64,000 bases of DNA from Paludibacter propionicigenes WB4 (lineage in GTDB: Bacteria > Bacteroidota > Bacteroidia > Bacteroidales > Paludibacteraceae): NCBI RefSeq assembly GCF_000183135.1, contig NC_014734.1, positions 2,542,001 to 2,606,000 on the forward strand, read 5' to 3'. Position 1 is the stretch's first letter. The number at the start of each line of letters is the position of its first letter. Positions 1 to 64,000 of the stretch are shown here, piece after piece. Below the pieces are notes generated by a model that saw only the letters and a list, made by a program, of their open reading frames with translations, was not told the DNA's origin and did no database searches. The translations under genes and the position numbers were made by a program.

Positions 1-2
1 AG

Positions 3-308
3 CTAAAGGAAGTATCGTCGCCTCCGTTTCCGATGTACGGCGATTTGAGCTTTATTCTAAGCCGTAGCCTCACTTATCCGGAGAAAGCGAAAAATGAAGG
101 CGTACAGGGCACTGTGGTGGTGGGTGTACGGATAGACAGAACAGGTGTGCGTGTGGGTTCGGGTGTGCGCAAGTCGGTGGACGCGGCACTTGACAAAGAA
201 GCGCTGCGGGTGGTGAATATGATTGATGTGTGGTATCCGGCAGTGTGCGAAGGACGTAAAACGGAATGTGAGTATTTGATTTCGATACCGTTTGAGCTGA
301 AGAAGTAG
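3..308 (+). CDS. TonB C-terminal domain protein (5' end outside window)
   Basis: The reading frame is open from the first bases of the window, so the gene begins upstream and only its last 101 codons are seen. The visible part has the pattern of a TonB C-terminal domain: a YPEKAKNEGVQGTVVV stretch, a strand-turn region (IDRTGVRVGSGVRKS), LDKEALRVV, and a final ISIPFELKK strand. In this family the domain sits in the periplasm and contacts TonB-dependent outer-membrane receptors. In Bacteroidota it is also fused to M56/BlaR1-type peptidases, and the missing N-terminus prevents a choice between the two. The sequence is GC-richer than most of the window. Confidence 0.7.
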   Translation, partial: LKEVSSPPFPMYGDLSFILSRSLTYPEKAKNEGVQGTVVVGVRIDRTGVRVGSGVRKSVDAALDKEALRVVNMIDVWYPAVCEGRKTECEYLISIPFELKK

Positions 309-339
309 GAGAGAGAGTACCGAGGCTGTTTAAGAGAAG

Positions 340-575
340 TTGTTGTATTTTATCGGGGCTTCCGCCCCAAACCCCACTTCATTTTTTGGCTTGACCCAAA
401 AAACGAAGCAAAAAAGGTCAAGACTGTGCCCGCCTCACTCGAAAAACTGGCGGTCTGAAAGCTAAAATACCCAAACTCCTCCCTATGGTCTTCAAACAGT
501 GGGTATTTCTACGCTTTCCTCCCTTGTTTTTCGGTTCACCGGACAAGGTCGATCCTCTATCAAGCTGGGTGGAAT
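340..575. repeat. Structured intergenic element, dispersed-repeat type
   Basis: This non-coding block is full of short inverted repeats. GGGGC/GCCCC forms a tight hairpin at 355-368. CTTGACC at 390-396 pairs with GGTCAAG at 416-422. AAATACCCA at 465-473 pairs with TGGGTATTT at 500-508. No plausible ORF spans it. From memory, similar GC-rich stretches recur between genes in Bacteroidota genomes, but I could not search for copies. Together with the next element it fills the 650-base gap after the TonB-domain gene. Confidence 0.45.
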
Positions 576-599
576 TTATAGGTTCTGTTATGAAATGTC

Positions 600-743
600 A
601 ATAACCGTGGGTGTAGCCCGTGGAGAGAGCAGTACCTGAATCGGAAGCCTGTATGGGGTTCAAGCTATAGTTATCGGATATTGAACCCCGTTCGGGGTTC
701 TGATTATTATTTACCTATACCACGGGTTGCACCCACGGTTATT
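600..743. repeat. REP-like inverted-repeat element, 144 bp
   Basis: A 24-base left arm (600-623) and a 24-base right arm (720-743) are complementary. The two non-Watson-Crick positions are both G-T, so they would be G-U wobble pairs in RNA. Inside the arms are GGGGTTCAA (655-663) and TTGAACCCCGTTCGGGGTTC (681-700). The latter can fold on itself or pair with the former. A further small palindrome, GAATCCTTTCAGGATTC, lies at 750-766. The short open frame running through 681-899 is the translated repeat and I do not call it a gene. Confidence 0.55.
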
Positions 744-843
744 CACATTGAATCCTTTCAGGATTCTGAAACCTGCTTTTTAATTGACGTTGAGTTTTTT
801 GTTATTCCGAACTTACTTTTTGATTCTTCAGAAACAACATACG

Positions 844-882
844 ACAGGAATGGACCACGGGCTCTGTTCCTGTTCTTTTTTT
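844..882 (+). terminator. Terminator-like hairpin plus T run
   Basis: ACAGGAA (844-850) pairs with TTCCTGT (867-873), followed by a T-rich stretch to 882. It could end transcription entering from the TonB-domain gene, although that gene stops more than 500 bases upstream. The 16-base loop makes it a weak candidate. Confidence 0.3.
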
Positions 883-1021
883 GGAAAAATGTGTGGTGAG
901 TGGCTGAACAAAACGGGGTAAAAAAAGTTATAATCACAGTTGATGCGTAACAGAGCGGATGCATAAGGTGGTGGTTGAGCTACGCATAGGTCTGAACGCA
1001 CCGGATAAAAAGAAAGAGCTT

Positions 1022-1576
1022 ATGAATACGGCGACACAAAATCTGGAAAACGACCACGTCTATATACTCCGGTTGATTGATGTGATGGAGCGCATGGTGG
1101 TGACACTCTCGCCCGACTTATCGGGGATGGAACTGGTGGTGAAACTTATCCGGCAGTATGCGGATGGATTTCATCATGCCAAAGAAGAAAATCTGCTTTT
1201 TCCGCTGATGCTGCAAAAGGGTTTTTCGAACGAGCAGGGGCCGATATCGGTGATGCTGCAGGAGCATGTGCAGGGGCGCAACTTCGTAAAGATGATGAGC
1301 GAGGGCATTGAGCGCTACAAACAGGGAGACGACACGGCTATACCCCCAATATACCGCGCTATGCAGGGCTACATTGACCTGCTGCGGGCGCATATAGGGA
1401 AGGAAAACAATGTGCTCTTCCGCATGGCCGACCGTGTGCTGAGCGCTGCCGAACAGGAGCATTTGCTGGCCGAATTTGCGGCTCTGGAAACAGGAAGCTA
1501 CGGACAGGGAAAGATACAGCAATTTATCACCGATATAGAGGGACTGGAGACGGTTTATGGAAGAGGTGAGGAGTGA
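1022..1576 (+). CDS. Hemerythrin/HHE-domain protein
   Basis: This 184-residue protein carries the spaced His/Glu ligands of the hemerythrin HHE cation-binding family. They are H12 (ENDH), H51-H52 with E55-E56 (HHAKEE), H82 (QEH), and H124 with E128 (HIGKEN). The family binds a di-iron centre in a four-helix bundle and is linked to oxygen, NO or iron handling; the exact role here is not readable. I chose the ATG at 1022 because homologous sequence begins with MNTATQNLENDH. An in-frame ATG at 959 would add 21 unconserved residues. A small Tat-exported protein follows 68 bases downstream on the same strand, possibly cotranscribed. Confidence 0.8.
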   Translation: MNTATQNLENDHVYILRLIDVMERMVVTLSPDLSGMELVVKLIRQYADGFHHAKEENLLFPLMLQKGFSNEQGPISVMLQEHVQGRNFVKMMSEGIERYKQGDDTAIPPIYRAMQGYIDLLRAHIGKENNVLFRMADRVLSAAEQEHLLAEFAALETGSYGQGKIQQFITDIEGLETVYGRGEE

Positions 1577-1644
1577 GAGGTAAGGAGCAAGTATAATTTG
1601 AGAACTAATATAATACAGAGAATCATTTTTAAACAGGTATATTT

Positions 1645-2010
1645 ATGGATGGATATGAATCAAATCGTCGGGATTTTTTGAAAAAGCTGGGACTGATAGC
1701 GGGTGCTACGGTGCTGTCGACTACAGGTATGGCACAAGTGGAGGAACTGATAACCGATAAAAAGGAAAAATACAAACTTACGCCCGAACAAACGAAGTTT
1801 ATGAAGATGTACGAAAAATGGTTGGATGAGTTTCACGGAATGGCGAAATTTCAGAAAAAGGATCCCGATCATTTGGATAACAATAAAAAACTGGTGGCAC
1901 TGTCTGAAGAGGCTAAAACCTGGCAGAAAGAGCTGATAGAACATATGAAAGATGAGAATTTTGCACGGTATTTTATGATTGCCACCGAGCGTGTAACGAC
2001 AGTGATATAA
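1645..2010 (+). CDS. Small Tat-signal protein, function unknown
   Basis: This 121-residue protein starts with a twin-arginine motif (SNRRDFLKKLG) and then a hydrophobic stretch (LIAGATVLSTTGMAQ). It should therefore be exported folded through the Tat system, with cleavage near MAQ. The mature part of about 90 residues is Lys/Glu-rich and probably helical. It contains no recognisable cofactor motif such as a Cys cluster. The Tat route often implies a bound cofactor or assembly with a redox partner. The neighbouring hemerythrin-like gene fits a redox or metal theme, but that link is inference. Confidence 0.7.
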   Translation: MDGYESNRRDFLKKLGLIAGATVLSTTGMAQVEELITDKKEKYKLTPEQTKFMKMYEKWLDEFHGMAKFQKKDPDHLDNNKKLVALSEEAKTWQKELIEHMKDENFARYFMIATERVTTVI

Positions 2011-2043
2011 ATACGTTTCTCTTAAATTCGCAAAGACGCAAAA

Positions 2044-2076
2044 AAAAGACCTTACTTCATGGAAGCAAGGTCTTTT
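2044..2076. terminator. Bidirectional terminator between convergent genes
   Basis: AAAAGACCTT (2044-2053) pairs with AAGGTCTTTT (2067-2076), with an inner CTTC/GAAG stem. A run on one strand and T run on the other let it serve both the Tat-protein gene (+) and asd (-). Confidence 0.8.
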
Positions 2077-2096
2077 ATATTTTAAGATTACTCTTT

Positions 2097-3107
2097 TTAC
2101 TTGATATCGCCTTCGGCAATCAGGTATTCGGCAATCTGAACGGCATTGAGTGCAGCTCCTTTTTTGATTTGGTCGCTAACGCACCAGAATGTAAGTCCGT
2201 TAGGGTTTGAAATATCTTTGCGCAGACGTCCCACGTGTACTGGGTCTTTGCCCGACAGGAACAATGGCATTGGGTATTTCTTTTCGGCCGGATTGTCGAT
2301 TATTTCCACACCGGGAGCTACAGCAAATGCTGCACGTGCTTCTTCCACGCTTACCGGTTTTTCGGTTTCGAGCCATACGCTTTCCGAGTGAGCACGCAAA
2401 GCAGGTACACGTACGCAAGTGGCACTCACCTCTACGTCGGAGTGCATAATCTTGCGGGTTTCGTGGTACATTTTCATTTCTTCCTTGGTGTATCCGTTAT
2501 CGGTAAACACGTCCACCTGCGGAATAAGGTTGTATGCCAACTGGTACGCAAATTTATTTACCGTTACGGGTTCGCCTGCCAACACTTGTTTGTATTGCAA
2601 TTCCAGTTCGTCCATAGCAGCAGCACCGGCACCCGATGCAGCCTGGTAAGTAGAAACGTGTACGCGTTTGATATGCGAAAGATTTTCGATGGCTTTCAGT
2701 GCCACTACCATCTGAATGGTGGTACAGTTGGGGTTGGCAATAATACCGCGTGGACGCGCTTTGGCATCGGCAGCATTTACTTCGGGCACTACCAACGGAA
2801 TATCGGTATCCATGCGGAAAGCCGACGAATTATCAATCATTACAGCACCAAATTTGGTAATATCTTCGGCAAATTCTTTGGATATACTTGCACCTGCAGA
2901 GGTGAATACTAAATCAAAAGGTTTAAAATCGTCGCCGTGTTTAAGCTCTTTGACGGTGAGTTTTTCACCTTTGAACTCATAAACACTACCCGCACTGCGC
3001 GACGAACCAAAAAGGCTCAGTTCTGTCAATGGGAAATTGCGTTCGGCTAACACACGCAAAAACTCCTGGCCGACGGCGCCACTGGCACCTACAATTGCTA
3101 CTCTCAT
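2097..3107 (-). CDS. asd: Aspartate-semialdehyde dehydrogenase
   Basis: This 336-residue enzyme catalyses NADPH-dependent reduction of aspartyl phosphate to aspartate semialdehyde. That is the branch point to lysine/diaminopimelate, threonine and methionine, in the cytoplasm. The N-terminal Rossmann motif is GASGAVG (residues 7-13). The catalytic cysteine lies in NPNCTT (C128). The substrate-binding region includes [17 protein letters not shown]. Length is typical for the bacterial Asd/USG-1 type. It is a single-gene unit that converges on the Tat-protein gene, with a shared terminator between them. Confidence 0.96.
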
Positions 3108-3248
3108 TGTTTTGATTTTAATACTTCCTGTATCCGGAATGGAGACAGCGAAGCGAAATTTGAAACTTTTTTTATTTTGATTTTATTGTTTGTATTGTAT
3201 AAATTAAATAAATAATATCAGCGTTAATATGTATTGTGAAATTATTTA

Positions 3249-3256
3249 TATATTTG
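3249..3256 (+). promoter_or_regulatory. Possible -7 element for the large surface-protein gene
   Basis: TATATTTG matches the Bacteroidota TAnnTTTG -7 consensus about 105 bases upstream of the ATG at 3361. No convincing TTG-type -33 element lies at the right distance. Confidence 0.3.
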
Positions 3257-3324
3257 CACATCAATCGGAAAACTAACTTAACTTTCCATCGGGAATAAGA
3301 ACCGATTGTCACCCAAATGGTCTG

Positions 3325-3332
3325 CAAAAGTA
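3325..3332 (-). promoter_or_regulatory. Possible -7 element for asd
   Basis: Read on the minus strand the sequence is TACTTTTG, a full match to TAnnTTTG. It would give a leader of about 210 bases before the asd start at 3107. A matching -33 box is not evident. Confidence 0.35.
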
Positions 3333-3360
3333 ATTCATTTCAATAGAATTATCACACAAT

Positions 3361-6300
3361 ATGAAGAATTTAAGCCTGTTTTTCGTGTTTTTTGTGCCGA
3401 TTTTTTGTTTTGGTCAGGTGAATGAAAGTTTTTTGGATGGAAACTTTATAAATAACCCAAATTGGGTTGGCACAACATCCAACTTTTACGTCAATTCCTC
3501 TTTTCAGCTTCAATCGAAAGCAAGCACTGAGTCTACCTCTTTTCTTTTTACCCCATCCGAAGCGATAGAAAATGCCACTTGGGAGTGTTGGGTAAAAATG
3601 ACCACTTCCACTTCAGGAAACAATTATGCCGTCATTTATCTTACGTCCGACAAGAATGATAATACCACAGTTTGCAACGGATATTATGTTCAGGTAGGTG
3701 GAACAGCCGATGAGGTGTCGTTGTTCGTGCAGGAAGGAACAAAGAAAACTAAAATAATTGACGGAACGGATGGTAGGACGGTTGGAAATTCGGTGGAGTT
3801 GCAAATAAAAGTAACACGTGATGCCGATGGAAATTTTGCTTTATATAGTAAGCTGGCTTCAGAAACAGATTATGTTCTGGAAGGAACAGCACAAAATAAA
3901 GTCATAACAAGTAGTTCTTATTTTGGATTGATGTTTGTAAATACAGCGAGTACAGGTTGGAAATATTACTTTGATGATATAGTAGTCAGCGGAACGAAGG
4001 CGCAGGATAGGCAAGCTCCTGTCTGGAGGGGGTTAAGTATTGAGCAACCCAATAAGTTGAAACTAAGTTTTTCGGAACCGATGGATTTCAGCTCTGCTGC
4101 GTTTAGTGTTGATCAGGGAATGGGAAGTCCTACTTCGCAAGTATATTCTGATGATAAAACTACGCTAGAACTGACATTTGCCACTGATTTTGAAAAGGGT
4201 AAACTTTATACGCTACAAACAACAGGATTAGCTGATTTAGCCGGGAATGTTCTTGCAGAAACCAGTCGGAAAATTGGAATTGTAGAACCAAAAGCAGTCG
4301 GTGATCTGATTCTGAACGAAGTGATGTTTGAGAATCCGCTGAACTCGCTGGAATATGTCGAACTGTACAACAAATCGGACAAACTGCTGGATGTTTCAAA
4401 CTTGGTAATCACCACTCGAAAAACCGATGGCACGCTGAACACCGGCAGTAAAGTTCCACAGAAAACATGGTTGCTTCCGCATGCCTATCTGGCTTTGTGT
4501 GCCAATGCCGATTCGGTACACAACTATCATCATTGTTCTAATGAAGCTAATATTCTAACAACAAGCAGTTGGTATTCACTCAATAATACTGGTTCTACAC
4601 TTGTGTTGGCCAATGCCGCTAAAGATACCATTTACGATGAACTTGCTTACAACGTGAGATGGCATAATACGTGGGTGACGAATCCGAAGGGAATTTCTCT
4701 GGAACGAAGTGGCTCCGACCTGCCGACACAAAATCAGTTCTCGTGGCATTCCTGCGTTTCCACTTCTACCAACAACGGCACACCCGGATTTGCCAACTCA
4801 GTGTATGTTGACACAGAAGCTCCAACCTGGATTTCGATCAACCTCGAACAACCGAATAAATTAGAGTTGGTTTTCTCCGAGGCAATGGATGTAAGTAAGG
4901 CTGTGTTTAATCTTGACAATAACTTGGGAGCTCCATCATCCATAACCTTTTCGGACGATAAAAAGTCGATAGATTTGACTTTTGCATCGAACTTTGAGAA
5001 AGGTAAAATCTATAAACTGCAACTTTCAGGATTAACCGATTTAGGCGGAAATGCTTTAATCGAAAACTCCAGAAGTATAGGCATTGTGGAACAAAAAGCT
5101 GTTGGTGATCTAATCCTGAACGAAGTGATGTTTGAAAATCCGTTGAACTCGCTGGAATATGTGGAGCTTTATAATAAATCGGATAAACTACTGGATGTTT
5201 CTAATATCATAATCACCACCCGAAAAACTGACGGCACACTGAATACAGGCAGCAAAGTTCCCCTGAAAACATGGTTGCTACCGCATGCTTATCTGGCTCT
5301 GTGTGCGAATGCAGATTCGGTGAGAAATTATCATCATTGTTCTGCGGAAGCCAATATTTTGTCAGCAATCGGAAGTTGGTCGACATTGAATAACGAAAGT
5401 TCCACGCTGGTTTTAGCAAGTGCTGCCAAAGATACAATTTACGATGAACTGGCTTACAACACGAAATGGCATAATTCGTGGGTAACGAACCCGAAAGGAA
5501 TATCACTGGAACGAAGTGGCTTCGACCTGCCAACGCAAAATCAGTTCTCTTGGCATTCCTGCGTTTCAATTTCCACTTATAACGGAACCCCCGGATTTAC
5601 CAATTCGGTGTATGTTGACACAGAAGCTCCAGTCTGGACAAGTTTTTCGTTGGAACAACCGAATAAATTAAAGCTAGTTTTCTCGGAGGCAATGGATGTA
5701 AGTAAAGCTGTTTTTAGCGTTGATAACAACCTCGGGGCTCCATCAGCCATAACCCTTTCGGATGATAAGAAAACTGTTGATTTGACTTTTACATCAAACT
5801 TTGATAAAGGAAAAATCTACAAATTACAACTCTCAGGATTAACCGATTTAGGCGGAAATGCTTTAATCGAAAACTCCAGAAGTATAGGCATTGTGGAACA
5901 AAAAGCTGTTGGTGATCTAATCCTGAACGAAGTGATGTTTGAAAATCCGTTGAACTCGCTGGAATATGTGGAGCTTTATAATAAATCGGATAAACTACTG
6001 GATGTTTCTAATATCATAATCACCACCCGAAAAACTGACGGCACACTGAATACAGGCAGCAAAGTTCCCCTGAAAACATGGTTGCTACCGCATGCTTATC
6101 TGGCTCTGTGTGCGAATGCAGATTCGGTGAGAAATTATCATCATTGTTCTGCGGAAGCCAATATTTTGTCAGCAATCGGAAGTTGGTCGACATTGAATAA
6201 CGAAAGTTCCACGCTGGTTTTAGCAAGTGCTGCCAAAGATACAATTTACGATGAACTGGCTTACAACACGAAATGGCATAATTCGTGGGTAACGAACCCG

Positions 6301-9300
6301 AAAGGAATATCACTGGAACGAAGTGGCTTCGACCTGCCAACGCAAAATCAGTTCTCTTGGCATTCCTGCGTTTCAATTTCCACTTATAACGGAACCCCCG
6401 GATTTACCAATTCGGTGTATGTTGACACAGAAGCTCCAGTCTGGACAAGTTTTTCGTTGGAACAACCGAATAAATTAAAGCTAGTTTTCTCGGAGGCAAT
6501 GGATGTAAGTAAAGTAACTTTCAGTGTAGATCAGGGAATAAATTCTCCATCGACCATAACCCTTTCGGATGATAAGAAAACTGTTGATTTGACTTTTGCA
6601 TCGAACTTTGAAAAAGGGAAAATATACAAACTGCAACTCTCAGGATTAACCGACCTGGCCGGAAATGCCTTAGTAGAAACCTTTCGAACTATCGGAATCG
6701 TAGAACCGAAAGCTGTGGGTGACCTGATCTTGAACGAAGTCATGTTTGAAAATCCGCTGAACTCGCTGGAGTATGTAGAGCTTTACAACAAATCAGATAA
6801 ACTGCTGGATGTTTCCAATATCGTGGTTACCACCCGAAAAACCGATGGCACCCTGAATACCGGTAGCAAGGTTCCCCCAAAAACATGGTTGTTACCGCAT
6901 GCTTATCTGGCTCTGTGTGCTAATGCTGATTCGGTGCGGAATTATCACCATTGTCCCACCGGAGCCAATATCCTGAATGCAACCGGAAGCTGGACGGCAC
7001 TGAATAATGAAAGTTCCACGTTGGTTTTGGCTAGTGCAGCCAAAGATACGATTTACGATGAATTGAATTACAACGTGAAGTGGCATAACACGTGGGTAAC
7101 GAATCCGAAAGGAATATCGCTGGAGCGAAGCGCTCCGAATCTGCCAACGCAAAATCAGTTCTCATGGCATTCCAGCGTTTCCACTGCCACCAACAACGGA
7201 ACTCCAGGATTTTCCAACTCGGTATATGTTGACACGGAAGCTCCGAACTGGATTTCGCTCAACCTCGAGCAACCAAATAAATTAAAGTTAGTTTTCTCGG
7301 AGGCAATGGATGTGAGTAAAGCTGCGTTTAGCGTTGATAATAACTTCGGAACTCCATCTTCCATAACGGTTTCGGATGATAAGAAGACTGTTGATTTGAC
7401 TTTTGCATCGAACTTTGAGAAAGGTAAAATCTACAAACTGCAACTTTCTGGATTGACTGATCTCGCCGGAAATGCCTTGACGGAAACCTTCCGAACTATC
7501 GGAATAGTAGAACCAAAAGCGGTGGGTGATCTGATCCTGAACGAAGTCATGTTTGAGAATCCACTGAATTCTCTAGAATATATTGAGATTTACAATAAAT
7601 CAGACAAACTGCTGGATGTTTCCAACATCGTAATCACTACCCGAAAAAACGACGGCACACTGAATACCGGCAGCAAAGTTCCACTGAAAACATGGTTGCT
7701 GCCACACACTTATCTGGCTTTATGCGGCAATGCCGATTCGGTGAGGAATTATCATCATTGTTCTACTGAAGCTAATATTCTAACAACAAGCAGTTGGTAT
7801 TCACTCAATAATACCGGTTCTACACTTGTGTTGGCCAATGCAGCTAAAGATACCATTTACGATGAACTTGCTTACAACGTGAAGTGGCATAACACGTGGG
7901 TAACGAATCCGAAAGGAATATCACTCGAGCGAAGCGGATCGGATCTGCCAACGCAGAATCAGTTCTCGTGGCATTCCTGCGTTTCCACTGCCACTAACAA
8001 CGGCACACCAGGATTTACCAATTCGGTGTATGTTGACTCGGAAGCTCCAACTTGGACTTTGTTTAGTCTCGAACAACCCAATAAACTGAAACTGGTATTT
8101 TCTGAAGGGATGGATGTGAGTAAAGCCGTTTTCAGTGTAGATCAGGGAATAAATGCTCCTACAACCATAACTCTTTCGGAGGACAAGAAGACTGTTAATT
8201 TAATTTTTTCATCGAACTTTGAGAAAGGAAAGCTCTATAAACTGCAACTCTCAGTCCTAACAGATCTCGCCGGAAATGCCTTGGCAGAAACCTTCCGAAC
8301 TATCGGAATCGTAGAACAAAAAGCAGTGGGTGAACTGATTCTGAACGAAGTCATGTTTGAAAATCCGTTGAACTCGCTGGAATATGTGGAGCTTTATAAT
8401 AAATCGGATAAACTACTGGATGTTTCTAATATCGTAATCACCACCCGCAAGACCGATGGCTCGCTGAACACAGGAAGCAAAGTTCCACAAAAAACATTGA
8501 TGTTACCGCATGCTTATCTGGCTCTGTGTGCTAATGCTGATTCGGTAAGGAACTACCATCATTGTCCTGCAGAAGCCAATGTTCTTACAGGTACCGGAAG
8601 TTGGTATCCACTAAATAACGAGAGTTCCACGTTGGTTTTGGCCAGTGCAGCCAAAGATACCATTTATGATGAGTTGGCTTACAACACAAAATGGCATAAC
8701 TCATGGGTGACCAACCCGAAGGGAATATCACTTGAACGAAGCGCTCCGGATCTGCCAACACAAAATCAATTTTCCTGGCATTCTTGCGTTTCTACTGCCA
8801 ATAATAACGGTACCCCCGGATTTACCAACTCGGTGTATGTCGACACAGAAGCTCCAGTCTGGACAAGTTTTACGTTAGAGCAACCTAATAAATTAAAGTT
8901 GGTTTTCTCAGAGGCAATGGATGTGAGTAAGGCTGTGTTTACTGTTGATAATAACCTCGGTACTCCATCATCCAAAACTCTTTCGGATGATAAGAAAACT
9001 GTTGATTTGACTTTTACATCAAACTTTGATAAAGGAAAAATCTACAAATTACAACTCTCAGGATTAACCGATCTTGCCAGAAATGCCTTAGCAGAGAGTA
9101 ACCGAAGCATAGGAATCGTAGAACAAAAAGGAGTTGGAGATTTGATACTGAATGAAGTGATGTTTGAAAATCCACTGAACTCTCTGGAATATATTGAGAT
9201 TTACAACAAATCCGAAAAATTGTTGGATGTTTCGAACTTGGTAGTTACAACCCGAAAAACCGACGGCACGTTGAATCCCGGTAGTAAAGTCCCACCGAAA

Positions 9301-10794
9301 ACATGGTTGCTACCGCATGCTTATCTGGCTTTGTGTGCTAATGCTGATTCGGTTCGGAACTATCACAAATGCTTAGTTGAAAGTAATATCCTAACAGTAA
9401 CCGGAAGCTGGTCGGCATTGAATAACGAAAGTTCGACCTTGGTTTTGGCTAGTGTTGCCAAGGATACGATCTACGATGAATTGAATTATAATGTGAAGTG
9501 GCATAACACGTGGGTGACGAACCCGAAGGGAATTTCACTGGAGCGAAGTGGCTCCGATCTGCCAACGCAAAATCAGTTTTCCTGGCATTCCTGTGTTTCC
9601 GCTTCTACCAACAACGGTACCCCCGGATTTGCCAACTCGGTGTATGTTGACACAGAAGCTCCGATTTGGACTTCGCTCAACCTCGAACAGCCGAATAAAT
9701 TAAAGTTGGTTTTCTCAGAAGGAATGGATGTAAGGAAAGCAACTTTCAGTGTAGATCAAGGAATAAACACTCCTACAACGATATCGATTTCGGATGATAA
9801 AAAGAGTATTGATTTGATTTTTACGTCTAACTTTGAAAAAGGAAAAATCTATAAACTACAACTTTCAGGGCTAACAGACCTAGCTGGAAATGCGCTTATG
9901 GAAACTACCCGAAGTATCGGAATCGTAGAACAAAAAGCAGTGGGAGATCTGATACTGAACGAAGTGATGTTTGAAAATCCGCTGAACTCTCTTGAATATG
10001 TGGAGCTGTACAACAAATCGGACAAACTGTTGGATATCTCCAACCTGGTAGTTACCACCCGAAAAACTGACGGGACACTGAATACCGGTAGCAAAGTTCC
10101 ACTGAAAACCTGGTTGCTACCACATGCTTATCTGGCTCTGTGTGCTAATGCCGACTCAGTAAAAAATTATCATCATTGTCCTGCCGAAGCCAATATCCTG
10201 ACTGTAACCGGAAACTGGTCATCACTGAATAACGAGAGTTCCACGTTAGTTTTGGCGAGTGCAGCCAAAGATACGATTTACGATGAATTGAATTATAATG
10301 TGAAGTGGCATAATGCATTCGTGAAACATCCAAAAGGAGTGGCGCTTGAGCGTATTAATCCGTCATTACCCACTCAAAGCGCTGCTTCGTGGCATTCGGC
10401 AGCTTCCGAAGTAAACTACGGTACACCCGGATACCAAAATTCTCAGTATCGGGATATTTCCGTGAGTGAAGTTGATCCGAAAATTTTCCGAACTGACCCA
10501 GAAGCATTTTCTCCGGATAATGATGGGGTAAATGATGTTTGTTTTATACGTTATAAAACCGATACCACCGGATATGTGGCAAATGTGTTAATTCTAAATC
10601 AGGTTGGGATGAAAGTGTATCAATTGGCTTCAAGCATTTTACTTTCTTCTGAGGGTTTTCTGACCTGGGATGGACGAACCGACAAGGGTAAGATTGCAAA
10701 TTCCGGTATTTATGTGCTTTATGTAGAGATGTTTAATCCCCAAACAGGAGCAAAAAAAATCATAAAATTACCTATTGTAGTTTCAACTCGATAA
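3361..10794 (+). CDS. Giant T9SS type B surface protein with eight Ig-like/lamin-tail repeats
   Basis: This 2477-residue protein has a signal peptide (MKNLSLFFVFFVPIFCFGQ) and an N-terminal region of about 200 residues resembling a concanavalin-type lectin fold. Eight modules of about 269 residues follow. Each pairs an Ig-like unit (EQPNKLKLVFSEAMDVSK..., ending in LTDLAGNAL) with a lamin-tail-like unit (LILNEVMFENPLNSLEY...DTIYDELAYN...NPKGISLERS). The protein ends in a gliding-motility/CHU_C-type domain (FSPDNDGVND...) that directs secretion by the type IX system. Module starts fall at about 4294, 5101, 5908, 6715, 7522, 8326, 9133 and 9940. The spacing is 807 bp, once 804. The last module diverges at its end. 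It is probably a cell-surface or secreted adhesin or structural protein, with ligand unknown. Confidence 0.9.
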   Translation: MKNLSLFFVFFVPIFCFGQVNESFLDGNFINNPNWVGTTSNFYVNSSFQLQSKASTESTSFLFTPSEAIENATWECWVKMTTSTSGNNYAVIYLTSDKNDNTTVCNGYYVQVGGTADEVSLFVQEGTKKTKIIDGTDGRTVGNSVELQIKVTRDADGNFALYSKLASETDYVLEGTAQNKVITSSSYFGLMFVNTASTGWKYYFDDIVVSGTKAQDRQAPVWRGLSIEQPNKLKLSFSEPMDFSSAAFSVDQGMGSPTSQVYSDDKTTLELTFATDFEKGKLYTLQTTGLADLAGNVLAETSRKIGIVEPKAVGDLILNEVMFENPLNSLEYVELYNKSDKLLDVSNLVITTRKTDGTLNTGSKVPQKTWLLPHAYLALCANADSVHNYHHCSNEANILTTSSWYSLNNTGSTLVLANAAKDTIYDELAYNVRWHNTWVTNPKGISLERSGSDLPTQNQFSWHSCVSTSTNNGTPGFANSVYVDTEAPTWISINLEQPNKLELVFSEAMDVSKAVFNLDNNLGAPSSITFSDDKKSIDLTFASNFEKGKIYKLQLSGLTDLGGNALIENSRSIGIVEQKAVGDLILNEVMFENPLNSLEYVELYNKSDKLLDVSNIIITTRKTDGTLNTGSKVPLKTWLLPHAYLALCANADSVRNYHHCSAEANILSAIGSWSTLNNESSTLVLASAAKDTIYDELAYNTKWHNSWVTNPKGISLERSGFDLPTQNQFSWHSCVSISTYNGTPGFTNSVYVDTEAPVWTSFSLEQPNKLKLVFSEAMDVSKAVFSVDNNLGAPSAITLSDDKKTVDLTFTSNFDKGKIYKLQLSGLTDLGGNALIENSRSIGIVEQKAVGDLILNEVMFENPLNSLEYVELYNKSDKLLDVSNIIITTRKTDGTLNTGSKVPLKTWLLPHAYLALCANADSVRNYHHCSAEANILSAIGSWSTLNNESSTLVLASAAKDTIYDELAYNTKWHNSWVTNPKGISLERSGFDLPTQNQFSWHSCVSISTYNGTPGFTNSVYVDTEAPVWTSFSLEQPNKLKLVFSEAMDVSKVTFSVDQGINSPSTITLSDDKKTVDLTFASNFEKGKIYKLQLSGLTDLAGNALVETFRTIGIVEPKAVGDLILNEVMFENPLNSLEYVELYNKSDKLLDVSNIVVTTRKTDGTLNTGSKVPPKTWLLPHAYLALCANADSVRNYHHCPTGANILNATGSWTALNNESSTLVLASAAKDTIYDELNYNVKWHNTWVTNPKGISLERSAPNLPTQNQFSWHSSVSTATNNGTPGFSNSVYVDTEAPNWISLNLEQPNKLKLVFSEAMDVSKAAFSVDNNFGTPSSITVSDDKKTVDLTFASNFEKGKIYKLQLSGLTDLAGNALTETFRTIGIVEPKAVGDLILNEVMFENPLNSLEYIEIYNKSDKLLDVSNIVITTRKNDGTLNTGSKVPLKTWLLPHTYLALCGNADSVRNYHHCSTEANILTTSSWYSLNNTGSTLVLANAAKDTIYDELAYNVKWHNTWVTNPKGISLERSGSDLPTQNQFSWHSCVSTATNNGTPGFTNSVYVDSEAPTWTLFSLEQPNKLKLVFSEGMDVSKAVFSVDQGINAPTTITLSEDKKTVNLIFSSNFEKGKLYKLQLSVLTDLAGNALAETFRTIGIVEQKAVGELILNEVMFENPLNSLEYVELYNKSDKLLDVSNIVITTRKTDGSLNTGSKVPQKTLMLPHAYLALCANADSVRNYHHCPAEANVLTGTGSWYPLNNESSTLVLASAAKDTIYDELAYNTKWHNSWVTNPKGISLERSAPDLPTQNQFSWHSCVSTANNNGTPGFTNSVYVDTEAPVWTSFTLEQPNKLKLVFSEAMDVSKAVFTVDNNLGTPSSKTLSDDKKTVDLTFTSNFDKGKIYKLQLSGLTDLARNALAESNRSIGIVEQKGVGDLILNEVMFENPLNSLEYIEIYNKSEKLLDVSNLVVTTRKTDGTLNPGSKVPPKTWLLPHAYLALCANADSVRNYHKCLVESNILTVTGSWSALNNESSTLVLASVAKDTIYDELNYNVKWHNTWVTNPKGISLERSGSDLPTQNQFSWHSCVSASTNNGTPGFANSVYVDTEAPIWTSLNLEQPNKLKLVFSEGMDVRKATFSVDQGINTPTTISISDDKKSIDLIFTSNFEKGKIYKLQLSGLTDLAGNALMETTRSIGIVEQKAVGDLILNEVMFENPLNSLEYVELYNKSDKLLDISNLVVTTRKTDGTLNTGSKVPLKTWLLPHAYLALCANADSVKNYHHCPAEANILTVTGNWSSLNNESSTLVLASAAKDTIYDELNYNVKWHNAFVKHPKGVALERINPSLPTQSAASWHSAASEVNYGTPGYQNSQYRDISVSEVDPKIFRTDPEAFSPDNDGVNDVCFIRYKTDTTGYVANVLILNQVGMKVYQLASSILLSSEGFLTWDGRTDKGKIANSGIYVLYVEMFNPQTGAKKIIKLPIVVSTR
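5024..6515 (+). repeat. Apparently identical ~680-bp tandem copies inside the surface-protein gene
   Basis: Bases from about 5025 to 5707 recur from about 5832 to 6514, offset by exactly 807. I saw no difference on reading through them. The other modules of the gene are clearly diverged from one another, so this pair reflects recent duplication or gene conversion. The match ends where one copy reads AAAGCTG and the other AAAGTAAC. Confidence 0.85.
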
Positions 10795-10832
10795 TTTTGA
10801 AATATTAACGTGTTATTGTCCAACAAATCAGC

Positions 10833-10840
10833 TATCTTTG
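10833..10840 (+). promoter_or_regulatory. -7 element upstream of the FKBP gene cluster
   Basis: TATCTTTG followed by C fits TAnnTTTG and lies 180 bases before the first FKBP start at 11020. A TTG at 10816-10818 is only 14 bases upstream, so the -33 box is poor. The 225-base gap holds no other feature I can support. Confidence 0.4.
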
Positions 10841-11019
10841 CAGCGTTTTTTTAAACTCCTGAGACATAGGGCAGAATAAAAAACCACCTGAAATTGATTT
10901 GCGATAAATAATAACCGCGATATTTAAATTTCTGTGTTTGAAAATAATAAGATAAATTATAATCAGAACTAATCCTGTTTCTGTCATTCCATGTTCAGGA
11001 TTAATTTAAAACTATTGAA

Positions 11020-11604
11020 ATGAAGAAAGTAAGTTATGCATTGGGCTTGAGTTTGGGTAATAACCTGTTAGGAAGTGGTGTTAAATCGCTGGATTATGCT
11101 CAGATGGCTAAAGGAATTCAGGATGTTATGGAGCAAAAAGAGCCTGAAATCAGTTATCAGGAAGCTCAAACAATTATCGGTGAATTTTTTCAAAACCTGC
11201 AAGCCAAAATGGCTGAAAAAGCTCAGGGCGAAGGTAAAGCCTTTTTGGAAGCTAATGCTAAGCGTGCCGAAGTGACTACTTTGGCCAGTGGATTGCAATA
11301 CGAAGTATTAACTAAAGGAGAAGGCGCCGTACCAAGCGCAGCTGATTCAGTAAAAGTGCATTATCATGGAACGTTAATAGATGGAACCGTGTTCGACAGT
11401 TCGGTAAGTCGTGGCGAGCCGGCTACTTTCGGAGTAACTCAGGTAATCAGTGGTTGGGTTGAAGCATTGCAATTGATGCCTGTAGGTTCAAAATGGAAAT
11501 TATTTATCCCATCAGACCTCGCTTACGGTGAGCAAGGAGCAGGACAAGCTATTGCCCCTCATTCAACACTGGTTTTTGAAGTGGAGCTACTTGATATAGT
11601 GTAA
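11020..11604 (+). CDS. FKBP-type peptidyl-prolyl isomerase, cytoplasmic
   Basis: This 194-residue protein has an N-terminal FKBP_N-type helical region (MKKVSYALGLSLGNNLLGSG) and a C-terminal FKBP domain with the usual binding-pocket residues: VHYHG, GTVFDSS, VISGWVEALQLMP, SDLAYGEQ, LVFEVELL. It should catalyse proline cis/trans isomerisation and assist folding. There is no signal peptide, so it stays in the cytoplasm, unlike the three paralogues downstream. It is first in a run of four related genes spaced 30-46 bases apart and probably cotranscribed. Confidence 0.9.
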   Translation: MKKVSYALGLSLGNNLLGSGVKSLDYAQMAKGIQDVMEQKEPEISYQEAQTIIGEFFQNLQAKMAEKAQGEGKAFLEANAKRAEVTTLASGLQYEVLTKGEGAVPSAADSVKVHYHGTLIDGTVFDSSVSRGEPATFGVTQVISGWVEALQLMPVGSKWKLFIPSDLAYGEQGAGQAIAPHSTLVFEVELLDIV

Positions 11605-11641
11605 CTACAAGAAATTAATCTTAAAAATCATAGAAAAAATA

Positions 11642-12472
11642 ATGAAGAGAAGTATTTTATTAATTGCGGCAGTAGGTTTGACATTGACCTCTGTGAATGC
11701 AAAAAGCAAAAAACCTGAAAAAACAGCTGTTGCTCCGGTGATTCAGGAGCCTGTAACAGTTATGACTAACGAAGTGGATTCGATGAGTTATGCATTCGGA
11801 TTGAATGTAGGAGCAGATTTTTCAAAGAGCCTCAAAGCAATCCCTGGAGGAAAATCAAATATTGATTTAATCATTAAAGGATTTGTAACTGCGTTGAAAG
11901 GTGATTCAGCTTTGATGAAAATGGATGCTGCAACAGCTTTTTTCCGTAACTACATTACCAGAGAACAAACAAAGGAACTGGAAGCCCGTAAAACAGCTAA
12001 TCAGAAGTTTTTGATTGATAATAAGACTGCTGAAGGAGTTCAGACTACTGCCAGCGGATTACAATACAAAGTGTTGACACTTAAAGATGGTCCAAAGCCT
12101 AAAGCTACAGACTCGGTAACTGTTCACTATCAGGGATTTTTGGTAGATGGTACCAAATTTGACAGCTCTTTAGATCGTGGCGAACCGGTTACATTTCCAC
12201 TTAATCAGGTTATTCCCGGTTGGACAGAAGGTGTGCAGTTAATGTCTGTCGGTTCAAAATACAAATTCTTCATCCCTTATAACCTTGGATATGGAGAAAA
12301 CGGATACGGCAACGGAGCTATTCCCGGATATGCAACTCTTATATTTGAAGTTGAATTACTTTCGATCAAACCGGCAGTTCAAGCTCTGGTAGTCGACGTT
12401 AAAGCAAAAAAAGCTGTTACACCCCAAAAAGCTGCTATTAAACCCAAAGTGACTAGTAAAGCTAAGAAATAA
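11642..12472 (+). CDS. FKBP-type peptidyl-prolyl isomerase, exported
   Basis: This 276-residue protein has a signal peptide (MKRSILLIAAVGLTLTSVNA). An FKBP_N-like dimerisation region follows (EVDSMSYAFGLNVGADFSK), then a full FKBP catalytic domain: VHYQGFL, GTKFDSS, VIPGWTEGVQLM, YNLGYGENGYG, LIFEVELL. A basic Ala/Lys-rich tail ends the protein. It is expected to act on proteins in the periplasm. It is the second gene of the FKBP cluster, 37 bases after the first. Confidence 0.9.
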   Translation: MKRSILLIAAVGLTLTSVNAKSKKPEKTAVAPVIQEPVTVMTNEVDSMSYAFGLNVGADFSKSLKAIPGGKSNIDLIIKGFVTALKGDSALMKMDAATAFFRNYITREQTKELEARKTANQKFLIDNKTAEGVQTTASGLQYKVLTLKDGPKPKATDSVTVHYQGFLVDGTKFDSSLDRGEPVTFPLNQVIPGWTEGVQLMSVGSKYKFFIPYNLGYGENGYGNGAIPGYATLIFEVELLSIKPAVQALVVDVKAKKAVTPQKAAIKPKVTSKAKK

Positions 12473-12518
12473 CTTTGGAACAAAAGAAATAATAGAAATT
12501 TATAAAATTGAAAATCAA

Positions 12519-13070
12519 ATGAAAAAACAAGGTATTTTATCGTTGGTAGCTTTGGTTGCCATTTTCTTACTTGCTTCGTGCAGTAAATACGAAGCAAAAA
12601 CCGTCACTTTGAAAACTCAAAATGACAGTTTGAACTATACACTCGGATTGTTTAACGGAGAGAATCTTAAAAGTTCTTTTTTGAAATCTGATAGCTCGAA
12701 TAAACCAGTAGCAGCAATGATTAAAGCATTGGATAAAGCGTACAAAAGCTCGGATAAAGGCGAAATGTACACCTTGGGAACCAAAGTGGGAACTGCTATT
12801 AAACAACAAAAAGCAAGTGGATTTATGGGCGATTCAACTATTAAATTCAATGAAAAACTGGTTAGACAAGGTTTGGTCAACGGAATCAACGGCTTTGATA
12901 AAGGCATGACTTCTAAACAAGCTCAGGACTATATCCAAAAAGCGATGATGAAACGTCAACAGGAAATGATGAAACAACAGATGCAGAGTCAAGGTCAGCA
13001 ACAAATGCCTCAGGGTCAGGGAGCACCACAACAAGCGCCTCAACAAGCACCACAGCAACCAGTTAAATAA
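12519..13070 (+). CDS. FKBP_N-like lipoprotein lacking the isomerase domain
   Basis: This 183-residue protein has a lipoprotein signal with lipobox LLASC (Cys near residue 20), followed by a region closely related to the N-terminus of the next gene product (LKTQNDSLNYTLGLFNGENLKSS..., IKQQKASGFMGDSTIKF). Where the FKBP catalytic domain should begin, it has a Gln/Pro-rich tail instead (QQMPQGQGAPQQAPQQ). It probably dimerises through the helical domain but cannot isomerise prolines. The stop is followed within 31 bases by an intact lipoprotein start, so I do not read it as a frameshifted half of its neighbour. Confidence 0.8.
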   Translation: MKKQGILSLVALVAIFLLASCSKYEAKTVTLKTQNDSLNYTLGLFNGENLKSSFLKSDSSNKPVAAMIKALDKAYKSSDKGEMYTLGTKVGTAIKQQKASGFMGDSTIKFNEKLVRQGLVNGINGFDKGMTSKQAQDYIQKAMMKRQQEMMKQQMQSQGQQQMPQGQGAPQQAPQQAPQQPVK

Positions 13071-13100
13071 TAGTTCAAATAAAAAATAATAAACAGAAAA

Positions 13101-14039
13101 ATGAAAAAACTGAATATATTTATTGCGGTGGCTTTAGTAGCCGCATTTGCGTTTTCTTCATGCAATAGCAACAAACCCCAATTGCCAACATTAAAAACAG
13201 AAAATGACAGTTTGAATTATGCACTTGGTGTAGCTTATGGTGATAATCTGAAGACTAATTATGTTAAAGGTGATTCTGCGAAAAAAGCAATCGAATCTAT
13301 CTTGGCTGGTATAGACGAATCAACCAAAGGTAAACTTGATAAGGAAACTGCTAAAATTGCAGAAGTTGGTACTGAAATCGGAACTGCTCTAAAACAACAA
13401 AAGACCAAAGGTTTATTGGGTGACTCAACGCTGAAAGTTGATATCGATTTGATTAAACAAGGTTTAATTAATGGCTTGAAAGGTTCAAAAGTTCAAATGA
13501 CAGCAATTGAAGCACAAGCTTATTTCAACAAAGCCATGGCTGCTCGTATGGCTGCAAGCATGGAGAAAAAATTTGGTGCGCAAAAAGCCGAAAATGAAAA
13601 ATTCCTCAAGGAAAATGCAAAAAAACCGGGAGTGATTACTACTGCCAGCGGATTGCAATATCAGGTTATCACTAAAGGTAACGGTCCTATCCCTACTGAA
13701 ACAAGCAAAGTAAAAGTACACTATCACGGAACTTTGATTAACGGAACAGTATTTGATAGTTCAGTTGACCGTAAAGAACCTGTTGTATTCCCTGTTAATC
13801 AGGTTATCAAAGGCTGGACAGAAGTTTTAAAATTAATGCCTGTAGGTTCAAAATATAAAGTATTTGTACCTCAACAGTTGGCTTATGGTGCTACTGATCG
13901 TGGTGCTATCAAACCTTTCTCTACGTTGATTTTTGATATCGAATTGATTTCAATAGAAAAAGATGAACCTGCACAACAGCAATTGAGTGCTGAGCAGATT
14001 AAACAGCTTCAACAACAAATGCAACAACAAAGAAGATAA
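13101..14039 (+). CDS. FKBP-type peptidyl-prolyl isomerase lipoprotein
   Basis: This 312-residue protein starts with lipobox FSSC (MKKLNIFIAVALVAAFAFSS then Cys). A long FKBP_N-type region covers about residues 30-165, with the same TENDSLNYALG and KQQKTKGLLGDSTLK motifs as the preceding gene. A complete FKBP domain follows: VHYHGTL, GTVFDSS, VIKGWTEVLKLMP, QLAYGATDRG, LIFDIELI. A Gln-rich tail resembles that of the preceding paralogue. It is likely an envelope-anchored folding catalyst. It is the last gene of the cluster, with a strong terminator 23 bases downstream. Confidence 0.9.
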   Translation: MKKLNIFIAVALVAAFAFSSCNSNKPQLPTLKTENDSLNYALGVAYGDNLKTNYVKGDSAKKAIESILAGIDESTKGKLDKETAKIAEVGTEIGTALKQQKTKGLLGDSTLKVDIDLIKQGLINGLKGSKVQMTAIEAQAYFNKAMAARMAASMEKKFGAQKAENEKFLKENAKKPGVITTASGLQYQVITKGNGPIPTETSKVKVHYHGTLINGTVFDSSVDRKEPVVFPVNQVIKGWTEVLKLMPVGSKYKVFVPQQLAYGATDRGAIKPFSTLIFDIELISIEKDEPAQQQLSAEQIKQLQQQMQQQRR

Positions 14040-14061
14040 TTTTTGTTTGTAACTAATTTGG

Positions 14062-14097
14062 TTAGCCGAAGTGAATTTCACTTCGGCTAATTTTTTT
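14062..14097 (+). terminator. Terminator of the FKBP cluster
   Basis: TTAGCCGAAGTGAA (14062-14075) pairs perfectly with TTCACTTCGGCTAA (14077-14090), followed by a run of seven T. Confidence 0.92.
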
Positions 14098-14305
14098 ATC
14101 AAAAAGACAGTAACTTAAGCTAAAAAACTATCTTTTATCCTAACTTTTGAGATATTCATGAATATAATCTTTCACTTTCCATTTATTATATGTAATTTTG
14201 CTGGCTAAATGATAAACTTAAAGGCAGCAGCCGACGTTATTAATTGAATATTCATAAGCATATTATACATAAAACCAAGCATATTAACGACTAACATCAG
14301 CAACC

Positions 14306-14761
14306 ATGGAAAAGATAGACCAATTAGACCGCAAGATTTTGCAAATTATCACTAAGAATGCTCGTATGCCCTTCAAAGATGTGGCTGAAGAGTGTGGAGT
14401 TTCACGAGCAGCTATTCATCAACGTGTTCAACGATTGATTGATATTGATGTTATCACAGGTTCAGGTTACAATGTGAATCCTAAGATGCTCGGATTCCAA
14501 ATGTGTGTTTATATTGGAATAACCCTTGAGCGTGGCTCGATGTACAAAGAAGTTGTTGACGAGCTAGAAAAAATTCCCGAAATTGTAGAATCGCAATATA
14601 CTCTTGGTTCGTATACCATCCTGATTAAACTTTACGCTAAAAATGACATCCATTTGATGGAATTGCTTAACGGAAAAATTCAGGAAATTCCCGGAGTAGC
14701 AACCACCGAAACACTTACTTCGCTTGATCAACGAATCAAAAGAACTATTCCGATAGAATAA
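14306..14761 (+). CDS. Lrp/AsnC family transcriptional regulator
   Basis: This 151-residue protein has the family layout. The N-terminal winged helix (LDRKILQIITKNARMPFKDVAEECGVSRAAIHQRVQRL) binds DNA, and the C-terminal RAM-type domain (about residues 65-145) binds amino acids and mediates oligomerisation. The effector and targets are not visible. It stands alone between the FKBP terminator and trpS. The 200-base upstream region is AT-rich with no clear promoter match. Confidence 0.92.
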   Translation: MEKIDQLDRKILQIITKNARMPFKDVAEECGVSRAAIHQRVQRLIDIDVITGSGYNVNPKMLGFQMCVYIGITLERGSMYKEVVDELEKIPEIVESQYTLGSYTILIKLYAKNDIHLMELLNGKIQEIPGVATTETLTSLDQRIKRTIPIE

Positions 14762-14897
14762 TGGGTAGTTTATAAAATGTGTTTTATAGTCAGAGGTTCA
14801 GTGTTCTGACTCAATTAATATTAAAATATATCGTTTACTTGTTTACCCGTTTACTTTCATGTAAACGTAACTTGTAACACGTCACTTGAAAGAAAAA

Positions 14898-15893
14898 ATG
14901 GAAACAGTTGTTAGCGGCATCAGGCCGACCGGAAACCTTCACTTAGGAAATTATTTTGGCGCATTGCGCAATTTTATCAGCATGCAGAATGAGCATAATT
15001 GCTATTTTTTTATTGCCGATTATCACTCACTTACCACGCATCCTACACCGCACGATTTGCATGGAAATGTCCGTCAGATTTTGGTGGAATATCTGGCTGC
15101 CGGTCTTGATCCTGAAAAATCAACTCTCTATATTCAAAGTGATGTCCCTGAAGTTGTTGAATTATATTTGTTCCTGAATATGAATGCTTATATCGGTGAG
15201 TTGGAACGTTGTACTTCATTTAAAGACAAGATTCGCCAGCAGCCGGAAAACGTAAATTCAGGACTGTTGACCTACCCAACGCTTATGGCCGCGGATATTC
15301 TTATTCATCGGGCTACTAAGGTGCCAGTTGGAAAGGATCAGGAACAGCACTTGGAAATGACTCGTACTTTCGGAAATCGTTTCAACAGATTATATAATGT
15401 GGACTATTTCCCCGAACCGCAAGCTTTCAATTTTGGTAATGAACTGGTAAAAATACCCGGACTGAATGGAAGTGGGAAAATGGGAAAATCGGAAGGAGAA
15501 GGAAATGCCATTTATTTGGCAGATGAACCGGAAGCTATTCGTAAGAAGGTGATGAAAGCTGTTACTGATGCGGGTCCAACCGAACCTAATCAGGCTAAGC
15601 CGGAAGCTATTCAGAACATTTTCCAATTAATGAAAGTGGTATCGGCTCCTGAAACGCTGGCTTTCTTTGATGAGCAGTACAATACTTGTCAGATTCGCTA
15701 TGGAGATATGAAGAAGCAGTTGGCACAGGATATGATTGCTTTTACAGCACCGTTCTACGAGCGAATTAAAGAGATTTCAAGCAACGAAGAGTACATTTCC
15801 AAGGTTGCACGTATGGGCAAAGAAAAAGCGCAGGAAAGCGCAGCTAAGACCATTCGTGATGTGCGCGAAATAATCGGATTTAAGCGTTTCTAA
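14898..15893 (+). CDS. trpS: Tryptophanyl-tRNA synthetase
   Basis: This 331-residue class I synthetase charges tRNA-Trp. The HIGH-type signature appears as HLGN at residues 15-18 and the KMSKS loop as KMGKS in GSGKMGKSEG. Other typical blocks are ERCTSFKDK and PVGKDQEQHLEMTR. I chose the ATG at 14898 because METVVSGIRPTG is the conserved start; an in-frame TTG at 14886 would add four residues. A sharp terminator follows. Confidence 0.96.
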   Translation: METVVSGIRPTGNLHLGNYFGALRNFISMQNEHNCYFFIADYHSLTTHPTPHDLHGNVRQILVEYLAAGLDPEKSTLYIQSDVPEVVELYLFLNMNAYIGELERCTSFKDKIRQQPENVNSGLLTYPTLMAADILIHRATKVPVGKDQEQHLEMTRTFGNRFNRLYNVDYFPEPQAFNFGNELVKIPGLNGSGKMGKSEGEGNAIYLADEPEAIRKKVMKAVTDAGPTEPNQAKPEAIQNIFQLMKVVSAPETLAFFDEQYNTCQIRYGDMKKQLAQDMIAFTAPFYERIKEISSNEEYISKVARMGKEKAQESAAKTIRDVREIIGFKRF

Positions 15894-15917
15894 AGAAATT
15901 TTTCCAGATAGATATAG

Positions 15918-15947
15918 AGCCTGTTCTTTTTGAGAACAGGCTTTTTT
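15918..15947 (+). terminator. Terminator of trpS
   Basis: AGCCTGTTCT (15918-15927) pairs with AGAACAGGCT (15933-15942), then TTTTT. Confidence 0.92.
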
Positions 15948-15983
15948 AGCAATTATAGCATTAATATCTCATTCGGTAGAATT

Positions 15984-16829
15984 CTATTTCAATATAAAAC
16001 GTTCTACTACTTCGGCTACACCATCGTTGTTATTGGAAGCTACTATCACATCGGCCTCGTGTCGAAGTTCGGGAGTAACATTATCTACCCAAACTCCCAG
16101 TCCGGCATATTGAATCATGGAAAGATCATTTCCGGCATTGCCAACTGCTATTACTTCGTGTTGTTCAATGTCTAGTTTTTTTGCAAGGAAATCAATGCTG
16201 GCAGCTTTATCGATACCGTGTGGCATTACTTCCAGAAAGAATGGTTTGGAACGAGCCACGCTCAAGTCGGTGCGTTCTGCTTTTAGCTTTTTCTCTACCT
16301 GTCTGAGGAAGGAGGGATCTTCAAGCAAAATACATTTGACCGCGGAACCGGTAATTTCGCTTTTAAAGGAAGGTACTTTGTGGTGGGGAATGCCTGTGAG
16401 GTTCAATTCCACGTCGATGTATTCCGAATCGGTTTCGCTCACTATTCCTTTGTTGGAATAGGTGATAATGTGCACGTTATTGGTAATGCTAAAATCGTAC
16501 AAGCTGTGAATTTCATCGCGTGTGAGGTTTTTCTGAAACAAAATTTCATTGTTTTTCATCGACGTAACCACAGCTCCGTTGAACGAAATGAGGTATGAAT
16601 CGAAGGAGGCAAGCTGAAGTTCCTCGGCATATTGCAGCATGGCTTGCGTGGGACGACCGGAAGCTAACACTACTTTTACGCCTTTTTCTTGCGCTTCGGT
16701 CAATAGTTTTTTGTTGCGGGAGGAAATACTGTGATCATCCCGAAGCAAGGTATCGTCGAGATCGAGAACCAGCATTTTATAGTCAACTTCAAACGTTTTT
16801 GAAGTCTCCGTTTCATCGTAATTTGACAT
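15984..16829 (-). CDS. Cof-type HAD-superfamily phosphatase
   Basis: This 281-residue cytoplasmic hydrolase shows HAD motif I (LDLDDTLL, nucleophile Asp followed by acid/base Asp), motif II (VLASGRP), and motif IV (GNAGNDLSMI). The large C2-type cap between motifs II and III marks the Cof subfamily, which dephosphorylates sugar phosphates, nucleotides or cofactors. The substrate cannot be read from sequence. The gene is convergent with trpS. Confidence 0.9.
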   Translation of the reverse strand: MSNYDETETSKTFEVDYKMLVLDLDDTLLRDDHSISSRNKKLLTEAQEKGVKVVLASGRPTQAMLQYAEELQLASFDSYLISFNGAVVTSMKNNEILFQKNLTRDEIHSLYDFSITNNVHIITYSNKGIVSETDSEYIDVELNLTGIPHHKVPSFKSEITGSAVKCILLEDPSFLRQVEKKLKAERTDLSVARSKPFFLEVMPHGIDKAASIDFLAKKLDIEQHEVIAVGNAGNDLSMIQYAGLGVWVDNVTPELRHEADVIVASNNNDGVAEVVERFILK

Positions 16830-16934
16830 TGTCGAAAGTTGTTTTAATTTCGGTGCAAAGATACGGTATTAATGAAGAATTCGCAATGTATCATTGATAA
16901 TTAAACCGCTTTGATTCATGAATATAAAATAATC

Positions 16935-16970
16935 GAAAGAGCTTGTTTCGAATCGGAAACAAGCTCTTTC
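16935..16970 (-). terminator. Terminator downstream of ppnP
   Basis: GAAAGAGCTTGTTTC (16935-16949) and GAAACAAGCTCTTTC (16956-16970) form a perfect 15-bp stem just past the ppnP stop on the minus strand. The T tract is modest. Confidence 0.8.
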
Positions 16971-16997
16971 TTTAAATCCCTTTAGGAATTTGGTGTT

Positions 16998-17279
16998 TTA
17001 TTTATACAGACAAAGATATGGGGTATCTTCGGTACATTTTACTTTGAATTTTACATCTTTTGCTACCACGAAACTTTCAAATTTTTTGTAAGTCTTCCAT
17101 TCTGTTTCGTCAGGTTGCTGAATAGTGAGTTGGCCGGAAATCACAGTCATAACTTCAACGGTACCCGTTCCGAATTCATATTCGCCTGCTGCCATTACAC
17201 CTACTGTTGCAGTTCCTTCATTTGATTCCAACCCGATAGAAACCACTTTTCCATCAAAGTATTGATTTGTTTTAAACAT
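16998..17279 (-). CDS. ppnP: Pyrimidine/purine nucleoside phosphorylase PpnP
   Basis: This 93-residue protein is the size of the PpnP/YaiE (formerly DUF1255) family, a small cupin that splits nucleosides with phosphate to base and ribose-1-phosphate. Matching features are the start MFKTNQYFDGKVVSIG, the central GVMAAGEYEFGTGTVEVMTVISG, and the end FKVKCTEDTPYLCLYK. It is a nucleotide-salvage enzyme of the cytoplasm, apparently monocistronic with its own terminator. Confidence 0.92.
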   Translation of the reverse strand: MFKTNQYFDGKVVSIGLESNEGTATVGVMAAGEYEFGTGTVEVMTVISGQLTIQQPDETEWKTYKKFESFVVAKDVKFKVKCTEDTPYLCLYK

Positions 17280-17443
17280 AAGATATTGCTTTTTTGTATT
17301 TATATTTTATTATTATTCACTATTGGGGTAAAAACTGTATTTTTATTGCAAAGATAGAATATTCCTCGTATATTACAAATAGTTAGCTTTCCCAAAATTA
17401 TTTCGGAATTGGATGAAGTCTTTTATTTTTGTATTTTTGCAAC

Positions 17444-17833
17444 ATGAGACGCTTTCTTTCATATTGTCTGGTTGCGGTCACTTTGTTTATCGGAGTGACT
17501 TATACTTTCACATCATTCCGGAAGGGTTTCGAAACTAATGTTTCTGGGCACAATCAGAAAGCATTACCGACTGATCAAGAGCGATTTACTTTGTCGGCAG
17601 CAGACATTCTTTTGTCGGTTGGAGTAGGCAATGAGCAGGTTCGTATTTCCAATGCTTTTCAGCAAATTACTAATCGTGTTTTATCTTCTTCTGCCAATAC
17701 ATTGCGGCTAATCCGTTCTGCTCAGTTGATACATCTCCGGATTTCAACCGGATATACGCTTTTTCTGCTGAAATCATCTTTTAAACAGTTGGATGGGTAT
17801 TATCTGTACCATCTCCGAAAACTCCTGATTTGA
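17444..17833 (+). CDS. Hypothetical secreted or membrane-anchored small protein
   Basis: I do not recognise this 129-residue protein. It starts with a signal-like segment (MRRFLSYCLVAVTLFIGVTYTF) and the rest is Ser/Leu/Arg-rich. There is no Cys motif beyond the leader. The ATG at 17444 is preceded by TATTTTTG at 17432-17439, a match to the -7 promoter element. If that element is used, the mRNA would be nearly leaderless. A TTG at 17429 is a less likely start. The gene is divergent from ppnP. Confidence 0.5.
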   Translation: MRRFLSYCLVAVTLFIGVTYTFTSFRKGFETNVSGHNQKALPTDQERFTLSAADILLSVGVGNEQVRISNAFQQITNRVLSSSANTLRLIRSAQLIHLRISTGYTLFLLKSSFKQLDGYYLYHLRKLLI

Positions 17834-17949
17834 TTCTCAAACTTTCAATGCTCTGATTTCTGAGCAAAAAATTTCCTTTTTTCAATTAAAAATTACTATA
17901 AACAATGGTGAATATACCTGTTATGTTCGCTTTGAATTATTATATCCTC

Positions 17950-18477
17950 ATGGAAAATAAAAAATCAATTACACATGTTCTGGAGAACATGGACAAAAAT
18001 ACTTTGTATAAACAAAAGTCTTCTTTCGTTTGGTCTTTATCGCTAATCGTTCTTGGAGTTGTATCTTTTAGTATTTACACCTCTTTCGATTGGAAAACTA
18101 GCGATGCTCTGCCTCATTTCCTTTTTATATTGGGCTCGGTGTTTTTAATCATTGGTGTTTTAATGTTCTTTTTTAGGAAAGATCATTATTACTCAGCAGT
18201 GAGTGGTCAGAAACTGAAACTTACGCAGATTTATTTTCAACCGGGCGAACAGAATAAGCTGGTTAATCTGATGGCTGAAAGTCGGATAGATGAAGTAAAA
18301 AATCTAAAAACTTCGGTGAGCGATGGGTTGAAATTATCGGTAATGGCAACTCCGGACGGAAATATATGCCTTTCACAAGTGATAGCTTACCTGGGGTCGG
18401 AATATGTAAATATTACTGACGTAAAAAACCATTCCCAAGCTGAAGCCGTGATGCTGGCTTCAATAAAGTCAAAGTAA
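17950..18477 (+). CDS. Hypothetical protein with two membrane helices
   Basis: This 175-residue protein has an N-terminal cytoplasmic stretch of about 25 residues, two adjacent transmembrane helices (FVWSLSLIVLGVVSFSIYTS and FLFILGSVFLIIGVLMFFF) and a soluble C-terminal domain of about 105 residues. That domain has no motif I know. I prefer the ATG at 17950 (MENKKSITHVLENMDK). An in-frame ATG at 17905 would add 15 hydrophobic residues. It stands alone, with a long perfect hairpin after the stop. Confidence 0.65.
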   Translation: MENKKSITHVLENMDKNTLYKQKSSFVWSLSLIVLGVVSFSIYTSFDWKTSDALPHFLFILGSVFLIIGVLMFFFRKDHYYSAVSGQKLKLTQIYFQPGEQNKLVNLMAESRIDEVKNLKTSVSDGLKLSVMATPDGNICLSQVIAYLGSEYVNITDVKNHSQAEAVMLASIKSK

Positions 18478-18495
18478 GAATCCTGTAAAGTCAGC

Positions 18496-18545
18496 TGCAT
18501 TAAAAGAAGAAATTATAAAACGGTTTCTTCTTTTAATGCATTTCT
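18496..18545 (+). terminator. Terminator hairpin
   Basis: TGCATTAAAAGAAGAAA (18496-18512) pairs with TTTCTTCTTTTAATGCA (18524-18540), followed by TTTCTT. Confidence 0.75.
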
Positions 18546-18657
18546 TATACTTTAGCTGTATTTCATTTCGAGGCAATTTACTACTTTTGTTTTTAAATCA
18601 ATTTTTATATCTCTAAGTTAGAGAATTTATGTTTTTTATTATTGTAGTATATTGTAT

Positions 18658-19482
18658 ATGAAAAAATTACATCTTATTTTAGTTGCGTTATTTTTCTGTG
18701 TTGTTGGTTTCTCTAGAAATCAGGTAGATACCATTTCAGTCTTCTCGACAAAGATGAAGAAAGAAATAAGAAACGTAGTGATTGTACCTGAGAACTATAA
18801 CGTGAAAAAGCGATACCCTGTAGTATATCTATTGCATGGCTACAGTGATAATTATGCAAAGTGGATTAATACGGTCCCTTCTATCAAGGCACTTGCCAAT
18901 AAGCACCAGTTTATTCTGGTTTGCCCCGATGGAGGTTATAGCAGTTGGTATATGGATAGTCCCATTGATTCAACATACCAATACGAAAGCTTTATTACTA
19001 AAGATTTGTTGAGCTACATTGATACACATTATTCCACCATAGCCGAACGTTCGCAACGAGCTATTACGGGGCTGAGCATGGGTGGTCATGGGGCATTGTA
19101 CATTGCCATTCGCAACAAAGATTTATTCGCCAATGCCGGAAGTATGAGTGGTGGTGTTGATTTACGAAGCTCAACCAAACTTTTTGACATCGCTAAACGT
19201 ATTGGAAACATAGAAACTAACGCTACTGAGTGGGATAACAGATCGGTCATAAATATGGTAAATTCGCTCAAGAACGATGAGTTGAACCTGATAATTGATT
19301 GCGGAGTTTCAGATATTTTTTATCAGATTAATGCAGCTCTGCATCGTCGGTTAATGAACTTAGGCATTAACCACGATTATATTGAACGACCCGGTGAGCA
19401 TGATTGGTCTTATTGGACTAATTCCATCCAATATCAGTTATTGTTTTTCGAACGAAATTTTGAAAAAGCTAAAAAGAAATAA
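18658..19482 (+). CDS. Secreted alpha/beta-hydrolase esterase (esterase D / CE1 type)
   Basis: This 274-residue protein has a signal peptide (MKKLHLILVALFFCVVGFS) and an alpha/beta-hydrolase fold: oxyanion-side LLHGYSDN, nucleophile elbow GLSMGG (Ser140), Asp in CGVSD, and His in GEHDW. The layout matches the putative-esterase family that includes acetyl-xylan and feruloyl esterases, so deacylation of plant polysaccharides is possible. Substrate assignment is inference. The start is the ATG at 18658; a TTG at 18652 is in frame. Confidence 0.85.
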   Translation: MKKLHLILVALFFCVVGFSRNQVDTISVFSTKMKKEIRNVVIVPENYNVKKRYPVVYLLHGYSDNYAKWINTVPSIKALANKHQFILVCPDGGYSSWYMDSPIDSTYQYESFITKDLLSYIDTHYSTIAERSQRAITGLSMGGHGALYIAIRNKDLFANAGSMSGGVDLRSSTKLFDIAKRIGNIETNATEWDNRSVINMVNSLKNDELNLIIDCGVSDIFYQINAALHRRLMNLGINHDYIERPGEHDWSYWTNSIQYQLLFFERNFEKAKKK

Positions 19483-19515
19483 GCCATCTTCTATATGGTT
19501 GATTCTCTCTTATTT

Positions 19516-19549
19516 AACCCGCAGCATGTTATTTGTTGCGGGTTTTTCT
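19516..19549 (+). terminator. Terminator of the esterase gene
   Basis: AACCCGCA (19516-19523) pairs with TGCGGGTT (19537-19544), then TTTCTTTT. Confidence 0.85.
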
Positions 19550-19764
19550 TTTCAATGAAAAGCCATTTAACCATAAATAAAGTATTTTCATACAATCAAT
19601 CGTAATTGAAATATTTATTAAATAAATCGTCCGAAATATCAATATATCAGCAAATATCAAAGAGTAACTACAGTAGAACAGGTGTTGATCAAACTTAATA
19701 ATTGCATATTTATTACAATATGAAGAATTTTATACAGGAATAAAGAAAAATTTCTTTAATTCCT

Positions 19765-19794
19765 TTTGTGCTACAAAAAAAAAGATTACTTTTG
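19765..19794 (+). promoter_or_regulatory. Promoter of pckA
   Basis: TTTG at 19765-19768, an 18-base spacer and TACTTTTG at 19787-19794 match the Bacteroidota TTTG/TAnnTTTG promoter. Transcription would start near 19800, giving a leader of about 60 bases. The remainder of the 380-base gap is AT-rich and holds nothing else I can support. Confidence 0.75.
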
Positions 19795-19862
19795 TGATTG
19801 AAAAAAAGATTCTGATTTAGCGAGATAGTAAAAACAATTATAGATCACTTAATTTAAAAAAA

Positions 19863-21458
19863 ATGGCAAACTTGGATTTAAGCAAGTACGGGATTTCAGG
19901 AAATTTTGAAATTCTGCACAACCCAACTTACGAAGAATTGTTTCAGGCAGAAATCGATCCTGCAAACGAAGGTTTTGAAAAAGGAGTGTTAACAACAACA
20001 GGTGCGGTATCCGTTGATACAGGTAAATTTACAGGTCGTTCTCCTAAGGATAAATTCTTTGTAAAAGATGCAGTAACCGATGAGCACTTGTGGTGGGATG
20101 GAACTATTAACCGCCCTACTACTCCTGAAGTATTTGCGCACTGTAAAGATCTTGTAACAAAACAACTTTCTACTGCAAAAAAATTGTATGTAGTTGATAC
20201 ATTCTGCGGAACTAACGAAGATACTCGCCTGAAAGTACGTTTCGTTATGGAAGTAGCATGGCAGGCTCACTTTGTGACTAACATGTTTATCCGTCCTTCT
20301 CACTACGAATTGGCTAACTACGGTGAACCAGATTTCGTATGTTTGAACGGTTCTAAAACTTCAAATCCTAACTGGAAAGAACAAGGATTGAACTCTGAAG
20401 TATTTACATTGTTCAACCTGACTGAAAGAATGCAGGTAATCGGTGGTACCTGGTACGGTGGTGAAATGAAGAAAGGTATTTTTGCGCTGCAAAACTACTA
20501 CTTGCCATTGCGTGGAATCGCTTCTATGCACTGTTCTGCTAACGTTGGTAAAGATGGTGATGTAGCTATCTTCTTCGGTTTGTCAGGAACTGGTAAAACT
20601 ACTCTTTCTGCAGACCCAAAACGTTACCTGATTGGTGATGACGAACATGGTTGGGACGATCACGGAGTGTTCAACTACGAAGGTGGTTGCTATGCTAAAG
20701 TAATCGATTTGGAAAAAGACAAAGAACCAGATATCTGGAGAGCTATCCGTCGTGATGCTTTGTTGGAAAACGTAACTGTAGGTGCTGATGGTACTCCTGA
20801 TTATTCAGCTGCTGCGTCTAAAACAGAAAACACCCGTGTTTCTTACCCTATTTATCATATCAACAAAATCGTTTCTCCTTCACGTGCAGGACACGCAAAG
20901 AAAATTATTTACCTGTCGGCTGATGCATTTGGTGTATTGCCTCCGGTATCTATTTTGGACGAAAAATCAGCTCAATATCACTTCCTTTCAGGCTTTACTT
21001 CAAAATTAGCCGGAACAGAACGTGGTATCACTGAACCGGTTCCTTCTTTCTCGCCTGCATTTGGTGAAGCTTTCTTGACTTTGCACCCAACAATGTATGC
21101 TAAGACATTGATTGGCAAGGCTAAAGAACACAACGCTAAAGTTTATTTGGTAAACACTGGCTGGAACGGAACAGGAAAACGTATTTCGTTGAAAAACACT
21201 CGTGCTATCATCGATGCTATCATTGATGGTTCAATCGAAAATGCTCCAACAGTACACGTTCCAATTTTGAATCTGGTAGCTCCAACTGCTTTGAACAATG
21301 TTGATTCAAACATCCTTGATCCACGTGATACTTATGCAGATGTTGCAGAATGGGAAACTAAAGCAAAATCACTTGCTGCTAAATACATCAAGAACTTCGA
21401 ACAATACTGTGACAACGACGATGCGAAAGCATTGATTCCTTCAGGTCCACAATTGTAA
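19863..21458 (+). CDS. pckA: Phosphoenolpyruvate carboxykinase (ATP)
   Basis: This 531-residue enzyme interconverts oxaloacetate plus ATP with phosphoenolpyruvate, CO2 and ADP. In fermenting Bacteroidales it often runs in the carboxylating direction toward succinate or propionate. Visible signatures are the P-loop [11 protein letters not shown] (239-249), the metal-binding GDDEHGWD (258-265), and the substrate-binding TGRSPKDKF region near residue 57. Length is typical. It is monocistronic, with a clear promoter and terminator. Confidence 0.97.
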
Positions 21459-21513
21459 TCAGAAGTAAGACGTAAGAAAGTAAGAGCTAAGTACTTTTGC
21501 TGATAATAATAGA

Positions 21514-21550
21514 ATGAGCTGTTCGAATTATCGAACAGCTCATTTTTTTC
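21514..21550 (+). terminator. Terminator of pckA
   Basis: ATGAGCTGTTCGA (21514-21526) pairs with TCGAACAGCTCAT (21531-21543), then a run of T. The 390-base gap to the next gene holds only this and the opposing terminator at 21791. Confidence 0.92.
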
Positions 21551-21790
21551 GTATAAAGTTCCAAGCTAAATCCCATCTAATCTCTGAGTGCTTATGTTCT
21601 GATTTCTATGCCATTAAATATATACTGACTCGGATAAGCATGTGCTGAATAAGGGGAAATATTGATTTTTATTTGAAGTATTGTAAACTATTTTGAATTT
21701 AAAACTGTTTTGTGAGTATTGATAGAATAAAATAGATTTGATAATTCACAATTATGCCATAGCTTTTTGATAAAGTTAGATAATAAAAAA

Positions 21791-21816
21791 CAGACCGGTT
21801 CGTGAGAATCGGTCTG
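21791..21816 (-). terminator. Terminator of the sigma-factor operon
   Basis: CAGACCG (21791-21797) pairs with CGGTCTG (21810-21816). On the minus strand it is followed by six T. Confidence 0.85.
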
Positions 21817-21847
21817 TTTGATTATAGGAGCATGAAGAAAGCCTATT

Positions 21848-22225
21848 TTATTTCATCTTTTTCATCATCCACTTACGGCGAATCCAATAATCAAGCCCGA
21901 TAAGAATAAGGCTCAAAAAAGCTATGTAGAAACTAAATGCATACATCGATTTAGACTCAGACGATAAATGTACTTTCGGAAACTTGGGAAGTTCAAATGT
22001 AAAGTTCCACGGAATGTAGGTGAGGAACACGTAAACGGCCAATCCTATTAATGCCAGCGAAGCCCCCGAGATAAGGCAGATGCCCAGCACATACTCCCGT
22101 TTTTTCTTTCGTTCTACGGCGCGATACACTTCCGCCATCAGGCGCGAATTAAAGTCCGCAGAGAGTCGGGGGCTTTCGGTCGATTGAAGTGCTTTTCTGA
22201 TTGCTTTATCGTTGTTCATTTTCAT
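21848..22225 (-). CDS. Small membrane protein coupled to an ECF sigma factor (possible anti-sigma)
   Basis: This 125-residue protein has a cytoplasmic N-terminus of about 45 residues (DKAIRKALQSTESPRLSADFNSRLMAEVYRAVERKKK) and two transmembrane helices (VLGICLISGASLALIGLAV and FSFYIAFLSLILIGLDYW). It ends in a basic tail. Its start overlaps the end of the sigma gene by 20 bases, implying translational coupling. The position and layout suggest a membrane anti-sigma factor, but it lacks a recognisable zinc-binding anti-sigma motif, so the role is inferred from context. Confidence 0.75.
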   Translation of the reverse strand: MKMNNDKAIRKALQSTESPRLSADFNSRLMAEVYRAVERKKKREYVLGICLISGASLALIGLAVYVFLTYIPWNFTFELPKFPKVHLSSESKSMYAFSFYIAFLSLILIGLDYWIRRKWMMKKMK

Positions 22226-22772
22226 TTCCTTTCGTCATTAATACATATAATTTCTTTCTCACTCTGTGAAGTTTCACCTTCACATTCTCCGGAGTCAGAT
22301 CCAACACCCGAGCCAGTTCTGCCACCGATTTATCTTCCGTATAAAAAAGCGTTATCAGCGTTTTTTCTTCTACATTGAGTTTCGTTATGGCTTCTTCCAG
22401 CTTTTGTAATCTGATCTCATTCTCATCCCCATCGAAAAAAGTTTCTATTGCCTCGTCAGGAACGCTTTCCATCATTACTTCATCCACCATCGGAAACTCC
22501 ATTTTTCGCTTCCTGGTGGCCGAAATAGCCGTGTTATAAGCTATCCTGAACAACCAGGTAGAGAAACTGCAATCGCCTTTGAAACTGTCCAGTTTTTTGA
22601 ACGCTTTCAGAAAACTATCCTGCGTCAGTTCCTCGGCATCTTCATTGGTCTGTACTATACGAACAATCAACGAGTAGATAGAGTTGCTGTACGAGTTGAC
22701 GAAATGCGAATATAAATTCGTTTCGCCGGCAAGTATACGCACTATGTAGTTTATCTCGTCCTGATTATTCAT
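22206..22772 (-). CDS. RNA polymerase ECF sigma factor
   Basis: This 188-residue sigma-70 family protein has region 2 (NEDAEELTQDSFLKAFKKL... FSTWLFRIAYNTAISATRKRK) and region 4 (SVAELARVLDLTPENVKVKLHRVRKKL) joined by an acidic linker. It should direct RNA polymerase to a stress or envelope regulon. I take the ATG at 22772 (MNNQDEINYIV); an upstream ATG at 22790 adds six residues. A divergent DUF6249-like gene starts 143 bases away, so the intergenic stretch may carry an autoregulated promoter. Confidence 0.92.
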   Translation of the reverse strand: MNNQDEINYIVRILAGETNLYSHFVNSYSNSIYSLIVRIVQTNEDAEELTQDSFLKAFKKLDSFKGDCSFSTWLFRIAYNTAISATRKRKMEFPMVDEVMMESVPDEAIETFFDGDENEIRLQKLEEAITKLNVEEKTLITLFYTEDKSVAELARVLDLTPENVKVKLHRVRKKLYVLMTKGNENEQR

Positions 22773-22914
22773 ATATTGTATAAGACGCACATGTTCCGTT
22801 TTGGTTACAGATTCTTTTCAGACAAAATAAAAAAGAAGGAGATGTGTAACCATTTTCGGGTTGCTGCGTCAAACACTACAAAGAACGAAATTATTTATTT
22901 AAAAACAAAAGATT

Positions 22915-23328
22915 ATGATGGACTTTATTACTATTCCATTGGTTGTTGGAATGATAACCCTTGGCATTTACAAATTGTTTGATTTGTTCGTACGCAAAAA
23001 AGAGCGTCTGGCAATTATCGAAAAAATCGGTGACAAATTTGATTCTTCCATGATTGAAAACAAGTTTTCATTTCCTCTTAATTTTAAATTTGAAGGAGGA
23101 TTTGGTACACTAAAGGTTGCTTGTTTGTTGCTTGGTGTTGGACTGGGATTACTTGTGGGGTATTTTATTTGTTATGGCACTATACCGGGCTACTATAATA
23201 ACGGCGATTATTCTTATCGCACATCCGAAGTTATCTATGGTGCATCTACTTTATTATTTGGTGGTCTGGGTTTATTGATTGCCTTTTTGATTGAAATGAA
23301 ATATCGAAAAGATAAAAAAGAGCATTAA
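22915..23328 (+). CDS. DUF6249-like membrane protein
   Basis: This 137-residue protein has an N-terminal transmembrane helix (FITIPLVVGMITLGIYKLF), a cytoplasmic loop (RKKERLAIIEKIGDKF) and two further helices (VACLLLGVGLGLLVGYFIC and ASTLLFGGLGLLIAFLIEM). The pattern of helix, KKERLAIIEKG-like loop and two helices resembles the DUF6249 family. Such genes commonly neighbour ECF sigma factors in this phylum. The function is unknown. Confidence 0.7.
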   Translation: MMDFITIPLVVGMITLGIYKLFDLFVRKKERLAIIEKIGDKFDSSMIENKFSFPLNFKFEGGFGTLKVACLLLGVGLGLLVGYFICYGTIPGYYNNGDYSYRTSEVIYGASTLLFGGLGLLIAFLIEMKYRKDKKEH

Positions 23329-23349
23329 AACTCATAACTTGACTATAGA

Positions 23350-23386
23350 ATGAGCTGTTTGATGAATTTCAGACAGCTCATTTCTT
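23350..23386 (+). terminator. Terminator hairpin
   Basis: ATGAGCTGT near 23350 pairs with ACAGCTCAT ending at 23381, followed by TTCTTATTT. Confidence 0.75.
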
Positions 23387-23420
23387 ATTTACAATACTTA
23401 AGTGGATGTAACTTAATAAA

Positions 23421-23450
23421 AAAGCTGCTTCAAATTCTTGAAGCAGCTTT
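23421..23450 (-). terminator. Terminator of the BspA/FN3-like surface protein gene
   Basis: AAAGCTGCTTCAA (23421-23433) pairs with TTGAAGCAGCTTT (23438-23450), with A-rich sequence (T on the minus strand) beyond. Confidence 0.85.
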
Positions 23451-23478
23451 TCGTTGTACTATTTGTCAAACGAATGTT

Positions 23479-26400
23479 TTAATCTTTCACAATCTTCTTT
23501 TCTATAGTTCCGTCTTTTGTAGTTACTCTTACAATGTAAATACCCTTTGGCAAAGTGCTCACCGAAACTAATTCATCATTTGCAATCTTTTTATTTATAA
23601 GCTGCCGGCCACTTAAATCACTCAATGTAAAGATAGCTACTCCATCCAAATTTTTAATTTGCAACTCATCAATAGCCGGATTTGGATAAAGAGTGATAGA
23701 ACTTATTTTCTCGTCGGATAATCCGGTAGTCACCGTTACAAAAGTCAAATCATCACCATAAACAGTTCCCACACTATTGGTAGCATATGCTCTGAAATGA
23801 TATGTTACACCCGGCGTTAAGCCTGTAATAGACGATGAGAATATACCTGCACCAGTACCATCAGTGGTTATATTGTCGGCTGTAGTTGGATTAATAGTCC
23901 TACTCCAGCAAATCCCACGATAAGTAACAGATGAGGAACCTTGATTTGTAACGTTACCACCTACTGTTGCGCTTGTTGTACTGATACTAGCTGCAGACCT
24001 AGTGCTTACCGCAGGCAATGTGCCTAGAGTTGAAAAAATCTTGTCAGAACCATAAGATGTTCCAGAATTATTTGTTGCATAAGCTCTGTAATGATAGGTG
24101 ACGCCAGAACTTAGTCCTGATATTGAACTTGTGAACACTCCAAAACCTGTACCATCAGTGGTTTTGTTATCAGCTATGGTTGGATTAGCATTTGTGCTCC
24201 AGCAAACACCGCTAGCTATAATTGAAGAAGTTCCAAAACTTGTGATGTTTCCACCTGATATCGCTGTTGTTTTAGTTATAGAACTAGCTTCAGTAGTAGA
24301 AACAGTTGGAGGAGTTCCTACAGTGGTAAATGTCAAATCTGTACCGTAGGCAGTACCTACATCACTTGTGGCATATGCTCTGACATGATAAACCTGACCT
24401 GGCGAAAGATTGCTAATATTGCTTGTAAATGTTCCTAAACCTGCTCCATCAGTAGTTTTTGAACCTGCAATTGTTGGAAAAGCATCAAAACTCCAACAAA
24501 CTCCGCGAGCTGTAACCGCTGAAGTACCTTCGGTTGAAACATTACCTCCTGTAACAATGGTGGTTGCTGTTATTGAACTAGCGTTATCTGTTTCAACAAT
24601 GGCAGGAAAGCCTTCCACTATTTTTGGAACATCTTTCCACTGATCTGCAGCTAGGTAATCAGTTTTTGAACCTACAGGAACGTATAAAGTCCATTTAGTA
24701 TTATTCATACCTCCAAATGCAAAAGGATTAGCTAAACTAAGAGGAATAGCCCTAGCTGAAGAGATAGATGCCAAATTCCAACAATCTACGAAAGCCCCAG
24801 ATCCTATCGATGAAACTGAACTCCCAATTACAACACTTGTAAGACTTGTGCTGCCACTGAATGCATAATTTCGAATTGAAGTAACCGTATTGGGAATTGT
24901 GTAATTTCCTTTTTTCCCTGCCGGGGATATAATTAATGCTGATTGATTTTTATTAAAAAGACAACCATTCAATGTTGAGAAATTCATATTACCCGGATCA
25001 ACGACAAATTCTGTCAAGCTCCGGCAATTACCAAAAGCATTTTCTACAATGGTAGTCAAAGAAGCTGGAATACTTACACTAGTAACTGAACTATATTGAA
25101 AAGCTTTATCACCGATTGTGCTTACAGTAACAGGTATAGCATAAGTAGTAGTATTGGCGTTTTTTGGAAATAGAATTAATGTGGTTTTATCTTTATTAAA
25201 TAATACACCATCAACATAAGAAAAATTCTGATTGTTTGAGTCAACAATATACTCTTTCACTGCCCACTCATTTCCAAAACTTTCACTTCCTATTGTGCTT
25301 AATGATGCTGGTAGTGTTACAGTCGTAAGTTTAGAACACATAAATAAGGCAGCATTTCCAATGCTTGTAACCGAAGTGCCAAGCATTAAGTTGTTAATAT
25401 TAGAGCATCCCCAAAAAGACGAGGATCCTATCGAAGTTACAGAATTAGGTATTATGATGTTAGTCAAACCAGTACAGTTTTGAAAAGCCATACTGCCTAT
25501 TGATGTAATTGAATTGGGCAGGTTAATACTCTTTAAGTGAGCTTTTCCTGTTCCATCTGTAAAACAGAAAGAAGATTTTGGCAGTTCATTAGCAGGATAA
25601 TCAATACTTGAGTTAATTGTGCCATCACCTCCACTGTAGGCAGTAATATTCACGGCAATAATATCTAAAACTTCAAGATTGACGAGTTCGTCACGTAAAA
25701 ATTTCACATCTCTGGCATCAATGGTTCCGGTTAGCGTCAGATTAGTTATCGATGTTTTGTCTCCGGTAGAAATCAACGTATTTAATGTTCCTGCTGTAGG
25801 AACATTAACGGTAATTGTTGGATCGGCAATGATGGTAGTCAGGGTTAAATCCTCGCCATAGGCTGTACCTACAGCACTGGTAGCATAAGCCCGGATGTGA
25901 TAGGTCGTATTAGATTTTAATCCTGTAATTGAACATATATATTTATCTGAACCACTTCCCAGAGAGTTGGCATTTGCTAATATCGGATTAGCATTGAGAC
26001 TCCAACAAACACCCCGGGTAATAATTGGCGATGTGCCTGCACTTGTTACTTCGCCTCCGGCAGTAGCAGTAGTTGATGTCACAAAGCTAGCCGCAGTAGT
26101 TGTAACTGTTGGCAATGTCCCTAAAGTTTCAAATGTCAAATCAGCACCATACGATGTTCCAACAGCACTGGTGGCATAAGCCCGAATATGATAAGTAACA
26201 CCTGAAGTTAAACTGGTAATAGCGCTTGTAAAAGTACCCGCACCATCTGCATCAGTAGTTTTAGCATCCGCAATGGTGGGACTAGCTGAAGTACTCCAAC
26301 AAACACCACGAGATGTAACCGGAGAAGTTCCGGCACTTGTTACTTCACCACCAGCAGTGGCCGTTGTTTTTGTAATTGCGGTTGCTATTGTTGTTGTAAC

Positions 26401-27351
26401 TGTTGGCTCAGTACCTAATGCTGTAAATGTCAAATCAGCACCATACGATGTACCCACAGCACTGGTTGCATAAGCTCGAACATGATAGGTTATTGCCGAA
26501 GTTAGACCTGTAATAGAGCTTGAAAAGACACCCGCACCATCTGCATCAGTAGTTTTATTGTCTGCAATGGTGGGATTAGCTGACGTACTCCAGCAAACAC
26601 CGCGTGCTGTAACAGGGGAAGTTCCGGCACTTGTTACTTCACCACCGGCAGTGGCCGTTGTTTTTGTGATTGCGGTTGCTATTGTTGTTGTAACTGTTGG
26701 CTCAGTACCTAATGTTGTAAATGTCAAATCAGCACCATACGATGTACCCACAGCACTGGTAGCATAAGCCCGAACATGATAGGTGACACCGGAAGTTAAA
26801 CCGGTAATAGAGCTTGAAAAGACACCCGCACCATCTGCATCAGTAGTTTTATTGTCTGTAATGGTGGGATTAGCTGACGTACTCCAGCAAACACCGCGTG
26901 CTGTAACAGGGGAAGTTCCGGCACTTGTTACTTCACCACCGGCAGTGGCTGTCGTTTTTGTTATTACACTTGCCGTTGTTGTTGTAACTGTTGGTTCGGT
27001 TCCCAATGTTGTAAATGTCAAATCAGCACCATAAGCGGTGCCAGTATCGTTTGTGGCATAAGCCCGAATATGATAGGTGACACCGGAAGTTAAACCGGTA
27101 ATAGAGCTTGAAAAGGCACCCGTACCATCTGCATCAGTCGTTTTAGCATCTACAATGGTGGGATTAAGGGATGTGCTCCAACAAACGCCACGCGCTGTAA
27201 CAGCCGATGAGCCTTGATCTGTAATGTTTCCACCTGTAACTGCTGTAGTTTTTGTTATAGAAGTCGCTACTGTAGTAGTTAAAACGCTTAAACTTTGAAC
27301 GTCAGAAACTGCTATAACTTTGGAATGGACAATAAAAAAGAGCTTAGACAT
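23479..27351 (-). CDS. T9SS type A surface protein with FN3-like repeats and BspA-type LRRs; N-terminus frame-displaced
   Basis: This 1290-residue frame has five FN3-like repeats of about 98 residues (each with ARGVCWSTS..., ITGLTSGVTYHIRAYAT). A BspA/LRR_5-type leucine-rich block follows (TSIGSMAFQNCTGLTNIIIP and similar), then three more FN3-like repeats and a type A sorting domain (SITLYPNPAIDELQIKN ... IEKKIVKD). The first three FN3 units repeat on a 294-bp period. The frame's own ATG at 27351 gives no signal peptide. A proper signal peptide lies just upstream in another frame (27312-27377), and one added base would join the two into 1299 residues. It is probably exported and surface-attached. 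Confidence 0.88.
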   Translation of the reverse strand: MSKLFFIVHSKVIAVSDVQSLSVLTTTVATSITKTTAVTGGNITDQGSSAVTARGVCWSTSLNPTIVDAKTTDADGTGAFSSSITGLTSGVTYHIRAYATNDTGTAYGADLTFTTLGTEPTVTTTTASVITKTTATAGGEVTSAGTSPVTARGVCWSTSANPTITDNKTTDADGAGVFSSSITGLTSGVTYHVRAYATSAVGTSYGADLTFTTLGTEPTVTTTIATAITKTTATAGGEVTSAGTSPVTARGVCWSTSANPTIADNKTTDADGAGVFSSSITGLTSAITYHVRAYATSAVGTSYGADLTFTALGTEPTVTTTIATAITKTTATAGGEVTSAGTSPVTSRGVCWSTSASPTIADAKTTDADGAGTFTSAITSLTSGVTYHIRAYATSAVGTSYGADLTFETLGTLPTVTTTAASFVTSTTATAGGEVTSAGTSPIITRGVCWSLNANPILANANSLGSGSDKYICSITGLKSNTTYHIRAYATSAVGTAYGEDLTLTTIIADPTITVNVPTAGTLNTLISTGDKTSITNLTLTGTIDARDVKFLRDELVNLEVLDIIAVNITAYSGGDGTINSSIDYPANELPKSSFCFTDGTGKAHLKSINLPNSITSIGSMAFQNCTGLTNIIIPNSVTSIGSSSFWGCSNINNLMLGTSVTSIGNAALFMCSKLTTVTLPASLSTIGSESFGNEWAVKEYIVDSNNQNFSYVDGVLFNKDKTTLILFPKNANTTTYAIPVTVSTIGDKAFQYSSVTSVSIPASLTTIVENAFGNCRSLTEFVVDPGNMNFSTLNGCLFNKNQSALIISPAGKKGNYTIPNTVTSIRNYAFSGSTSLTSVVIGSSVSSIGSGAFVDCWNLASISSARAIPLSLANPFAFGGMNNTKWTLYVPVGSKTDYLAADQWKDVPKIVEGFPAIVETDNASSITATTIVTGGNVSTEGTSAVTARGVCWSFDAFPTIAGSKTTDGAGLGTFTSNISNLSPGQVYHVRAYATSDVGTAYGTDLTFTTVGTPPTVSTTEASSITKTTAISGGNITSFGTSSIIASGVCWSTNANPTIADNKTTDGTGFGVFTSSISGLSSGVTYHYRAYATNNSGTSYGSDKIFSTLGTLPAVSTRSAASISTTSATVGGNVTNQGSSSVTYRGICWSRTINPTTADNITTDGTGAGIFSSSITGLTPGVTYHFRAYATNSVGTVYGDDLTFVTVTTGLSDEKISSITLYPNPAIDELQIKNLDGVAIFTLSDLSGRQLINKKIANDELVSVSTLPKGIYIVRVTTKDGTIEKKIVKD

Positions 27352-27377
27352 AAAAAAAGTAGAATTTGTTTTTTCAT
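27312..27377 (-). other. Displaced signal-peptide coding segment of the preceding gene
   Basis: The ATG at 27377 starts MKKQILLFLCLSSFLLSIPK and then meets TAG at 27312-27314. If the AAA run at 27316-27319 had one more A, the frame would read PKVIAVSDVQSLSVLTTT and run straight into the large protein. See the corresponding finding. Confidence 0.8.
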
Positions 27378-27672
27378 TGACTAGTATTTATAGATTTACA
27401 TATAAAAGCGTAAAAATATACAATATGTTTTAATTATCAAAACAAATGATAAAGAGTATGCTATTAAACATAAAAGAACTTTCTAATACTTTGGAAAGCC
27501 CCTGTTTAAGCGGATATGTTCTTAATTAGATGAGTAAAGAATGGCACTGTTTGGTGGAATTTGTAATCCCAATCATCAACCAGCATCTTTCTGCAAAGAA
27601 TTAGATAGATATATCCTTGAGGATTGGAGATTCAAACATGCCATAGATTTTTGATACAGTTTAATTATAAAA

Positions 27673-27707
27673 AAACAGCCCGAAAGTACTAAACTTTCGG
27701 GCTGTTT
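27673..27707 (-). terminator. Terminator of the GH3-GH31-GH39-GH3 operon
   Basis: AAACAGCCCGAAAGT (27673-27687) pairs with ACTTTCGGGCTGTTT (27693-27707). The A run at 27670-27675 gives T on the minus strand. The rest of the 383-base gap from 27378 to 27760 is AT-rich apart from this and the palindrome at 27718. Confidence 0.88.
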
Positions 27708-27717
27708 GTGTTTCAAC

Positions 27718-27752
27718 TATTCGGAGTGCGACTTCAAGTCGCATTCCGAATA
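27718..27752. repeat. REP-like palindrome, copy 1
   Basis: Two 17-base arms (27718-27734 and 27736-27752) around one central base are complementary with a single mismatch. The core is TGCGACTTCAAGTCGCA. The element lies between the GH3 stop codon and the terminator. A degenerate second copy sits in the same relation to the GH2 gene at 57457. Confidence 0.7.
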
Positions 27753-27760
27753 AGAAGATT

Positions 27761-29956
27761 CTATTTTATCTGAATACTTACGCTACTCTTTACATCGGCA
27801 GCAGAGGCCGCATTACGCAATACGAATTCTCCCGATTCCACGGTCCAGTTATTCGTTTTTTCGTTGTAAAAAGCCAAATCTTTTACCTTTACTTCCAATG
27901 CCACGGTTTGTGTTTCGCCTGCTTTAAGAAATACTTTGGCAAATGCTTTCAACTCTTTAGCCGGACGCATAACCGAGGCTTTGGGTTGCGATGCATATAC
28001 CTGAACAGCTTCTGCACCATCTACTTTGCCGGTATTTTTCAGCGTAAACGATACCTTGATTGTTTCGTCCTGTCCGTAAGTTTTCTTGTCTGTAGCTATT
28101 TTGCCATATTCAAAAGTACTGTATGAAAGTCCGTATCCGAAGGGGAACAATGGTTTAATCTTTTTAGTATCGAACCAACGGTAACCAACCAGAATATCTT
28201 CTTTGTAAAAAACATTGGTGCTGTCGCCGGGATATGAAAGTTTGCCAAACGAATGTGCAGCATTATCTTCCAGTTTTACAGGGAAAGAGAACGGTAATTT
28301 GCCACTCGGATTTACTTTACCGGTGATCACGTTGGCTATTGCATTGCCACTTTCAGAGCCAAGATACCAGGCTTGCAAAACAGCAGGAACATCCTTCAGC
28401 CAAGGCATAGCCACTGCATTACCGCTGGCAAGCAGAACTACCACGTTTTTATTGACTTTCAGAATTTCTTCTATTAATTTATCCTGATTAAAAGGAAGAT
28501 TGTACGTAATACGATCCCCTGCTTCACAGTCCTGCTGGTGGTTTTTATTCAGACCGCCTACAAAAAACACGATGTCTGCATCTTTGGCTGCTTTTACCGC
28601 CGCATCAAATAGCTGCTGTTGGTTTTCCTTTGGCGCTATCACACGACCATACATGGATGGACCAGATGAATATCCTTTACAGTAAACAACTTTATCGGCA
28701 CCAAATGTCTGTTTGAAGCCATCGAGTGGTGAAACCTCGTATTTCACTTTCAGGGTAGATGATCCGCCTCCTTCGGTGAGACTGCGCGAGGCATTTTCTC
28801 CGATTACCGCAATTTTTTTGTATTGGTTCGTTGAAATTGGCAAGAACTGTTTCTCGTTTTTCAACAGCACGATACCTTCTTCAGCCACTCTACGAGCTGC
28901 AGTGCTATGGTCGTTACATACAAACCGACCGTAAGGCCTGTCGGGCATCATATTCGTACGGAATGTCAGACGCAGGATACGACGTACTTTATCATCCAGA
29001 ACGGACACAGGCACTTCTCCTTTTTTGAGCATCGTAAGGAAAGGTTTTGCCAGGTAAAAATCTTCGTAGCCGAACATAGCTCTGGATGACAAACCGTTGG
29101 TGTAGCTTCCCATTTCTATATCGAGTCCGTTAAATACCGATTGTTTTGTATCGTGTGCTCCGCCCCAGTCGGTAACCACCACCCCGTCAAATTTCCAGTC
29201 ACCTTTCAGAATTTTGTTGAGCAACAAGTCATTATGGCAGCAATGTTCTCCCCGAAACTGATTATATGAACCCATGATAGACCATGCTCCGCCTTCTTCG
29301 ACAGCTGCTTTGAAAGCCGGTAAATAAATTTCGTGCAGCGCTCTGTCGCTCAGGTTTACATTGATATGTCCGCGCCACACTTCCTGATTATTAAGGGCAT
29401 AATGCTTCACACAAGCTGCTACTCCGTTTTCTTGAACTCCTTTGATATACGGTATAGCCATGCGACCTGCCAAATAAGGATCCTCACCCATGTATTCAAA
29501 GTTACGTCCGTTGAGCGGTGTACGATAGATATTCACACCCGGACCCAGCAAAATATCTTTACGGCGATAGCGGGCTTCTTCGCCAATGGCTACTCCGTAT
29601 TCGTGCGATAAGCTAGGATTGAACGTGGCCGCCAGGCAGGTTAGAGCAGGAAAAGCCGTACAGGAGTCATTAGTCCACTTGGCTGCGCCCCATGCATCCC
29701 ATTCTATTTCTTCGCGTACACCGTGTGGTCCATCGCTCATCCATATTTCAGGAATACCCAGACGAGGTACTCCGTGTGATGAAAATTTAGACTGAGCATG
29801 GCACATGGCCACTTTCTCTTCGATAGTCATGCGCGAAAGGGCATCTTCTACTCTTTGTTCAATTGTTTTTCTATTGTCGAGATAAACCGGTTTTGTTTGT
29901 GCCTGCATACCTGCAATTCCCAGCAAACACAGAATAGCTGTCATTGTTTTCTTCAT
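27761..29956 (-). CDS. Glycoside hydrolase family 3 (beta-glucosidase type), secreted
   Basis: This 731-residue protein has a signal peptide (MKKTMTAILCLLGIAGMQAQ), the GH3 barrel domain and the C-terminal alpha/beta sandwich plus fibronectin-like domain. The catalytic nucleophile is D263 in VVVTDWGG. Substrate-site motifs include GPHGVR (76-81), GPGVNIYRTPLNGRNFEYMGEDP and KHYALNNQE. It should remove non-reducing beta-linked glucose or xylose from oligosaccharides in the periplasm. It is the last gene of a four-gene minus-strand operon that starts at 36250, 55 bases after the GH39 gene. Confidence 0.93.
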   Translation of the reverse strand: MKKTMTAILCLLGIAGMQAQTKPVYLDNRKTIEQRVEDALSRMTIEEKVAMCHAQSKFSSHGVPRLGIPEIWMSDGPHGVREEIEWDAWGAAKWTNDSCTAFPALTCLAATFNPSLSHEYGVAIGEEARYRRKDILLGPGVNIYRTPLNGRNFEYMGEDPYLAGRMAIPYIKGVQENGVAACVKHYALNNQEVWRGHINVNLSDRALHEIYLPAFKAAVEEGGAWSIMGSYNQFRGEHCCHNDLLLNKILKGDWKFDGVVVTDWGGAHDTKQSVFNGLDIEMGSYTNGLSSRAMFGYEDFYLAKPFLTMLKKGEVPVSVLDDKVRRILRLTFRTNMMPDRPYGRFVCNDHSTAARRVAEEGIVLLKNEKQFLPISTNQYKKIAVIGENASRSLTEGGGSSTLKVKYEVSPLDGFKQTFGADKVVYCKGYSSGPSMYGRVIAPKENQQQLFDAAVKAAKDADIVFFVGGLNKNHQQDCEAGDRITYNLPFNQDKLIEEILKVNKNVVVLLASGNAVAMPWLKDVPAVLQAWYLGSESGNAIANVITGKVNPSGKLPFSFPVKLEDNAAHSFGKLSYPGDSTNVFYKEDILVGYRWFDTKKIKPLFPFGYGLSYSTFEYGKIATDKKTYGQDETIKVSFTLKNTGKVDGAEAVQVYASQPKASVMRPAKELKAFAKVFLKAGETQTVALEVKVKDLAFYNEKTNNWTVESGEFVLRNAASAADVKSSVSIQIK

Positions 29957-30011
29957 TTTATATTTATCAAAAGGTTAATACCGAAATTTTATCATTTCTT
30001 TTTTTATTGAT

Positions 30012-31601
30012 TTAATGCTGAATTTTATTGATACTCAAAAAATAAACATCATTTTCCCGAATATTCAGCTCCTTCACCAGTAATTTGTTTTTGCCTACAA
30101 TTATTTTTTCAGTCAGGAGAGGGGAATCATTATTCTGTTTTTTTATTTGCTCAACCTGCAATTTTGTTAGCTGTGCAGGTCTATTCATACTCAAATAAGT
30201 TGAATAGGCATCGTTTGCTTTGTAACCGGTTTTATGAATTTCAAGTTTATAAGTGCCCTGAGGGATTCCCGACAAATGTATTTTGACTTTTCCTTTCGGT
30301 TTAGCCGGTAAATCGCGGATGTAATACACCTGATTATTTACCGAATCGCCCGGATGAGTATTCGTAAAGTCCCAAAGCAACACCTGAATATTCCCTTTAT
30401 TGTCCTTGCATACCCACGATGTCGAATCGGAATTAATTAGTTCCTTGTTTCCAAGCTTATTCATGTACTTATACGAATAGAAGGCCGGTTTATTGATACC
30501 TTGCGTATTCAACAGTCCAAAACCGCCATGAAAAGGAGTAAACCGGGGTGCTGATTCTTCAAATATATCGGTAAATACCCAATAAGACATTGAATTGGCA
30601 GCAGCGCCAACCTGTTTGATTTTTTGTAATATGTACGCCGCTTGATGATAGCTGTCGTGAATTGGGTCGGCTGGTGTATATGACGAACTCCACTCGGTAT
30701 AATGAAGTTGAAGTCCGGGCATAGCTGATACACTTATTTGCTTTCGCGAATTCAGAATATCGCCACTCACAGCCATCGAATCTTTGCTCAGAACAGTTCC
30801 AGAATTGCCGTATTCGTCTAAATAACCTTGCTTTACACCGTAAGAATGCGTACTGATAAAATCGAGCGGAATAGAGTTTTTACTGCAAAAATTAATCATT
30901 TCCGGTACCCAGGCAGCCCCCGCTGTGGCAGGGCCACCTACCCGAAAATCTTTATTTACGCTTTTGATGGCATTTACAGAATATCTGTAAAGTTTGAAAT
31001 ACTCTTCCTGTGTTCCTGACCAGAATCCGGGAGATAAATTCGGTTCATTCCATACTTCAAAATACCATGTTTTTACCTCTTCTACTCCGTAACGTTCTGT
31101 GAAGTGTGTTGTCAGATTTTTTATCAAATCTGCCCATTTATTATAATCTTTCGGAGGAGTAACGTTTCCCCGCCACCAAAAAATGGTTTGCGGACCGCTT
31201 GCCAGTGCCGACGGCATAAACCCAAGTTCCACAAATGGTTTGATGCCTATACTTTGAAGATAATCGAACAGCACATCAATGTATTGGTAATTATACTCCG
31301 GCTTTCCGTTTTTATCTTCCCGATAAACTCCCATGTCATCTGTTAGCAAACCGTGCATGCGGATATACCTGAAATCACAATTCTTCTTCACATAGGCCAG
31401 TTGCTGTTGCCAGTCGGCCCGCAATCCTTCATTGGCACGCCCGGCACCTATACATTCTTTGAACATGGTATTGAAGGTGCCTTTTTCTTTGTTGAAATCG
31501 GCATTGATGACCCGTTCGGATGAAGGGTTGATATTCGTTTGAGCAAGAGCAGAACCCGCAAACAGGATAATAAGTGATGCTAATAACGATCTTATTTTCA
31601 T
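30012..31601 (-). CDS. Glycoside hydrolase family 39-like (beta-xylosidase type), secreted
   Basis: This 529-residue protein has a signal peptide ending GSALAQ and a clan GH-A barrel. The acid/base is E186 in EVWNEPN and the nucleophile is E303 in HYTEWSSSY. Together with the RMHGLL and GGPATAGAAW motifs this indicates GH39, whose members include beta-xylosidases and alpha-iduronidases. A C-terminal beta-domain follows. In this operon a beta-xylosidase or related exo-activity is the likeliest role. The start lies 17 bases after the GH31 stop. Confidence 0.85.
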   Translation of the reverse strand: MKIRSLLASLIILFAGSALAQTNINPSSERVINADFNKEKGTFNTMFKECIGAGRANEGLRADWQQQLAYVKKNCDFRYIRMHGLLTDDMGVYREDKNGKPEYNYQYIDVLFDYLQSIGIKPFVELGFMPSALASGPQTIFWWRGNVTPPKDYNKWADLIKNLTTHFTERYGVEEVKTWYFEVWNEPNLSPGFWSGTQEEYFKLYRYSVNAIKSVNKDFRVGGPATAGAAWVPEMINFCSKNSIPLDFISTHSYGVKQGYLDEYGNSGTVLSKDSMAVSGDILNSRKQISVSAMPGLQLHYTEWSSSYTPADPIHDSYHQAAYILQKIKQVGAAANSMSYWVFTDIFEESAPRFTPFHGGFGLLNTQGINKPAFYSYKYMNKLGNKELINSDSTSWVCKDNKGNIQVLLWDFTNTHPGDSVNNQVYYIRDLPAKPKGKVKIHLSGIPQGTYKLEIHKTGYKANDAYSTYLSMNRPAQLTKLQVEQIKKQNNDSPLLTEKIIVGKNKLLVKELNIRENDVYFLSINKIQH

Positions 31602-31618
31602 TGAATAGTTTTATTATA

Positions 31619-33979
31619 TTATTTGACTTGGTACTTTACTCCAGCAATTGCTCCTTTTTCAACTTGATATGAATCTCCTTTTTTATTCAAGACCAAAGAT
31701 ACTAAAATATTGTCAGTAGGTAGACAAATCAGTCCCTTAGCCGTTTGTTGATTGCCATAAACCTTTAAATCAATGGTTGACCAATCAATTTTATCCGTGG
31801 ATTGTGCAAGCTTAGCATGAGGAATCACAGCTCCGTCACGTACCAGAATAATACAAGGGATTGCTCCAGCTTCAATGTCGTTCCAACCACGATCGTAGGT
31901 TTTTCCTGTTTGATAATCGATCCATTTTCCACCCGGCAAATACACCTGACGACCTTTGGTATTTTCCATCAACGGTGCTACATAGATATCCGAACCAAAA
32001 AGATAAGCATCATCTACAGTCCATGCTCCGGGATCGTTCGGGAATTCCACAAAGAGTGCCCGTACCATCGGTAAACCTTTTTCGGTACAGTTTTTAGCCT
32101 GAGCATATACGTAAGGCATAAGCTTGTATTTCATTTCAGCCGCTTCGCGGAAAGCTTTCACAAATCCTGGATTATACAACCAGGGTTCTTTGGGAGGAGC
32201 TCCGTGTGCGCGACTGTGTGAAGTCAGGAAGCCGAAAGGTAACCAGCGACGGTACAAGGCTTCGGGTGAAGATTGGACAAATCCACCAATGTCGTGACTC
32301 CAGAACGAGAATCCGCTTAATCCAAACGACAAACCGCCACGTAATTCCGATTCCATGGCAATGTCTTTATTAGCCGCATCGCCACCCCAATGCAACGGAT
32401 AACGCTGACTACCGGCCCACGCGCTACGTGCCCAGATAATATTCTCGTTGTTGGTAGCTTTGGTCACTTCGGCCACCGCTTTGTTATAGCGCAAAGGATA
32501 GAGATTATGCTCGTACCAGCCACCACGACCGGATGCGTAAACACCTTCCAGCGGTGCTGCCTCACCAAAGTCTACTTTGATAGCTCCAACACCCATTTTG
32601 AGCAATCCGGCCAGCTTATCCTGATACCATTTTACGGTATTCGTGTTCGAAAAATCGAGCACGGCATCTTCGTACGGCATTTCGCCTTTAGAGTTCTTTA
32701 CATTCAAGTTTTTGTCGATGATTTCGGGGAAAAACTTATTTTTCGGGGTGAAATAGGTAAGCTGCCACAATGAAATATGGAAGCCATCCTTTTTCAAATC
32801 GCTGATCATCTTTTGCGGGTCCGAGAAACGCGATGGAGCAAATTTATAATCACACTGCCAGTCAGTTTCGAACCATCCGGTATCGAAATGAATCACATCG
32901 GCTGGAATCTTATTTTCGCGCAGTTTCGCAGCCACTTCGTATCCTTCCTTTTGTTCAAAATACGTGATGCGGCTCATCCAGGTTCCAAATGACCAAAGTG
33001 GAGGCATCTGCGCTTTACCGGTGATCTCGGTATATTCATTCAAAATATCTTTTGGTTCGCCCACGAAAATGAATAAATCCAAAGCTTCATCACCCATGAA
33101 AAGTTTGTTGGCTCCCACATAGGTATTTCCAAAATCGCAGGTAACGGGGGCAGAAGTATGCATAAACATACCATACCCGCGGTTGCTCATAAAGAATGGA
33201 ATCGGTTTGTACATCTGGTCGGTTTCCGGACCCTGTGGGTCGGTAACGAACAGGTTCACTTTTTGGCCGCGCTTATCGAGTTTGGTGAATGACTCACCAC
33301 AACCAAATATCTTTTCGTTAGGAGACAATGAAAACACCGGATTAATCTCACGGCTATTGTCAACGCCTTTTTTGATAAAATTGAACGGAAGTATTTTTAC
33401 CTGCGACGAGTCATTATCTTTCCAACGCCAGGTATCGGTCAGGCGATTGCCTTTGGCATCCATCAGTACAATACGAAACGGATTTTCTTCAATCAATAAT
33501 TTTCCAGATGCACTGGTGTAGCTGTATCCATTTTTTGTTTTGGCATATTTCCACGAATTGTCTTTGCCGGGCTCTTTCACCAACATAGGCGAATCAAAAG
33601 GTTTTGGTTCCACCGGAGTTGTCAGCATACGGATGCGCAAGGTTCTGGGCGTAATAAAATCCACTGTAAAACTCAGTTCGGGGTTTTGTTGATAGGCTTC
33701 ACCGGGGAAGTCGAGCATCTTCAAGTCCTGTGGCAAGATGGTATTCACATCAAAAGCCTGACGGGTATAAATTGACGAGCGTTTCCAGCTGATTTTTCCT
33801 TTGGCTGTAGCCGGGTCAAAACTGGCTAATTTATCGGCAAAGAAAAAGGTGTTGTGAAAATCTTTAAAATCGAGACTCATATCCACGGGATCACCGAGGA
33901 GTCGTTTTTGTTGTGCCACGAGCGGCTGCACGCAACTGCACGCCAACAAAAGCAAAGCGGGAAAAAGATGTTTTTTCAT
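31619..33979 (-). CDS. Glycoside hydrolase family 31 (alpha-xylosidase type), envelope lipoprotein
   Basis: This 786-residue protein has a signal with lipobox LLAC (Cys14), so it is probably a lipoprotein, although signal peptidase I cleavage at VAQ is possible. The N-terminal beta-sandwich is followed by the GH31 barrel with nucleophile D470 in IKVDFGE and the upstream VIHFDTGWFETDW motif. WARSAWAGSQRYPLHWGGD lies further on. The IKVDFGE form is the one I associate with alpha-xylosidases of the YicI type. It would remove alpha-xylose from xyloglucan oligosaccharides or isoprimeverose. Confidence 0.9.
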   Translation of the reverse strand: MKKHLFPALLLLACSCVQPLVAQQKRLLGDPVDMSLDFKDFHNTFFFADKLASFDPATAKGKISWKRSSIYTRQAFDVNTILPQDLKMLDFPGEAYQQNPELSFTVDFITPRTLRIRMLTTPVEPKPFDSPMLVKEPGKDNSWKYAKTKNGYSYTSASGKLLIEENPFRIVLMDAKGNRLTDTWRWKDNDSSQVKILPFNFIKKGVDNSREINPVFSLSPNEKIFGCGESFTKLDKRGQKVNLFVTDPQGPETDQMYKPIPFFMSNRGYGMFMHTSAPVTCDFGNTYVGANKLFMGDEALDLFIFVGEPKDILNEYTEITGKAQMPPLWSFGTWMSRITYFEQKEGYEVAAKLRENKIPADVIHFDTGWFETDWQCDYKFAPSRFSDPQKMISDLKKDGFHISLWQLTYFTPKNKFFPEIIDKNLNVKNSKGEMPYEDAVLDFSNTNTVKWYQDKLAGLLKMGVGAIKVDFGEAAPLEGVYASGRGGWYEHNLYPLRYNKAVAEVTKATNNENIIWARSAWAGSQRYPLHWGGDAANKDIAMESELRGGLSFGLSGFSFWSHDIGGFVQSSPEALYRRWLPFGFLTSHSRAHGAPPKEPWLYNPGFVKAFREAAEMKYKLMPYVYAQAKNCTEKGLPMVRALFVEFPNDPGAWTVDDAYLFGSDIYVAPLMENTKGRQVYLPGGKWIDYQTGKTYDRGWNDIEAGAIPCIILVRDGAVIPHAKLAQSTDKIDWSTIDLKVYGNQQTAKGLICLPTDNILVSLVLNKKGDSYQVEKGAIAGVKYQVK

Positions 33980-33995
33980 GTTGTATAAAATAAAG

Positions 33996-34091
33996 ACCCC
34001 TAGCCCCTAAAGGGGAATAGAGAGTTTGGTTATGAAAATATTAGTATTAATTTTAAATCAAATTACTTATTCCCCTTTTGGGGTTAGGGGT
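33996..34091. repeat. Inverted-repeat element overlapping the 3' end of a GH3 gene
   Basis: The arm ACCCCTAGCCCCTAAAGGGG plus AATA (33996-34019) is complementary, with two mismatches, to the arm at 34068-34091. The AT-rich interior is 48 bases. The right arm supplies the final codons of the upstream GH3 gene (LTPKGE and stop). From memory this CCCCTAA/AGGGG motif is a dispersed Bacteroidota repeat. Confidence 0.65.
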
Positions 34092-36250
34092 AATACTTTT
34101 GTCAGTTTTATATCAGCCGATGAACTTCCGATCATCAACTTCAGCTTGCTCTTTTCAGTCACAAAAGCATGTTTTGCTATATCCCAATACGCTACATCCG
34201 ATGCTTTCAATGGAATTTCTACCGTTTTCGATTTGCCGGCAGGAATAAATACCCTTTTAAATCCTTTCAGTTGTTTCATTGGGCGTTCCACTTTGGAATC
34301 GGGATAAGAAACATAGAGTTGGATCACTTCATCACCATCTCGTTTCCCAATATTTTTTACCTTTACAGAAACAAAAATTGAGTCGGTAAGCGTTGGGTTT
34401 GAAGTTTCCAATCCAGAATATTCAAACGAAGTATAACTCAACCCAAATCCGAAAGGATAAAGCGGTTTGCTTTTGAAGTATTGGTATGTTCTGCCATGAC
34501 GAATATCGTAATCCATCATCGGTGGAAGGTCGGTAATGCTTTTCACCCAGGTTTGCGTTGTACGACCGGCTGGGCTTACATCACCAAAAATGACATCCGC
34601 CAAACCATTGCCTAATTCCTGACTGTTGTTAGTTACGTGCAGAATAGCGGGTACGTTTTCTTGCGACCAATTGATAGCAAACGGAAAATTGCTGACCAAC
34701 ACCATCACTGTTTTAGGATTAGCCTGCATGACCAGCTTTACTAAATCTTCCTGTTCCAATGTTATGGATTTACGATCGACAGCTTCTCGACCATCACTTG
34801 GTACGGGAGATATTTTCCAACGTGCATCGGTTCCATACGGATGGTTGCCGACACAAACAATTGCCACATCGGCTTTTCGGGCAGCCAGGGTTGCTTTATC
34901 CATTTCGTCGGAAGGTGCATAGAAAACCTCTATGTCTTTTCCAACAGCATTTTTTATCCCCTGTAAAATACTTACTGCGTAAGGTGGCGTTCCGCTGTAC
35001 CAATCGAGCAACACCTCATTGGCACGAGGTCCGATAACAGCTATGGATTTGATTTTTGATTTGTTTAATGGCAATAACCCGGCAGTATTTTTGAGTAAAA
35101 CAACCGATTTAGCCGTTACTTTTCGGACGAAAGCTTTCGTATCCTGCTTATTCCAGGGTGAAACAGTATCGGTTACACCAATGCCGGTGTACGGCACTTT
35201 CGATTGATCGGCATCCAGCAATCCCAGTTTCAATGCTACGTAGAAATTTCCACGGATGACATTGTCAATATTTTTTTCGGTTAGCAACCCTTTTTTTAAT
35301 GCCTCGTAAATGTATGATCTGAAGTTATCCAAAAACTGCCCCACCGAAGCTTTCACCACAGCTGCTGCACCTTCAGTCAATGTAGGAAATGCATGATGTG
35401 CATTCACCAACAACGAAAGCGCACCACCATCGGTACAGATAATGCCATTATTGCCCCATTCGTCGCGTGCAATCTTTTTCAATATCGGATTTACAGTCAT
35501 TGGCACACCATTCCAGGCATTGTACGATGCCATAAAAGCCCGAGAACCACCTTCGGTAATGCCTTTATAAAATGGGAAAGAATAATATTCGCGGAAAAGT
35601 CGTTCGTCGAAATTGGACGAAGTAGAATCTCGACCATCTTCGTTGCTATTGGCCAGGAAATGTTTCATAAGTGATGCAGATTTCCAGTATTTCGGGTCAT
35701 TGCCTTGCAGCCCTTTGACAAATGCTACTGTGAGTCGTGACCCCAAAAATGCATCTTCACCATAGCTCTCTTCGGTACGTCCCCACCGTGGATCACGAGC
35801 CAGATCGGCATTGGGAGCACGCATCACCATTCCTCCTTTTTGGAGATTTGCATTTTGGGCATAAAACCGGATTTCGGTAGCCTCAATATCGGCTACTTTC
35901 TGAATCAATTCCGTATCCCAGGTTTCGCCGAGTCCGTAAGCCTGAGGAAAAATCGTAGTTGGGTAGGTTTTGGCAACACCTCTTTCCGAACCGCCCCAAT
36001 TTCCGGGACCGCCAAGAGCCATCCCGTGTAATCCTTCGGAATGTCCTGTGTTACGAATTCCGAGACGCGGAACTCCCAGATTTGTAGAAAGCGCATTTAC
36101 TTTTTCGTCCAGCGTCATCAACGAAAGGAGATTATCCAGTCGTTCATTGTCTGGTAAACCGGTATTCTGAAAAGGAAAAGTTGTTTGAGAAACTGCCTGT
36201 AACCTCATCAAGGACAGTGCAAAGATCAAAAGAATAGTGTGGGTTTTCAT
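34067..36250 (-). CDS. Glycoside hydrolase family 3 (beta-glucosidase/xylosidase type), secreted
   Basis: This 727-residue protein has a signal peptide ending AVSQ, a GH3 N-terminal barrel with nucleophile D274 in IICTDGG, and the motifs LHGMALGG, RDPRWGRTEESYGEDAFL and KHFLANSNEDGR. A C-terminal sandwich and fibronectin-like domain follow. The RDPRWGRTEESYGED block resembles the beta-xylosidase/glucosidase branch of GH3 and differs from the other GH3 here. It is first in the operon. Its last residues, LTPKGE, are encoded by an inverted-repeat element. Confidence 0.92.
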   Translation of the reverse strand: MKTHTILLIFALSLMRLQAVSQTTFPFQNTGLPDNERLDNLLSLMTLDEKVNALSTNLGVPRLGIRNTGHSEGLHGMALGGPGNWGGSERGVAKTYPTTIFPQAYGLGETWDTELIQKVADIEATEIRFYAQNANLQKGGMVMRAPNADLARDPRWGRTEESYGEDAFLGSRLTVAFVKGLQGNDPKYWKSASLMKHFLANSNEDGRDSTSSNFDERLFREYYSFPFYKGITEGGSRAFMASYNAWNGVPMTVNPILKKIARDEWGNNGIICTDGGALSLLVNAHHAFPTLTEGAAAVVKASVGQFLDNFRSYIYEALKKGLLTEKNIDNVIRGNFYVALKLGLLDADQSKVPYTGIGVTDTVSPWNKQDTKAFVRKVTAKSVVLLKNTAGLLPLNKSKIKSIAVIGPRANEVLLDWYSGTPPYAVSILQGIKNAVGKDIEVFYAPSDEMDKATLAARKADVAIVCVGNHPYGTDARWKISPVPSDGREAVDRKSITLEQEDLVKLVMQANPKTVMVLVSNFPFAINWSQENVPAILHVTNNSQELGNGLADVIFGDVSPAGRTTQTWVKSITDLPPMMDYDIRHGRTYQYFKSKPLYPFGFGLSYTSFEYSGLETSNPTLTDSIFVSVKVKNIGKRDGDEVIQLYVSYPDSKVERPMKQLKGFKRVFIPAGKSKTVEIPLKASDVAYWDIAKHAFVTEKSKLKLMIGSSSADIKLTKVLPLTPKGE

Positions 36251-36275
36251 TTTAAGTATAGATTTAATAACAAGA

Positions 36276-36283
36276 CAAAAGTA
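36276..36283 (-). promoter_or_regulatory. -7 element for the GH3-GH31-GH39-GH3 operon
   Basis: Minus-strand TACTTTTG fits TAnnTTTG and lies 26 bases before the ATG at 36250. No clear TTG lies at the -33 distance, which may mean an activator such as the nearby HTCS is needed. Confidence 0.5.
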
Positions 36284-36349
36284 CTCTTAATATGAAAATG
36301 AAACCGAATAAGATGTTTCTATTTTGGGGTTGAAATAGTACAAAAAGAA

Positions 36350-36377
36350 ACAGACCAACCGTTGATGATTGATCTGT
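36350..36377 (-). terminator. Terminator of the outer-membrane barrel gene
   Basis: On the minus strand ACAGATCAATC pairs with GGTTGGTCTGT (some G-U pairs), followed by TTTCTTTTTG. Confidence 0.65.
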
Positions 36378-36412
36378 GTCGTTTATATATTTACGCGATA
36401 TTTTTTTGCTAT

Positions 36413-37225
36413 TTATTCGCCGGTCTTTATTTCTTTTGATTCGCTTCCTTTTCCCAATAGAAAAAATACACCAAAACTCCACGAAGAAGGATTAATAGTA
36501 AAGCTTGTTGTTTTTTGTGTGCCATAGTTCACCACATGATAAAAATTGCCGTCATCCTTTTGCTCAAAACTAGGATTGATTACTGGAATTGAATTATAAC
36601 TAAATCCGGTGAAATTTATCTGCAAGCCGATTTTGTTAGTTATAAGATATTGAAATTCAGGTGAAATGCTAAAACGATTGGTTTGTTTCGATGGTTTTTC
36701 ACTTACAACCGTACTACTTGTTTGACTTGAAACAGACCCTTTATCGTCATAATTAATTGTTGTTGAATTAATCGCTATATCGTCTGTTAGTAACCCGTGT
36801 GAAAACTTAGCCTTCAACGAGAAACTCAATTTGTCTGAAACAGGAATAATATACTTGGCAAAAAGCGTAGGAGCTAATTCTTTCCACTTACTTGATGATT
36901 CATCTATAATTTTATTCACTAAATTCTTTTTAATATAATCAAATTCAATACCTGTGAGTGCTGTATTTGAACTAGATAAAGATATATATTCCAAACCTAT
37001 ACCAATTGCAAAATTATCTGAAACGAAATAGCCTATATTTGGAGAAATAGTAAGATTATTCGATGTTGTTTTTGTTGCCTCTCCGACTTTTAATGTAGCA
37101 ATACTCATATTGTCATTATTGTAATTTACACTTCCATCAATGTAAATTTTTCCTTGAGTATACTGAGCCGAAGCTGCAAAATGGAATGCTGATAAAATAA
37201 TAATTAGACTACAAATTTTCTTCAT
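36413..37225 (-). CDS. Outer-membrane beta-barrel protein, function unknown
   Basis: This 270-residue protein has a signal peptide (MKKICSLIIILSAFHFAASAQ). Alternating hydrophobic/polar strands run throughout, with features of small outer-membrane barrels: TISPNIGYFVSDNFAIGIGLEY, APTLFAKYIIPVSDKLSFSLKA, RFSISPEFQYLITNKIGLQI. It ends with SWSFGVFFLLGKG and a Lys-rich tail. It has its own promoter and terminator. It lies between the glycosidase operon and the HTCS gene, but nothing in it shows a role in glycan uptake. Confidence 0.8.
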   Translation of the reverse strand: MKKICSLIIILSAFHFAASAQYTQGKIYIDGSVNYNNDNMSIATLKVGEATKTTSNNLTISPNIGYFVSDNFAIGIGLEYISLSSSNTALTGIEFDYIKKNLVNKIIDESSSKWKELAPTLFAKYIIPVSDKLSFSLKAKFSHGLLTDDIAINSTTINYDDKGSVSSQTSSTVVSEKPSKQTNRFSISPEFQYLITNKIGLQINFTGFSYNSIPVINPSFEQKDDGNFYHVVNYGTQKTTSFTINPSSWSFGVFFLLGKGSESKEIKTGE

Positions 37226-37308
37226 AATAAAATTTTGTTGAAAGATTTAATGCTGTTTTATCACACTGGAAATAAATAACTGGTTATTAAACAAGTTATT
37301 TGAAAGTG

Positions 37309-37338
37309 CAAAGTTATAATCTAATTTTTAAATAACAA
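37309..37338 (-). promoter_or_regulatory. Promoter of the outer-membrane barrel gene
   Basis: On the minus strand TTG (37338-37336), a 19-base spacer and TAACTTTG (37316-37309) match the phylum's promoter consensus well. Confidence 0.72.
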
Positions 37339-37419
37339 CATTTTGTAGCAATATTTGTGACAAATAATCAGTTTAATAATTCTATTTCGGCAGTATTTAT
37401 CTGTTTTGAACTAATAAAT

Positions 37420-40400
37420 TCAATTGGAGAATTTCTTTTTGTACTCGTTTGGGCTAACTCCGAACTCATCTTTGAAGTACTTACGGAAGTATTTCGGATC
37501 GTTGAAACCCACCTGAAATGCAACTTCGTTGACAAAAAGTTGACTTTTTTCCAATAAATCGGCAGCTCGTTTAAGCCGGATAAAACGAATAAATTCGGAC
37601 GGAGTTTTATCTGTAAGTGCTAAAATTTTCTTGTAAAAATAAACACGACTCATACCCATTTCGCGGCACAAGTCTTCGACCAGAAATTCACTTGTCGAAA
37701 TATTGGCTTCAACAAGCGCTACTGCTTTTTTGACGAATTTTTCGTCCATCGATACAATTTGAACCTCGCCTAGCGTGATGTCAACTTTGTGTTTAAACTG
37801 GTCTCTGATTTTCTTTTGACGGTCTACGATTTTCTTCACTTTGAGCGAAAGCATCTCCATGTTGAATGGCTTTGGAATGTAATCTTCAGCTCCCGATTCC
37901 AGTCCGTGATATTTGTTTTCTTCACCATCTTTTGCTGTAAGAAGAATAATAGGAATATGCGAAATGCGAATATCTTGTTTCATCAGTCTGCACAGCTCAA
38001 ATCCATCCATGTTGGGCATCATCACATCACTTATCACTAAGTCGGGCATTTTTTCCAAAATCAGTTGGTAAGCTATTTTACCATCTTCGGCTTTCAAAAT
38101 CCGATAATTTTCGATAAACATGCTTGAAATAAATTCTCTGAAATCTTCATTGTCATCAACTATCAACATGAGAGGCAGTTTATTCCGGCTATCTTCGGCA
38201 ATCAATGTTGTTTCTTCTTCGACTTTTGGTTCGTTTGATTTTTCCTGAAGATCCAGACCCAGACTGATAATTTCTTCCTGAATATGAAGCCTGGCTGGAA
38301 TCTGTACAGTGAAGACAGAACCTTTTCCTATTTGACTTTCAACATTAATGCTGCCTTCGTGGAGTTTTACATATTCACTAACGATATGTAATCCCACTCC
38401 CGTTCCGGTTTGATGTCCGTTTTCGGCATTTTCTACCCGATAAAATCGATCAAAAATGCGATTCAGATCTTTCTCCGGTATTCCGGTTCCGCTATCAGAA
38501 ATATCTATTCTCAGCGTTTTCTGTTCATTATCCTGCTGAACAATCAGACTCATGTTAACATCTATCTTGCCGCCTTTAGGGGTGAACTTAAATGCATTCG
38601 AAAGCAGATTATAAATTATCTTTTTCATTTTTGCCGGATCAAACTCCATTTGGAATTCCTGAATGGATGTTGAAAAGGAAAAACTGATCATTTTTTGATT
38701 AGCCATATCTGTAAACGAGTAGCAGATATCTTTTATATAAGTCACCACATCGCCTACAGCCAAATTCAACGTATCTTTATGTACATCGAGCTTACGGAAG
38801 TCAAGTAGCTGATTTACTAACTCCAATAATCCGTTTGCATTTCGTTGAATAATACTAAGCACCGATTTTTCTTCATCCGTTTTTGCTTCTTTCAGCAGTT
38901 TTTCAATTGGATTTATGATTAATGTAAGCGGTGTGCGAAATTCATGACTCACGTTGGTGAAAAACCTGAATTTCATTTCATCTATTTCGTGCAGCTGTTT
39001 TATTTCTCTTTCGCGGTTTTCGCGCTCAAATTGTTTTTTTTGCTTTCTCAGATTGAACTTCACAATGCTCCAAAGTGCTATCAAACTCAGGATGAAATAA
39101 ATGCAATATGCCCACCAACTTAACCAGAAAGGGGGAAGAATAACAATACTAAGAACAACCGGCGATTTACTCCACACATTGTCATTGTTACTGGCATACA
39201 CTTTTAGTTGGTAAGTTCCCTGATTTAGATTGGAATAACTTACAGAACCTATTCCATTTTTTATATCAATCCAGTTCTCATCAAATCCTTCCAGTTTATA
39301 GCGGTATTTATTTTTCTGGGGATGAATATAGCTCATTGCAGAGAAGTTAACCGTAAAGTTTTTTTCATTGTAATGTAGTTCTATCTTGTTTGTAAGTACA
39401 ATCGATGAGTCTAGTACTATTCGTTTCTTCAATGTAGAACCCGGTTCTACCTCCTCATTTCCAATAAGTAGCTCTGTAAAACGAGGTTGTGGAGCTATCG
39501 TATTATAATGGATGTTCTGCGGATCAAATACTGTATAACCTTTGGTACATCCAATGTAAATTTTACCTTGTTTGTTTTTAAAAATAGCATTCTGATTAAA
39601 GATTGCGCTCAATAATCCGTCGTTTTCATCGAACGAAACAACACTGTAAACCGTTTTTTTCGAAACCGGATCCTGCTTGCAGTATATACACGTTAACCCG
39701 TTTCTTGTGCCTGCCCAAATGTTCCCGTTATTATCTTCTACCAACGAGACAACCTGATCGCTCGGTAGTCCACTCGACTTATCTATATATTCTATCGTCT
39801 TATTAGCTGGATTGTAGATGTTAATGCCATTGTCGGTGGCTATCCAAATCTGATTTTTTTTGTCGAGAAGCACATTATTTATCGTCAGGTCGGAAAGCTT
39901 GTTTTTCTGAGACGAATCTTTGAAAAGGGGACTAATTATACGAGTTGAAGTATTAAGCACATCAATACCAACCGATGTACATAGATATATATACATGGAG
40001 TCTTTGCTGAACAAAGAAACTATGTAATTTGAAGAAATTCCTTTCACATAATTGGTTTTGTGGTGACTGAAATTATTTCTGGATTTATTAAGTTCATCAA
40101 GCCCACTTCCCAATGTAGCAATCCAGATATTCTGGTTGCGGTCTTCTACCAGTCCGTAAACACTATTATTGGATAAAGAATTTGGATTATTCAGTTCAGG
40201 CTGATAATTCTGAAAACGTTCACCTACCATTTTATTCAGTCCACCCCAGAAGGTGCCAAACCACATCGTGCCGCTTTTATCTTCCAGTATGGAGATAATA
40301 ATGTCGGATGAAATGCTTGAACTATTGCCCTCTTGATTTCTGTATAGTTTAAATTTCCCGATTTTACTGTCCAGTTTCAGCACACCACTTCCGTTTGTCC

Positions 40401-40842
40401 CAATCCAGAGATTACCTTTTCTGTCTTCGTGAATTGCATTACAATCTTTATTTTCCATCTCAGGATTATTGTAAAAAAATAAAGGCGATTTTTCAAACTT
40501 AAATATTCCCGGATAAAAGTATGAGACTCCGTTTTTGTATGTTCCTACCCACATTATTCCGGTTTTATCGCAATGTAAACTAATGACAGAATTTTGACTG
40601 ATTGAATTAGGATTAGCAGGATCGTTGCGGAGCAATATCAGTTGTTTTGATGTCTTATTAAATATTTCAATTCCACCGTGATCTGTTCCAATCCATACAC
40701 GGCCTTTTTTGTCTTGTTCAATTGACCGAACCAAGTTGGAACTTATAGAATATAGTATTGACCCCGGTATATTTTTAATATTATTCCCAAAACAGCTCCA
40801 CTCTTTTTTCTTCATGTCAAAATACAAGGTTCCTTTATCCAT
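37420..40842 (-). CDS. Hybrid two-component system regulator (HTCS), main fragment
   Basis: This 1140-residue fragment holds most of an HTCS: beta-propeller sensor repeats (DRKGNLWIGTNGSGVLKLD and similar), a Y_Y_Y domain and one transmembrane segment (FWLSWWAYCIYFILSLIALW). Next come a histidine kinase (SHEFRTPLTLI phospho-His, DSGTGIPEKDLNRIFDRFYR ATP site), a receiver (LIVDDNED, phospho-Asp in VISDVMMPNMDG) and an AraC-type DNA-binding domain ending FGVSPNEYKKKFSN. HTCS proteins sense oligosaccharides in the periplasm and activate glycan-utilisation genes. The frame stays open upstream of 40842 to about 40960, where a one-base shift separates it from the N-terminal fragment. Confidence 0.93.
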   Translation of the reverse strand: MDKGTLYFDMKKKEWSCFGNNIKNIPGSILYSISSNLVRSIEQDKKGRVWIGTDHGGIEIFNKTSKQLILLRNDPANPNSISQNSVISLHCDKTGIMWVGTYKNGVSYFYPGIFKFEKSPLFFYNNPEMENKDCNAIHEDRKGNLWIGTNGSGVLKLDSKIGKFKLYRNQEGNSSSISSDIIISILEDKSGTMWFGTFWGGLNKMVGERFQNYQPELNNPNSLSNNSVYGLVEDRNQNIWIATLGSGLDELNKSRNNFSHHKTNYVKGISSNYIVSLFSKDSMYIYLCTSVGIDVLNTSTRIISPLFKDSSQKNKLSDLTINNVLLDKKNQIWIATDNGINIYNPANKTIEYIDKSSGLPSDQVVSLVEDNNGNIWAGTRNGLTCIYCKQDPVSKKTVYSVVSFDENDGLLSAIFNQNAIFKNKQGKIYIGCTKGYTVFDPQNIHYNTIAPQPRFTELLIGNEEVEPGSTLKKRIVLDSSIVLTNKIELHYNEKNFTVNFSAMSYIHPQKNKYRYKLEGFDENWIDIKNGIGSVSYSNLNQGTYQLKVYASNNDNVWSKSPVVLSIVILPPFWLSWWAYCIYFILSLIALWSIVKFNLRKQKKQFERENREREIKQLHEIDEMKFRFFTNVSHEFRTPLTLIINPIEKLLKEAKTDEEKSVLSIIQRNANGLLELVNQLLDFRKLDVHKDTLNLAVGDVVTYIKDICYSFTDMANQKMISFSFSTSIQEFQMEFDPAKMKKIIYNLLSNAFKFTPKGGKIDVNMSLIVQQDNEQKTLRIDISDSGTGIPEKDLNRIFDRFYRVENAENGHQTGTGVGLHIVSEYVKLHEGSINVESQIGKGSVFTVQIPARLHIQEEIISLGLDLQEKSNEPKVEEETTLIAEDSRNKLPLMLIVDDNEDFREFISSMFIENYRILKAEDGKIAYQLILEKMPDLVISDVMMPNMDGFELCRLMKQDIRISHIPIILLTAKDGEENKYHGLESGAEDYIPKPFNMEMLSLKVKKIVDRQKKIRDQFKHKVDITLGEVQIVSMDEKFVKKAVALVEANISTSEFLVEDLCREMGMSRVYFYKKILALTDKTPSEFIRFIRLKRAADLLEKSQLFVNEVAFQVGFNDPKYFRKYFKDEFGVSPNEYKKKFSN

Positions 40843-40952
40843 AAGACCCGGATAAATCCAGGGGCTGCCATCCGCATCTATAAATAGTCGCTTGGTTAGG
40901 GTTGATCCTTTGTCATTCTGAGTTATGAACGTGTTATTGAAATCAATTTTTT

Positions 40953-41546
40953 TTAATTTTTATTAAATCGTTCAATTAATCCGTTCGTAAAAAGAATCCA
41001 GATAAAATCATTTTGAGCTTTTATTGAGCTGATTGTACTTTTAAAATTTTTGGACTGAATGATAAAACGTATTAGTTTCTTGTTTTTTATATCGTACTCA
41101 AATAAACCATGATTGGCTTCATAGAAATAAAAATTTTTCTGATTATCGATTTCTACAATGGAGGGTTTGAAATGGATTCCGAATTCTGAAAGCAAAGGAG
41201 ATAAATTGCGATTGAAATTCTCATTTAGAATATTGTATATGCAATAACCGTTGTTGTTTCCAATCCACAAATTTCCGTTATAATCTTCCTGAATATCGTT
41301 GATTGAGTTTGAGTTTAAACTGGTAGTGTCGTTCTTAACTGATTTGTAAATTTTTACTCTGTAGCCATCATATCGGTTAAGACCATAATTAGTCCCAAAC
41401 CACATGAATCCTCTGCTATCTTTAAAGATACATTTAATTTGATTATTCGACAATCCGTTTGTGTTGTCAAGTCTGGCAAAATTAAAAGATTCAGCATGTA
41501 AGCCTAAAACTCCAAACAGGAAAAATGCAAGTATGTATTTTTTCAT
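40953..41546 (-). CDS. HTCS regulator, N-terminal fragment (frameshifted)
   Basis: This fragment has the signal peptide (MKKYILAFFLFGVLGLHA) and the first propeller repeats (LDNTNGLSNNQIKCIFKDSRGFMWFGTNYGLNRYDG) of the HTCS continued at 37420-40842. It ends ERFNKN then TAA. One extra A in the five-A run (plus-strand T run 40957-40961) would read RFNKKLKKIDF and continue without a stop into the main fragment, giving about 1375 residues, normal for an HTCS. I take the ATG at 41546; an ATG at 41561 adds MLISF. It is divergent from the PA14-containing GH31 gene. Confidence 0.9.
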   Translation of the reverse strand: MKKYILAFFLFGVLGLHAESFNFARLDNTNGLSNNQIKCIFKDSRGFMWFGTNYGLNRYDGYRVKIYKSVKNDTTSLNSNSINDIQEDYNGNLWIGNNNGYCIYNILNENFNRNLSPLLSEFGIHFKPSIVEIDNQKNFYFYEANHGLFEYDIKNKKLIRFIIQSKNFKSTISSIKAQNDFIWILFTNGLIERFNKN

Positions 41547-41575
41547 AAAAGATATAAGCATTTTATTTTCTCAGA

Positions 41576-41583
41576 CAAATGTA
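41576..41583 (-). promoter_or_regulatory. -7 element of the HTCS gene
   Basis: Minus-strand TACATTTG lies about 30 bases before the preferred ATG at 41546. The -33 region is not clear. Confidence 0.45.
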
Positions 41584-41722
41584 TAAAATAAATACGTTTA
41601 AATTTCAGACCATTAGACTTATTATCATTTTAGTCCTTCCATGTAAACATTTGACCCCTGTCTGTTATCAAATATGCCCAGTGATAAGAACATCTGCGCT
41701 ATTTAATATGATCAATAGCAAG

Positions 41723-42065
41723 TATATTTGTAAAGTGGAAATTACCAGTATAATTTCAACAGATTAAGTGAGATATAAAAAAAATTCCGGTAGTTCTGCT
41801 GGAGGAAACCGGTTGGAGGAATCCAAAAAACACAAGCCATTTGCCAGCAGGCAGGGGTATTTTTTCAAATATCTTGATGAACATTTGTTTTTTATTCAAC
41901 AAAAGTTCTGATGCTGTATTTAATACCACGATTTAAATGGTTTACATTCAAAGAGCAAGCGTTGTTTTTTAGTATTTAATGAACATTTTTTTTCCAAGAT
42001 CAATAGTGTATTAGTTTTTTTATTGGTTTAATCCCCTGACTGTCTTGCTTTAGTCGGGGGATTTT
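41723..42065 (+). ncRNA. Candidate structured transcript upstream of the GH31 gene
   Basis: TATATTTG at 41723-41730 matches the -7 consensus. A GC-richer island follows with CTGCTGG (41796-41802) facing CCAGCAG (41844-41850), and ATTCC facing GGAAT around 41784-41822. A hairpin TCCCCTGACT/AGTCGGGGGA (42032-42041/42052-42061) followed by TTTT would end it. No convincing ORF lies inside. It could be a small RNA or an untranslated leader. The evidence is structure only. Confidence 0.35.
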
Positions 42066-42084
42066 ACTTAAGTTTAAAAAAGCA

Positions 42085-42113
42085 TTGAAATTCAGAGTAT
42101 AGTTGTATTTTTG
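42085..42113 (+). promoter_or_regulatory. Promoter of the PA14-containing GH31 gene
   Basis: TTG at 42085-42087, an 18-base spacer and TATTTTTG at 42106-42113 fit the consensus. The leader before the ATG at 42133 would be only about 15 bases. Confidence 0.6.
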
Positions 42114-42132
42114 TATAATTTATTTCATTACC

Positions 42133-44985
42133 ATGAGAAAGCACAAAGTAGTTTTATTATTTTTCGTTTTTCTGACAATGCCGATAGTTGTTTTGGCGGC
42201 GTCTTTCCAAAAAATATCGGATGGGATAATTGTCTCATTAAACCAAAGTTCGTCTACCAAAGCCCGAACCATCAGGCTGCAGGTTATCACCGATAATATT
42301 ATCAGGGTTACGGCTACTCCGTTGACAAAGATTCAGGAGACAAAAAGCTTGATTACCACTTATGCTGACACAAAAAAAACAGGATGGAGTGCAAAACAAT
42401 CAGGAAATTTTGTGGTGTTGACAACGGCTACTACCAAAGCTTTTGTTTCGATAAAAACGGGAGAAATCAGGTTTACTGATTTACAAGGAAACATCATATT
42501 GCAAGAACAACGCGGGGGAGGAAAAAGCTTCAAGCCGATAGAAGTGGAAGGAAAATCCGGATTCTCGTTTCGTCAGGTTTTCGAATCGCCTGCTGACGAA
42601 GCTTTTTATGGCTTAGGGCAACACCAGTCCGATGAGTTTAATTATAAAGGCAAAAACGAAGAATTGTTTCAATACAATACCAAAGTATCCATTCCTTTTA
42701 TCGTTTCTAATAAAAATTACGGAGTTCTTTGGGACAATTATTCAATGAGCCGTTTTGGCGATCCGCGTCCCTACACGAATCTGGATCAGTTTAAATTGTA
42801 CGATAAAAACGGCAAAGAAGGAGGGCTAACTGCTACTTACCGCCAAAATAAAAACTTGAATCAGGTTTCTCTGGAACGGCGTGAATCGGTGATAGATTAT
42901 GAGAATATACAAACGATTAAGAATTTTCCCAAAGGGATAAATTTAGCGAACGCATCAGTAACCTGGGAAGGTGAAATACAACCAAAAGAAAGCGGCGTGT
43001 TCCGTTTTATTTTGTATTATGCAGGTTATACAAAGGTCTATCTGGATGACAGCCTGGTTGTTGCAGAGCGCTGGCGCACCGCATGGAACCCCAACAGCTA
43101 TAAGTTTTCGGCAAAGCTGAGCGCCAACAAAAAACACAAACTGCGAATTGACTGGCTGCCGGATGGTGGCGTATCGTACATGGGGCTTAAAGCATTGAGT
43201 CCGGTACCGGAGGCTGAGCAAACCAGACTATCCTTGTGGTCGGAAATGGGTCAGCAAATGGATTACTACTTTATTCGGGGGAACAATCCCGACGAAGTTA
43301 TCAGTGGATATCGTCAGGTAACCGGAAAAGCGTCTATCATGCCTAAGTGGGCTATGGGTTTCTGGCAAAGCCGTGAGCGTTACAAAACGCAAGCTGAAAT
43401 TGTAGGTACATTGAAAGAATTTCGCAATCGTCAAATTCCGATTGACAACATAGTACTCGACTGGAACTATTGGCCAGAAACAGAGTGGGGTAGCCATGAG
43501 TTTGAAAAAAGTCGCTTTCCAAATCCGAAAGGAATGGTTGATTCAATTCATGCACTGGACGCACGAATCATGATTTCTGTTTGGCCAAAATTCTACCATA
43601 ACACCGAGCATTTCAAGGAATTTGAGAGCAAAGGCTGGATGTACATGCAGGCTGTCAAAGATAGTATTCGTGATTGGGTAGGACCGGGCTACGTGGGTTC
43701 ATTCTACGATGCTTACTCGGCTGATGCCCGCAAACTTTTCTGGAAACAGATGAAAGATCATTTATATCCGCTCGGTTTGGATGCGTGGTGGATGGATGCC
43801 AGCGAACCCAATGTGCGTGACTGTACCGATATGCCTTACAGAAAAGCCCTTTGCGGCCCAACTGCACTGGGACCCTCAACCGAATATTTCAATGCTTATG
43901 CGCTAATGAATGCTGAAGCTATTTACGATGGACAGCGCGGAGAAGACAATAACAAACGTGTTTTCTTACTAACACGTTCCGGATTCTCGGGCTTACAACG
44001 TTATTCTACCGCTACATGGAGTGGCGATATTGCAACACGCTGGGAAGATATGAAAGCGCAAATCTCTGCCGGAATAAACTTCTCAATGAGCGGTGTTCCT
44101 TACTGGACAATGGACAATGGCGGTTTCTGTGTTGAAAGACGCTACGAAATGGCAAAAGAAGGTTCGGCAGACAGGGATGAATGGCGTGAGCTGAATGTCC
44201 GTTGGCATCAGTTTGGAGCATTTGTACCATTGTTCCGCACACACGGTCAGTTCCCATACCGCGAACTTTGGAACATTGCGCCTGACACTCATCCTGCCTA
44301 CAAAACCATGTTGTATTATACTCAATTGCGTTACAGGTTAATGCCATATATTTACACCATGGCAGGCATGGGTTACTTCAACGATTTTACGATAATGCGT
44401 GCTTTGATGATGGATTTTGCGGCGGATAAGAACGTATTGAACATCGGCGATCAATACATGTTTGGCAAGGAACTGATGATATGTCCGGTGTACAAATACA
44501 AAGCCCGTACACGCGATGTTTATTTCCCTAAACAAACTGGCTGGTATAACCTGTACGATGGGAAATATACTGCCGGAGGGCAGAAACAAACCGTGGATGC
44601 ACCATACGATCGTATGCCGATTTATGTAGCAGCCGGAAGTATTCTCCCCATAGGACAGCAAATTCAAAACACCACGCAAGCGCAAACAGATTTGAAAATC
44701 TATGTATATGCCGGTAGAAACGGAACTTTTACGTTGTATGAAGATGAAAATGTGAACTACAATTACGAAAAAAATGCATACTCAACGATTGAATTTTCGT
44801 ACAACGATAAGGACAAGGTATTAAACATTGCAGCCCGAAAAGGAAGTTTTAAAGGCATGGCCAAAGAACGTAATTTCCAAATCTTTCTTGTAGATCAGAC
44901 CAAACCGCTGGGTATTGATCAGCCGTCGAAAGAATTTAAAACAATTCACTACGATGGAAGTAAAGCTTCAATCTCGCTAAAATAA
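42133..44985 (+). CDS. Glycoside hydrolase family 31 alpha-xylosidase-type enzyme with PA14 insert
   Basis: This 950-residue protein has a signal peptide (MRKHKVVLLFFVFLTMPIVV) and a GH31 N-terminal sandwich. A PA14-type domain is inserted at about residues 235-355 (GEIQPKESGVFRFILYYAGYTKVYLDD...RTAWNP...LRIDWLPDGG). The barrel has nucleophile D555 in WWMDASEPN. The same architecture is known from alpha-xylosidases of Bacteroides xyloglucan loci, where PA14 extends the substrate site toward longer oligosaccharides. I chose the ATG at 42133; a TTG at 42103 overlaps the promoter. It is divergent from the HTCS gene, which probably regulates it. Confidence 0.92.
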   Translation: MRKHKVVLLFFVFLTMPIVVLAASFQKISDGIIVSLNQSSSTKARTIRLQVITDNIIRVTATPLTKIQETKSLITTYADTKKTGWSAKQSGNFVVLTTATTKAFVSIKTGEIRFTDLQGNIILQEQRGGGKSFKPIEVEGKSGFSFRQVFESPADEAFYGLGQHQSDEFNYKGKNEELFQYNTKVSIPFIVSNKNYGVLWDNYSMSRFGDPRPYTNLDQFKLYDKNGKEGGLTATYRQNKNLNQVSLERRESVIDYENIQTIKNFPKGINLANASVTWEGEIQPKESGVFRFILYYAGYTKVYLDDSLVVAERWRTAWNPNSYKFSAKLSANKKHKLRIDWLPDGGVSYMGLKALSPVPEAEQTRLSLWSEMGQQMDYYFIRGNNPDEVISGYRQVTGKASIMPKWAMGFWQSRERYKTQAEIVGTLKEFRNRQIPIDNIVLDWNYWPETEWGSHEFEKSRFPNPKGMVDSIHALDARIMISVWPKFYHNTEHFKEFESKGWMYMQAVKDSIRDWVGPGYVGSFYDAYSADARKLFWKQMKDHLYPLGLDAWWMDASEPNVRDCTDMPYRKALCGPTALGPSTEYFNAYALMNAEAIYDGQRGEDNNKRVFLLTRSGFSGLQRYSTATWSGDIATRWEDMKAQISAGINFSMSGVPYWTMDNGGFCVERRYEMAKEGSADRDEWRELNVRWHQFGAFVPLFRTHGQFPYRELWNIAPDTHPAYKTMLYYTQLRYRLMPYIYTMAGMGYFNDFTIMRALMMDFAADKNVLNIGDQYMFGKELMICPVYKYKARTRDVYFPKQTGWYNLYDGKYTAGGQKQTVDAPYDRMPIYVAAGSILPIGQQIQNTTQAQTDLKIYVYAGRNGTFTLYEDENVNYNYEKNAYSTIEFSYNDKDKVLNIAARKGSFKGMAKERNFQIFLVDQTKPLGIDQPSKEFKTIHYDGSKASISLK

Positions 44986-45005
44986 GCACTACACACTTTT
45001 CTTAC

Positions 45006-45042
45006 TCCCCGAATTAATGCAAGTTAGTTCGGGGATTTTTTA
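45006..45042 (+). terminator. Terminator of the PA14 GH31 gene
   Basis: TCCCCGAA (45006-45013) pairs with TTCGGGGA (45028-45035), then TTTTTTA. Confidence 0.85.
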
Positions 45043-45083
45043 TTTTCTGCCTTATATTTTGTTTTTGCAAAAAGAATAATCCA

Positions 45084-45091
45084 TACCTTTG
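45084..45091 (+). promoter_or_regulatory. -7 element of the MFS transporter gene
   Basis: TACCTTTG followed by C lies 24 bases before the ATG at 45115. TTTTTG ends at 45067, 16 bases upstream, a slightly short spacing. Confidence 0.6.
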
Positions 45092-45114
45092 CAGTGGTAT
45101 AAAAAAGAGAGATT

Positions 45115-46365
45115 ATGTTTATTCGATTATTTGGCAGCGAGGCTTTTACAGCAGTGCGCAATTATAATTTCAGGTATTTTCTGGGCTATCGTTTTTTGAT
45201 GACAATGGCCACTATGATGCAGTCGGTCATAGTCAGTTGGCACATGTATTTCCTCACTAAAAATGTGATTTGGCTCGGTCTTATAGGTCTGGTAGAGGTT
45301 TTCCCTCAGATTTCTATTTCACTTTTTGCAGGACATTATGTCGACCTATGGAACCGCAAGAAAATTGTGCGTTATACCACCCTTTTATTGCTGGCAGGTT
45401 CGGCAATTCTTACACTCTACAGCATTGAATCGTTTCATTCTTATCAGCATTTAGGCATCTGGCCCATGTTTATAACAATATTCCTTACCGGATTATCGAG
45501 AGGTATTCTTATGCCGGCGAACACGGCTTTACTCGGGCAGCTGGTTGACAAGAAAGATTATGCCAACGCTGCTACCTGGAGCAGTGCCAACTGGCAGGTG
45601 GCGGCCGTTATGGGCCCGGCTCTGGGAGGATTGATTTACGGATTTTCATCCATTTCTGTTGCCTATGGTTCTGTGTTCATACTTTTCATGTTTTCATTAT
45701 GGATGATAAGCAGAGTAGAAGTAGCCGGCAGAATAGTTTCGGATAAGGTAAGCGAAGAAGATATTTTTAGCCGAATACGTGAGGGCATAGGTTTTGTGAT
45801 GAAATCACCACAATTGCTTGGAGCTTTTTCGCTGGACATGTTCGCCGTACTGTTTGGAGGCGCAGTGGCTATGCTTCCCGTTTTTGCTTCAGATATTCTG
45901 CACGTCGGTCCGCAGGGGCTGGGATTTCTTCGTGCATGTCCTGCACTGGGAGCTATTTTCATGTCATTTTACCTGATGTTTAATCCACCGGTAAAGAATA
46001 GTGGTCGTACGTTATTATTGGCGGTGTCCGCTTTCGGATTGTGTATGATTGGTTTTGCATTCTCGCACTGGTTCTGGCTTTCGGCATTACTGCTGCTGTT
46101 AAGCGGACTGTTTGATAATGTAAGTGTAGTAATACGTGGAACTATCCTACAGCTTTACACACCCGAACATATGCGCGGAAGGGTAGCTTCGGTCAATAGT
46201 ATTTTTATCGGTTCGTCAAATGAGTTGGGAGCTTTCGAATCGGGAATGGCGGCAAAACTAATGGGGCTGGTTCCTTCTGTGGCTTTTGGCGGAATCATGA
46301 CGTTGATTGTGGTAGCTACTACAGCCAAAGTTAACCCGGTATTGCGTAAGTTGTCGTTGAAGTAA
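45115..46365 (+). CDS. MFS transporter
   Basis: This 416-residue protein has about 12 hydrophobic helices. Its N-terminus is FRYFLGYRFLMTMATMMQSVIVSWHMYFLT, with a helix 2-3 loop AGHYVDLWNRKKI that is the major-facilitator loop motif. The overall pattern resembles the EntS/MFS_3 exporter group. The substrate is unknown. Its position beside glycosidase genes raises the possibility of sugar transport, but the EntS-like pattern argues equally for efflux. Confidence 0.88.
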   Translation: MFIRLFGSEAFTAVRNYNFRYFLGYRFLMTMATMMQSVIVSWHMYFLTKNVIWLGLIGLVEVFPQISISLFAGHYVDLWNRKKIVRYTTLLLLAGSAILTLYSIESFHSYQHLGIWPMFITIFLTGLSRGILMPANTALLGQLVDKKDYANAATWSSANWQVAAVMGPALGGLIYGFSSISVAYGSVFILFMFSLWMISRVEVAGRIVSDKVSEEDIFSRIREGIGFVMKSPQLLGAFSLDMFAVLFGGAVAMLPVFASDILHVGPQGLGFLRACPALGAIFMSFYLMFNPPVKNSGRTLLLAVSAFGLCMIGFAFSHWFWLSALLLLLSGLFDNVSVVIRGTILQLYTPEHMRGRVASVNSIFIGSSNELGAFESGMAAKLMGLVPSVAFGGIMTLIVVATTAKVNPVLRKLSLK

Positions 46366-46391
46366 AGTGTGCTCTGTGTTTAATAGAATAA

Positions 46392-46425
46392 AATAAGGTT
46401 GCCTGTACTATCAGGCAACCTTATT
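46392..46425. terminator. Bidirectional terminator
   Basis: AATAAGGTTGCCTG (46392-46405) pairs with CAGGCAACCTTATT (46412-46425), between the convergent MFS gene (+) and the 58-residue peptide gene (-). Confidence 0.88.
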
Positions 46426-46431
46426 CTGTTT

Positions 46432-46608
46432 TTATCCAACATTCGTTTTAAACGGATCGTTGTTGAAGTATTCCTTATTTTCGGACCAGCTGGGTGGATC
46501 TGCTGGCGCTGATTCCATTGTCAGTGAAATTTCATTATCCAGCGTAATCTTTTCAATTTGTGGTGGATTATAAGCCTTCTTTTCCGTACTTTCTATTTTT
46601 CTTTCCAT
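46432..46608 (-). CDS. 58-residue LDNEISL-motif peptide
   Basis: This short ORF lies 24 bases after the stop of the T9SS protein at 46633, just before the terminator. It starts MERKIESTEKKAYNPPQIEK, continues ITLDNEISLTMESAPADPP, and ends WSENKEYFNNDPFKTNVG. It has no signal peptide. From memory, short proteins with the YNPPxIExIxLDNEISL core recur in Bacteroidales genomes near exported proteins, with no known function. Codon structure and placement in the operon support it as a real gene. Confidence 0.7.
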   Translation of the reverse strand: MERKIESTEKKAYNPPQIEKITLDNEISLTMESAPADPPSWSENKEYFNNDPFKTNVG

Positions 46609-46632
46609 AACTGAATTTTCTATTAAATGATC

Positions 46633-49560
46633 TTATTCCTTTATTAATTTTCTAGTCGCTGTTTCTCCATTCTGTTGAATAATCAACAAGTAAATACCTT
46701 TCGTAAGATCCGAGCAAGGAAGACTATTTAAAGACCCCTTTTGCAATGGGTTAACACGCACTTTCAGACCTTGCAAATTATAAAGAGTGGCTATTGCCTG
46801 ATCACCAACTTCACCTTCTATGATAATCGCTTCATTAGCTATATATGCTTTAAGGCTATTTGTATCTGTTGTTATTCCAGATGTTCCGGTTGTAGTGTTG
46901 AGACCAGTATGTATATAAAATCGTCCAACCGCAGTCGAGCCAGCCGCAACAGTCGTCTTGTAGGTTGCGCCATCAGTCAGAGAAGTAAAGGTATTGTTCG
47001 TCTTGTCTTCTAGTACGACCTTGCACTCTGCAGGCAGATTAGCAGTTTCGGCACTAAACGTAATTTCACCGCCAACTTTACAGTCTACTCCCACAGGAAT
47101 AACCAAGTTGCTATAATTTTCGGGCAAACATTGGATGGCAAAATCAACACCATTGTCTTCCACTAATCGGGTATAAAGCGACAGACCATTTGTTCCTCGA
47201 AGCAATCCGGCATCGTAAGTAGGATCAAGGCCTTTAGTCATTTTTTCATTGAAAGCAATAATGGCTGAAGACGATACATCTAGACTTGCCACATTTAGGG
47301 CTATTCCTGGCCAGCTTGTTTTTACAGTCGGTGCTTTGAATGGAGCATTTGTTTGATGCCATTGCATGGCTGGGGTGAAACTGGCAGTTTGGCTTGCATC
47401 TTTTGCCTTGACAAAAAATGCCTGACCTACTTGTAAATAGTTTTGTAATAATAAACGTCCGTTACTTAAACCGGAAGGTAAGTTACCAATTATTTTATAG
47501 GTAGATGAAACTGGATCCCAAATATAAACGCAAGCATAATTCGGATCGAAAATGCTGCTGTTTTTGGTTAGGAAGTTCTCGGTACTTGATGCCGATGCAT
47601 TCATTCCAATAGCCGATGTATATGGATTACCAATACAATTCCAACCTTGACCTGTTTTTGTCAAACTAACGTTTTTTGTTCCGGTTATAATATCGCCATA
47701 AAAACTAACATAATTAGCATCATCACGACGCATTAAGTATCCCTTGCCAGATTCAAAAGGTCCCCATGTGGCGTTTGTAAAATAGCTCTTCCATGCATTG
47801 CTACCTTCGTTATAATCAGCTATGGCGTAAGTAGTAGTAGATCCTTCAACTTTAGAAGAAATTCCATTACTGCTGTTAGACAGAAACGAGCTAATGTTGC
47901 CACCATTAACAGAAGGAGCAACGATGTGCCATTGGGCCGCGGTAAGATAAACATCCGACCAAACTTTGCCAGAGGCAGTACCATGTACTATTAACGATCC
48001 GGTACCCGAGGAAGAAGATTGAATTTCAAGTTGTCCATTTTCAGTAGTAAGGTTATTGCATTCGGCTGTTTCTGTTGGGAAAATCATGGGCAAATAAGTT
48101 ATTCCGCTAGATGGAATGGTAACATCGGTAGAAGAAGTAGGAACGCTTCCTCCAGCCCAGTTATTGGCATCAGTCCAGTAAGAGCTACCTGCGCCGCCTG
48201 TCCATGTACCTGGGGTTAAATAGGTAAACTTATCGGCAGCACTTGTTGCACTCGTTCCGCCAGTTGTAGTAACAGTAATATCAACTGTTCCAGATCCCGA
48301 AGGAGATGTTGCCGAAATTGAAGTTGCTGAATTTACAGAAAAACCAGTTGCATTAGAACTGCCAAATTTTACGGCAGTAGCGTTGGTAAAATTACTACCG
48401 GTAATAGTTACCGATGTTCCTCCGGTAGTTAGTCCACTTGATGGAGAAATACTGCTAATAATAGGAGCAGCAACATACGTAAACTGGTCGTTGGTGTTTG
48501 TCGTACTCGTTCCTCCGGGAGTTGTTACTGTAATATGGATTGTTCCAGCAGAGCCAGCTGGTGAAGTAGCTGTAAGACTGGTAGCGGAGTTAAAGGTAAC
48601 ATTTGAAGAACTCGTTGTACCGAACTTCACTGTTGAGCCACTCGTGAAGTTTGTTCCTGCTATGGTTACTGAAGTTCCTCCAGTTGTTGTTCCGCTTGTT
48701 GGCGAAATACTGCTAATAGTAGGAGCAGCAACATACGTAAACTGGTCGTTAGTGCTTGTCGTACTTGTTCCTCCGGGAGTTGTAACAGTTACATCAACTG
48801 TACCAGATCCCGAAGGTGAAGTAGCAGTAAGACTGGTAGCAGAGTTAAAGGTAACACTTGAAGAACTCGTTGTACCAAACTTCACTGTTGAGCCACTCGT
48901 GAAGTTTGTTCCTGTTATAGTTACCGAAGTCCCTCCTGTTGTTGTTCCGCTTGTTGGCGAAATGCTCGTAATGGTAGGGGCAGATACAGGAGCAGCCACC
49001 ACTATTGTATAATCTTCTATTTCGCCAAAATATCCTCCTGTAAAATTTTTCATTCCAATTATACCCGGATCGGATGACGCTGTTATCATTCTTACCCTCA
49101 TACGTATATTGCTAAGGGAGGCACCTGAAGGGATTGTAATATTCTGTGCAGTCAAATTGTAGGTATGACCTCCCGAGCCTGTATGTGTAGTTCCATTGGC
49201 TATTATATAATACTCATTTGCATCTGTAAAATCATAATCATGGTTCCAATCAAAGAACACATATACATACAGTTTATCTACGTTATATTCCGACCAAAAT
49301 GTTGAAACCGACAGTGAATATGTTGATGACGGATTTACAGTAGTTGAAATATTTGAATAATCTCCGAATAATGTTGCAGATCCGGATGTTGAAAGAGTGG
49401 AAGTATTATTAATTGTATTGAAAGAAACATTAGAAATATAATCTCCTGGCGATGCATACGATTGATTTGCCGGACTAACATATTGAGCATAGCTCAAAGA
49501 ACTAAACATGAACGGCAATGCACACAGCCATCTAATTTTTAAAAGTATATCTTTTCTCAT
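46633..49560 (-). CDS. T9SS type A secreted protein with GEVED and three IPT/TIG domains
   Basis: This 975-residue protein has a signal peptide ending LSYAQ. A GEVED-type domain covers about residues 25-195 (VYVFFDWNHDYDFTDANEYY ... GEIEDYTIVV). Three IPT/TIG Ig-like repeats follow (PTITSISPTSGTTTGGTSVTI ... DQFTYV). A long region of about 480 residues (WTGGAGSSYWTDANNW and on) and a C-terminal type A sorting domain (IATLYNLQGLKVRVNPL ... ATRKLIKE) complete it. It should cross the outer membrane by T9SS and be surface-attached or released. It probably forms an operon with the signal-less PBP-fold gene upstream (40 bases) and the 58-residue peptide downstream. Confidence 0.9.
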   Translation of the reverse strand: MRKDILLKIRWLCALPFMFSSLSYAQYVSPANQSYASPGDYISNVSFNTINNTSTLSTSGSATLFGDYSNISTTVNPSSTYSLSVSTFWSEYNVDKLYVYVFFDWNHDYDFTDANEYYIIANGTTHTGSGGHTYNLTAQNITIPSGASLSNIRMRVRMITASSDPGIIGMKNFTGGYFGEIEDYTIVVAAPVSAPTITSISPTSGTTTGGTSVTITGTNFTSGSTVKFGTTSSSSVTFNSATSLTATSPSGSGTVDVTVTTPGGTSTTSTNDQFTYVAAPTISSISPTSGTTTGGTSVTIAGTNFTSGSTVKFGTTSSSNVTFNSATSLTATSPAGSAGTIHITVTTPGGTSTTNTNDQFTYVAAPIISSISPSSGLTTGGTSVTITGSNFTNATAVKFGSSNATGFSVNSATSISATSPSGSGTVDITVTTTGGTSATSAADKFTYLTPGTWTGGAGSSYWTDANNWAGGSVPTSSTDVTIPSSGITYLPMIFPTETAECNNLTTENGQLEIQSSSSGTGSLIVHGTASGKVWSDVYLTAAQWHIVAPSVNGGNISSFLSNSSNGISSKVEGSTTTYAIADYNEGSNAWKSYFTNATWGPFESGKGYLMRRDDANYVSFYGDIITGTKNVSLTKTGQGWNCIGNPYTSAIGMNASASSTENFLTKNSSIFDPNYACVYIWDPVSSTYKIIGNLPSGLSNGRLLLQNYLQVGQAFFVKAKDASQTASFTPAMQWHQTNAPFKAPTVKTSWPGIALNVASLDVSSSAIIAFNEKMTKGLDPTYDAGLLRGTNGLSLYTRLVEDNGVDFAIQCLPENYSNLVIPVGVDCKVGGEITFSAETANLPAECKVVLEDKTNNTFTSLTDGATYKTTVAAGSTAVGRFYIHTGLNTTTGTSGITTDTNSLKAYIANEAIIIEGEVGDQAIATLYNLQGLKVRVNPLQKGSLNSLPCSDLTKGIYLLIIQQNGETATRKLIKE

Positions 49561-49600
49561 ATTATAATATATTAATTAGTACTTTTTTAATCGTTTATAT

Positions 49601-50761
49601 TTACACACACAAATAAGGATTTTTCCAGCCCGATACACATTGACTATGAATATCTTCGAACACCAGATGGTTATATTCCATCGGGGTACCCTGTTCCATT
49701 ACCATTTCGGTGTATTGGGTAGATTGCAGCGAAATCTTTTCAATTTCCACATCCGGTTTTTCGAAATTGTGTTGGATACTGAAGTTTCTTTTCCCACGCG
49801 GACCGTCTATCCAGGATGTTTTCAGATAACTGATAGCACTTTCAATGTCTCCTTTTTGCATCTGTGGCAAAGTAGGAAGGAGAGCCAATCCCATTTCGTA
49901 ACCCATCACTGCAAAGACAGTAGATTTCCTGCCGGTAGACTGTTCAAACTGCCGCTTAAACAATATGTTTTGAGTTGTATTTAATTGATAGTTCCATCCC
50001 GATGCCGAATAAAAGCCGAGACCCAGATGGCTTATTTTAGAGAGCACAACGTCGGATGCCATGTGAGGCGAAACCAACAGAGGTATTTTGTTGTGCAGAC
50101 CCGACTGTTTATACATACTGAAAAAACTAAGTGCTTCGTTGCCACAAAACAGCGCATGAAGATAATCCACCCCGCTCTTTTCAATCCGACTCAGATAATC
50201 GGGCAGAACATCTTTAATATCCGGCATTTGTGGGTTGTAAGGCACTATGTGCATATCGATTTCCTGAGCACCGGCAAATATGGCACCCTGCCAAAACGAA
50301 CTGTGAATATGATAGCCCGAATCGTAGATGGACATCAACATGGCACCTTTCCCTCCGAATCGCTTTTGCGCCCAGTTACCCAGCGCATATTCCAGTTGCC
50401 AGAACTGAAAACTATTGAAAAAACAGTTTTCAGGCAGAGGATACAGAGGCGGAAGATACTCGCCCATATCGAAGAAAAAACATAGCTGGTCTTTTTTCGA
50501 AATCAAAGGCAGAATTTCGGGCAACAACATATAACTCACGAAGCCCGACAGTATATCCACTTGATGAAACATACGCATCTTATTGATAGCGGCCTTTACC
50601 GGTTCCGATCCTCCCTGATCAATAAATTCAGGATAGAACTGATAGTACCTGCGGTACGCCGCCGGCAATGCAGCAAAAAATCCATCCATTATATCGTTCG
50701 ACATATTGGGATGGATAGATGAGTATGGAAAAAGAAATCCGATCTTAATAACCTTATTCAT
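49601..50761 (-). CDS. Periplasmic-binding-fold (type 1) protein without signal peptide
   Basis: This 386-residue protein has the layout of leucine/amide-type substrate-binding proteins: IKIGFLFPYSSIHPNMSNDIMDGF at the start, INKMRMFHQVDILSGFVS, GGKGAMLMSIYDSGYHIHSSFWQGA in the middle, and FAVMGYEMGLALLPTL late. It starts directly with MNKVIKIGFLFPYSS and has no signal peptide or lipobox. A terminator lies immediately upstream, so no exported N-terminus is missing. It may be a cytoplasmic sensor or be exported by another route. The ligand is unknown. Confidence 0.75.
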   Translation of the reverse strand: MNKVIKIGFLFPYSSIHPNMSNDIMDGFFAALPAAYRRYYQFYPEFIDQGGSEPVKAAINKMRMFHQVDILSGFVSYMLLPEILPLISKKDQLCFFFDMGEYLPPLYPLPENCFFNSFQFWQLEYALGNWAQKRFGGKGAMLMSIYDSGYHIHSSFWQGAIFAGAQEIDMHIVPYNPQMPDIKDVLPDYLSRIEKSGVDYLHALFCGNEALSFFSMYKQSGLHNKIPLLVSPHMASDVVLSKISHLGLGFYSASGWNYQLNTTQNILFKRQFEQSTGRKSTVFAVMGYEMGLALLPTLPQMQKGDIESAISYLKTSWIDGPRGKRNFSIQHNFEKPDVEIEKISLQSTQYTEMVMEQGTPMEYNHLVFEDIHSQCVSGWKNPYLCV

Positions 50762-50774
50762 ATTTTTTTAAAAT

Positions 50775-50803
50775 AGCCCCGCGAGAAATATTTTCTCCGG
50801 GGC
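50775..50803 (-). terminator. Terminator after the tail-collar gene
   Basis: AGCCCC (50775-50780) pairs with GGGGCT (50798-50803), with an inner AGAAA/TTTCT stem. It separates the DUF6261/tail-collar unit from the PBP-fold/T9SS unit. The T run is better on the plus strand. Confidence 0.6.
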
Positions 50804-50814
50804 TTTTTCTTTTA

Positions 50815-51381
50815 TTAACCTCTTGATGGGTAAATACCTGACAAAGCAATACAAAAATTTATCGGGCAATAAGGTTGCATAAGACTAAATGAAGATCCAC
50901 TACCTGTTACATTGGTGACAATGCTTCCTGTTACGGCACCACCACCTACATTTAATGCTGTATCGGGATCTGTGGTACCATAAATGGAACCACCCGTAGA
51001 ACCCGACAAAACATTAATACTCCCACGTGCAACCGGGTTAGCCGATGTACCTGATGCCGAATAGGCTTTAATAGTAGCCGACGCAGTCCCTATGATACCT
51101 GTATGATTATGGGCAACTAAAGTAGTGCAATTTTCAGTACCACCCGACTCCCCTTGTTCATAAAGCGCTAAACCTGGGCCTTGGCCTGCACCAATCATCA
51201 CCCGACCCCGTAAGTCAGGCAGACCGAAATTACTTGATCCATTGCCACCATACTGTGTTCCAAGCAATGCATAAAGAGCCGAGTTTTGAGATATTGGAAG
51301 CAGTGTGCCATCACAAGAAGCCCAATAATAAGGAGGAAAATTAAATCCAAAAGCTGCGATAAATGCCAAAAAGGTTTCCAT
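50815..51381 (-). CDS. Tail-collar (MdpB-like, microcystin-dependent) protein
   Basis: This 188-residue protein matches the phage tail-collar/MdpB pattern. It starts METFLAFIAAFGFNFPPYYW, then has CDGTLLPISQNSALYALLGTQYGG, LPDLRGRVMIGAGQGPG, VAHNHTG and a Gly/Ser-rich C-terminus ending in PYCPINFCIALSGIYP. Such proteins occur outside prophages in many Bacteroidota, with unknown role. No other phage genes are present here. The ATG at 51381 is the family start; the longer frame to 51534 overlaps the DUF6261-like gene. Confidence 0.85.
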   Translation of the reverse strand: METFLAFIAAFGFNFPPYYWASCDGTLLPISQNSALYALLGTQYGGNGSSNFGLPDLRGRVMIGAGQGPGLALYEQGESGGTENCTTLVAHNHTGIIGTASATIKAYSASGTSANPVARGSINVLSGSTGGSIYGTTDPDTALNVGGGAVTGSIVTNVTGSGSSFSLMQPYCPINFCIALSGIYPSRG

Positions 51382-51469
51382 AAAATTTAAATTTAAATGA
51401 TTAGTATTATTTTGAGAATTATTTATTGCTCCCGGCTGCATGTTGCCACTCTTCCGGGGGCGGTGTTTT

Positions 51470-52222
51470 TTAGGTTTTCTTGGGACTGTCCGTATCGGTT
51501 TCGTCCTCTCCATCTTTTTTGGCGTTCCGTCCATGGCGTTGAGCCAACAGGTTACGGTAATTTCCCACCCGCTGGTTTTGCTCCGTCACAAGTGGCGCAT
51601 AGGCCGTTTCGCCGTTTACTTCTATCAACGCATTGAGGTGTTTGAGCACCGTACGGTAAATATTGTCGGTAGAAAGGCGCGATTGTTTCAGGTTTTCCTG
51701 CGGTTTGGCTCCGTTTTCGGAGTAACGTTCGTTTTTCAGGTTATCGAATGCCGTATTCCTTGTCTTGAGTTCCGGTACCCATCCACCTATGCCCACTATA
51801 GCCACATCGGCAGCATAAGTGCCTTCCAGTTCGGCCACCAGTTTTACTATGGACGATGTTTCCTGATCGTAAGGTTTGTGTGGTACATCGCCGTAAGTAT
51901 CCAGCAATAGGCTCAACCTATCAGCCGCCTTGCGCACATTGGCATCGTAATGGTTGTGTGCCGAACTGATAGTGCCCGACATGCCGCTGAAGGTAGCATC
52001 CCGCATCCTGTCCATTTCCGACAGATCGTCGGTAATATCGCTGGCACGTAACACATTAAGCATATTGTTTTCCTGTTCAATACCTGCCACATACGTCGGC
52101 AGTTTATCTCCCAAGCCCTGAACTGCCACGGGGTTCGTTGCAATCAGCTTCGAGAAATCAGAATGAAACTTATAATGTTCTTCATTTCTGAATTCACCCA
52201 ATTTCAATGTCTGTATTTCCAT
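51470..52222 (-). CDS. DUF6261-like protein
   Basis: This 250-residue cytoplasmic protein is probably all-helical. It starts MEIQTLKLGEFRNEEHYKFH and ends in a hydrophilic tail (AKKDGEDETDTDSPKKT). The start and the helix NVRKAADRLSLLLDTYGDV resemble the DUF6261 family of Bacteroidota. There is no catalytic motif. It precedes the tail-collar gene by 88 bases and is presumably cotranscribed. Sampled blocks of this gene are markedly GC-richer (about 55%) than the radical SAM cassette upstream. I take the ATG at 52222; one at 52297 adds 25 residues. Confidence 0.7.
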   Translation of the reverse strand: MEIQTLKLGEFRNEEHYKFHSDFSKLIATNPVAVQGLGDKLPTYVAGIEQENNMLNVLRASDITDDLSEMDRMRDATFSGMSGTISSAHNHYDANVRKAADRLSLLLDTYGDVPHKPYDQETSSIVKLVAELEGTYAADVAIVGIGGWVPELKTRNTAFDNLKNERYSENGAKPQENLKQSRLSTDNIYRTVLKHLNALIEVNGETAYAPLVTEQNQRVGNYRNLLAQRHGRNAKKDGEDETDTDSPKKT

Positions 52223-52373
52223 AAATAATTTATAAAATTTTGATTGTATTATTCTGAATTGACAGGGCTTATCAAATGCCCCTGCAATGTTTATCATTAC
52301 CTGAAGTTGCCTGTCTTTTCATCCGTCGGCTTTTATCCTTGGCTGTAAGTGTACCGGAGTTTTCTGTAGTATC

Positions 52374-52560
52374 GTCAACCCTGGATTTTTTCTCCAAACT
52401 GTCAGCGGCACAAAAAAATCCCGGGTTGACGGTCTGCTGCTATCAGCGGGAAGCTTTCAACCCTGGATGACGACTCGCCGCTACCAGCAGGAAGGTTTCA
52501 ACCTCGGTTGAAAGTCTGCGCCGCATCTGTGGCTGGTTTTCAACCCTGGATAACGCCTTA
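52374..52560. repeat. Cluster of imperfect repeats between the cystatin-like and DUF6261-like genes
   Basis: GTCAACCCTGGATTTTTT (52374-52391) is complementary with one mismatch to 52413-52430. CAACCCTGG recurs at 52377, 52458 and 52541. CAACCTCGGTTG at 52499-52510 is a palindrome. Two units of about 42 bases (GCTATCAGCGGGAAGCTTTC and GCTACCAGCAGGAAGGTTTC) follow one another. The rest of the 458-base gap is the terminator at 52630. The repeats would form strong RNA structure; their role is unknown. Confidence 0.55.
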
Positions 52561-52629
52561 CAGACCCTCCCACAGGGATTTATTACGACCGGCTATCCTT
52601 CATTTCCTGTTTTTTTGTTCATTTTTTTT

Positions 52630-52668
52630 AAAAGAACAGGCTAACCAATACCTTAGCCTGTTCTTTTA
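52630..52668 (-). terminator. Terminator of the radical SAM cassette
   Basis: AAAAGAACAGGCTAA (52630-52644) pairs with TTAGCCTGTTCTTTT (52654-52668). It lies 14 bases after the cystatin-like gene, with T-rich sequence following on the minus strand. Confidence 0.88.
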
Positions 52669-52681
52669 TTGTCAACCGGTT

Positions 52682-52957
52682 TTATTCAATCGGTTTAATA
52701 GGAGCAGAAAGTACTGCCGGTCCGTTAAGAGGTTTGTAAACCGGCACAAGTGCTCCATAATGTGGGGCATCAGGATAAACCACCTGTGCATCGCACAAGA
52801 AACGATAATTCGTTCCGCTTACCATCTGACTGGCCACTGCCAATGGAGTGTAATTTACTCCTACATGTCCTTTAAGCGCTTCTTTAAAAGCTGCCATTGC
52901 TTCTGCTGAGATACTGGTGCTGTATGCTGTCCATGCACCGACCTTACTTGTACTCAT
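52682..52957 (-). CDS. Cystatin-like 91-residue protein
   Basis: This small protein has one predicted helix (ISAEAMAAFKEALKG) followed by strands: GVNYTPLAVASQMVSGTNYRF, LCDAQVVYP, and GALVPVYKPLNG. QMVSG fits the cystatin QxVxG loop, and the helix-then-strand order matches that fold, so a protease-inhibitor-like or ligand-binding role is possible. There is no signal peptide. It is the last gene of the radical SAM cassette, 12 bases after the 66-residue gene, with a strong terminator behind it. Confidence 0.7.
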   Translation of the reverse strand: MSTSKVGAWTAYSTSISAEAMAAFKEALKGHVGVNYTPLAVASQMVSGTNYRFLCDAQVVYPDAPHYGALVPVYKPLNGPAVLSAPIKPIE

Positions 52958-52969
52958 TTTCTTTAGGTA

Positions 52970-53170
52970 TTAGATTTTATGCCTACTCTTTGTTCCGCTT
53001 TTCGGCTGCTGCGGTTTAATAGTTCTGTTTTTTTTTAGATACAATAGTAGATTGTCTGAATAATAGCGGCTTACCTGATATTTTCCTATAGAACCAAGAC
53101 AATCCTCGGGCGAATTAAAAACGTCTGAGTTTATTTTCTTACAGTTATTACTTGTACAAATTGTTATCAT
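52970..53170 (-). CDS. 66-residue Cys-containing peptide following the radical SAM gene
   Basis: I do not recognise it. It starts MITICTSNNCKKINSD, has a third Cys in PEDCLGSIGKYQ, and ends very basic (KKNRTIKPQQPKSGTKSRHK). Its ATG is two bases after the stop of the radical SAM gene, which implies translational coupling. It could be a second substrate of the maturase, an accessory binding peptide, or an unrelated small protein. Confidence 0.6.
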   Translation of the reverse strand: MITICTSNNCKKINSDVFNSPEDCLGSIGKYQVSRYYSDNLLLYLKKNRTIKPQQPKSGTKSRHKI

Positions 53171-53172
53171 TT

Positions 53173-54429
53173 TTAAATAATACTATAATCTTTATCTTTA
53201 ATATTATTTCCTGTTCTTAGCAGAATAATATTGTTTAATTGGAACTTGTATAAAGTTTCGCATAAACTGTCAGGTTTATCAAACGAATTATGATAAAAAT
53301 ATGAGTCTGCTCTACAGCCTGCATGACACGTGGTCACAAAATGGCAAGTACTACATTTTTCAATTTCAGTTGACTTTGACCTAATTTTCAGACTAGCTAC
53401 TTTTTTAGTAATTTCATCGAAATTGTTTACTAATATATTTCCTAATTTAAATTCCTTTCTTGATAATACATGACATGGATAAATATCACCATTTACGTCT
53501 ATATCGAAAACAGTATTTCCTAACCCGCAAACCAAGTGTTTTTCATTATTATAAACATCTGATTCTTTACACTTTAGTTCATTGCCCTTTAAATTATAAC
53601 TTTTCACTTCCATTCTGGCCTTTTTGATTAAATTAAGTGATTTAATCAAATTCTCCGGTGAAAGCGACAGGCTTTTCATTTTATTTTCAGGAACATACCT
53701 TAAATTATTAGGTGCAATATCTCCATTATGGTTAAATGCAAATTTTGCTATGTCGTATATTTCCTGCACATTGAAATCATGTACTGTTGGTGCAATAGAG
53801 AAAGGTATTTTATGAGCAATTAATGTTTTAATGCCCTTTATTACTTCATTGTATGTATTCCCTCTTGTAATTTTGTGTACTTCTGGCGTAAACCCATCTA
53901 AACTAACTTGGACTCTTTTTAAGTATTTGCATTTTGATAATAATCGAGCAATTTCGTTTTTAAGAAGACTACCATTTGTCAATATTGAATAACTATTTTT
54001 CCTTTTTTCGAGAAAATCAATAAACTCCACAAACAGAGGATGCATAAGCGGCTCCCCTCCGGTTATTACAAAATGGCATTCTGAATTAATTGATGAGACT
54101 TTTGATATAATATCACAATATGTACTCATATCCATATATTTTGCTTTGTGGGCATTACCCTTATAGCAATATGGACAACTAAAATTACACGCTTGAGTCA
54201 AATTTAAATAGATCAACTGTATTGGCTTCTCTATAGCTTCCTCTATGTTTTTATTTAACCAACCGTCATCAACAATTTTATTAAATAAATTATATGCTTT
54301 TCTTTCAGAAACTAATTTATCATAACCGCTCAACCGAAAGCAATCTAGAATAATATCTTTTTGAGTGTTACGGGCAGATAGTTCTATCATTTTCATAATG
54401 ACAAGCTCTTCTGCCGTAAGCACACTCAA
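53173..54429 (-). CDS. Radical SAM/SPASM peptide maturase
   Basis: This frame of 418 residues has the radical SAM cluster motif CNFSCPYC in LTQACNFSCPYCYKGN, the GGEP motif (FVITGGEPLMHP), and a full SPASM region: CGLG...GDIYPCH, then CSTCHFVTTCHAGC and a last Cys in SLCE. Such enzymes install radical-based crosslinks in ribosomal peptides. The frame begins at a TTG (54429). The conserved N-terminus (IVSNPKIGALSVLTAEE) extends further upstream, interrupted by a one-base shift (see 54430-54497). The gene is AT-rich (sampled blocks 23-35% GC). It follows the precursor-like peptide gene. Confidence 0.9.
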   Translation of the reverse strand: MSVLTAEELVIMKMIELSARNTQKDIILDCFRLSGYDKLVSERKAYNLFNKIVDDGWLNKNIEEAIEKPIQLIYLNLTQACNFSCPYCYKGNAHKAKYMDMSTYCDIISKVSSINSECHFVITGGEPLMHPLFVEFIDFLEKRKNSYSILTNGSLLKNEIARLLSKCKYLKRVQVSLDGFTPEVHKITRGNTYNEVIKGIKTLIAHKIPFSIAPTVHDFNVQEIYDIAKFAFNHNGDIAPNNLRYVPENKMKSLSLSPENLIKSLNLIKKARMEVKSYNLKGNELKCKESDVYNNEKHLVCGLGNTVFDIDVNGDIYPCHVLSRKEFKLGNILVNNFDEITKKVASLKIRSKSTEIEKCSTCHFVTTCHAGCRADSYFYHNSFDKPDSLCETLYKFQLNNIILLRTGNNIKDKDYSII

Positions 54430-54497
54430 TGCCCCTATTTTCGGATTACTTACAATAAAAAATCATCAATACTTGTAATTCTAAGATCTGAATACAT
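54430..54497 (-). other. Displaced 5' end of the radical SAM gene
   Basis: The ATG at 54497 reads MYSDLRITSIDDF and then meets a stop. In the frame of the main gene the sequence just upstream of 54429 reads FFIVSNPKIGA after two TGA codons. Adding one T to the six-T run (plus-strand A run 54457-54462) joins them as SIDDFFIVSNPKIGALSVL, giving a 441-residue maturase with a normal N-terminus. Confidence 0.8.
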
Positions 54498-54556
54498 ATC
54501 GCTTAATTTAAACAACCACAGAAGTAAAATTTTAAATTAAAAAATAATTAATAATT

Positions 54557-54796
54557 TCATAATCCTTCTTTATGTCCAACTTCATGACATCCAACAAATG
54601 GAGCACCAACTTTTGCACATACTTTGACACATAAATCAGGAGCTGCTTTAACACTCTTGGGACTTTGCATTTCATCAATAAATAAATCTTTTGTATCCAA
54701 TCCTTGTTCTTTAAGAACCTTTTGTGGATCTTTTAAAAATTCTGCAGTCAACTCTTTATCAAATTGAATTTTGTTTAATACTTCTTGTAATTTCAT
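54557..54796 (-). CDS. RiPP precursor-like peptide (79 residues)
   Basis: The N-terminal part (MKLQEVLNKIQFDKELTAEF and LKDPQKVLKEQG) resembles leader peptides of the nitrile-hydratase-like/Nif11-like class, in which an L-x-DP-x3-L-x-E-G block is typical. After an AAPDL stretch comes a 24-residue tail with three Cys: CVKVCAKVGAPFVGCHEVGH. The gene lies directly before a radical SAM/SPASM maturase. I infer that the tail is a core peptide modified at Cys, possibly by thioether bonds. No protease or exporter gene is adjacent. Confidence 0.75.
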   Translation of the reverse strand: MKLQEVLNKIQFDKELTAEFLKDPQKVLKEQGLDTKDLFIDEMQSPKSVKAAPDLCVKVCAKVGAPFVGCHEVGHKEGL

Positions 54797-54805
54797 GATA
54801 ATAAT

Positions 54806-54810
54806 CTCCT
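54806..54810 (-). promoter_or_regulatory. Strong Shine-Dalgarno site of the precursor-like gene
   Basis: Minus-strand AGGAG stands 9 bases before the ATG at 54796. Such a canonical site is unusual among the other genes in this window and, with the low GC, hints at high expression or a foreign origin. Confidence 0.7.
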
Positions 54811-54899
54811 ATAGTTTATTACTTCTGTGGTTCTTATATTGAATTGTGAACAACTACAATGTATGTACATTGGCTTGCACAGCTTGTCTCACTGATGAA

Positions 54900-55310
54900 T
54901 TATTTTGCATTCAGTTCTGCTTTCATACCTTCGGCAATCAGTTCCCAAGCATTTCCGGCAGGGATATTTCCGCCCAATGTAGAATCGAAAATGGTAATTG
55001 TACCAATCACAGGGGCATCCACTGTTATCTTCACATGCATCGAAGCATAGGCAGCTGTTTTCTGGTAACCGCTGATAATCACCAGCACTTTAGGATTGTC
55101 ATTTACCACTTTGGTCATGTCGCCATCCACCTGAATGGGGCCTCCCTGTACATGTCCGCTTTTCACTCCGCTAAATACGCAATCGTAACTGATACCCAAA
55201 TGGTCGTTTTCTTGTTTTACTAAAGTAAGTGTGGTATCCACGTTAATTTTCACAGGCCATACACCAAAACTATGATGTTCGGCTTTTTTGTCAATGACAG
55301 TGTAACTCAT
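54900..55310 (-). CDS. Hypothetical 136-residue protein upstream of the radical SAM cassette
   Basis: I do not recognise it. It has no signal peptide, Cys only at one position (ISYDCVFSG), and alternating strand-like segments (FGVWPVKINVDTTLTLV, KVLVIISGYQK, MHVKITVDAPVIGTITIFD), suggesting a compact beta-rich soluble protein. It ends AWELIAEGMKAELNAK. The precursor-like gene starts 103 bases downstream on the same strand. Its GC is closer to the genome average than that of the cassette. The 372 bases upstream of it (55311-55682) contain nothing I can identify. Confidence 0.6.
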   Translation of the reverse strand: MSYTVIDKKAEHHSFGVWPVKINVDTTLTLVKQENDHLGISYDCVFSGVKSGHVQGGPIQVDGDMTKVVNDNPKVLVIISGYQKTAAYASMHVKITVDAPVIGTITIFDSTLGGNIPAGNAWELIAEGMKAELNAK

Positions 55311-55682
55311 AAATAATAGTATTAGTAATGTTTGTTCCTACTCATAACGTTTTTCGGTTTCCACGGTGGTGTTTTAACGGTACCCACGAACGTATTACAA
55401 TTTCGTCAAACAATGTTGCGCACTATTGCTTAAAAGAATAGTAATTTTATGGAGGTAAAAATAGTGGGAAGAATCAGTGTGTCACTTATCAATAGATACA
55501 AAGTGAGCGTATCATTTGATAAATTGAAATTTTTTTTGGAAGGGGTACGGAAGATACTTAATCTTATGGTACAGAGATGAATGTTTGGTTCTTTCTTGTC
55601 TATATAGGCACGTAGATGAAGAACACTTTAGGTCAATAGCGTACTATCTATCCGCCTAAAGCATGTTTTTGAATGTTTCTGT

Positions 55683-56858
55683 TTAATTGTTTCTGTAGTT
55701 GGCCGATTCCAATTGGCAAGTTTGCCGCCATACCGAAGGTGATTCGTTGGTAATCAGTTTAAACTGCCTACTGAAATTAGAGGGTTCGCTGTAACCAATC
55801 AATTCGGAAATCTGAGTGAGGGAATAATCGGGATAATTTGCAAAAAGATTTTTAGCTTCTTCTATACGTAATGAAGTAATCCACAGATTGAAGTTCATGC
55901 CTTCTTCATTGTTGATAAATGTCGAGAGAGTGGTTCGCCCAATTTTGAGGTATTGAGCCATGTCTTCAATATTGACCCCGGGTTTAAGATAATATTTATC
56001 ATCAATAATCTTATTCTTTAGTTCATCCCACACAAGTCGTTTTTTATTGTTAGACGCCTTATCAGCAAAAGAGCTTTGCGGATAGATAGCCGGTTCAATA
56101 TAGATAAACTTGCTTGGATATTGTATGTAATAAATACCAAAACCTAAGTAGAATAGGGTATAAATAACTGTAAAGATAAATATCCATGAATCTGCGAACA
56201 TGAAGCAGGATAGCAAAGCCCCAATCCCAACAGAAAACGCTGCGTAAAAACTATATTTGATCCATGGAAGGCATGCACTGGAGCATTCGGAAAAATAGTT
56301 ATCCATTTCACTGCCAAATAATTCTGCCTGACGAAAAAATAATCGCGTCAGATAGAATAACTGGAAGATATAATAGAACAGAAATAGCTCTCTGATAATT
56401 ATTACGGGATGAAATTTGTACCGGATAAGTTCGGCTATTGAATGTATCTGGACATTTCCCCAAATGGAACAAAATATCATATACAGTATCGTCAGGACAA
56501 AGACAGGTGCCAGCTGTTTATAGAGATAGTTTTTGGTAACAAATCGAGGGTTGATTAGTATGATCAACGATAATACAAACAAAGTTGCCTGTAAAGATGC
56601 AGTCATGAGTGTATCCAACGATATAATATTTACTAAAGACAAATTAAAAACCATGACAAGTACCTTGACGATGGCCATAGTTATATATCCGCCAGCTAAA
56701 AACCGCAGAGAAATCCGATACTTATTTAAAGTTTCGGTTTGGGGAAGTGGTAAGGTGAGAAAAACAACTGCCAAAGCTATACAGCCGACAATTAATGTGA
56801 TGTTGATAAATAAAAAAGGATAATGTTCCATAAATGGATAGGTTATATAAATAATCAA
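55683..56858 (-). CDS. Membrane-bound AraC-family transcriptional regulator
   Basis: This 391-residue protein has an N-terminal half with about seven hydrophobic helices and a C-terminal AraC/XylS DNA-binding domain. The two helix-turn-helix parts are IEDMAQYLKIGRTTLSTFIN and SLTQISELIGYSEPSNFSRQ. This architecture suits a regulator that senses a membrane or periplasmic cue. Targets are unknown; the radical SAM cassette and GH2 gene are neighbours. An internal ATG at 56831 (MEHYPFLF) is an alternative start. Confidence 0.88.
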   Translation of the reverse strand: MIIYITYPFMEHYPFLFINITLIVGCIALAVVFLTLPLPQTETLNKYRISLRFLAGGYITMAIVKVLVMVFNLSLVNIISLDTLMTASLQATLFVLSLIILINPRFVTKNYLYKQLAPVFVLTILYMIFCSIWGNVQIHSIAELIRYKFHPVIIIRELFLFYYIFQLFYLTRLFFRQAELFGSEMDNYFSECSSACLPWIKYSFYAAFSVGIGALLSCFMFADSWIFIFTVIYTLFYLGFGIYYIQYPSKFIYIEPAIYPQSSFADKASNNKKRLVWDELKNKIIDDKYYLKPGVNIEDMAQYLKIGRTTLSTFINNEEGMNFNLWITSLRIEEAKNLFANYPDYSLTQISELIGYSEPSNFSRQFKLITNESPSVWRQTCQLESANYRNN

Positions 56859-57419
56859 TTATTGAATGTGTATTTAAGTGTTGTTTGATATTAACGTAAT
56901 GTATAACAAACTCGTTTGATTCAATACTCAATATTCCTACTTTTAGCTACAGGAAAATAAAGAAAATACTACAGTCGTAAACAAAAAATTGAATTTTATA
57001 TTACAAAAATAAACTAAAATGCTATAACAACCAAAAAAAAGGTCAAAAATAATTGAGACAACCGTTTTTGTATATATCACATAATGAGTATTTTGGAAAA
57101 GTATTTTTAGTCAAAATTAGGACAAGCCTTTTGAAGCTGAAAAAATTAATGAAAAAACCTTGCTTTTTTATGTCATGCGTACTAAAATAATGTTAGTAAA
57201 CTTAAATCTCTACAGGACTTGAAATTTTACTCAAATGCCACGAAAGTGCAATTTATCTAAGAGGCTTATAACTGAATTGGTAGTCATGATACAACGGTCG
57301 TATTCTTGATTTATCTGAAGTCTGTATTGAATATACATATAATTAAAGTCAGTTTGATTAGTGTTGTTATCCTGATTGTTTACTTGCAGCGGGCACATTC
57401 AACCTGTCTCAACGCAAAA

Positions 57420-57450
57420 ACTCCCCTCGTCCTGATTGGACAAGGGGAGT
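57420..57450 (-). terminator. Terminator of the GH2 gene
   Basis: ACTCCCCTCGTCC (57420-57432) pairs with GGACAAGGGGAGT (57438-57450). On the minus strand it is followed by T-rich sequence. Apart from this and the palindrome at 57457, the 637-base gap 56859-57495 is AT-rich and holds nothing I can support. Confidence 0.8.
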
Positions 57451-57456
57451 TAGTCT

Positions 57457-57487
57457 ATTCAGTATGCAACTTTAAGTCGCGCCGAAT
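57457..57487. repeat. REP-like palindrome, copy 2 (degenerate)
   Basis: ATTCAGTATGCAACTT and AAGTCGCGCCGAAT form an imperfect palindrome. It aligns with the element at 27718-27752 and sits in the same place: between a glycosidase stop codon and its terminator. Confidence 0.6.
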
Positions 57488-57495
57488 TTGATCAT

Positions 57496-60006
57496 TTATT
57501 TGCTTGTAATCACAAGCTGTTGCGTTGGTAATCCTTCTACCGAAGCTTTTAGCGTAATGTTTCCGGCTTTCCCGTTCGACTGTACAATGGCCAGACACTT
57601 CCCAAAGAAAAGATGGCGTTCATTCTTCTTTAGCGATACGTGGTCGTTTTGATCCCCGTTGTCAGTACTGACAATGCTGCCTTCACCTTCGACAGAGAAT
57701 TTTACTAGTTTATCGGCCAGTGGAGAGGCAACCCCATTTTTATCTAAGAGTTCAACCGTAACATAGGACAAATCGTCTCCATCGGATGATATGGTAGGAC
57801 GGTCGGCACTCAAACGTATGCTAACAGCTTCTCCGGCAGTTTTTATTTCCTTGGTCAGTACTTCTTTTCCACCCTTACGAGAAACAGCTTTTAAAGTGCC
57901 GGGAGTATAAGGTACGCGCCACATCACGTGTAAGTCATCGCCTTTCTTGCTTCGTTTACCCAGCGATTGTCCATTGAGATACAATTCCACTTCATCGGCG
58001 TTATTATAGTAAGCCCAAACATCTACAGTTTGTCCGGGATTCCAGTTCCAGTGCGGATAAATATATAACACGTTTTTGGTTGTCCATTCGCTTTGGTACA
58101 TATAATAAATATCTTTAGGAAATCCGGCTAAGTCCACGATACCAAAGAATGAGCTGCGGGATGGCCACCAGTAAGGAGTCGGTTCGCCCAGATAATCGAA
58201 GCCGGTCCAGATATATTGTCCGGCAATGTGGTCATATTTCTTCACAAGTTTCCATGTCGTTTCGTGGGTAGAGCCCCAGGGGGCACGGCTATTATCGTAT
58301 GCCGAGCATTTTTGCAACGGATTGTTGAATGGTTTGTCCCATCTTTCAGGCCAAATATTCACACTATCCGAAGGCATCAGATAAAACCCGCGAGATTGTA
58401 ATGAGGAAACTGATTCTGTTACGAAGAATGGCGTTTTAGGGAAACGGTCGGTTATTTTTTCGAACTCATTTTCATGATAATTAAATCCGATCAAATCCAT
58501 TGATTCTGATTTAAATAGTGGATTATTATCTTCAGTTCCATTACAAGCAGCAGATACCGGACGGGTAGGGTCTGCATCTTTTGTTACATCAACCAGATGG
58601 CTGGTAAGCAAGGCGAATTTGCCCAATCTGCCGAGTCGAACATCTTCTGTATCGGCAACCTTTCTGTTGTTCAGCAACACATTGGCTGTTTGTAAGTCCA
58701 TTTCTTTAGAAGCTCCTTCTCCCCACTGTTCTCCCACTTCATTGCCTATGCTCCAGATAAAAATCGAAGGATGATTTCTGTCACGTTTAACCATGTCCGT
58801 TAAATCACGTACGTGCCATTCGGCAAAATCGCGGGAATAATCGTTACTGGTTTTCTGTTTCAACCACATATCAAATGCTTCGTCCATAACAATAAAGCCC
58901 ATTTTATCGCACAGGTCAAGTAATTCCGGAGCCGGAGGATTATGCGATGTGCGAATTCCGTTACAACCCATCTCCTTTAAAATCTGCAACTGGCGTTCGA
59001 TAGCGCGGGTATTTACTGCTGCACCCAGCGCCCCTAAGTCGTGATGATTGCACACTCCATTTATTTTTACCCGCTTGCCATTGAGTATAAATCCTTTTTT
59101 CACATCAAATTTGAACGAGCGAATACCCACATTGGTGGCGTATTCGTCGGTTTGACGACCGGCAACATAAGTGCGCGTAACTAGCTTGTAGAGATATGGA
59201 TTTTCGATGTTCCACAACTTAGGATTGCTTACAATAATTCTTTGAAGATATTGTTGCGCTACTCCTGTATTTACGTACAACGGACCGTCAACTTTGCTTA
59301 CCAGTTTCCCCTGAGCATCGTATAGTGATTGCTCAACTCTGACTGTTTTAAGGTTCTTGTCATCGTTTTTAATTGTGGTTTGAATGGCTATCTCGGCACT
59401 GGTGGCTGAGACCACAGGTGTGGTGACATAAGTTCCCCAATGATCGACGTGAACAGGATTGGTGGTGGTTAACCAGACATTGCGGTAAATGCCCGAACCG
59501 GAATACCAGCGCGAGTTAGGTTGTTTAGAGTTATCTGCTTTTACAGCAATTACATTGGAAGCGCCAAACTTGATATAGGGCGTCAAATCATACTGAAATG
59601 AAGAATAGCCGTACGGACGTTTCCCGAGCCAGGTGCCATTAATCCACACCTCACTGTTTCTGTATACTCCATCGAAGTCGATAAATATCCGTTTGTTCTT
59701 ATCTTTACTGTCTACGGTGAATGTTTTACGATACCAGCCTAATCCGCCTGGTAATGCTCCGCCTCCCGGACTTGCCGGAAAGTCTTTTCCAAAATCAGAT
59801 TCAATGCTCCAGTCGTGCGGGAGATTAAGCGATCGCCATTTAGAGTCGTCAAAAGACACCTGAGATGCATTGAGTGTGCTATCGGCTAATGTAAATTTCC
59901 AGTTCTTATTAAAGCTTTGAACTCTGTTGATTTCTTTTGTAGAACCAGCACCCCATACAGTAGCGCAGAGCGAGATAAAAATCAAAAGCGAATTAAGTTT
60001 TTTCAT
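57496..60006 (-). CDS. Glycoside hydrolase family 2 beta-galactosidase, secreted
   Basis: This 836-residue protein has a signal peptide ending VWGA and an N-terminal sugar-binding jelly roll (NLPHDWSIES ... GGLGWYRKTF). An Ig-like domain and the GH2 barrel follow, with acid/base E423 in IWSIGNEVG and nucleophile E531 in FVTESVSS. The C-terminus has a DUF4982-like domain and a bacterial Ig-like domain (VSIRLSADRPTISSDGDDLSYVTVEL). It should release beta-galactose in the periplasm or at the surface. The downstream galM and galK genes would use the released galactose. Confidence 0.92.
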   Translation of the reverse strand: MKKLNSLLIFISLCATVWGAGSTKEINRVQSFNKNWKFTLADSTLNASQVSFDDSKWRSLNLPHDWSIESDFGKDFPASPGGGALPGGLGWYRKTFTVDSKDKNKRIFIDFDGVYRNSEVWINGTWLGKRPYGYSSFQYDLTPYIKFGASNVIAVKADNSKQPNSRWYSGSGIYRNVWLTTTNPVHVDHWGTYVTTPVVSATSAEIAIQTTIKNDDKNLKTVRVEQSLYDAQGKLVSKVDGPLYVNTGVAQQYLQRIIVSNPKLWNIENPYLYKLVTRTYVAGRQTDEYATNVGIRSFKFDVKKGFILNGKRVKINGVCNHHDLGALGAAVNTRAIERQLQILKEMGCNGIRTSHNPPAPELLDLCDKMGFIVMDEAFDMWLKQKTSNDYSRDFAEWHVRDLTDMVKRDRNHPSIFIWSIGNEVGEQWGEGASKEMDLQTANVLLNNRKVADTEDVRLGRLGKFALLTSHLVDVTKDADPTRPVSAACNGTEDNNPLFKSESMDLIGFNYHENEFEKITDRFPKTPFFVTESVSSLQSRGFYLMPSDSVNIWPERWDKPFNNPLQKCSAYDNSRAPWGSTHETTWKLVKKYDHIAGQYIWTGFDYLGEPTPYWWPSRSSFFGIVDLAGFPKDIYYMYQSEWTTKNVLYIYPHWNWNPGQTVDVWAYYNNADEVELYLNGQSLGKRSKKGDDLHVMWRVPYTPGTLKAVSRKGGKEVLTKEIKTAGEAVSIRLSADRPTISSDGDDLSYVTVELLDKNGVASPLADKLVKFSVEGEGSIVSTDNGDQNDHVSLKKNERHLFFGKCLAIVQSNGKAGNITLKASVEGLPTQQLVITSK

Positions 60007-60235
60007 GGATTGATATTTTTTTTATTGTGATATTAAAAGGCATTTTGATATTCTTTAATGCCAAATTTTTAAGGTGTTGAATAATCAACGCTCATAACGA
60101 GCAAAGTACGAGAAAATTTTTGAGCTGTCAAAGTATTATTGAAACAAAATGCTGTCTGCATAGGTGTATCGGGTTAACAATGAGGGGTGAAATCTGATAA
60201 TTTGTTTAAGGAGAGAAAATCAAATTCTTGAAAAC

Positions 60236-60268
60236 AAAAAATGGTGAGCTTTATTCTCACCATTTTTT
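60236..60268 (-). terminator. Terminator of the galK-galM operon
   Basis: AAAAATGGTGAG pairs with CTCACCATTTTT across a short loop, 22 bases past the galM stop on the minus strand. Confidence 0.88.
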
Positions 60269-60289
60269 GTTTTTAATTGAATCCTATGC

Positions 60290-61330
60290 TTATTCAACAC
60301 TGAATTTATACACACACCATTCGTCGTATTTTTCGCCGGGACGAAGCACAGGACTTGGGAAGTGAGCAATGTTCGGTGAGTTAGGGAAACCTTGTGTTTC
60401 TAGGCAAATGGCATCCTGACGATCGTATATTTTACCTTCTTTTCCTACAATTTTATCCATCCAGTTGCCTGAGTAAACCTGCAATCCGGGTTGTGTGGTG
60501 AAAGTTTCCATCTTACGTCCGCTGGTAGGTTCGTAAACAGTACCTGCCCAAGCTAATTCGCCTGCCTGATTTTTAATGATACACCAGTTATTATCAATAC
60601 CCCAACCCGGAACAAATGCTTCGTGATCCACACGTTCGTCAATTACCGTTGGTTTGCGGAAATCGAATGGAGTACCTTCTACCGGTCTGATCTCGCCTGA
60701 CAAAGCAAAAGAATCATCCAATACAGTATAAAAATCGGCATTGATTTGCAATTGATGATCGCGGATAGTTCCGTTTCCGGCACCTTTCAGGTTGAAGTAC
60801 GAGTGATTGGTCAACCCAATGATGGTTGCTTTGTCGGTAGTAGCTTCATAATGAATTTTTACTTCGTTTTCATCAGTCAAAATGTAGGTACAGGTAACTG
60901 TCAGATTACCGGGGTAACCTTCTTCACCATCGGGCGAGAAAAGTTCCAACACCAATTCTTGTTGCGAAACGGATTTTACAGTCCAGACCTTTTCGTTATA
61001 GCCGTGAATTCCTCCGTGTAGCGAGTTTGTTCCATTATTCACCGGAAGTTGATAATCTACACCGTCGAGTGTAAATTTACCATCTTTGATACGGTTGGCA
61101 AATCGACCGCAAACGGCACCGAAATAGATTTCTTTTTCGATAACTTCTTCCAAGGTGTCGAAAGCCATCACTACATCGTCAAATTTACCGTTTTTATCGG
61201 GAACTATCAAGCGTATAATTTTAGCACCATAGTTGGTAATGTCAACAGACACCCCCTTCTTGTTGAACAATGTGTAAAGCGATACCGGTTTACCGTTCAG
61301 TTCCAATTCCAATTCTTTTACTGTTTTCAT
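60290..61330 (-). CDS. galM: Aldose 1-epimerase (mutarotase)
   Basis: This 346-residue cytoplasmic enzyme interconverts the alpha and beta anomers of galactose and glucose, the first step of the Leloir pathway. Family motifs are GRFANRI, NSLHGGIHG (His), GLTNHSYFNL (His) and the late CLETQGFPNSPN (Glu). Length is typical. It lies 90 bases downstream of galK in the same orientation. Confidence 0.95.
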   Translation of the reverse strand: MKTVKELELELNGKPVSLYTLFNKKGVSVDITNYGAKIIRLIVPDKNGKFDDVVMAFDTLEEVIEKEIYFGAVCGRFANRIKDGKFTLDGVDYQLPVNNGTNSLHGGIHGYNEKVWTVKSVSQQELVLELFSPDGEEGYPGNLTVTCTYILTDENEVKIHYEATTDKATIIGLTNHSYFNLKGAGNGTIRDHQLQINADFYTVLDDSFALSGEIRPVEGTPFDFRKPTVIDERVDHEAFVPGWGIDNNWCIIKNQAGELAWAGTVYEPTSGRKMETFTTQPGLQVYSGNWMDKIVGKEGKIYDRQDAICLETQGFPNSPNIAHFPSPVLRPGEKYDEWCVYKFSVE

Positions 61331-61332
61331 TT

Positions 61333-61412
61333 TTTAGTTGATTAGTTGATTAGCTGATTGGTTAATTAGTTTGTTGGTTGTTGAAATCCAAAACCATTCA
61401 ACCAATTAACCA
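61333..61412. repeat. Short simple-sequence repeats between galK and galM
   Basis: Degenerate units of the type TTAGTTGATTAG / CTGATTGGTTAATTAG are followed by the complementary type CAACCAATTAACCAGTTAACC. The two halves form an imperfect inverted repeat within the operon spacer. Confidence 0.5.
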
Positions 61413-61420
61413 GTTAACCA

Positions 61421-62581
61421 TTACCCGATTTTACAAGCTCCGTTACCAATTTCGGCAATATAGAACTCCGGTTTGATACCAATTTTGGCTTCGTAAGCTG
61501 CGCCTACTTCTTTGATAAAGGTGTCGATAGCTTCGTCTTTTACCAACGAAACGGTACATCCACCAAAACCACCACCGGTCATGCGTGAACCGATAACGCC
61601 ATCAATTTTCCAGGCTTCGGCAGCCATTGTGTCCAGTTCTGGTCCGGTTACTTCGTAATCGTCGCGCAATGAAACGTGCGAAGCATTCATCAATTGTCCG
61701 AACAATGTCAAATCTCCGGCTTTCAATGCTTTTACCGCATCGCTGGTGCGTTGAACTTCGCCTACCACGTGACGGGCACGCTTGTGAGCTACAGGATCGG
61801 TAATGGCCGATTCGATAGATTTAAATTCGGCTTCGGTCAATTCGGCCAGATATTTCAACGGACGCACTTTGTTTAGTTGCTCAACGGCCAGTTTACATTC
61901 CGCAACGCGTTGGTTGTATGCACCTGAATCCAATTTGTGTGGACTGTGGGTATTGGAGATAAGTATTTTTACGCCTTCCAGTTTTACAGGTACCAATTCA
62001 AACTCCAGGGTATCGCAGTTCAGGTGGATAGCATGATCTTTGGCACCATTAGCCGAAGCAAACTGATCCATAATACCGCAGTTTACCAATGCAAATTCGT
62101 GTTCCGATTTTTGACCGATTTGAGCAAGAACGGTACGGTTGAAACCTGTTTCCAGTTGGTCGTTGAATGCATAGGCAGTAACTACCTCCAAAGCAGCCGA
62201 CGATGAAAGTCCGGCACCGTTAGGCACATTACCCCAAATTAAAATATCATAACCCTCCGTAATAGCTACCCCACGTTTTACGAATTGAGCAATAACGCCC
62301 AGCGGGTAATTAACCCACGATTTGTCAAGTGGAGTAGTGAGTTGGTCGAATCCGAGCGAAATAATTTCAGGTTGATTTAATGATTTGAAATTGATTACTT
62401 TTTTATCGTTCTTAGCCAACAATAAGTAAGTCCCAAAGCTCAAAGCACATGGGAAAACAGAACCACCGTTGTAGTCGGTGTGTTCGCCAATAAGATTTAC
62501 ACGTCCGGGAGAAAAATAAACGGCCTCAGCAGTTTTGCCATAAGCCGATTGGAAAGCTGATTTTAATTCTTGAACTGTCAT
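61421..62581 (-). CDS. galK: Galactokinase
   Basis: This 386-residue GHMP kinase phosphorylates galactose at C1. The galactokinase signature GRVNLIGEHTDYNGG lies near the N-terminus. The ATP-binding motif is GAGLSSSAALEV, and motif 3 is TGGGFGGCT. I chose the ATG at 62581 (MTVQELKSAFQ); an upstream ATG at 62614 adds 11 residues that include no conserved sequence. It is first in the galK-galM operon and is supplied by the GH2 beta-galactosidase just downstream. Confidence 0.96.
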   Translation of the reverse strand: MTVQELKSAFQSAYGKTAEAVYFSPGRVNLIGEHTDYNGGSVFPCALSFGTYLLLAKNDKKVINFKSLNQPEIISLGFDQLTTPLDKSWVNYPLGVIAQFVKRGVAITEGYDILIWGNVPNGAGLSSSAALEVVTAYAFNDQLETGFNRTVLAQIGQKSEHEFALVNCGIMDQFASANGAKDHAIHLNCDTLEFELVPVKLEGVKILISNTHSPHKLDSGAYNQRVAECKLAVEQLNKVRPLKYLAELTEAEFKSIESAITDPVAHKRARHVVGEVQRTSDAVKALKAGDLTLFGQLMNASHVSLRDDYEVTGPELDTMAAEAWKIDGVIGSRMTGGGFGGCTVSLVKDEAIDTFIKEVGAAYEAKIGIKPEFYIAEIGNGACKIG

Positions 62582-62629
62582 TATCAGATAATTTATTAAT
62601 TGTATTTTATACATTTATTCATTAGCACA

Positions 62630-62637
62630 CAAAAATA
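62630..62637 (-). promoter_or_regulatory. -7 element of the galK-galM operon
   Basis: Minus-strand TATTTTTG lies 49 bases before the galK ATG. No clear -33 TTG is present. Confidence 0.45.
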
Positions 62638-62777
62638 ATCTAAAATAGGGTGAGTGGTAAGAAATAAATCATGTTGTAGAACATAATTTTTGAAAAATAA
62701 CATGCATTAAATTCTCGTTAAATTCCTAAATAAATATTTTGCCTACTAATTATTTAAAATCAGCGGATTGAATAAAA

Positions 62778-62810
62778 AAAGCCGATACACTTTTGCAGTG
62801 CTTCGGCTTT
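62778..62810 (-). terminator. Terminator of the second sigma-factor operon
   Basis: AAAGCCGA (62778-62785) pairs with TCGGCTTT (62803-62810), with an inner CAC/GTG. Seven A at the left give T on the minus strand. Confidence 0.82.
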
Positions 62811-62837
62811 AAAATTAAGGAATTTATGTTTCTATTT

Positions 62838-63158
62838 TTAAATGAGTCTGTATTGTTTTTTTTGTACGAAATAATATGCTGCAGAACCAACCAACGGAAA
62901 ACAAAAAACTCCGGTAATCAGATAATTGATAGGTATATGTGTAATGTAAGCCATCAGGTTTTGGAACAAGCCGGAGCGAATTCCGAGTAAAAGTGAAATA
63001 GTCATTCCAACTAAGGCAAAAACCCAAACTATCCAGGTACGATCCTTCTGTTCAGGAAGTCTCTGAGAGACGCGTCTGGAAAATCCGATATCGTCAATTT
63101 CCTTTTTCTGGTCACTGAAAAATTTTTTCAGCATGATGTCAGTTTCGTTAGTTTTCAT
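62838..63158 (-). CDS. DUF5056-like membrane protein (possible anti-sigma)
   Basis: This 106-residue protein has a cytoplasmic N-terminus (ETDIMLKKFFSDQKKEIDDIGFSRRVSQRLPEQ) and two transmembrane helices (IVWVFALVGMTISLLLGI and YLITGVFCFPLVGSAAYYF). The LKxFFxxQKxEIxDxGFxRRVxxxLPE pattern resembles DUF5056 proteins, which accompany ECF sigma factors in Bacteroidales. The start overlaps the sigma gene's end by 11 bases. It parallels the small membrane protein at 21848. Confidence 0.75.
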   Translation of the reverse strand: MKTNETDIMLKKFFSDQKKEIDDIGFSRRVSQRLPEQKDRTWIVWVFALVGMTISLLLGIRSGLFQNLMAYITHIPINYLITGVFCFPLVGSAAYYFVQKKQYRLI

Positions 63159-63690
63159 ATCCTGCTTGTTTTAGATAGACACTTAATTTTTCTTTCCCTT
63201 TCAGGATGTAGGTTTTTGCCGTTCCGAGCGGGCAATTCATTATTCGGGCAATATCTTTGTGCGTTTTATCCTCCATATAAAACAATAAAACAGCCGTTTG
63301 TTCTTCTTTACGCAATATCCTTAATGCTTTGTGAATATCCATTTTTTCGGCTGAAAATTCGTTGAGCGTTTGATGCTGATAATCTATTTGCTCGTTATCA
63401 ATATCATCATAGTGCTTCCGAGCCCGCGCAGAATCATAGAACACATTATAAGCAATTCTGTAAAGCCACGTTGAAAAACCCGATATTCCTTTGAAAGCTG
63501 ATATATTCAGGTAGGCTTTGATAAAGGTTTCCTGTGCCAGATCGTCGCTTAACTGACTATCGCCCATAGTCAGGTTCAGAAAGAACCGACGTATGGACGA
63601 CTGGTATTTACAGGTTAGTTTATCAAATGCTTTTTTATCTCCAAGTAATGCAACCTGTGTCACCCAACGGATGTCCTCAGCGTTGCTCAT
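63148..63690 (-). CDS. RNA polymerase ECF sigma factor
   Basis: This 180-residue sigma-70 family protein has region 2 (DSQLSDDLAQETFIKAYLNIS...FSTWLYRIAYNVFYDSARARK) and region 4 (THKDIARIMNCPLGTAKTYILKGKEKL). I chose the ATG at 63690 (MSNAEDIRWV); the frame is open to 63759 but the extra residues are not sigma-like. The gene overlaps the upstream membrane-protein gene by 14 bases and the downstream one by 11, so the three form a tightly coupled operon. Confidence 0.92.
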   Translation of the reverse strand: MSNAEDIRWVTQVALLGDKKAFDKLTCKYQSSIRRFFLNLTMGDSQLSDDLAQETFIKAYLNISAFKGISGFSTWLYRIAYNVFYDSARARKHYDDIDNEQIDYQHQTLNEFSAEKMDIHKALRILRKEEQTAVLLFYMEDKTHKDIARIMNCPLGTAKTYILKGKEKLSVYLKQAGYEN

Positions 63691-63982
63691 CGCTGTTTCC
63701 TGTTGTATTGGTTTTAGGTTTTTCCAGGTAATGAACCAGTAAATAACCAATACCAACAAAGGTTGGAACTATACCTATTATCAGACCATTTTTGTGATCC
63801 ATTACAACAAATGAAATGAGTATTGCTATCCCAACAACGAGCCACAGTATTCCTTTTTTCAAATCGGAAACCGGATTAGTTTTCTTCGGCTCATCAAAAA
63901 AATGATCGGGAACACTTTGCCCCATTTCTAACGATTTGGTGTAAAGATCGTAGCGGCGTTTGGCTTCTTCTTTCTTTGACAT
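63677..63982 (-). CDS. Small membrane protein at the head of the sigma-factor operon
   Basis: This 101-residue protein has a cytoplasmic N-terminus of about 42 residues (KKEEAKRRYDLYTKSLEMGQSVPDHFF), two helices (GILWLVVGIAILISFVVM and GLIIGIVPTFVGIGYLLVHYL) and a short hydrophilic tail. It resembles DUF6249-type proteins found beside ECF sigma genes, like the one at 22915. The function is unknown. The 18 bases beyond it reach the window end. Confidence 0.7.
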   Translation of the reverse strand: MSKKEEAKRRYDLYTKSLEMGQSVPDHFFDEPKKTNPVSDLKKGILWLVVGIAILISFVVMDHKNGLIIGIVPTFVGIGYLLVHYLEKPKTNTTGNSDEQR

Positions 63983-64000
63983 CGACGTTAGATAAATAAT

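Follow-up and report, generated by a model that had tools for sequence, protein, structure and literature searches.

Do the four tightly packed minus-strand genes of this locus form a single RiPP system, or do only some of them belong together? The initial annotation had proposed one system. The window (the whole 64-kb stretch of DNA that was analysed) corresponds to bases 2542001–2606000 of a single 3.69-Mb contig (99.99% complete).

Organization of the locus

The features that bear on the question are listed below, with the type of evidence in brackets.

52629..52668, minus strand: intrinsic terminator downstream of the 91-aa gene (hairpin; sequence)
52682..52957, minus strand: 91-aa cystatin/stefin-like protein, a neighbour judged to be outside the pair (profile, fold, context of relatives)
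52970..53170, minus strand: 66-aa ORF, probably not a gene (3′ part is DUF805b RNA; no family)
52980..53015, minus strand: DUF805b cis-regulatory RNA, the leader that precedes the 91-aa gene (Rfam RF02914: 40.9 bits, with E 3.5e-8 for the window)
53173..54429, minus strand: SPASM radical-SAM enzyme, 418 codons from TTG (ORF; Pfam; alignment; structure model; PDB relatives)
54430..54497, minus strand: probable true 5′ end of the maturase (sequence; three-frame translation; comparison with homologue N-termini)
54557..54796, minus strand: 79-aa candidate RiPP precursor, with a leader-like block at about residues 3–34 and a Cys tail of CX3CX9C plus His71 and His75 (ORF listing)
54900..55310, minus strand: 136-aa protein upstream of the pair, with a weaker DUF805b-like leader (ORF; DUF805b search)
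55335..55367, minus strand: second DUF805b-like RNA, 24 nt before the ATG of the 136-aa gene (29.5 bits, under gathering)

All four ORFs were found where they had been reported. Their grouping into one system did not hold up: the 66-aa gene is doubtful, and the 91-aa gene has a leader RNA of its own. The reading that we favour, with moderate confidence, is a two-gene, AT-rich and possibly horizontally acquired RiPP-type cassette of the 79-aa peptide and the enzyme, with the 66-aa ORF and the cystatin-like gene probably outside it. The four-gene set appeared novel because neighbours that are probably outside the system were counted in.

The signals at both ends of the gene group had been recognized correctly. 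A GGAG lies ~9 nt 5′ of the ATG of the 79-aa gene and fits the reported ribosome site. The terminator hairpin after the 91-aa gene had a folding energy of −22.7 kcal/mol (z −8.05, RNA folding). The gap between the stop codon of the 79-aa peptide and the upstream maturase ATG (54497) is 59 nt. The pair sits between two genes that each have a DUF805b leader, one over and one under the Rfam score. The 136-aa protein matched no Pfam or NCBIfam family.

The SPASM radical-SAM enzyme

The cluster motifs described for the enzyme were confirmed. The radical-SAM CX3CX2C motif lies at residues 81–88, and the seven SPASM cysteines are residues 301, 319, 359, 362, 368, 372 and 390, which read CX12GX4C-CX2CX5CX3CX17C in sequence and alignment. 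The canonical seven-Cys SPASM pattern is CX9-15GX4C ... CX2CX5CX3C ... C, and the enzyme conforms to it. Both Pfam domains exceeded their cut-offs: Radical_SAM with E 3.3e-25 and 89.6 bits (cut-off 29.5), and SPASM with E 1.2e-8 and 35.5 bits (cut-off 21.5). Among the NCBIfam models, maturases of peptides came first (mycofactocin, DynA, ScmE, PapB), with heme and MoaA enzymes interspersed; all 25 of the best matches shown were under their cut-offs.

Structural comparison gave a similar mixture. The 13 PDB sequence relatives include SkfB, 5wgg (CteB), PqqE and SuiB, and also viperin-like enzymes, BlsE and MoaA. Foldseek on the enzyme model returned anSME first, followed by SuiB, SkfB and CteB, with ChlB, TigE, BlsE, PqqE, DesII and viperins among the lower matches. 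The only similarity in the defence library was of the viperin radical-SAM type. In the predicted structure, the enzyme core comes closest to maturases of peptides or proteins (anSME, SuiB, SkfB, CteB).

The AlphaFold core was confident (pLDDT >90 across most of residues 71–240). Three helices were modelled at residues 6–54, with a pLDDT of only ~41–51. An RRE is an N-terminal winged helix of three strands and three helices, according to PMC10352776. The strand region of such an RRE would fall upstream in this enzyme, across the frame break described below.

The enzyme shares with the SPASM maturases SuiB, SkfB, CteB, ChlB, PqqE and anSME the radical-SAM core, the seven-Cys SPASM domain, an adjacent small peptide gene and, in the low-confidence part of the model, N-terminal helices that resemble those of a winged helix. 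It differs from them in its low identity to the maturase structure matches (15–23%), the lack of a curated NCBIfam family, the broken-looking 5′ end and a genome without C39.

No close relative of the enzyme was found among 60 relatives (own genome included; best other match 79 bits) or 393 genomes of the order (own genome included; best other match 101.9 bits, 29% identity). Matches in plasmids came from 246 records, each with an identity below 60%. Exact peptide patterns of the enzyme were absent from genome contigs and viral contigs (a set from which the own genome was possibly omitted), and a degenerate scan of genome contigs gave relatives with at most 30% identity among the best 80 of 414.

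The 5′ end of the maturase gene

The existence of the maturase gene was confirmed; its start at TTG is doubtful. Upstream of this codon, the enzyme frame continues as FFIVSNPKIGAL, a stretch similar to the N-terminal ends of certain homologues. The frame is open to 54462, preceded by two stops at 54463–54468. The ATG at 54497 lies in a different frame and opens 15 codons (54453–54497), with a stop at 54450–54452. The two frames meet at a T run (54457–54462).

When FFIVSNPKIGAL was added, the mean similarity gain over 38 homologue N-termini was larger than in all but 4 of 300 shuffles. The gain stems from 11 of the 38, and these 11 are not independent because most of them are one related group. 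The true 5′ end of the maturase probably lies upstream of TTG, in another frame.

The homologue-like residues upstream of TTG and the ATG in another frame raise the possibility of a decayed or mis-assembled pair: either the maturase has lost its recognition N-terminus and there is no product, or the assembly has a run-length error and the gene is whole. We regard this explanation as possible but doubtful. It is favoured by a second split-looking gene in the window, the regulator at 37420–41561 (its family search covered only the 202-aa piece). The frames of this gene meet at an A run, an indication of run-length errors or slippage more generally. Against it, all 20 radical-SAM domain matches in the genome, this enzyme included, are without an internal stop, and the 79-aa peptide retains its coding bias.

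Among the causes of the break, programmed frameshifting is the least likely and ranks below both an assembly error and a genuine break of the frame. RNA folding of the stretch 3′ of the T run was unremarkable (z −0.74) and therefore gave no support for a frameshift-stimulating structure.

The 79-residue peptide

The leader-like block and the three-Cys tail attributed to the 79-aa peptide were both recovered. The tail cysteines are C56, C60 and C70 (CX3CX9C), and sub-threshold matches of the NHLP clan cover residues 3–34. NF038399 (Os1348/NHLP clan) matched with E 3.2e-4 and 20.7 bits, under its cut-off of 40, and TIGR03793 (NHLP) with 14.0 bits, under its cut-off of 50.9. No Pfam or NCBIfam family exceeded its cut-off for the peptide, and a Gly-Gly cleavage motif is absent from its 79 residues. 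The gene has a strong codon-position bias (GC 0.54/0.28/0.12) and a codon score with z 3.8. On this basis, the 79-aa peptide is a plausible candidate RiPP precursor with a leader-like N-terminus and a Cys tail.

Relatives of the peptide were searched for at several levels. Only the peptide itself was found in 395 genomes of the phylum (E ≤0.001), and the 60 relatives and 393 genomes of the order gave nothing better than E 0.005–0.1. Plasmids contained none. A phmmer search against 5197 ORFs of 35–160 aa, taken from 129 loci that for the most part surround radical-SAM genes, returned only the two copies of the peptide itself.

The matches at E 0.005–0.1, in 19 of 393 order genomes and 1 of 60 relative genomes (own genome aside), were rejected as chance. 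Most of the weak matches tabulated fall in open frames of at least 170 residues. At the three of 20 match loci that were viewed (L173, L174 and L180), the ORF listings showed no small gene where the match lies, and the match at L180 is antisense to a larger ORF.

The NHLP precursors are described in PMC2887384 and the Os1348 type in PMC7726476. The 79-aa peptide shares with these precursors (TIGR03793, NF038399) a short N-terminal motif, the DPxxxLxxQG block. It differs in falling under both cut-offs, in having no Gly-Gly and in the lack of a detected transporter with C39 peptidase. According to PMC2887384, a Gly-Gly cleavage motif precedes the core and the average cleavage position is 83, compared with a presumed leader of ~50 residues here.

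Could the 79-aa protein be an unmodified small protein, for instance one that binds metal by its Cys/His tail, with the enzyme acting elsewhere? The lack of a family over cut-off, of Gly-Gly and of a C39 peptidase is consistent with this. We nevertheless consider it unlikely: the protein has the leader-like block, and the gene next to it encodes a SPASM enzyme with peptide maturases among its closest structures.

The peptide and the enzyme as a pair

We infer the substrate pairing from adjacency because peptide and enzyme were found together nowhere else. In the putative mechanism, the winged-helix, RRE-like N-terminus of the maturase would grip the N-terminal block of the 79-aa precursor, and the radical-SAM/SPASM core would then install cross-links on the CX3CX9C tail. 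By analogy with SuiB, SkfB and CteB, these would most likely be Cys thioethers of the ranthipeptide or sactipeptide type. The intactness of the enzyme is in doubt because its 5′ end appears frame-broken in the sequence. Overall, the two genes are credible, though unproven, as an orphan RiPP-type pair; the kind is known, and the pair is possibly broken. Counted against the pair were the scores of the peptide under every curated cut-off, its lack of a Gly-Gly site, the low pLDDT of the RRE region and the frame break. The matches listed in a literature search contained no description of the 79-aa peptide/maturase pair.

The GC content is 0.31 in the 79-aa gene and 0.30 in the enzyme gene, compared with a mean of 0.414 (sd 0.045, minimum 0.296) in 28 large ORFs. 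The low GC suggests, but does not prove, import by horizontal transfer; it is weak evidence, with one of the 28 large ORFs also at 0.296. The lack of a close enzyme relative was counted in favour of import.

As already noted for the surroundings of the pair, no exporter or leader protease is encoded nearby. Moreover, Peptidase_C39 (PF03412) had no match in the whole genome (E ≤0.001); of the 14 control genomes, 8 had it. The route by which such products are usually trimmed and exported therefore seems absent; the search for an NHLP transporter covered ABC transporters with peptidase C39 only. The product may act inside the cell, may be trimmed by a general protease or may not be made. If active, this minimal set of peptide and maturase would lack the customary export peptidase and could serve to study the roles of RiPPs inside the cell.

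The closest setting in related bacteria is that of the Bacteroidales RiPP clusters with radical-SAM enzymes. According to PMC10352776, radical SAM is the RiPP enzyme most often identified in Bacteroidales, and clusters with such an enzyme alone form the most frequent class. The same paper reports a C39 transporter in 7 of 9 chosen clusters and a GG-type motif in most precursors; the window pair differs from these in that neither was found.

A single-genome RiPP class with an NHLP-like leader without Gly-Gly, a CX3CX9C tail, no C39 export peptidase in the cell and two maturase forms (with and without the leader-recognition N-terminus) made by −1 frameshifting at T TTT TTA (54456–54462) is very improbable.

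The 66-codon ORF and the DUF805b RNA

The initial annotation had counted the 66-aa ORF among the four genes, as a Cys peptide. A role for it as a further precursor or as a partner was not supported, given the match to RF02914, a family of cis-regulatory RNA. The match at 52980–53015 lies on the same strand, exceeds its gathering score (40.9 bits vs 35.6) and is the sole Rfam match over gathering in the 64-kb window. It occupies the 3′ third of the ORF and ends 22 nt before the start codon of the 91-aa gene. The basic tail of the supposed peptide is therefore RNA read in frame.

Codon statistics were less clear-cut. GC by codon position is flat in the 66-aa ORF (0.31/0.36/0.33). Its codon score was −0.089 per codon, mildly over the shuffles (z 2.4); that of the enzyme was also slightly negative (−0.023), yet with z 7.5. 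Taken alone, the coding statistic leaves room for a gene. The searches of Pfam and NCBIfam gave nothing over cut-off for the ORF. It was set aside as a gene on the grounds of the DUF805b RNA and the flat codon-position GC, with the z of 2.4 speaking the opposite way. What was reported as a 66-aa ‘Cys peptide’ is probably regulatory RNA taken for coding sequence, and no gene. A leader RNA that is short and structured can thus pass for a small peptide gene when it lies beside a maturase, and RiPP mining of small ORFs is prone to this error.

The genome has eight copies of the RNA at E ≤0.001, three of them over gathering. In each of 11 DUF805/DUF805b copies (eight from this genome, three from a single congener), the RNA is followed after 9–51 nt by the start of an ORF of 60 codons or more, a count made with no chance control. 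At E ≤1e-5, 30 of 40 relatives carry DUF805b (own genome included); 17 of the 40 have a match over gathering, and the 14 control genomes have none. A promoter consensus did not emerge from the 11 leaders (one exact TAnnTTTG), and the literature search found no paper naming DUF805b.

The cystatin-like neighbour

The 91-aa protein had been described as cystatin-like, and this was supported. It carries a QMVSG loop, and the QxVxG loop is present in eight of nine aligned members. A profile of nine relatives matched a solved type-1 cystatin with E 5.6e-4. The predicted structure was of medium confidence (mean pLDDT 71.5), and the first 17 PDB matches in Foldseek were all cystatins or stefins, with a best E of just 5.7e-3. 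The Pfam cystatin model did not match the protein itself; one of the nine members matched at E 0.0096.

Relatives of the 91-aa protein occurred in 2 of 60 relatives and 9 of 393 genomes of the order (own genome included in both). One of these matches, in genome G604 (L054), was dropped as a different and longer protein that looked by eye like a rhodanese. The context was counted in eight other genomes (L032 and L047–L053), with neighbours judged by eye from ORF listings; the span was ~4 kb on either side for L047–L053, and a family search was made for L032 alone. Six of the eight neighbourhoods listed had no radical-SAM gene. L049 and L051, within these six, are the same locus in one genus. 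At L047, the 91-aa relative lies beside two radical-SAM genes of other kinds, which look like HydE and HemN.

The remaining locus, L032, belongs to the genus of the window. Here, the 91-aa relative lies 0.9–1.2 kb from a radical-SAM gene of 321 aa and a 71-aa Cys-tailed peptide that is itself preceded by a DUF805b leader. The best families of this radical-SAM gene differ from those of the window enzyme, all under cut-off, and this peptide–enzyme pair is unrelated to the pair in the window. Among three plasmids with a 91-aa relative, one has an annotated radical-SAM gene ~2.2 kb away, one is unannotated and one shows no radical-SAM gene. The L032 and plasmid coincidences are notable but do not amount to a conserved gene set.

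These counts bear on the original proposal of a four-gene RiPP operon in which the 66-aa peptide and the cystatin-like protein are partners. Its same-strand genes and tight spacing, the congener locus, the one plasmid and the mild codon score of the 66-aa ORF are outweighed by the DUF805b RNA within that ORF and its flat codon-position GC, by the six of eight relatives without a radical-SAM neighbour and the one beside other kinds, and by the differing families of the congener enzyme. Such an operon is scarcely credible. On the distribution and neighbourhoods of its relatives, together with its own leader RNA, the 91-aa protein was rejected as a component of the system. It is probably a cystatin/stefin-like protein unrelated to the pair of peptide and maturase.

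DUF805b was not detected beside the 91-aa relatives in L037–L042 and L045 (E ≤0.01). It precedes the 91-aa gene in the window and in L030/L032 (33.6 bits there, under gathering).

Stefins and cystatins occur in Bacteroidetes according to PMC2784779. The 91-aa protein shares with these bacterial proteins the QxVxG loop, the profile and fold matches and the lack of a signal peptide visible by eye. It differs from them in having no Pfam match and in the DUF805b leader that precedes it in the genus of the window.

Loci in other genomes

In the congener G027, a DUF805b leader is followed by genes for a 71-aa peptide and a 321-aa radical-SAM protein (L032:9489-10832). The peptide has a two-Cys tail at its C-terminal end. 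The nearest families of the radical-SAM gene were the TIGR04463/Clo7bot/CefB maturases, with scores below the cut-off. A relative of the cystatin-like 91-aa protein lies 0.9-1.2 kb from these two genes. Relatives of the 91-aa protein, at 45-48% identity, were also found on four IMG/VR contigs filed as viral (L078-L081).

In Prevotella sp. P3-122, three genes stand side by side (L127:3483-6381). One encodes a peptide of 60 aa that carries a VVGG motif, another is a radical-SAM gene, and the product of the third looks YcaO-like from its sequence.

Arrays of DUF805/DUF805b RNAs

Arrays of these RNAs were seen at three loci of other genomes: L183 (G023:C204), L184 (G002:C136) and L185 (G016:C48). 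Most of the arrayed RNAs had a different gene immediately 3' on the same strand, and many of the genes behind them had lipoprotein- or secretion-like N-termini, as judged by eye. One genome held 22 DUF805/DUF805b copies at E <= 1e-5. One possibility is that the genes of an envelope regulon have these RNAs as a common leader, with a translational or regulatory role.

Other features of the window

50815-52297, minus strand: DUF6261 protein and phage-tail-collar-domain protein, mutually overlapping, downstream of the locus
37420-41561, minus strand: regulator, apparently split into two ORFs (202 and 1140 aa)

The two frames of the regulator join at an A run near 40900. The Reg_prop match lies in the 202-aa piece, and the family call was made from that piece alone.
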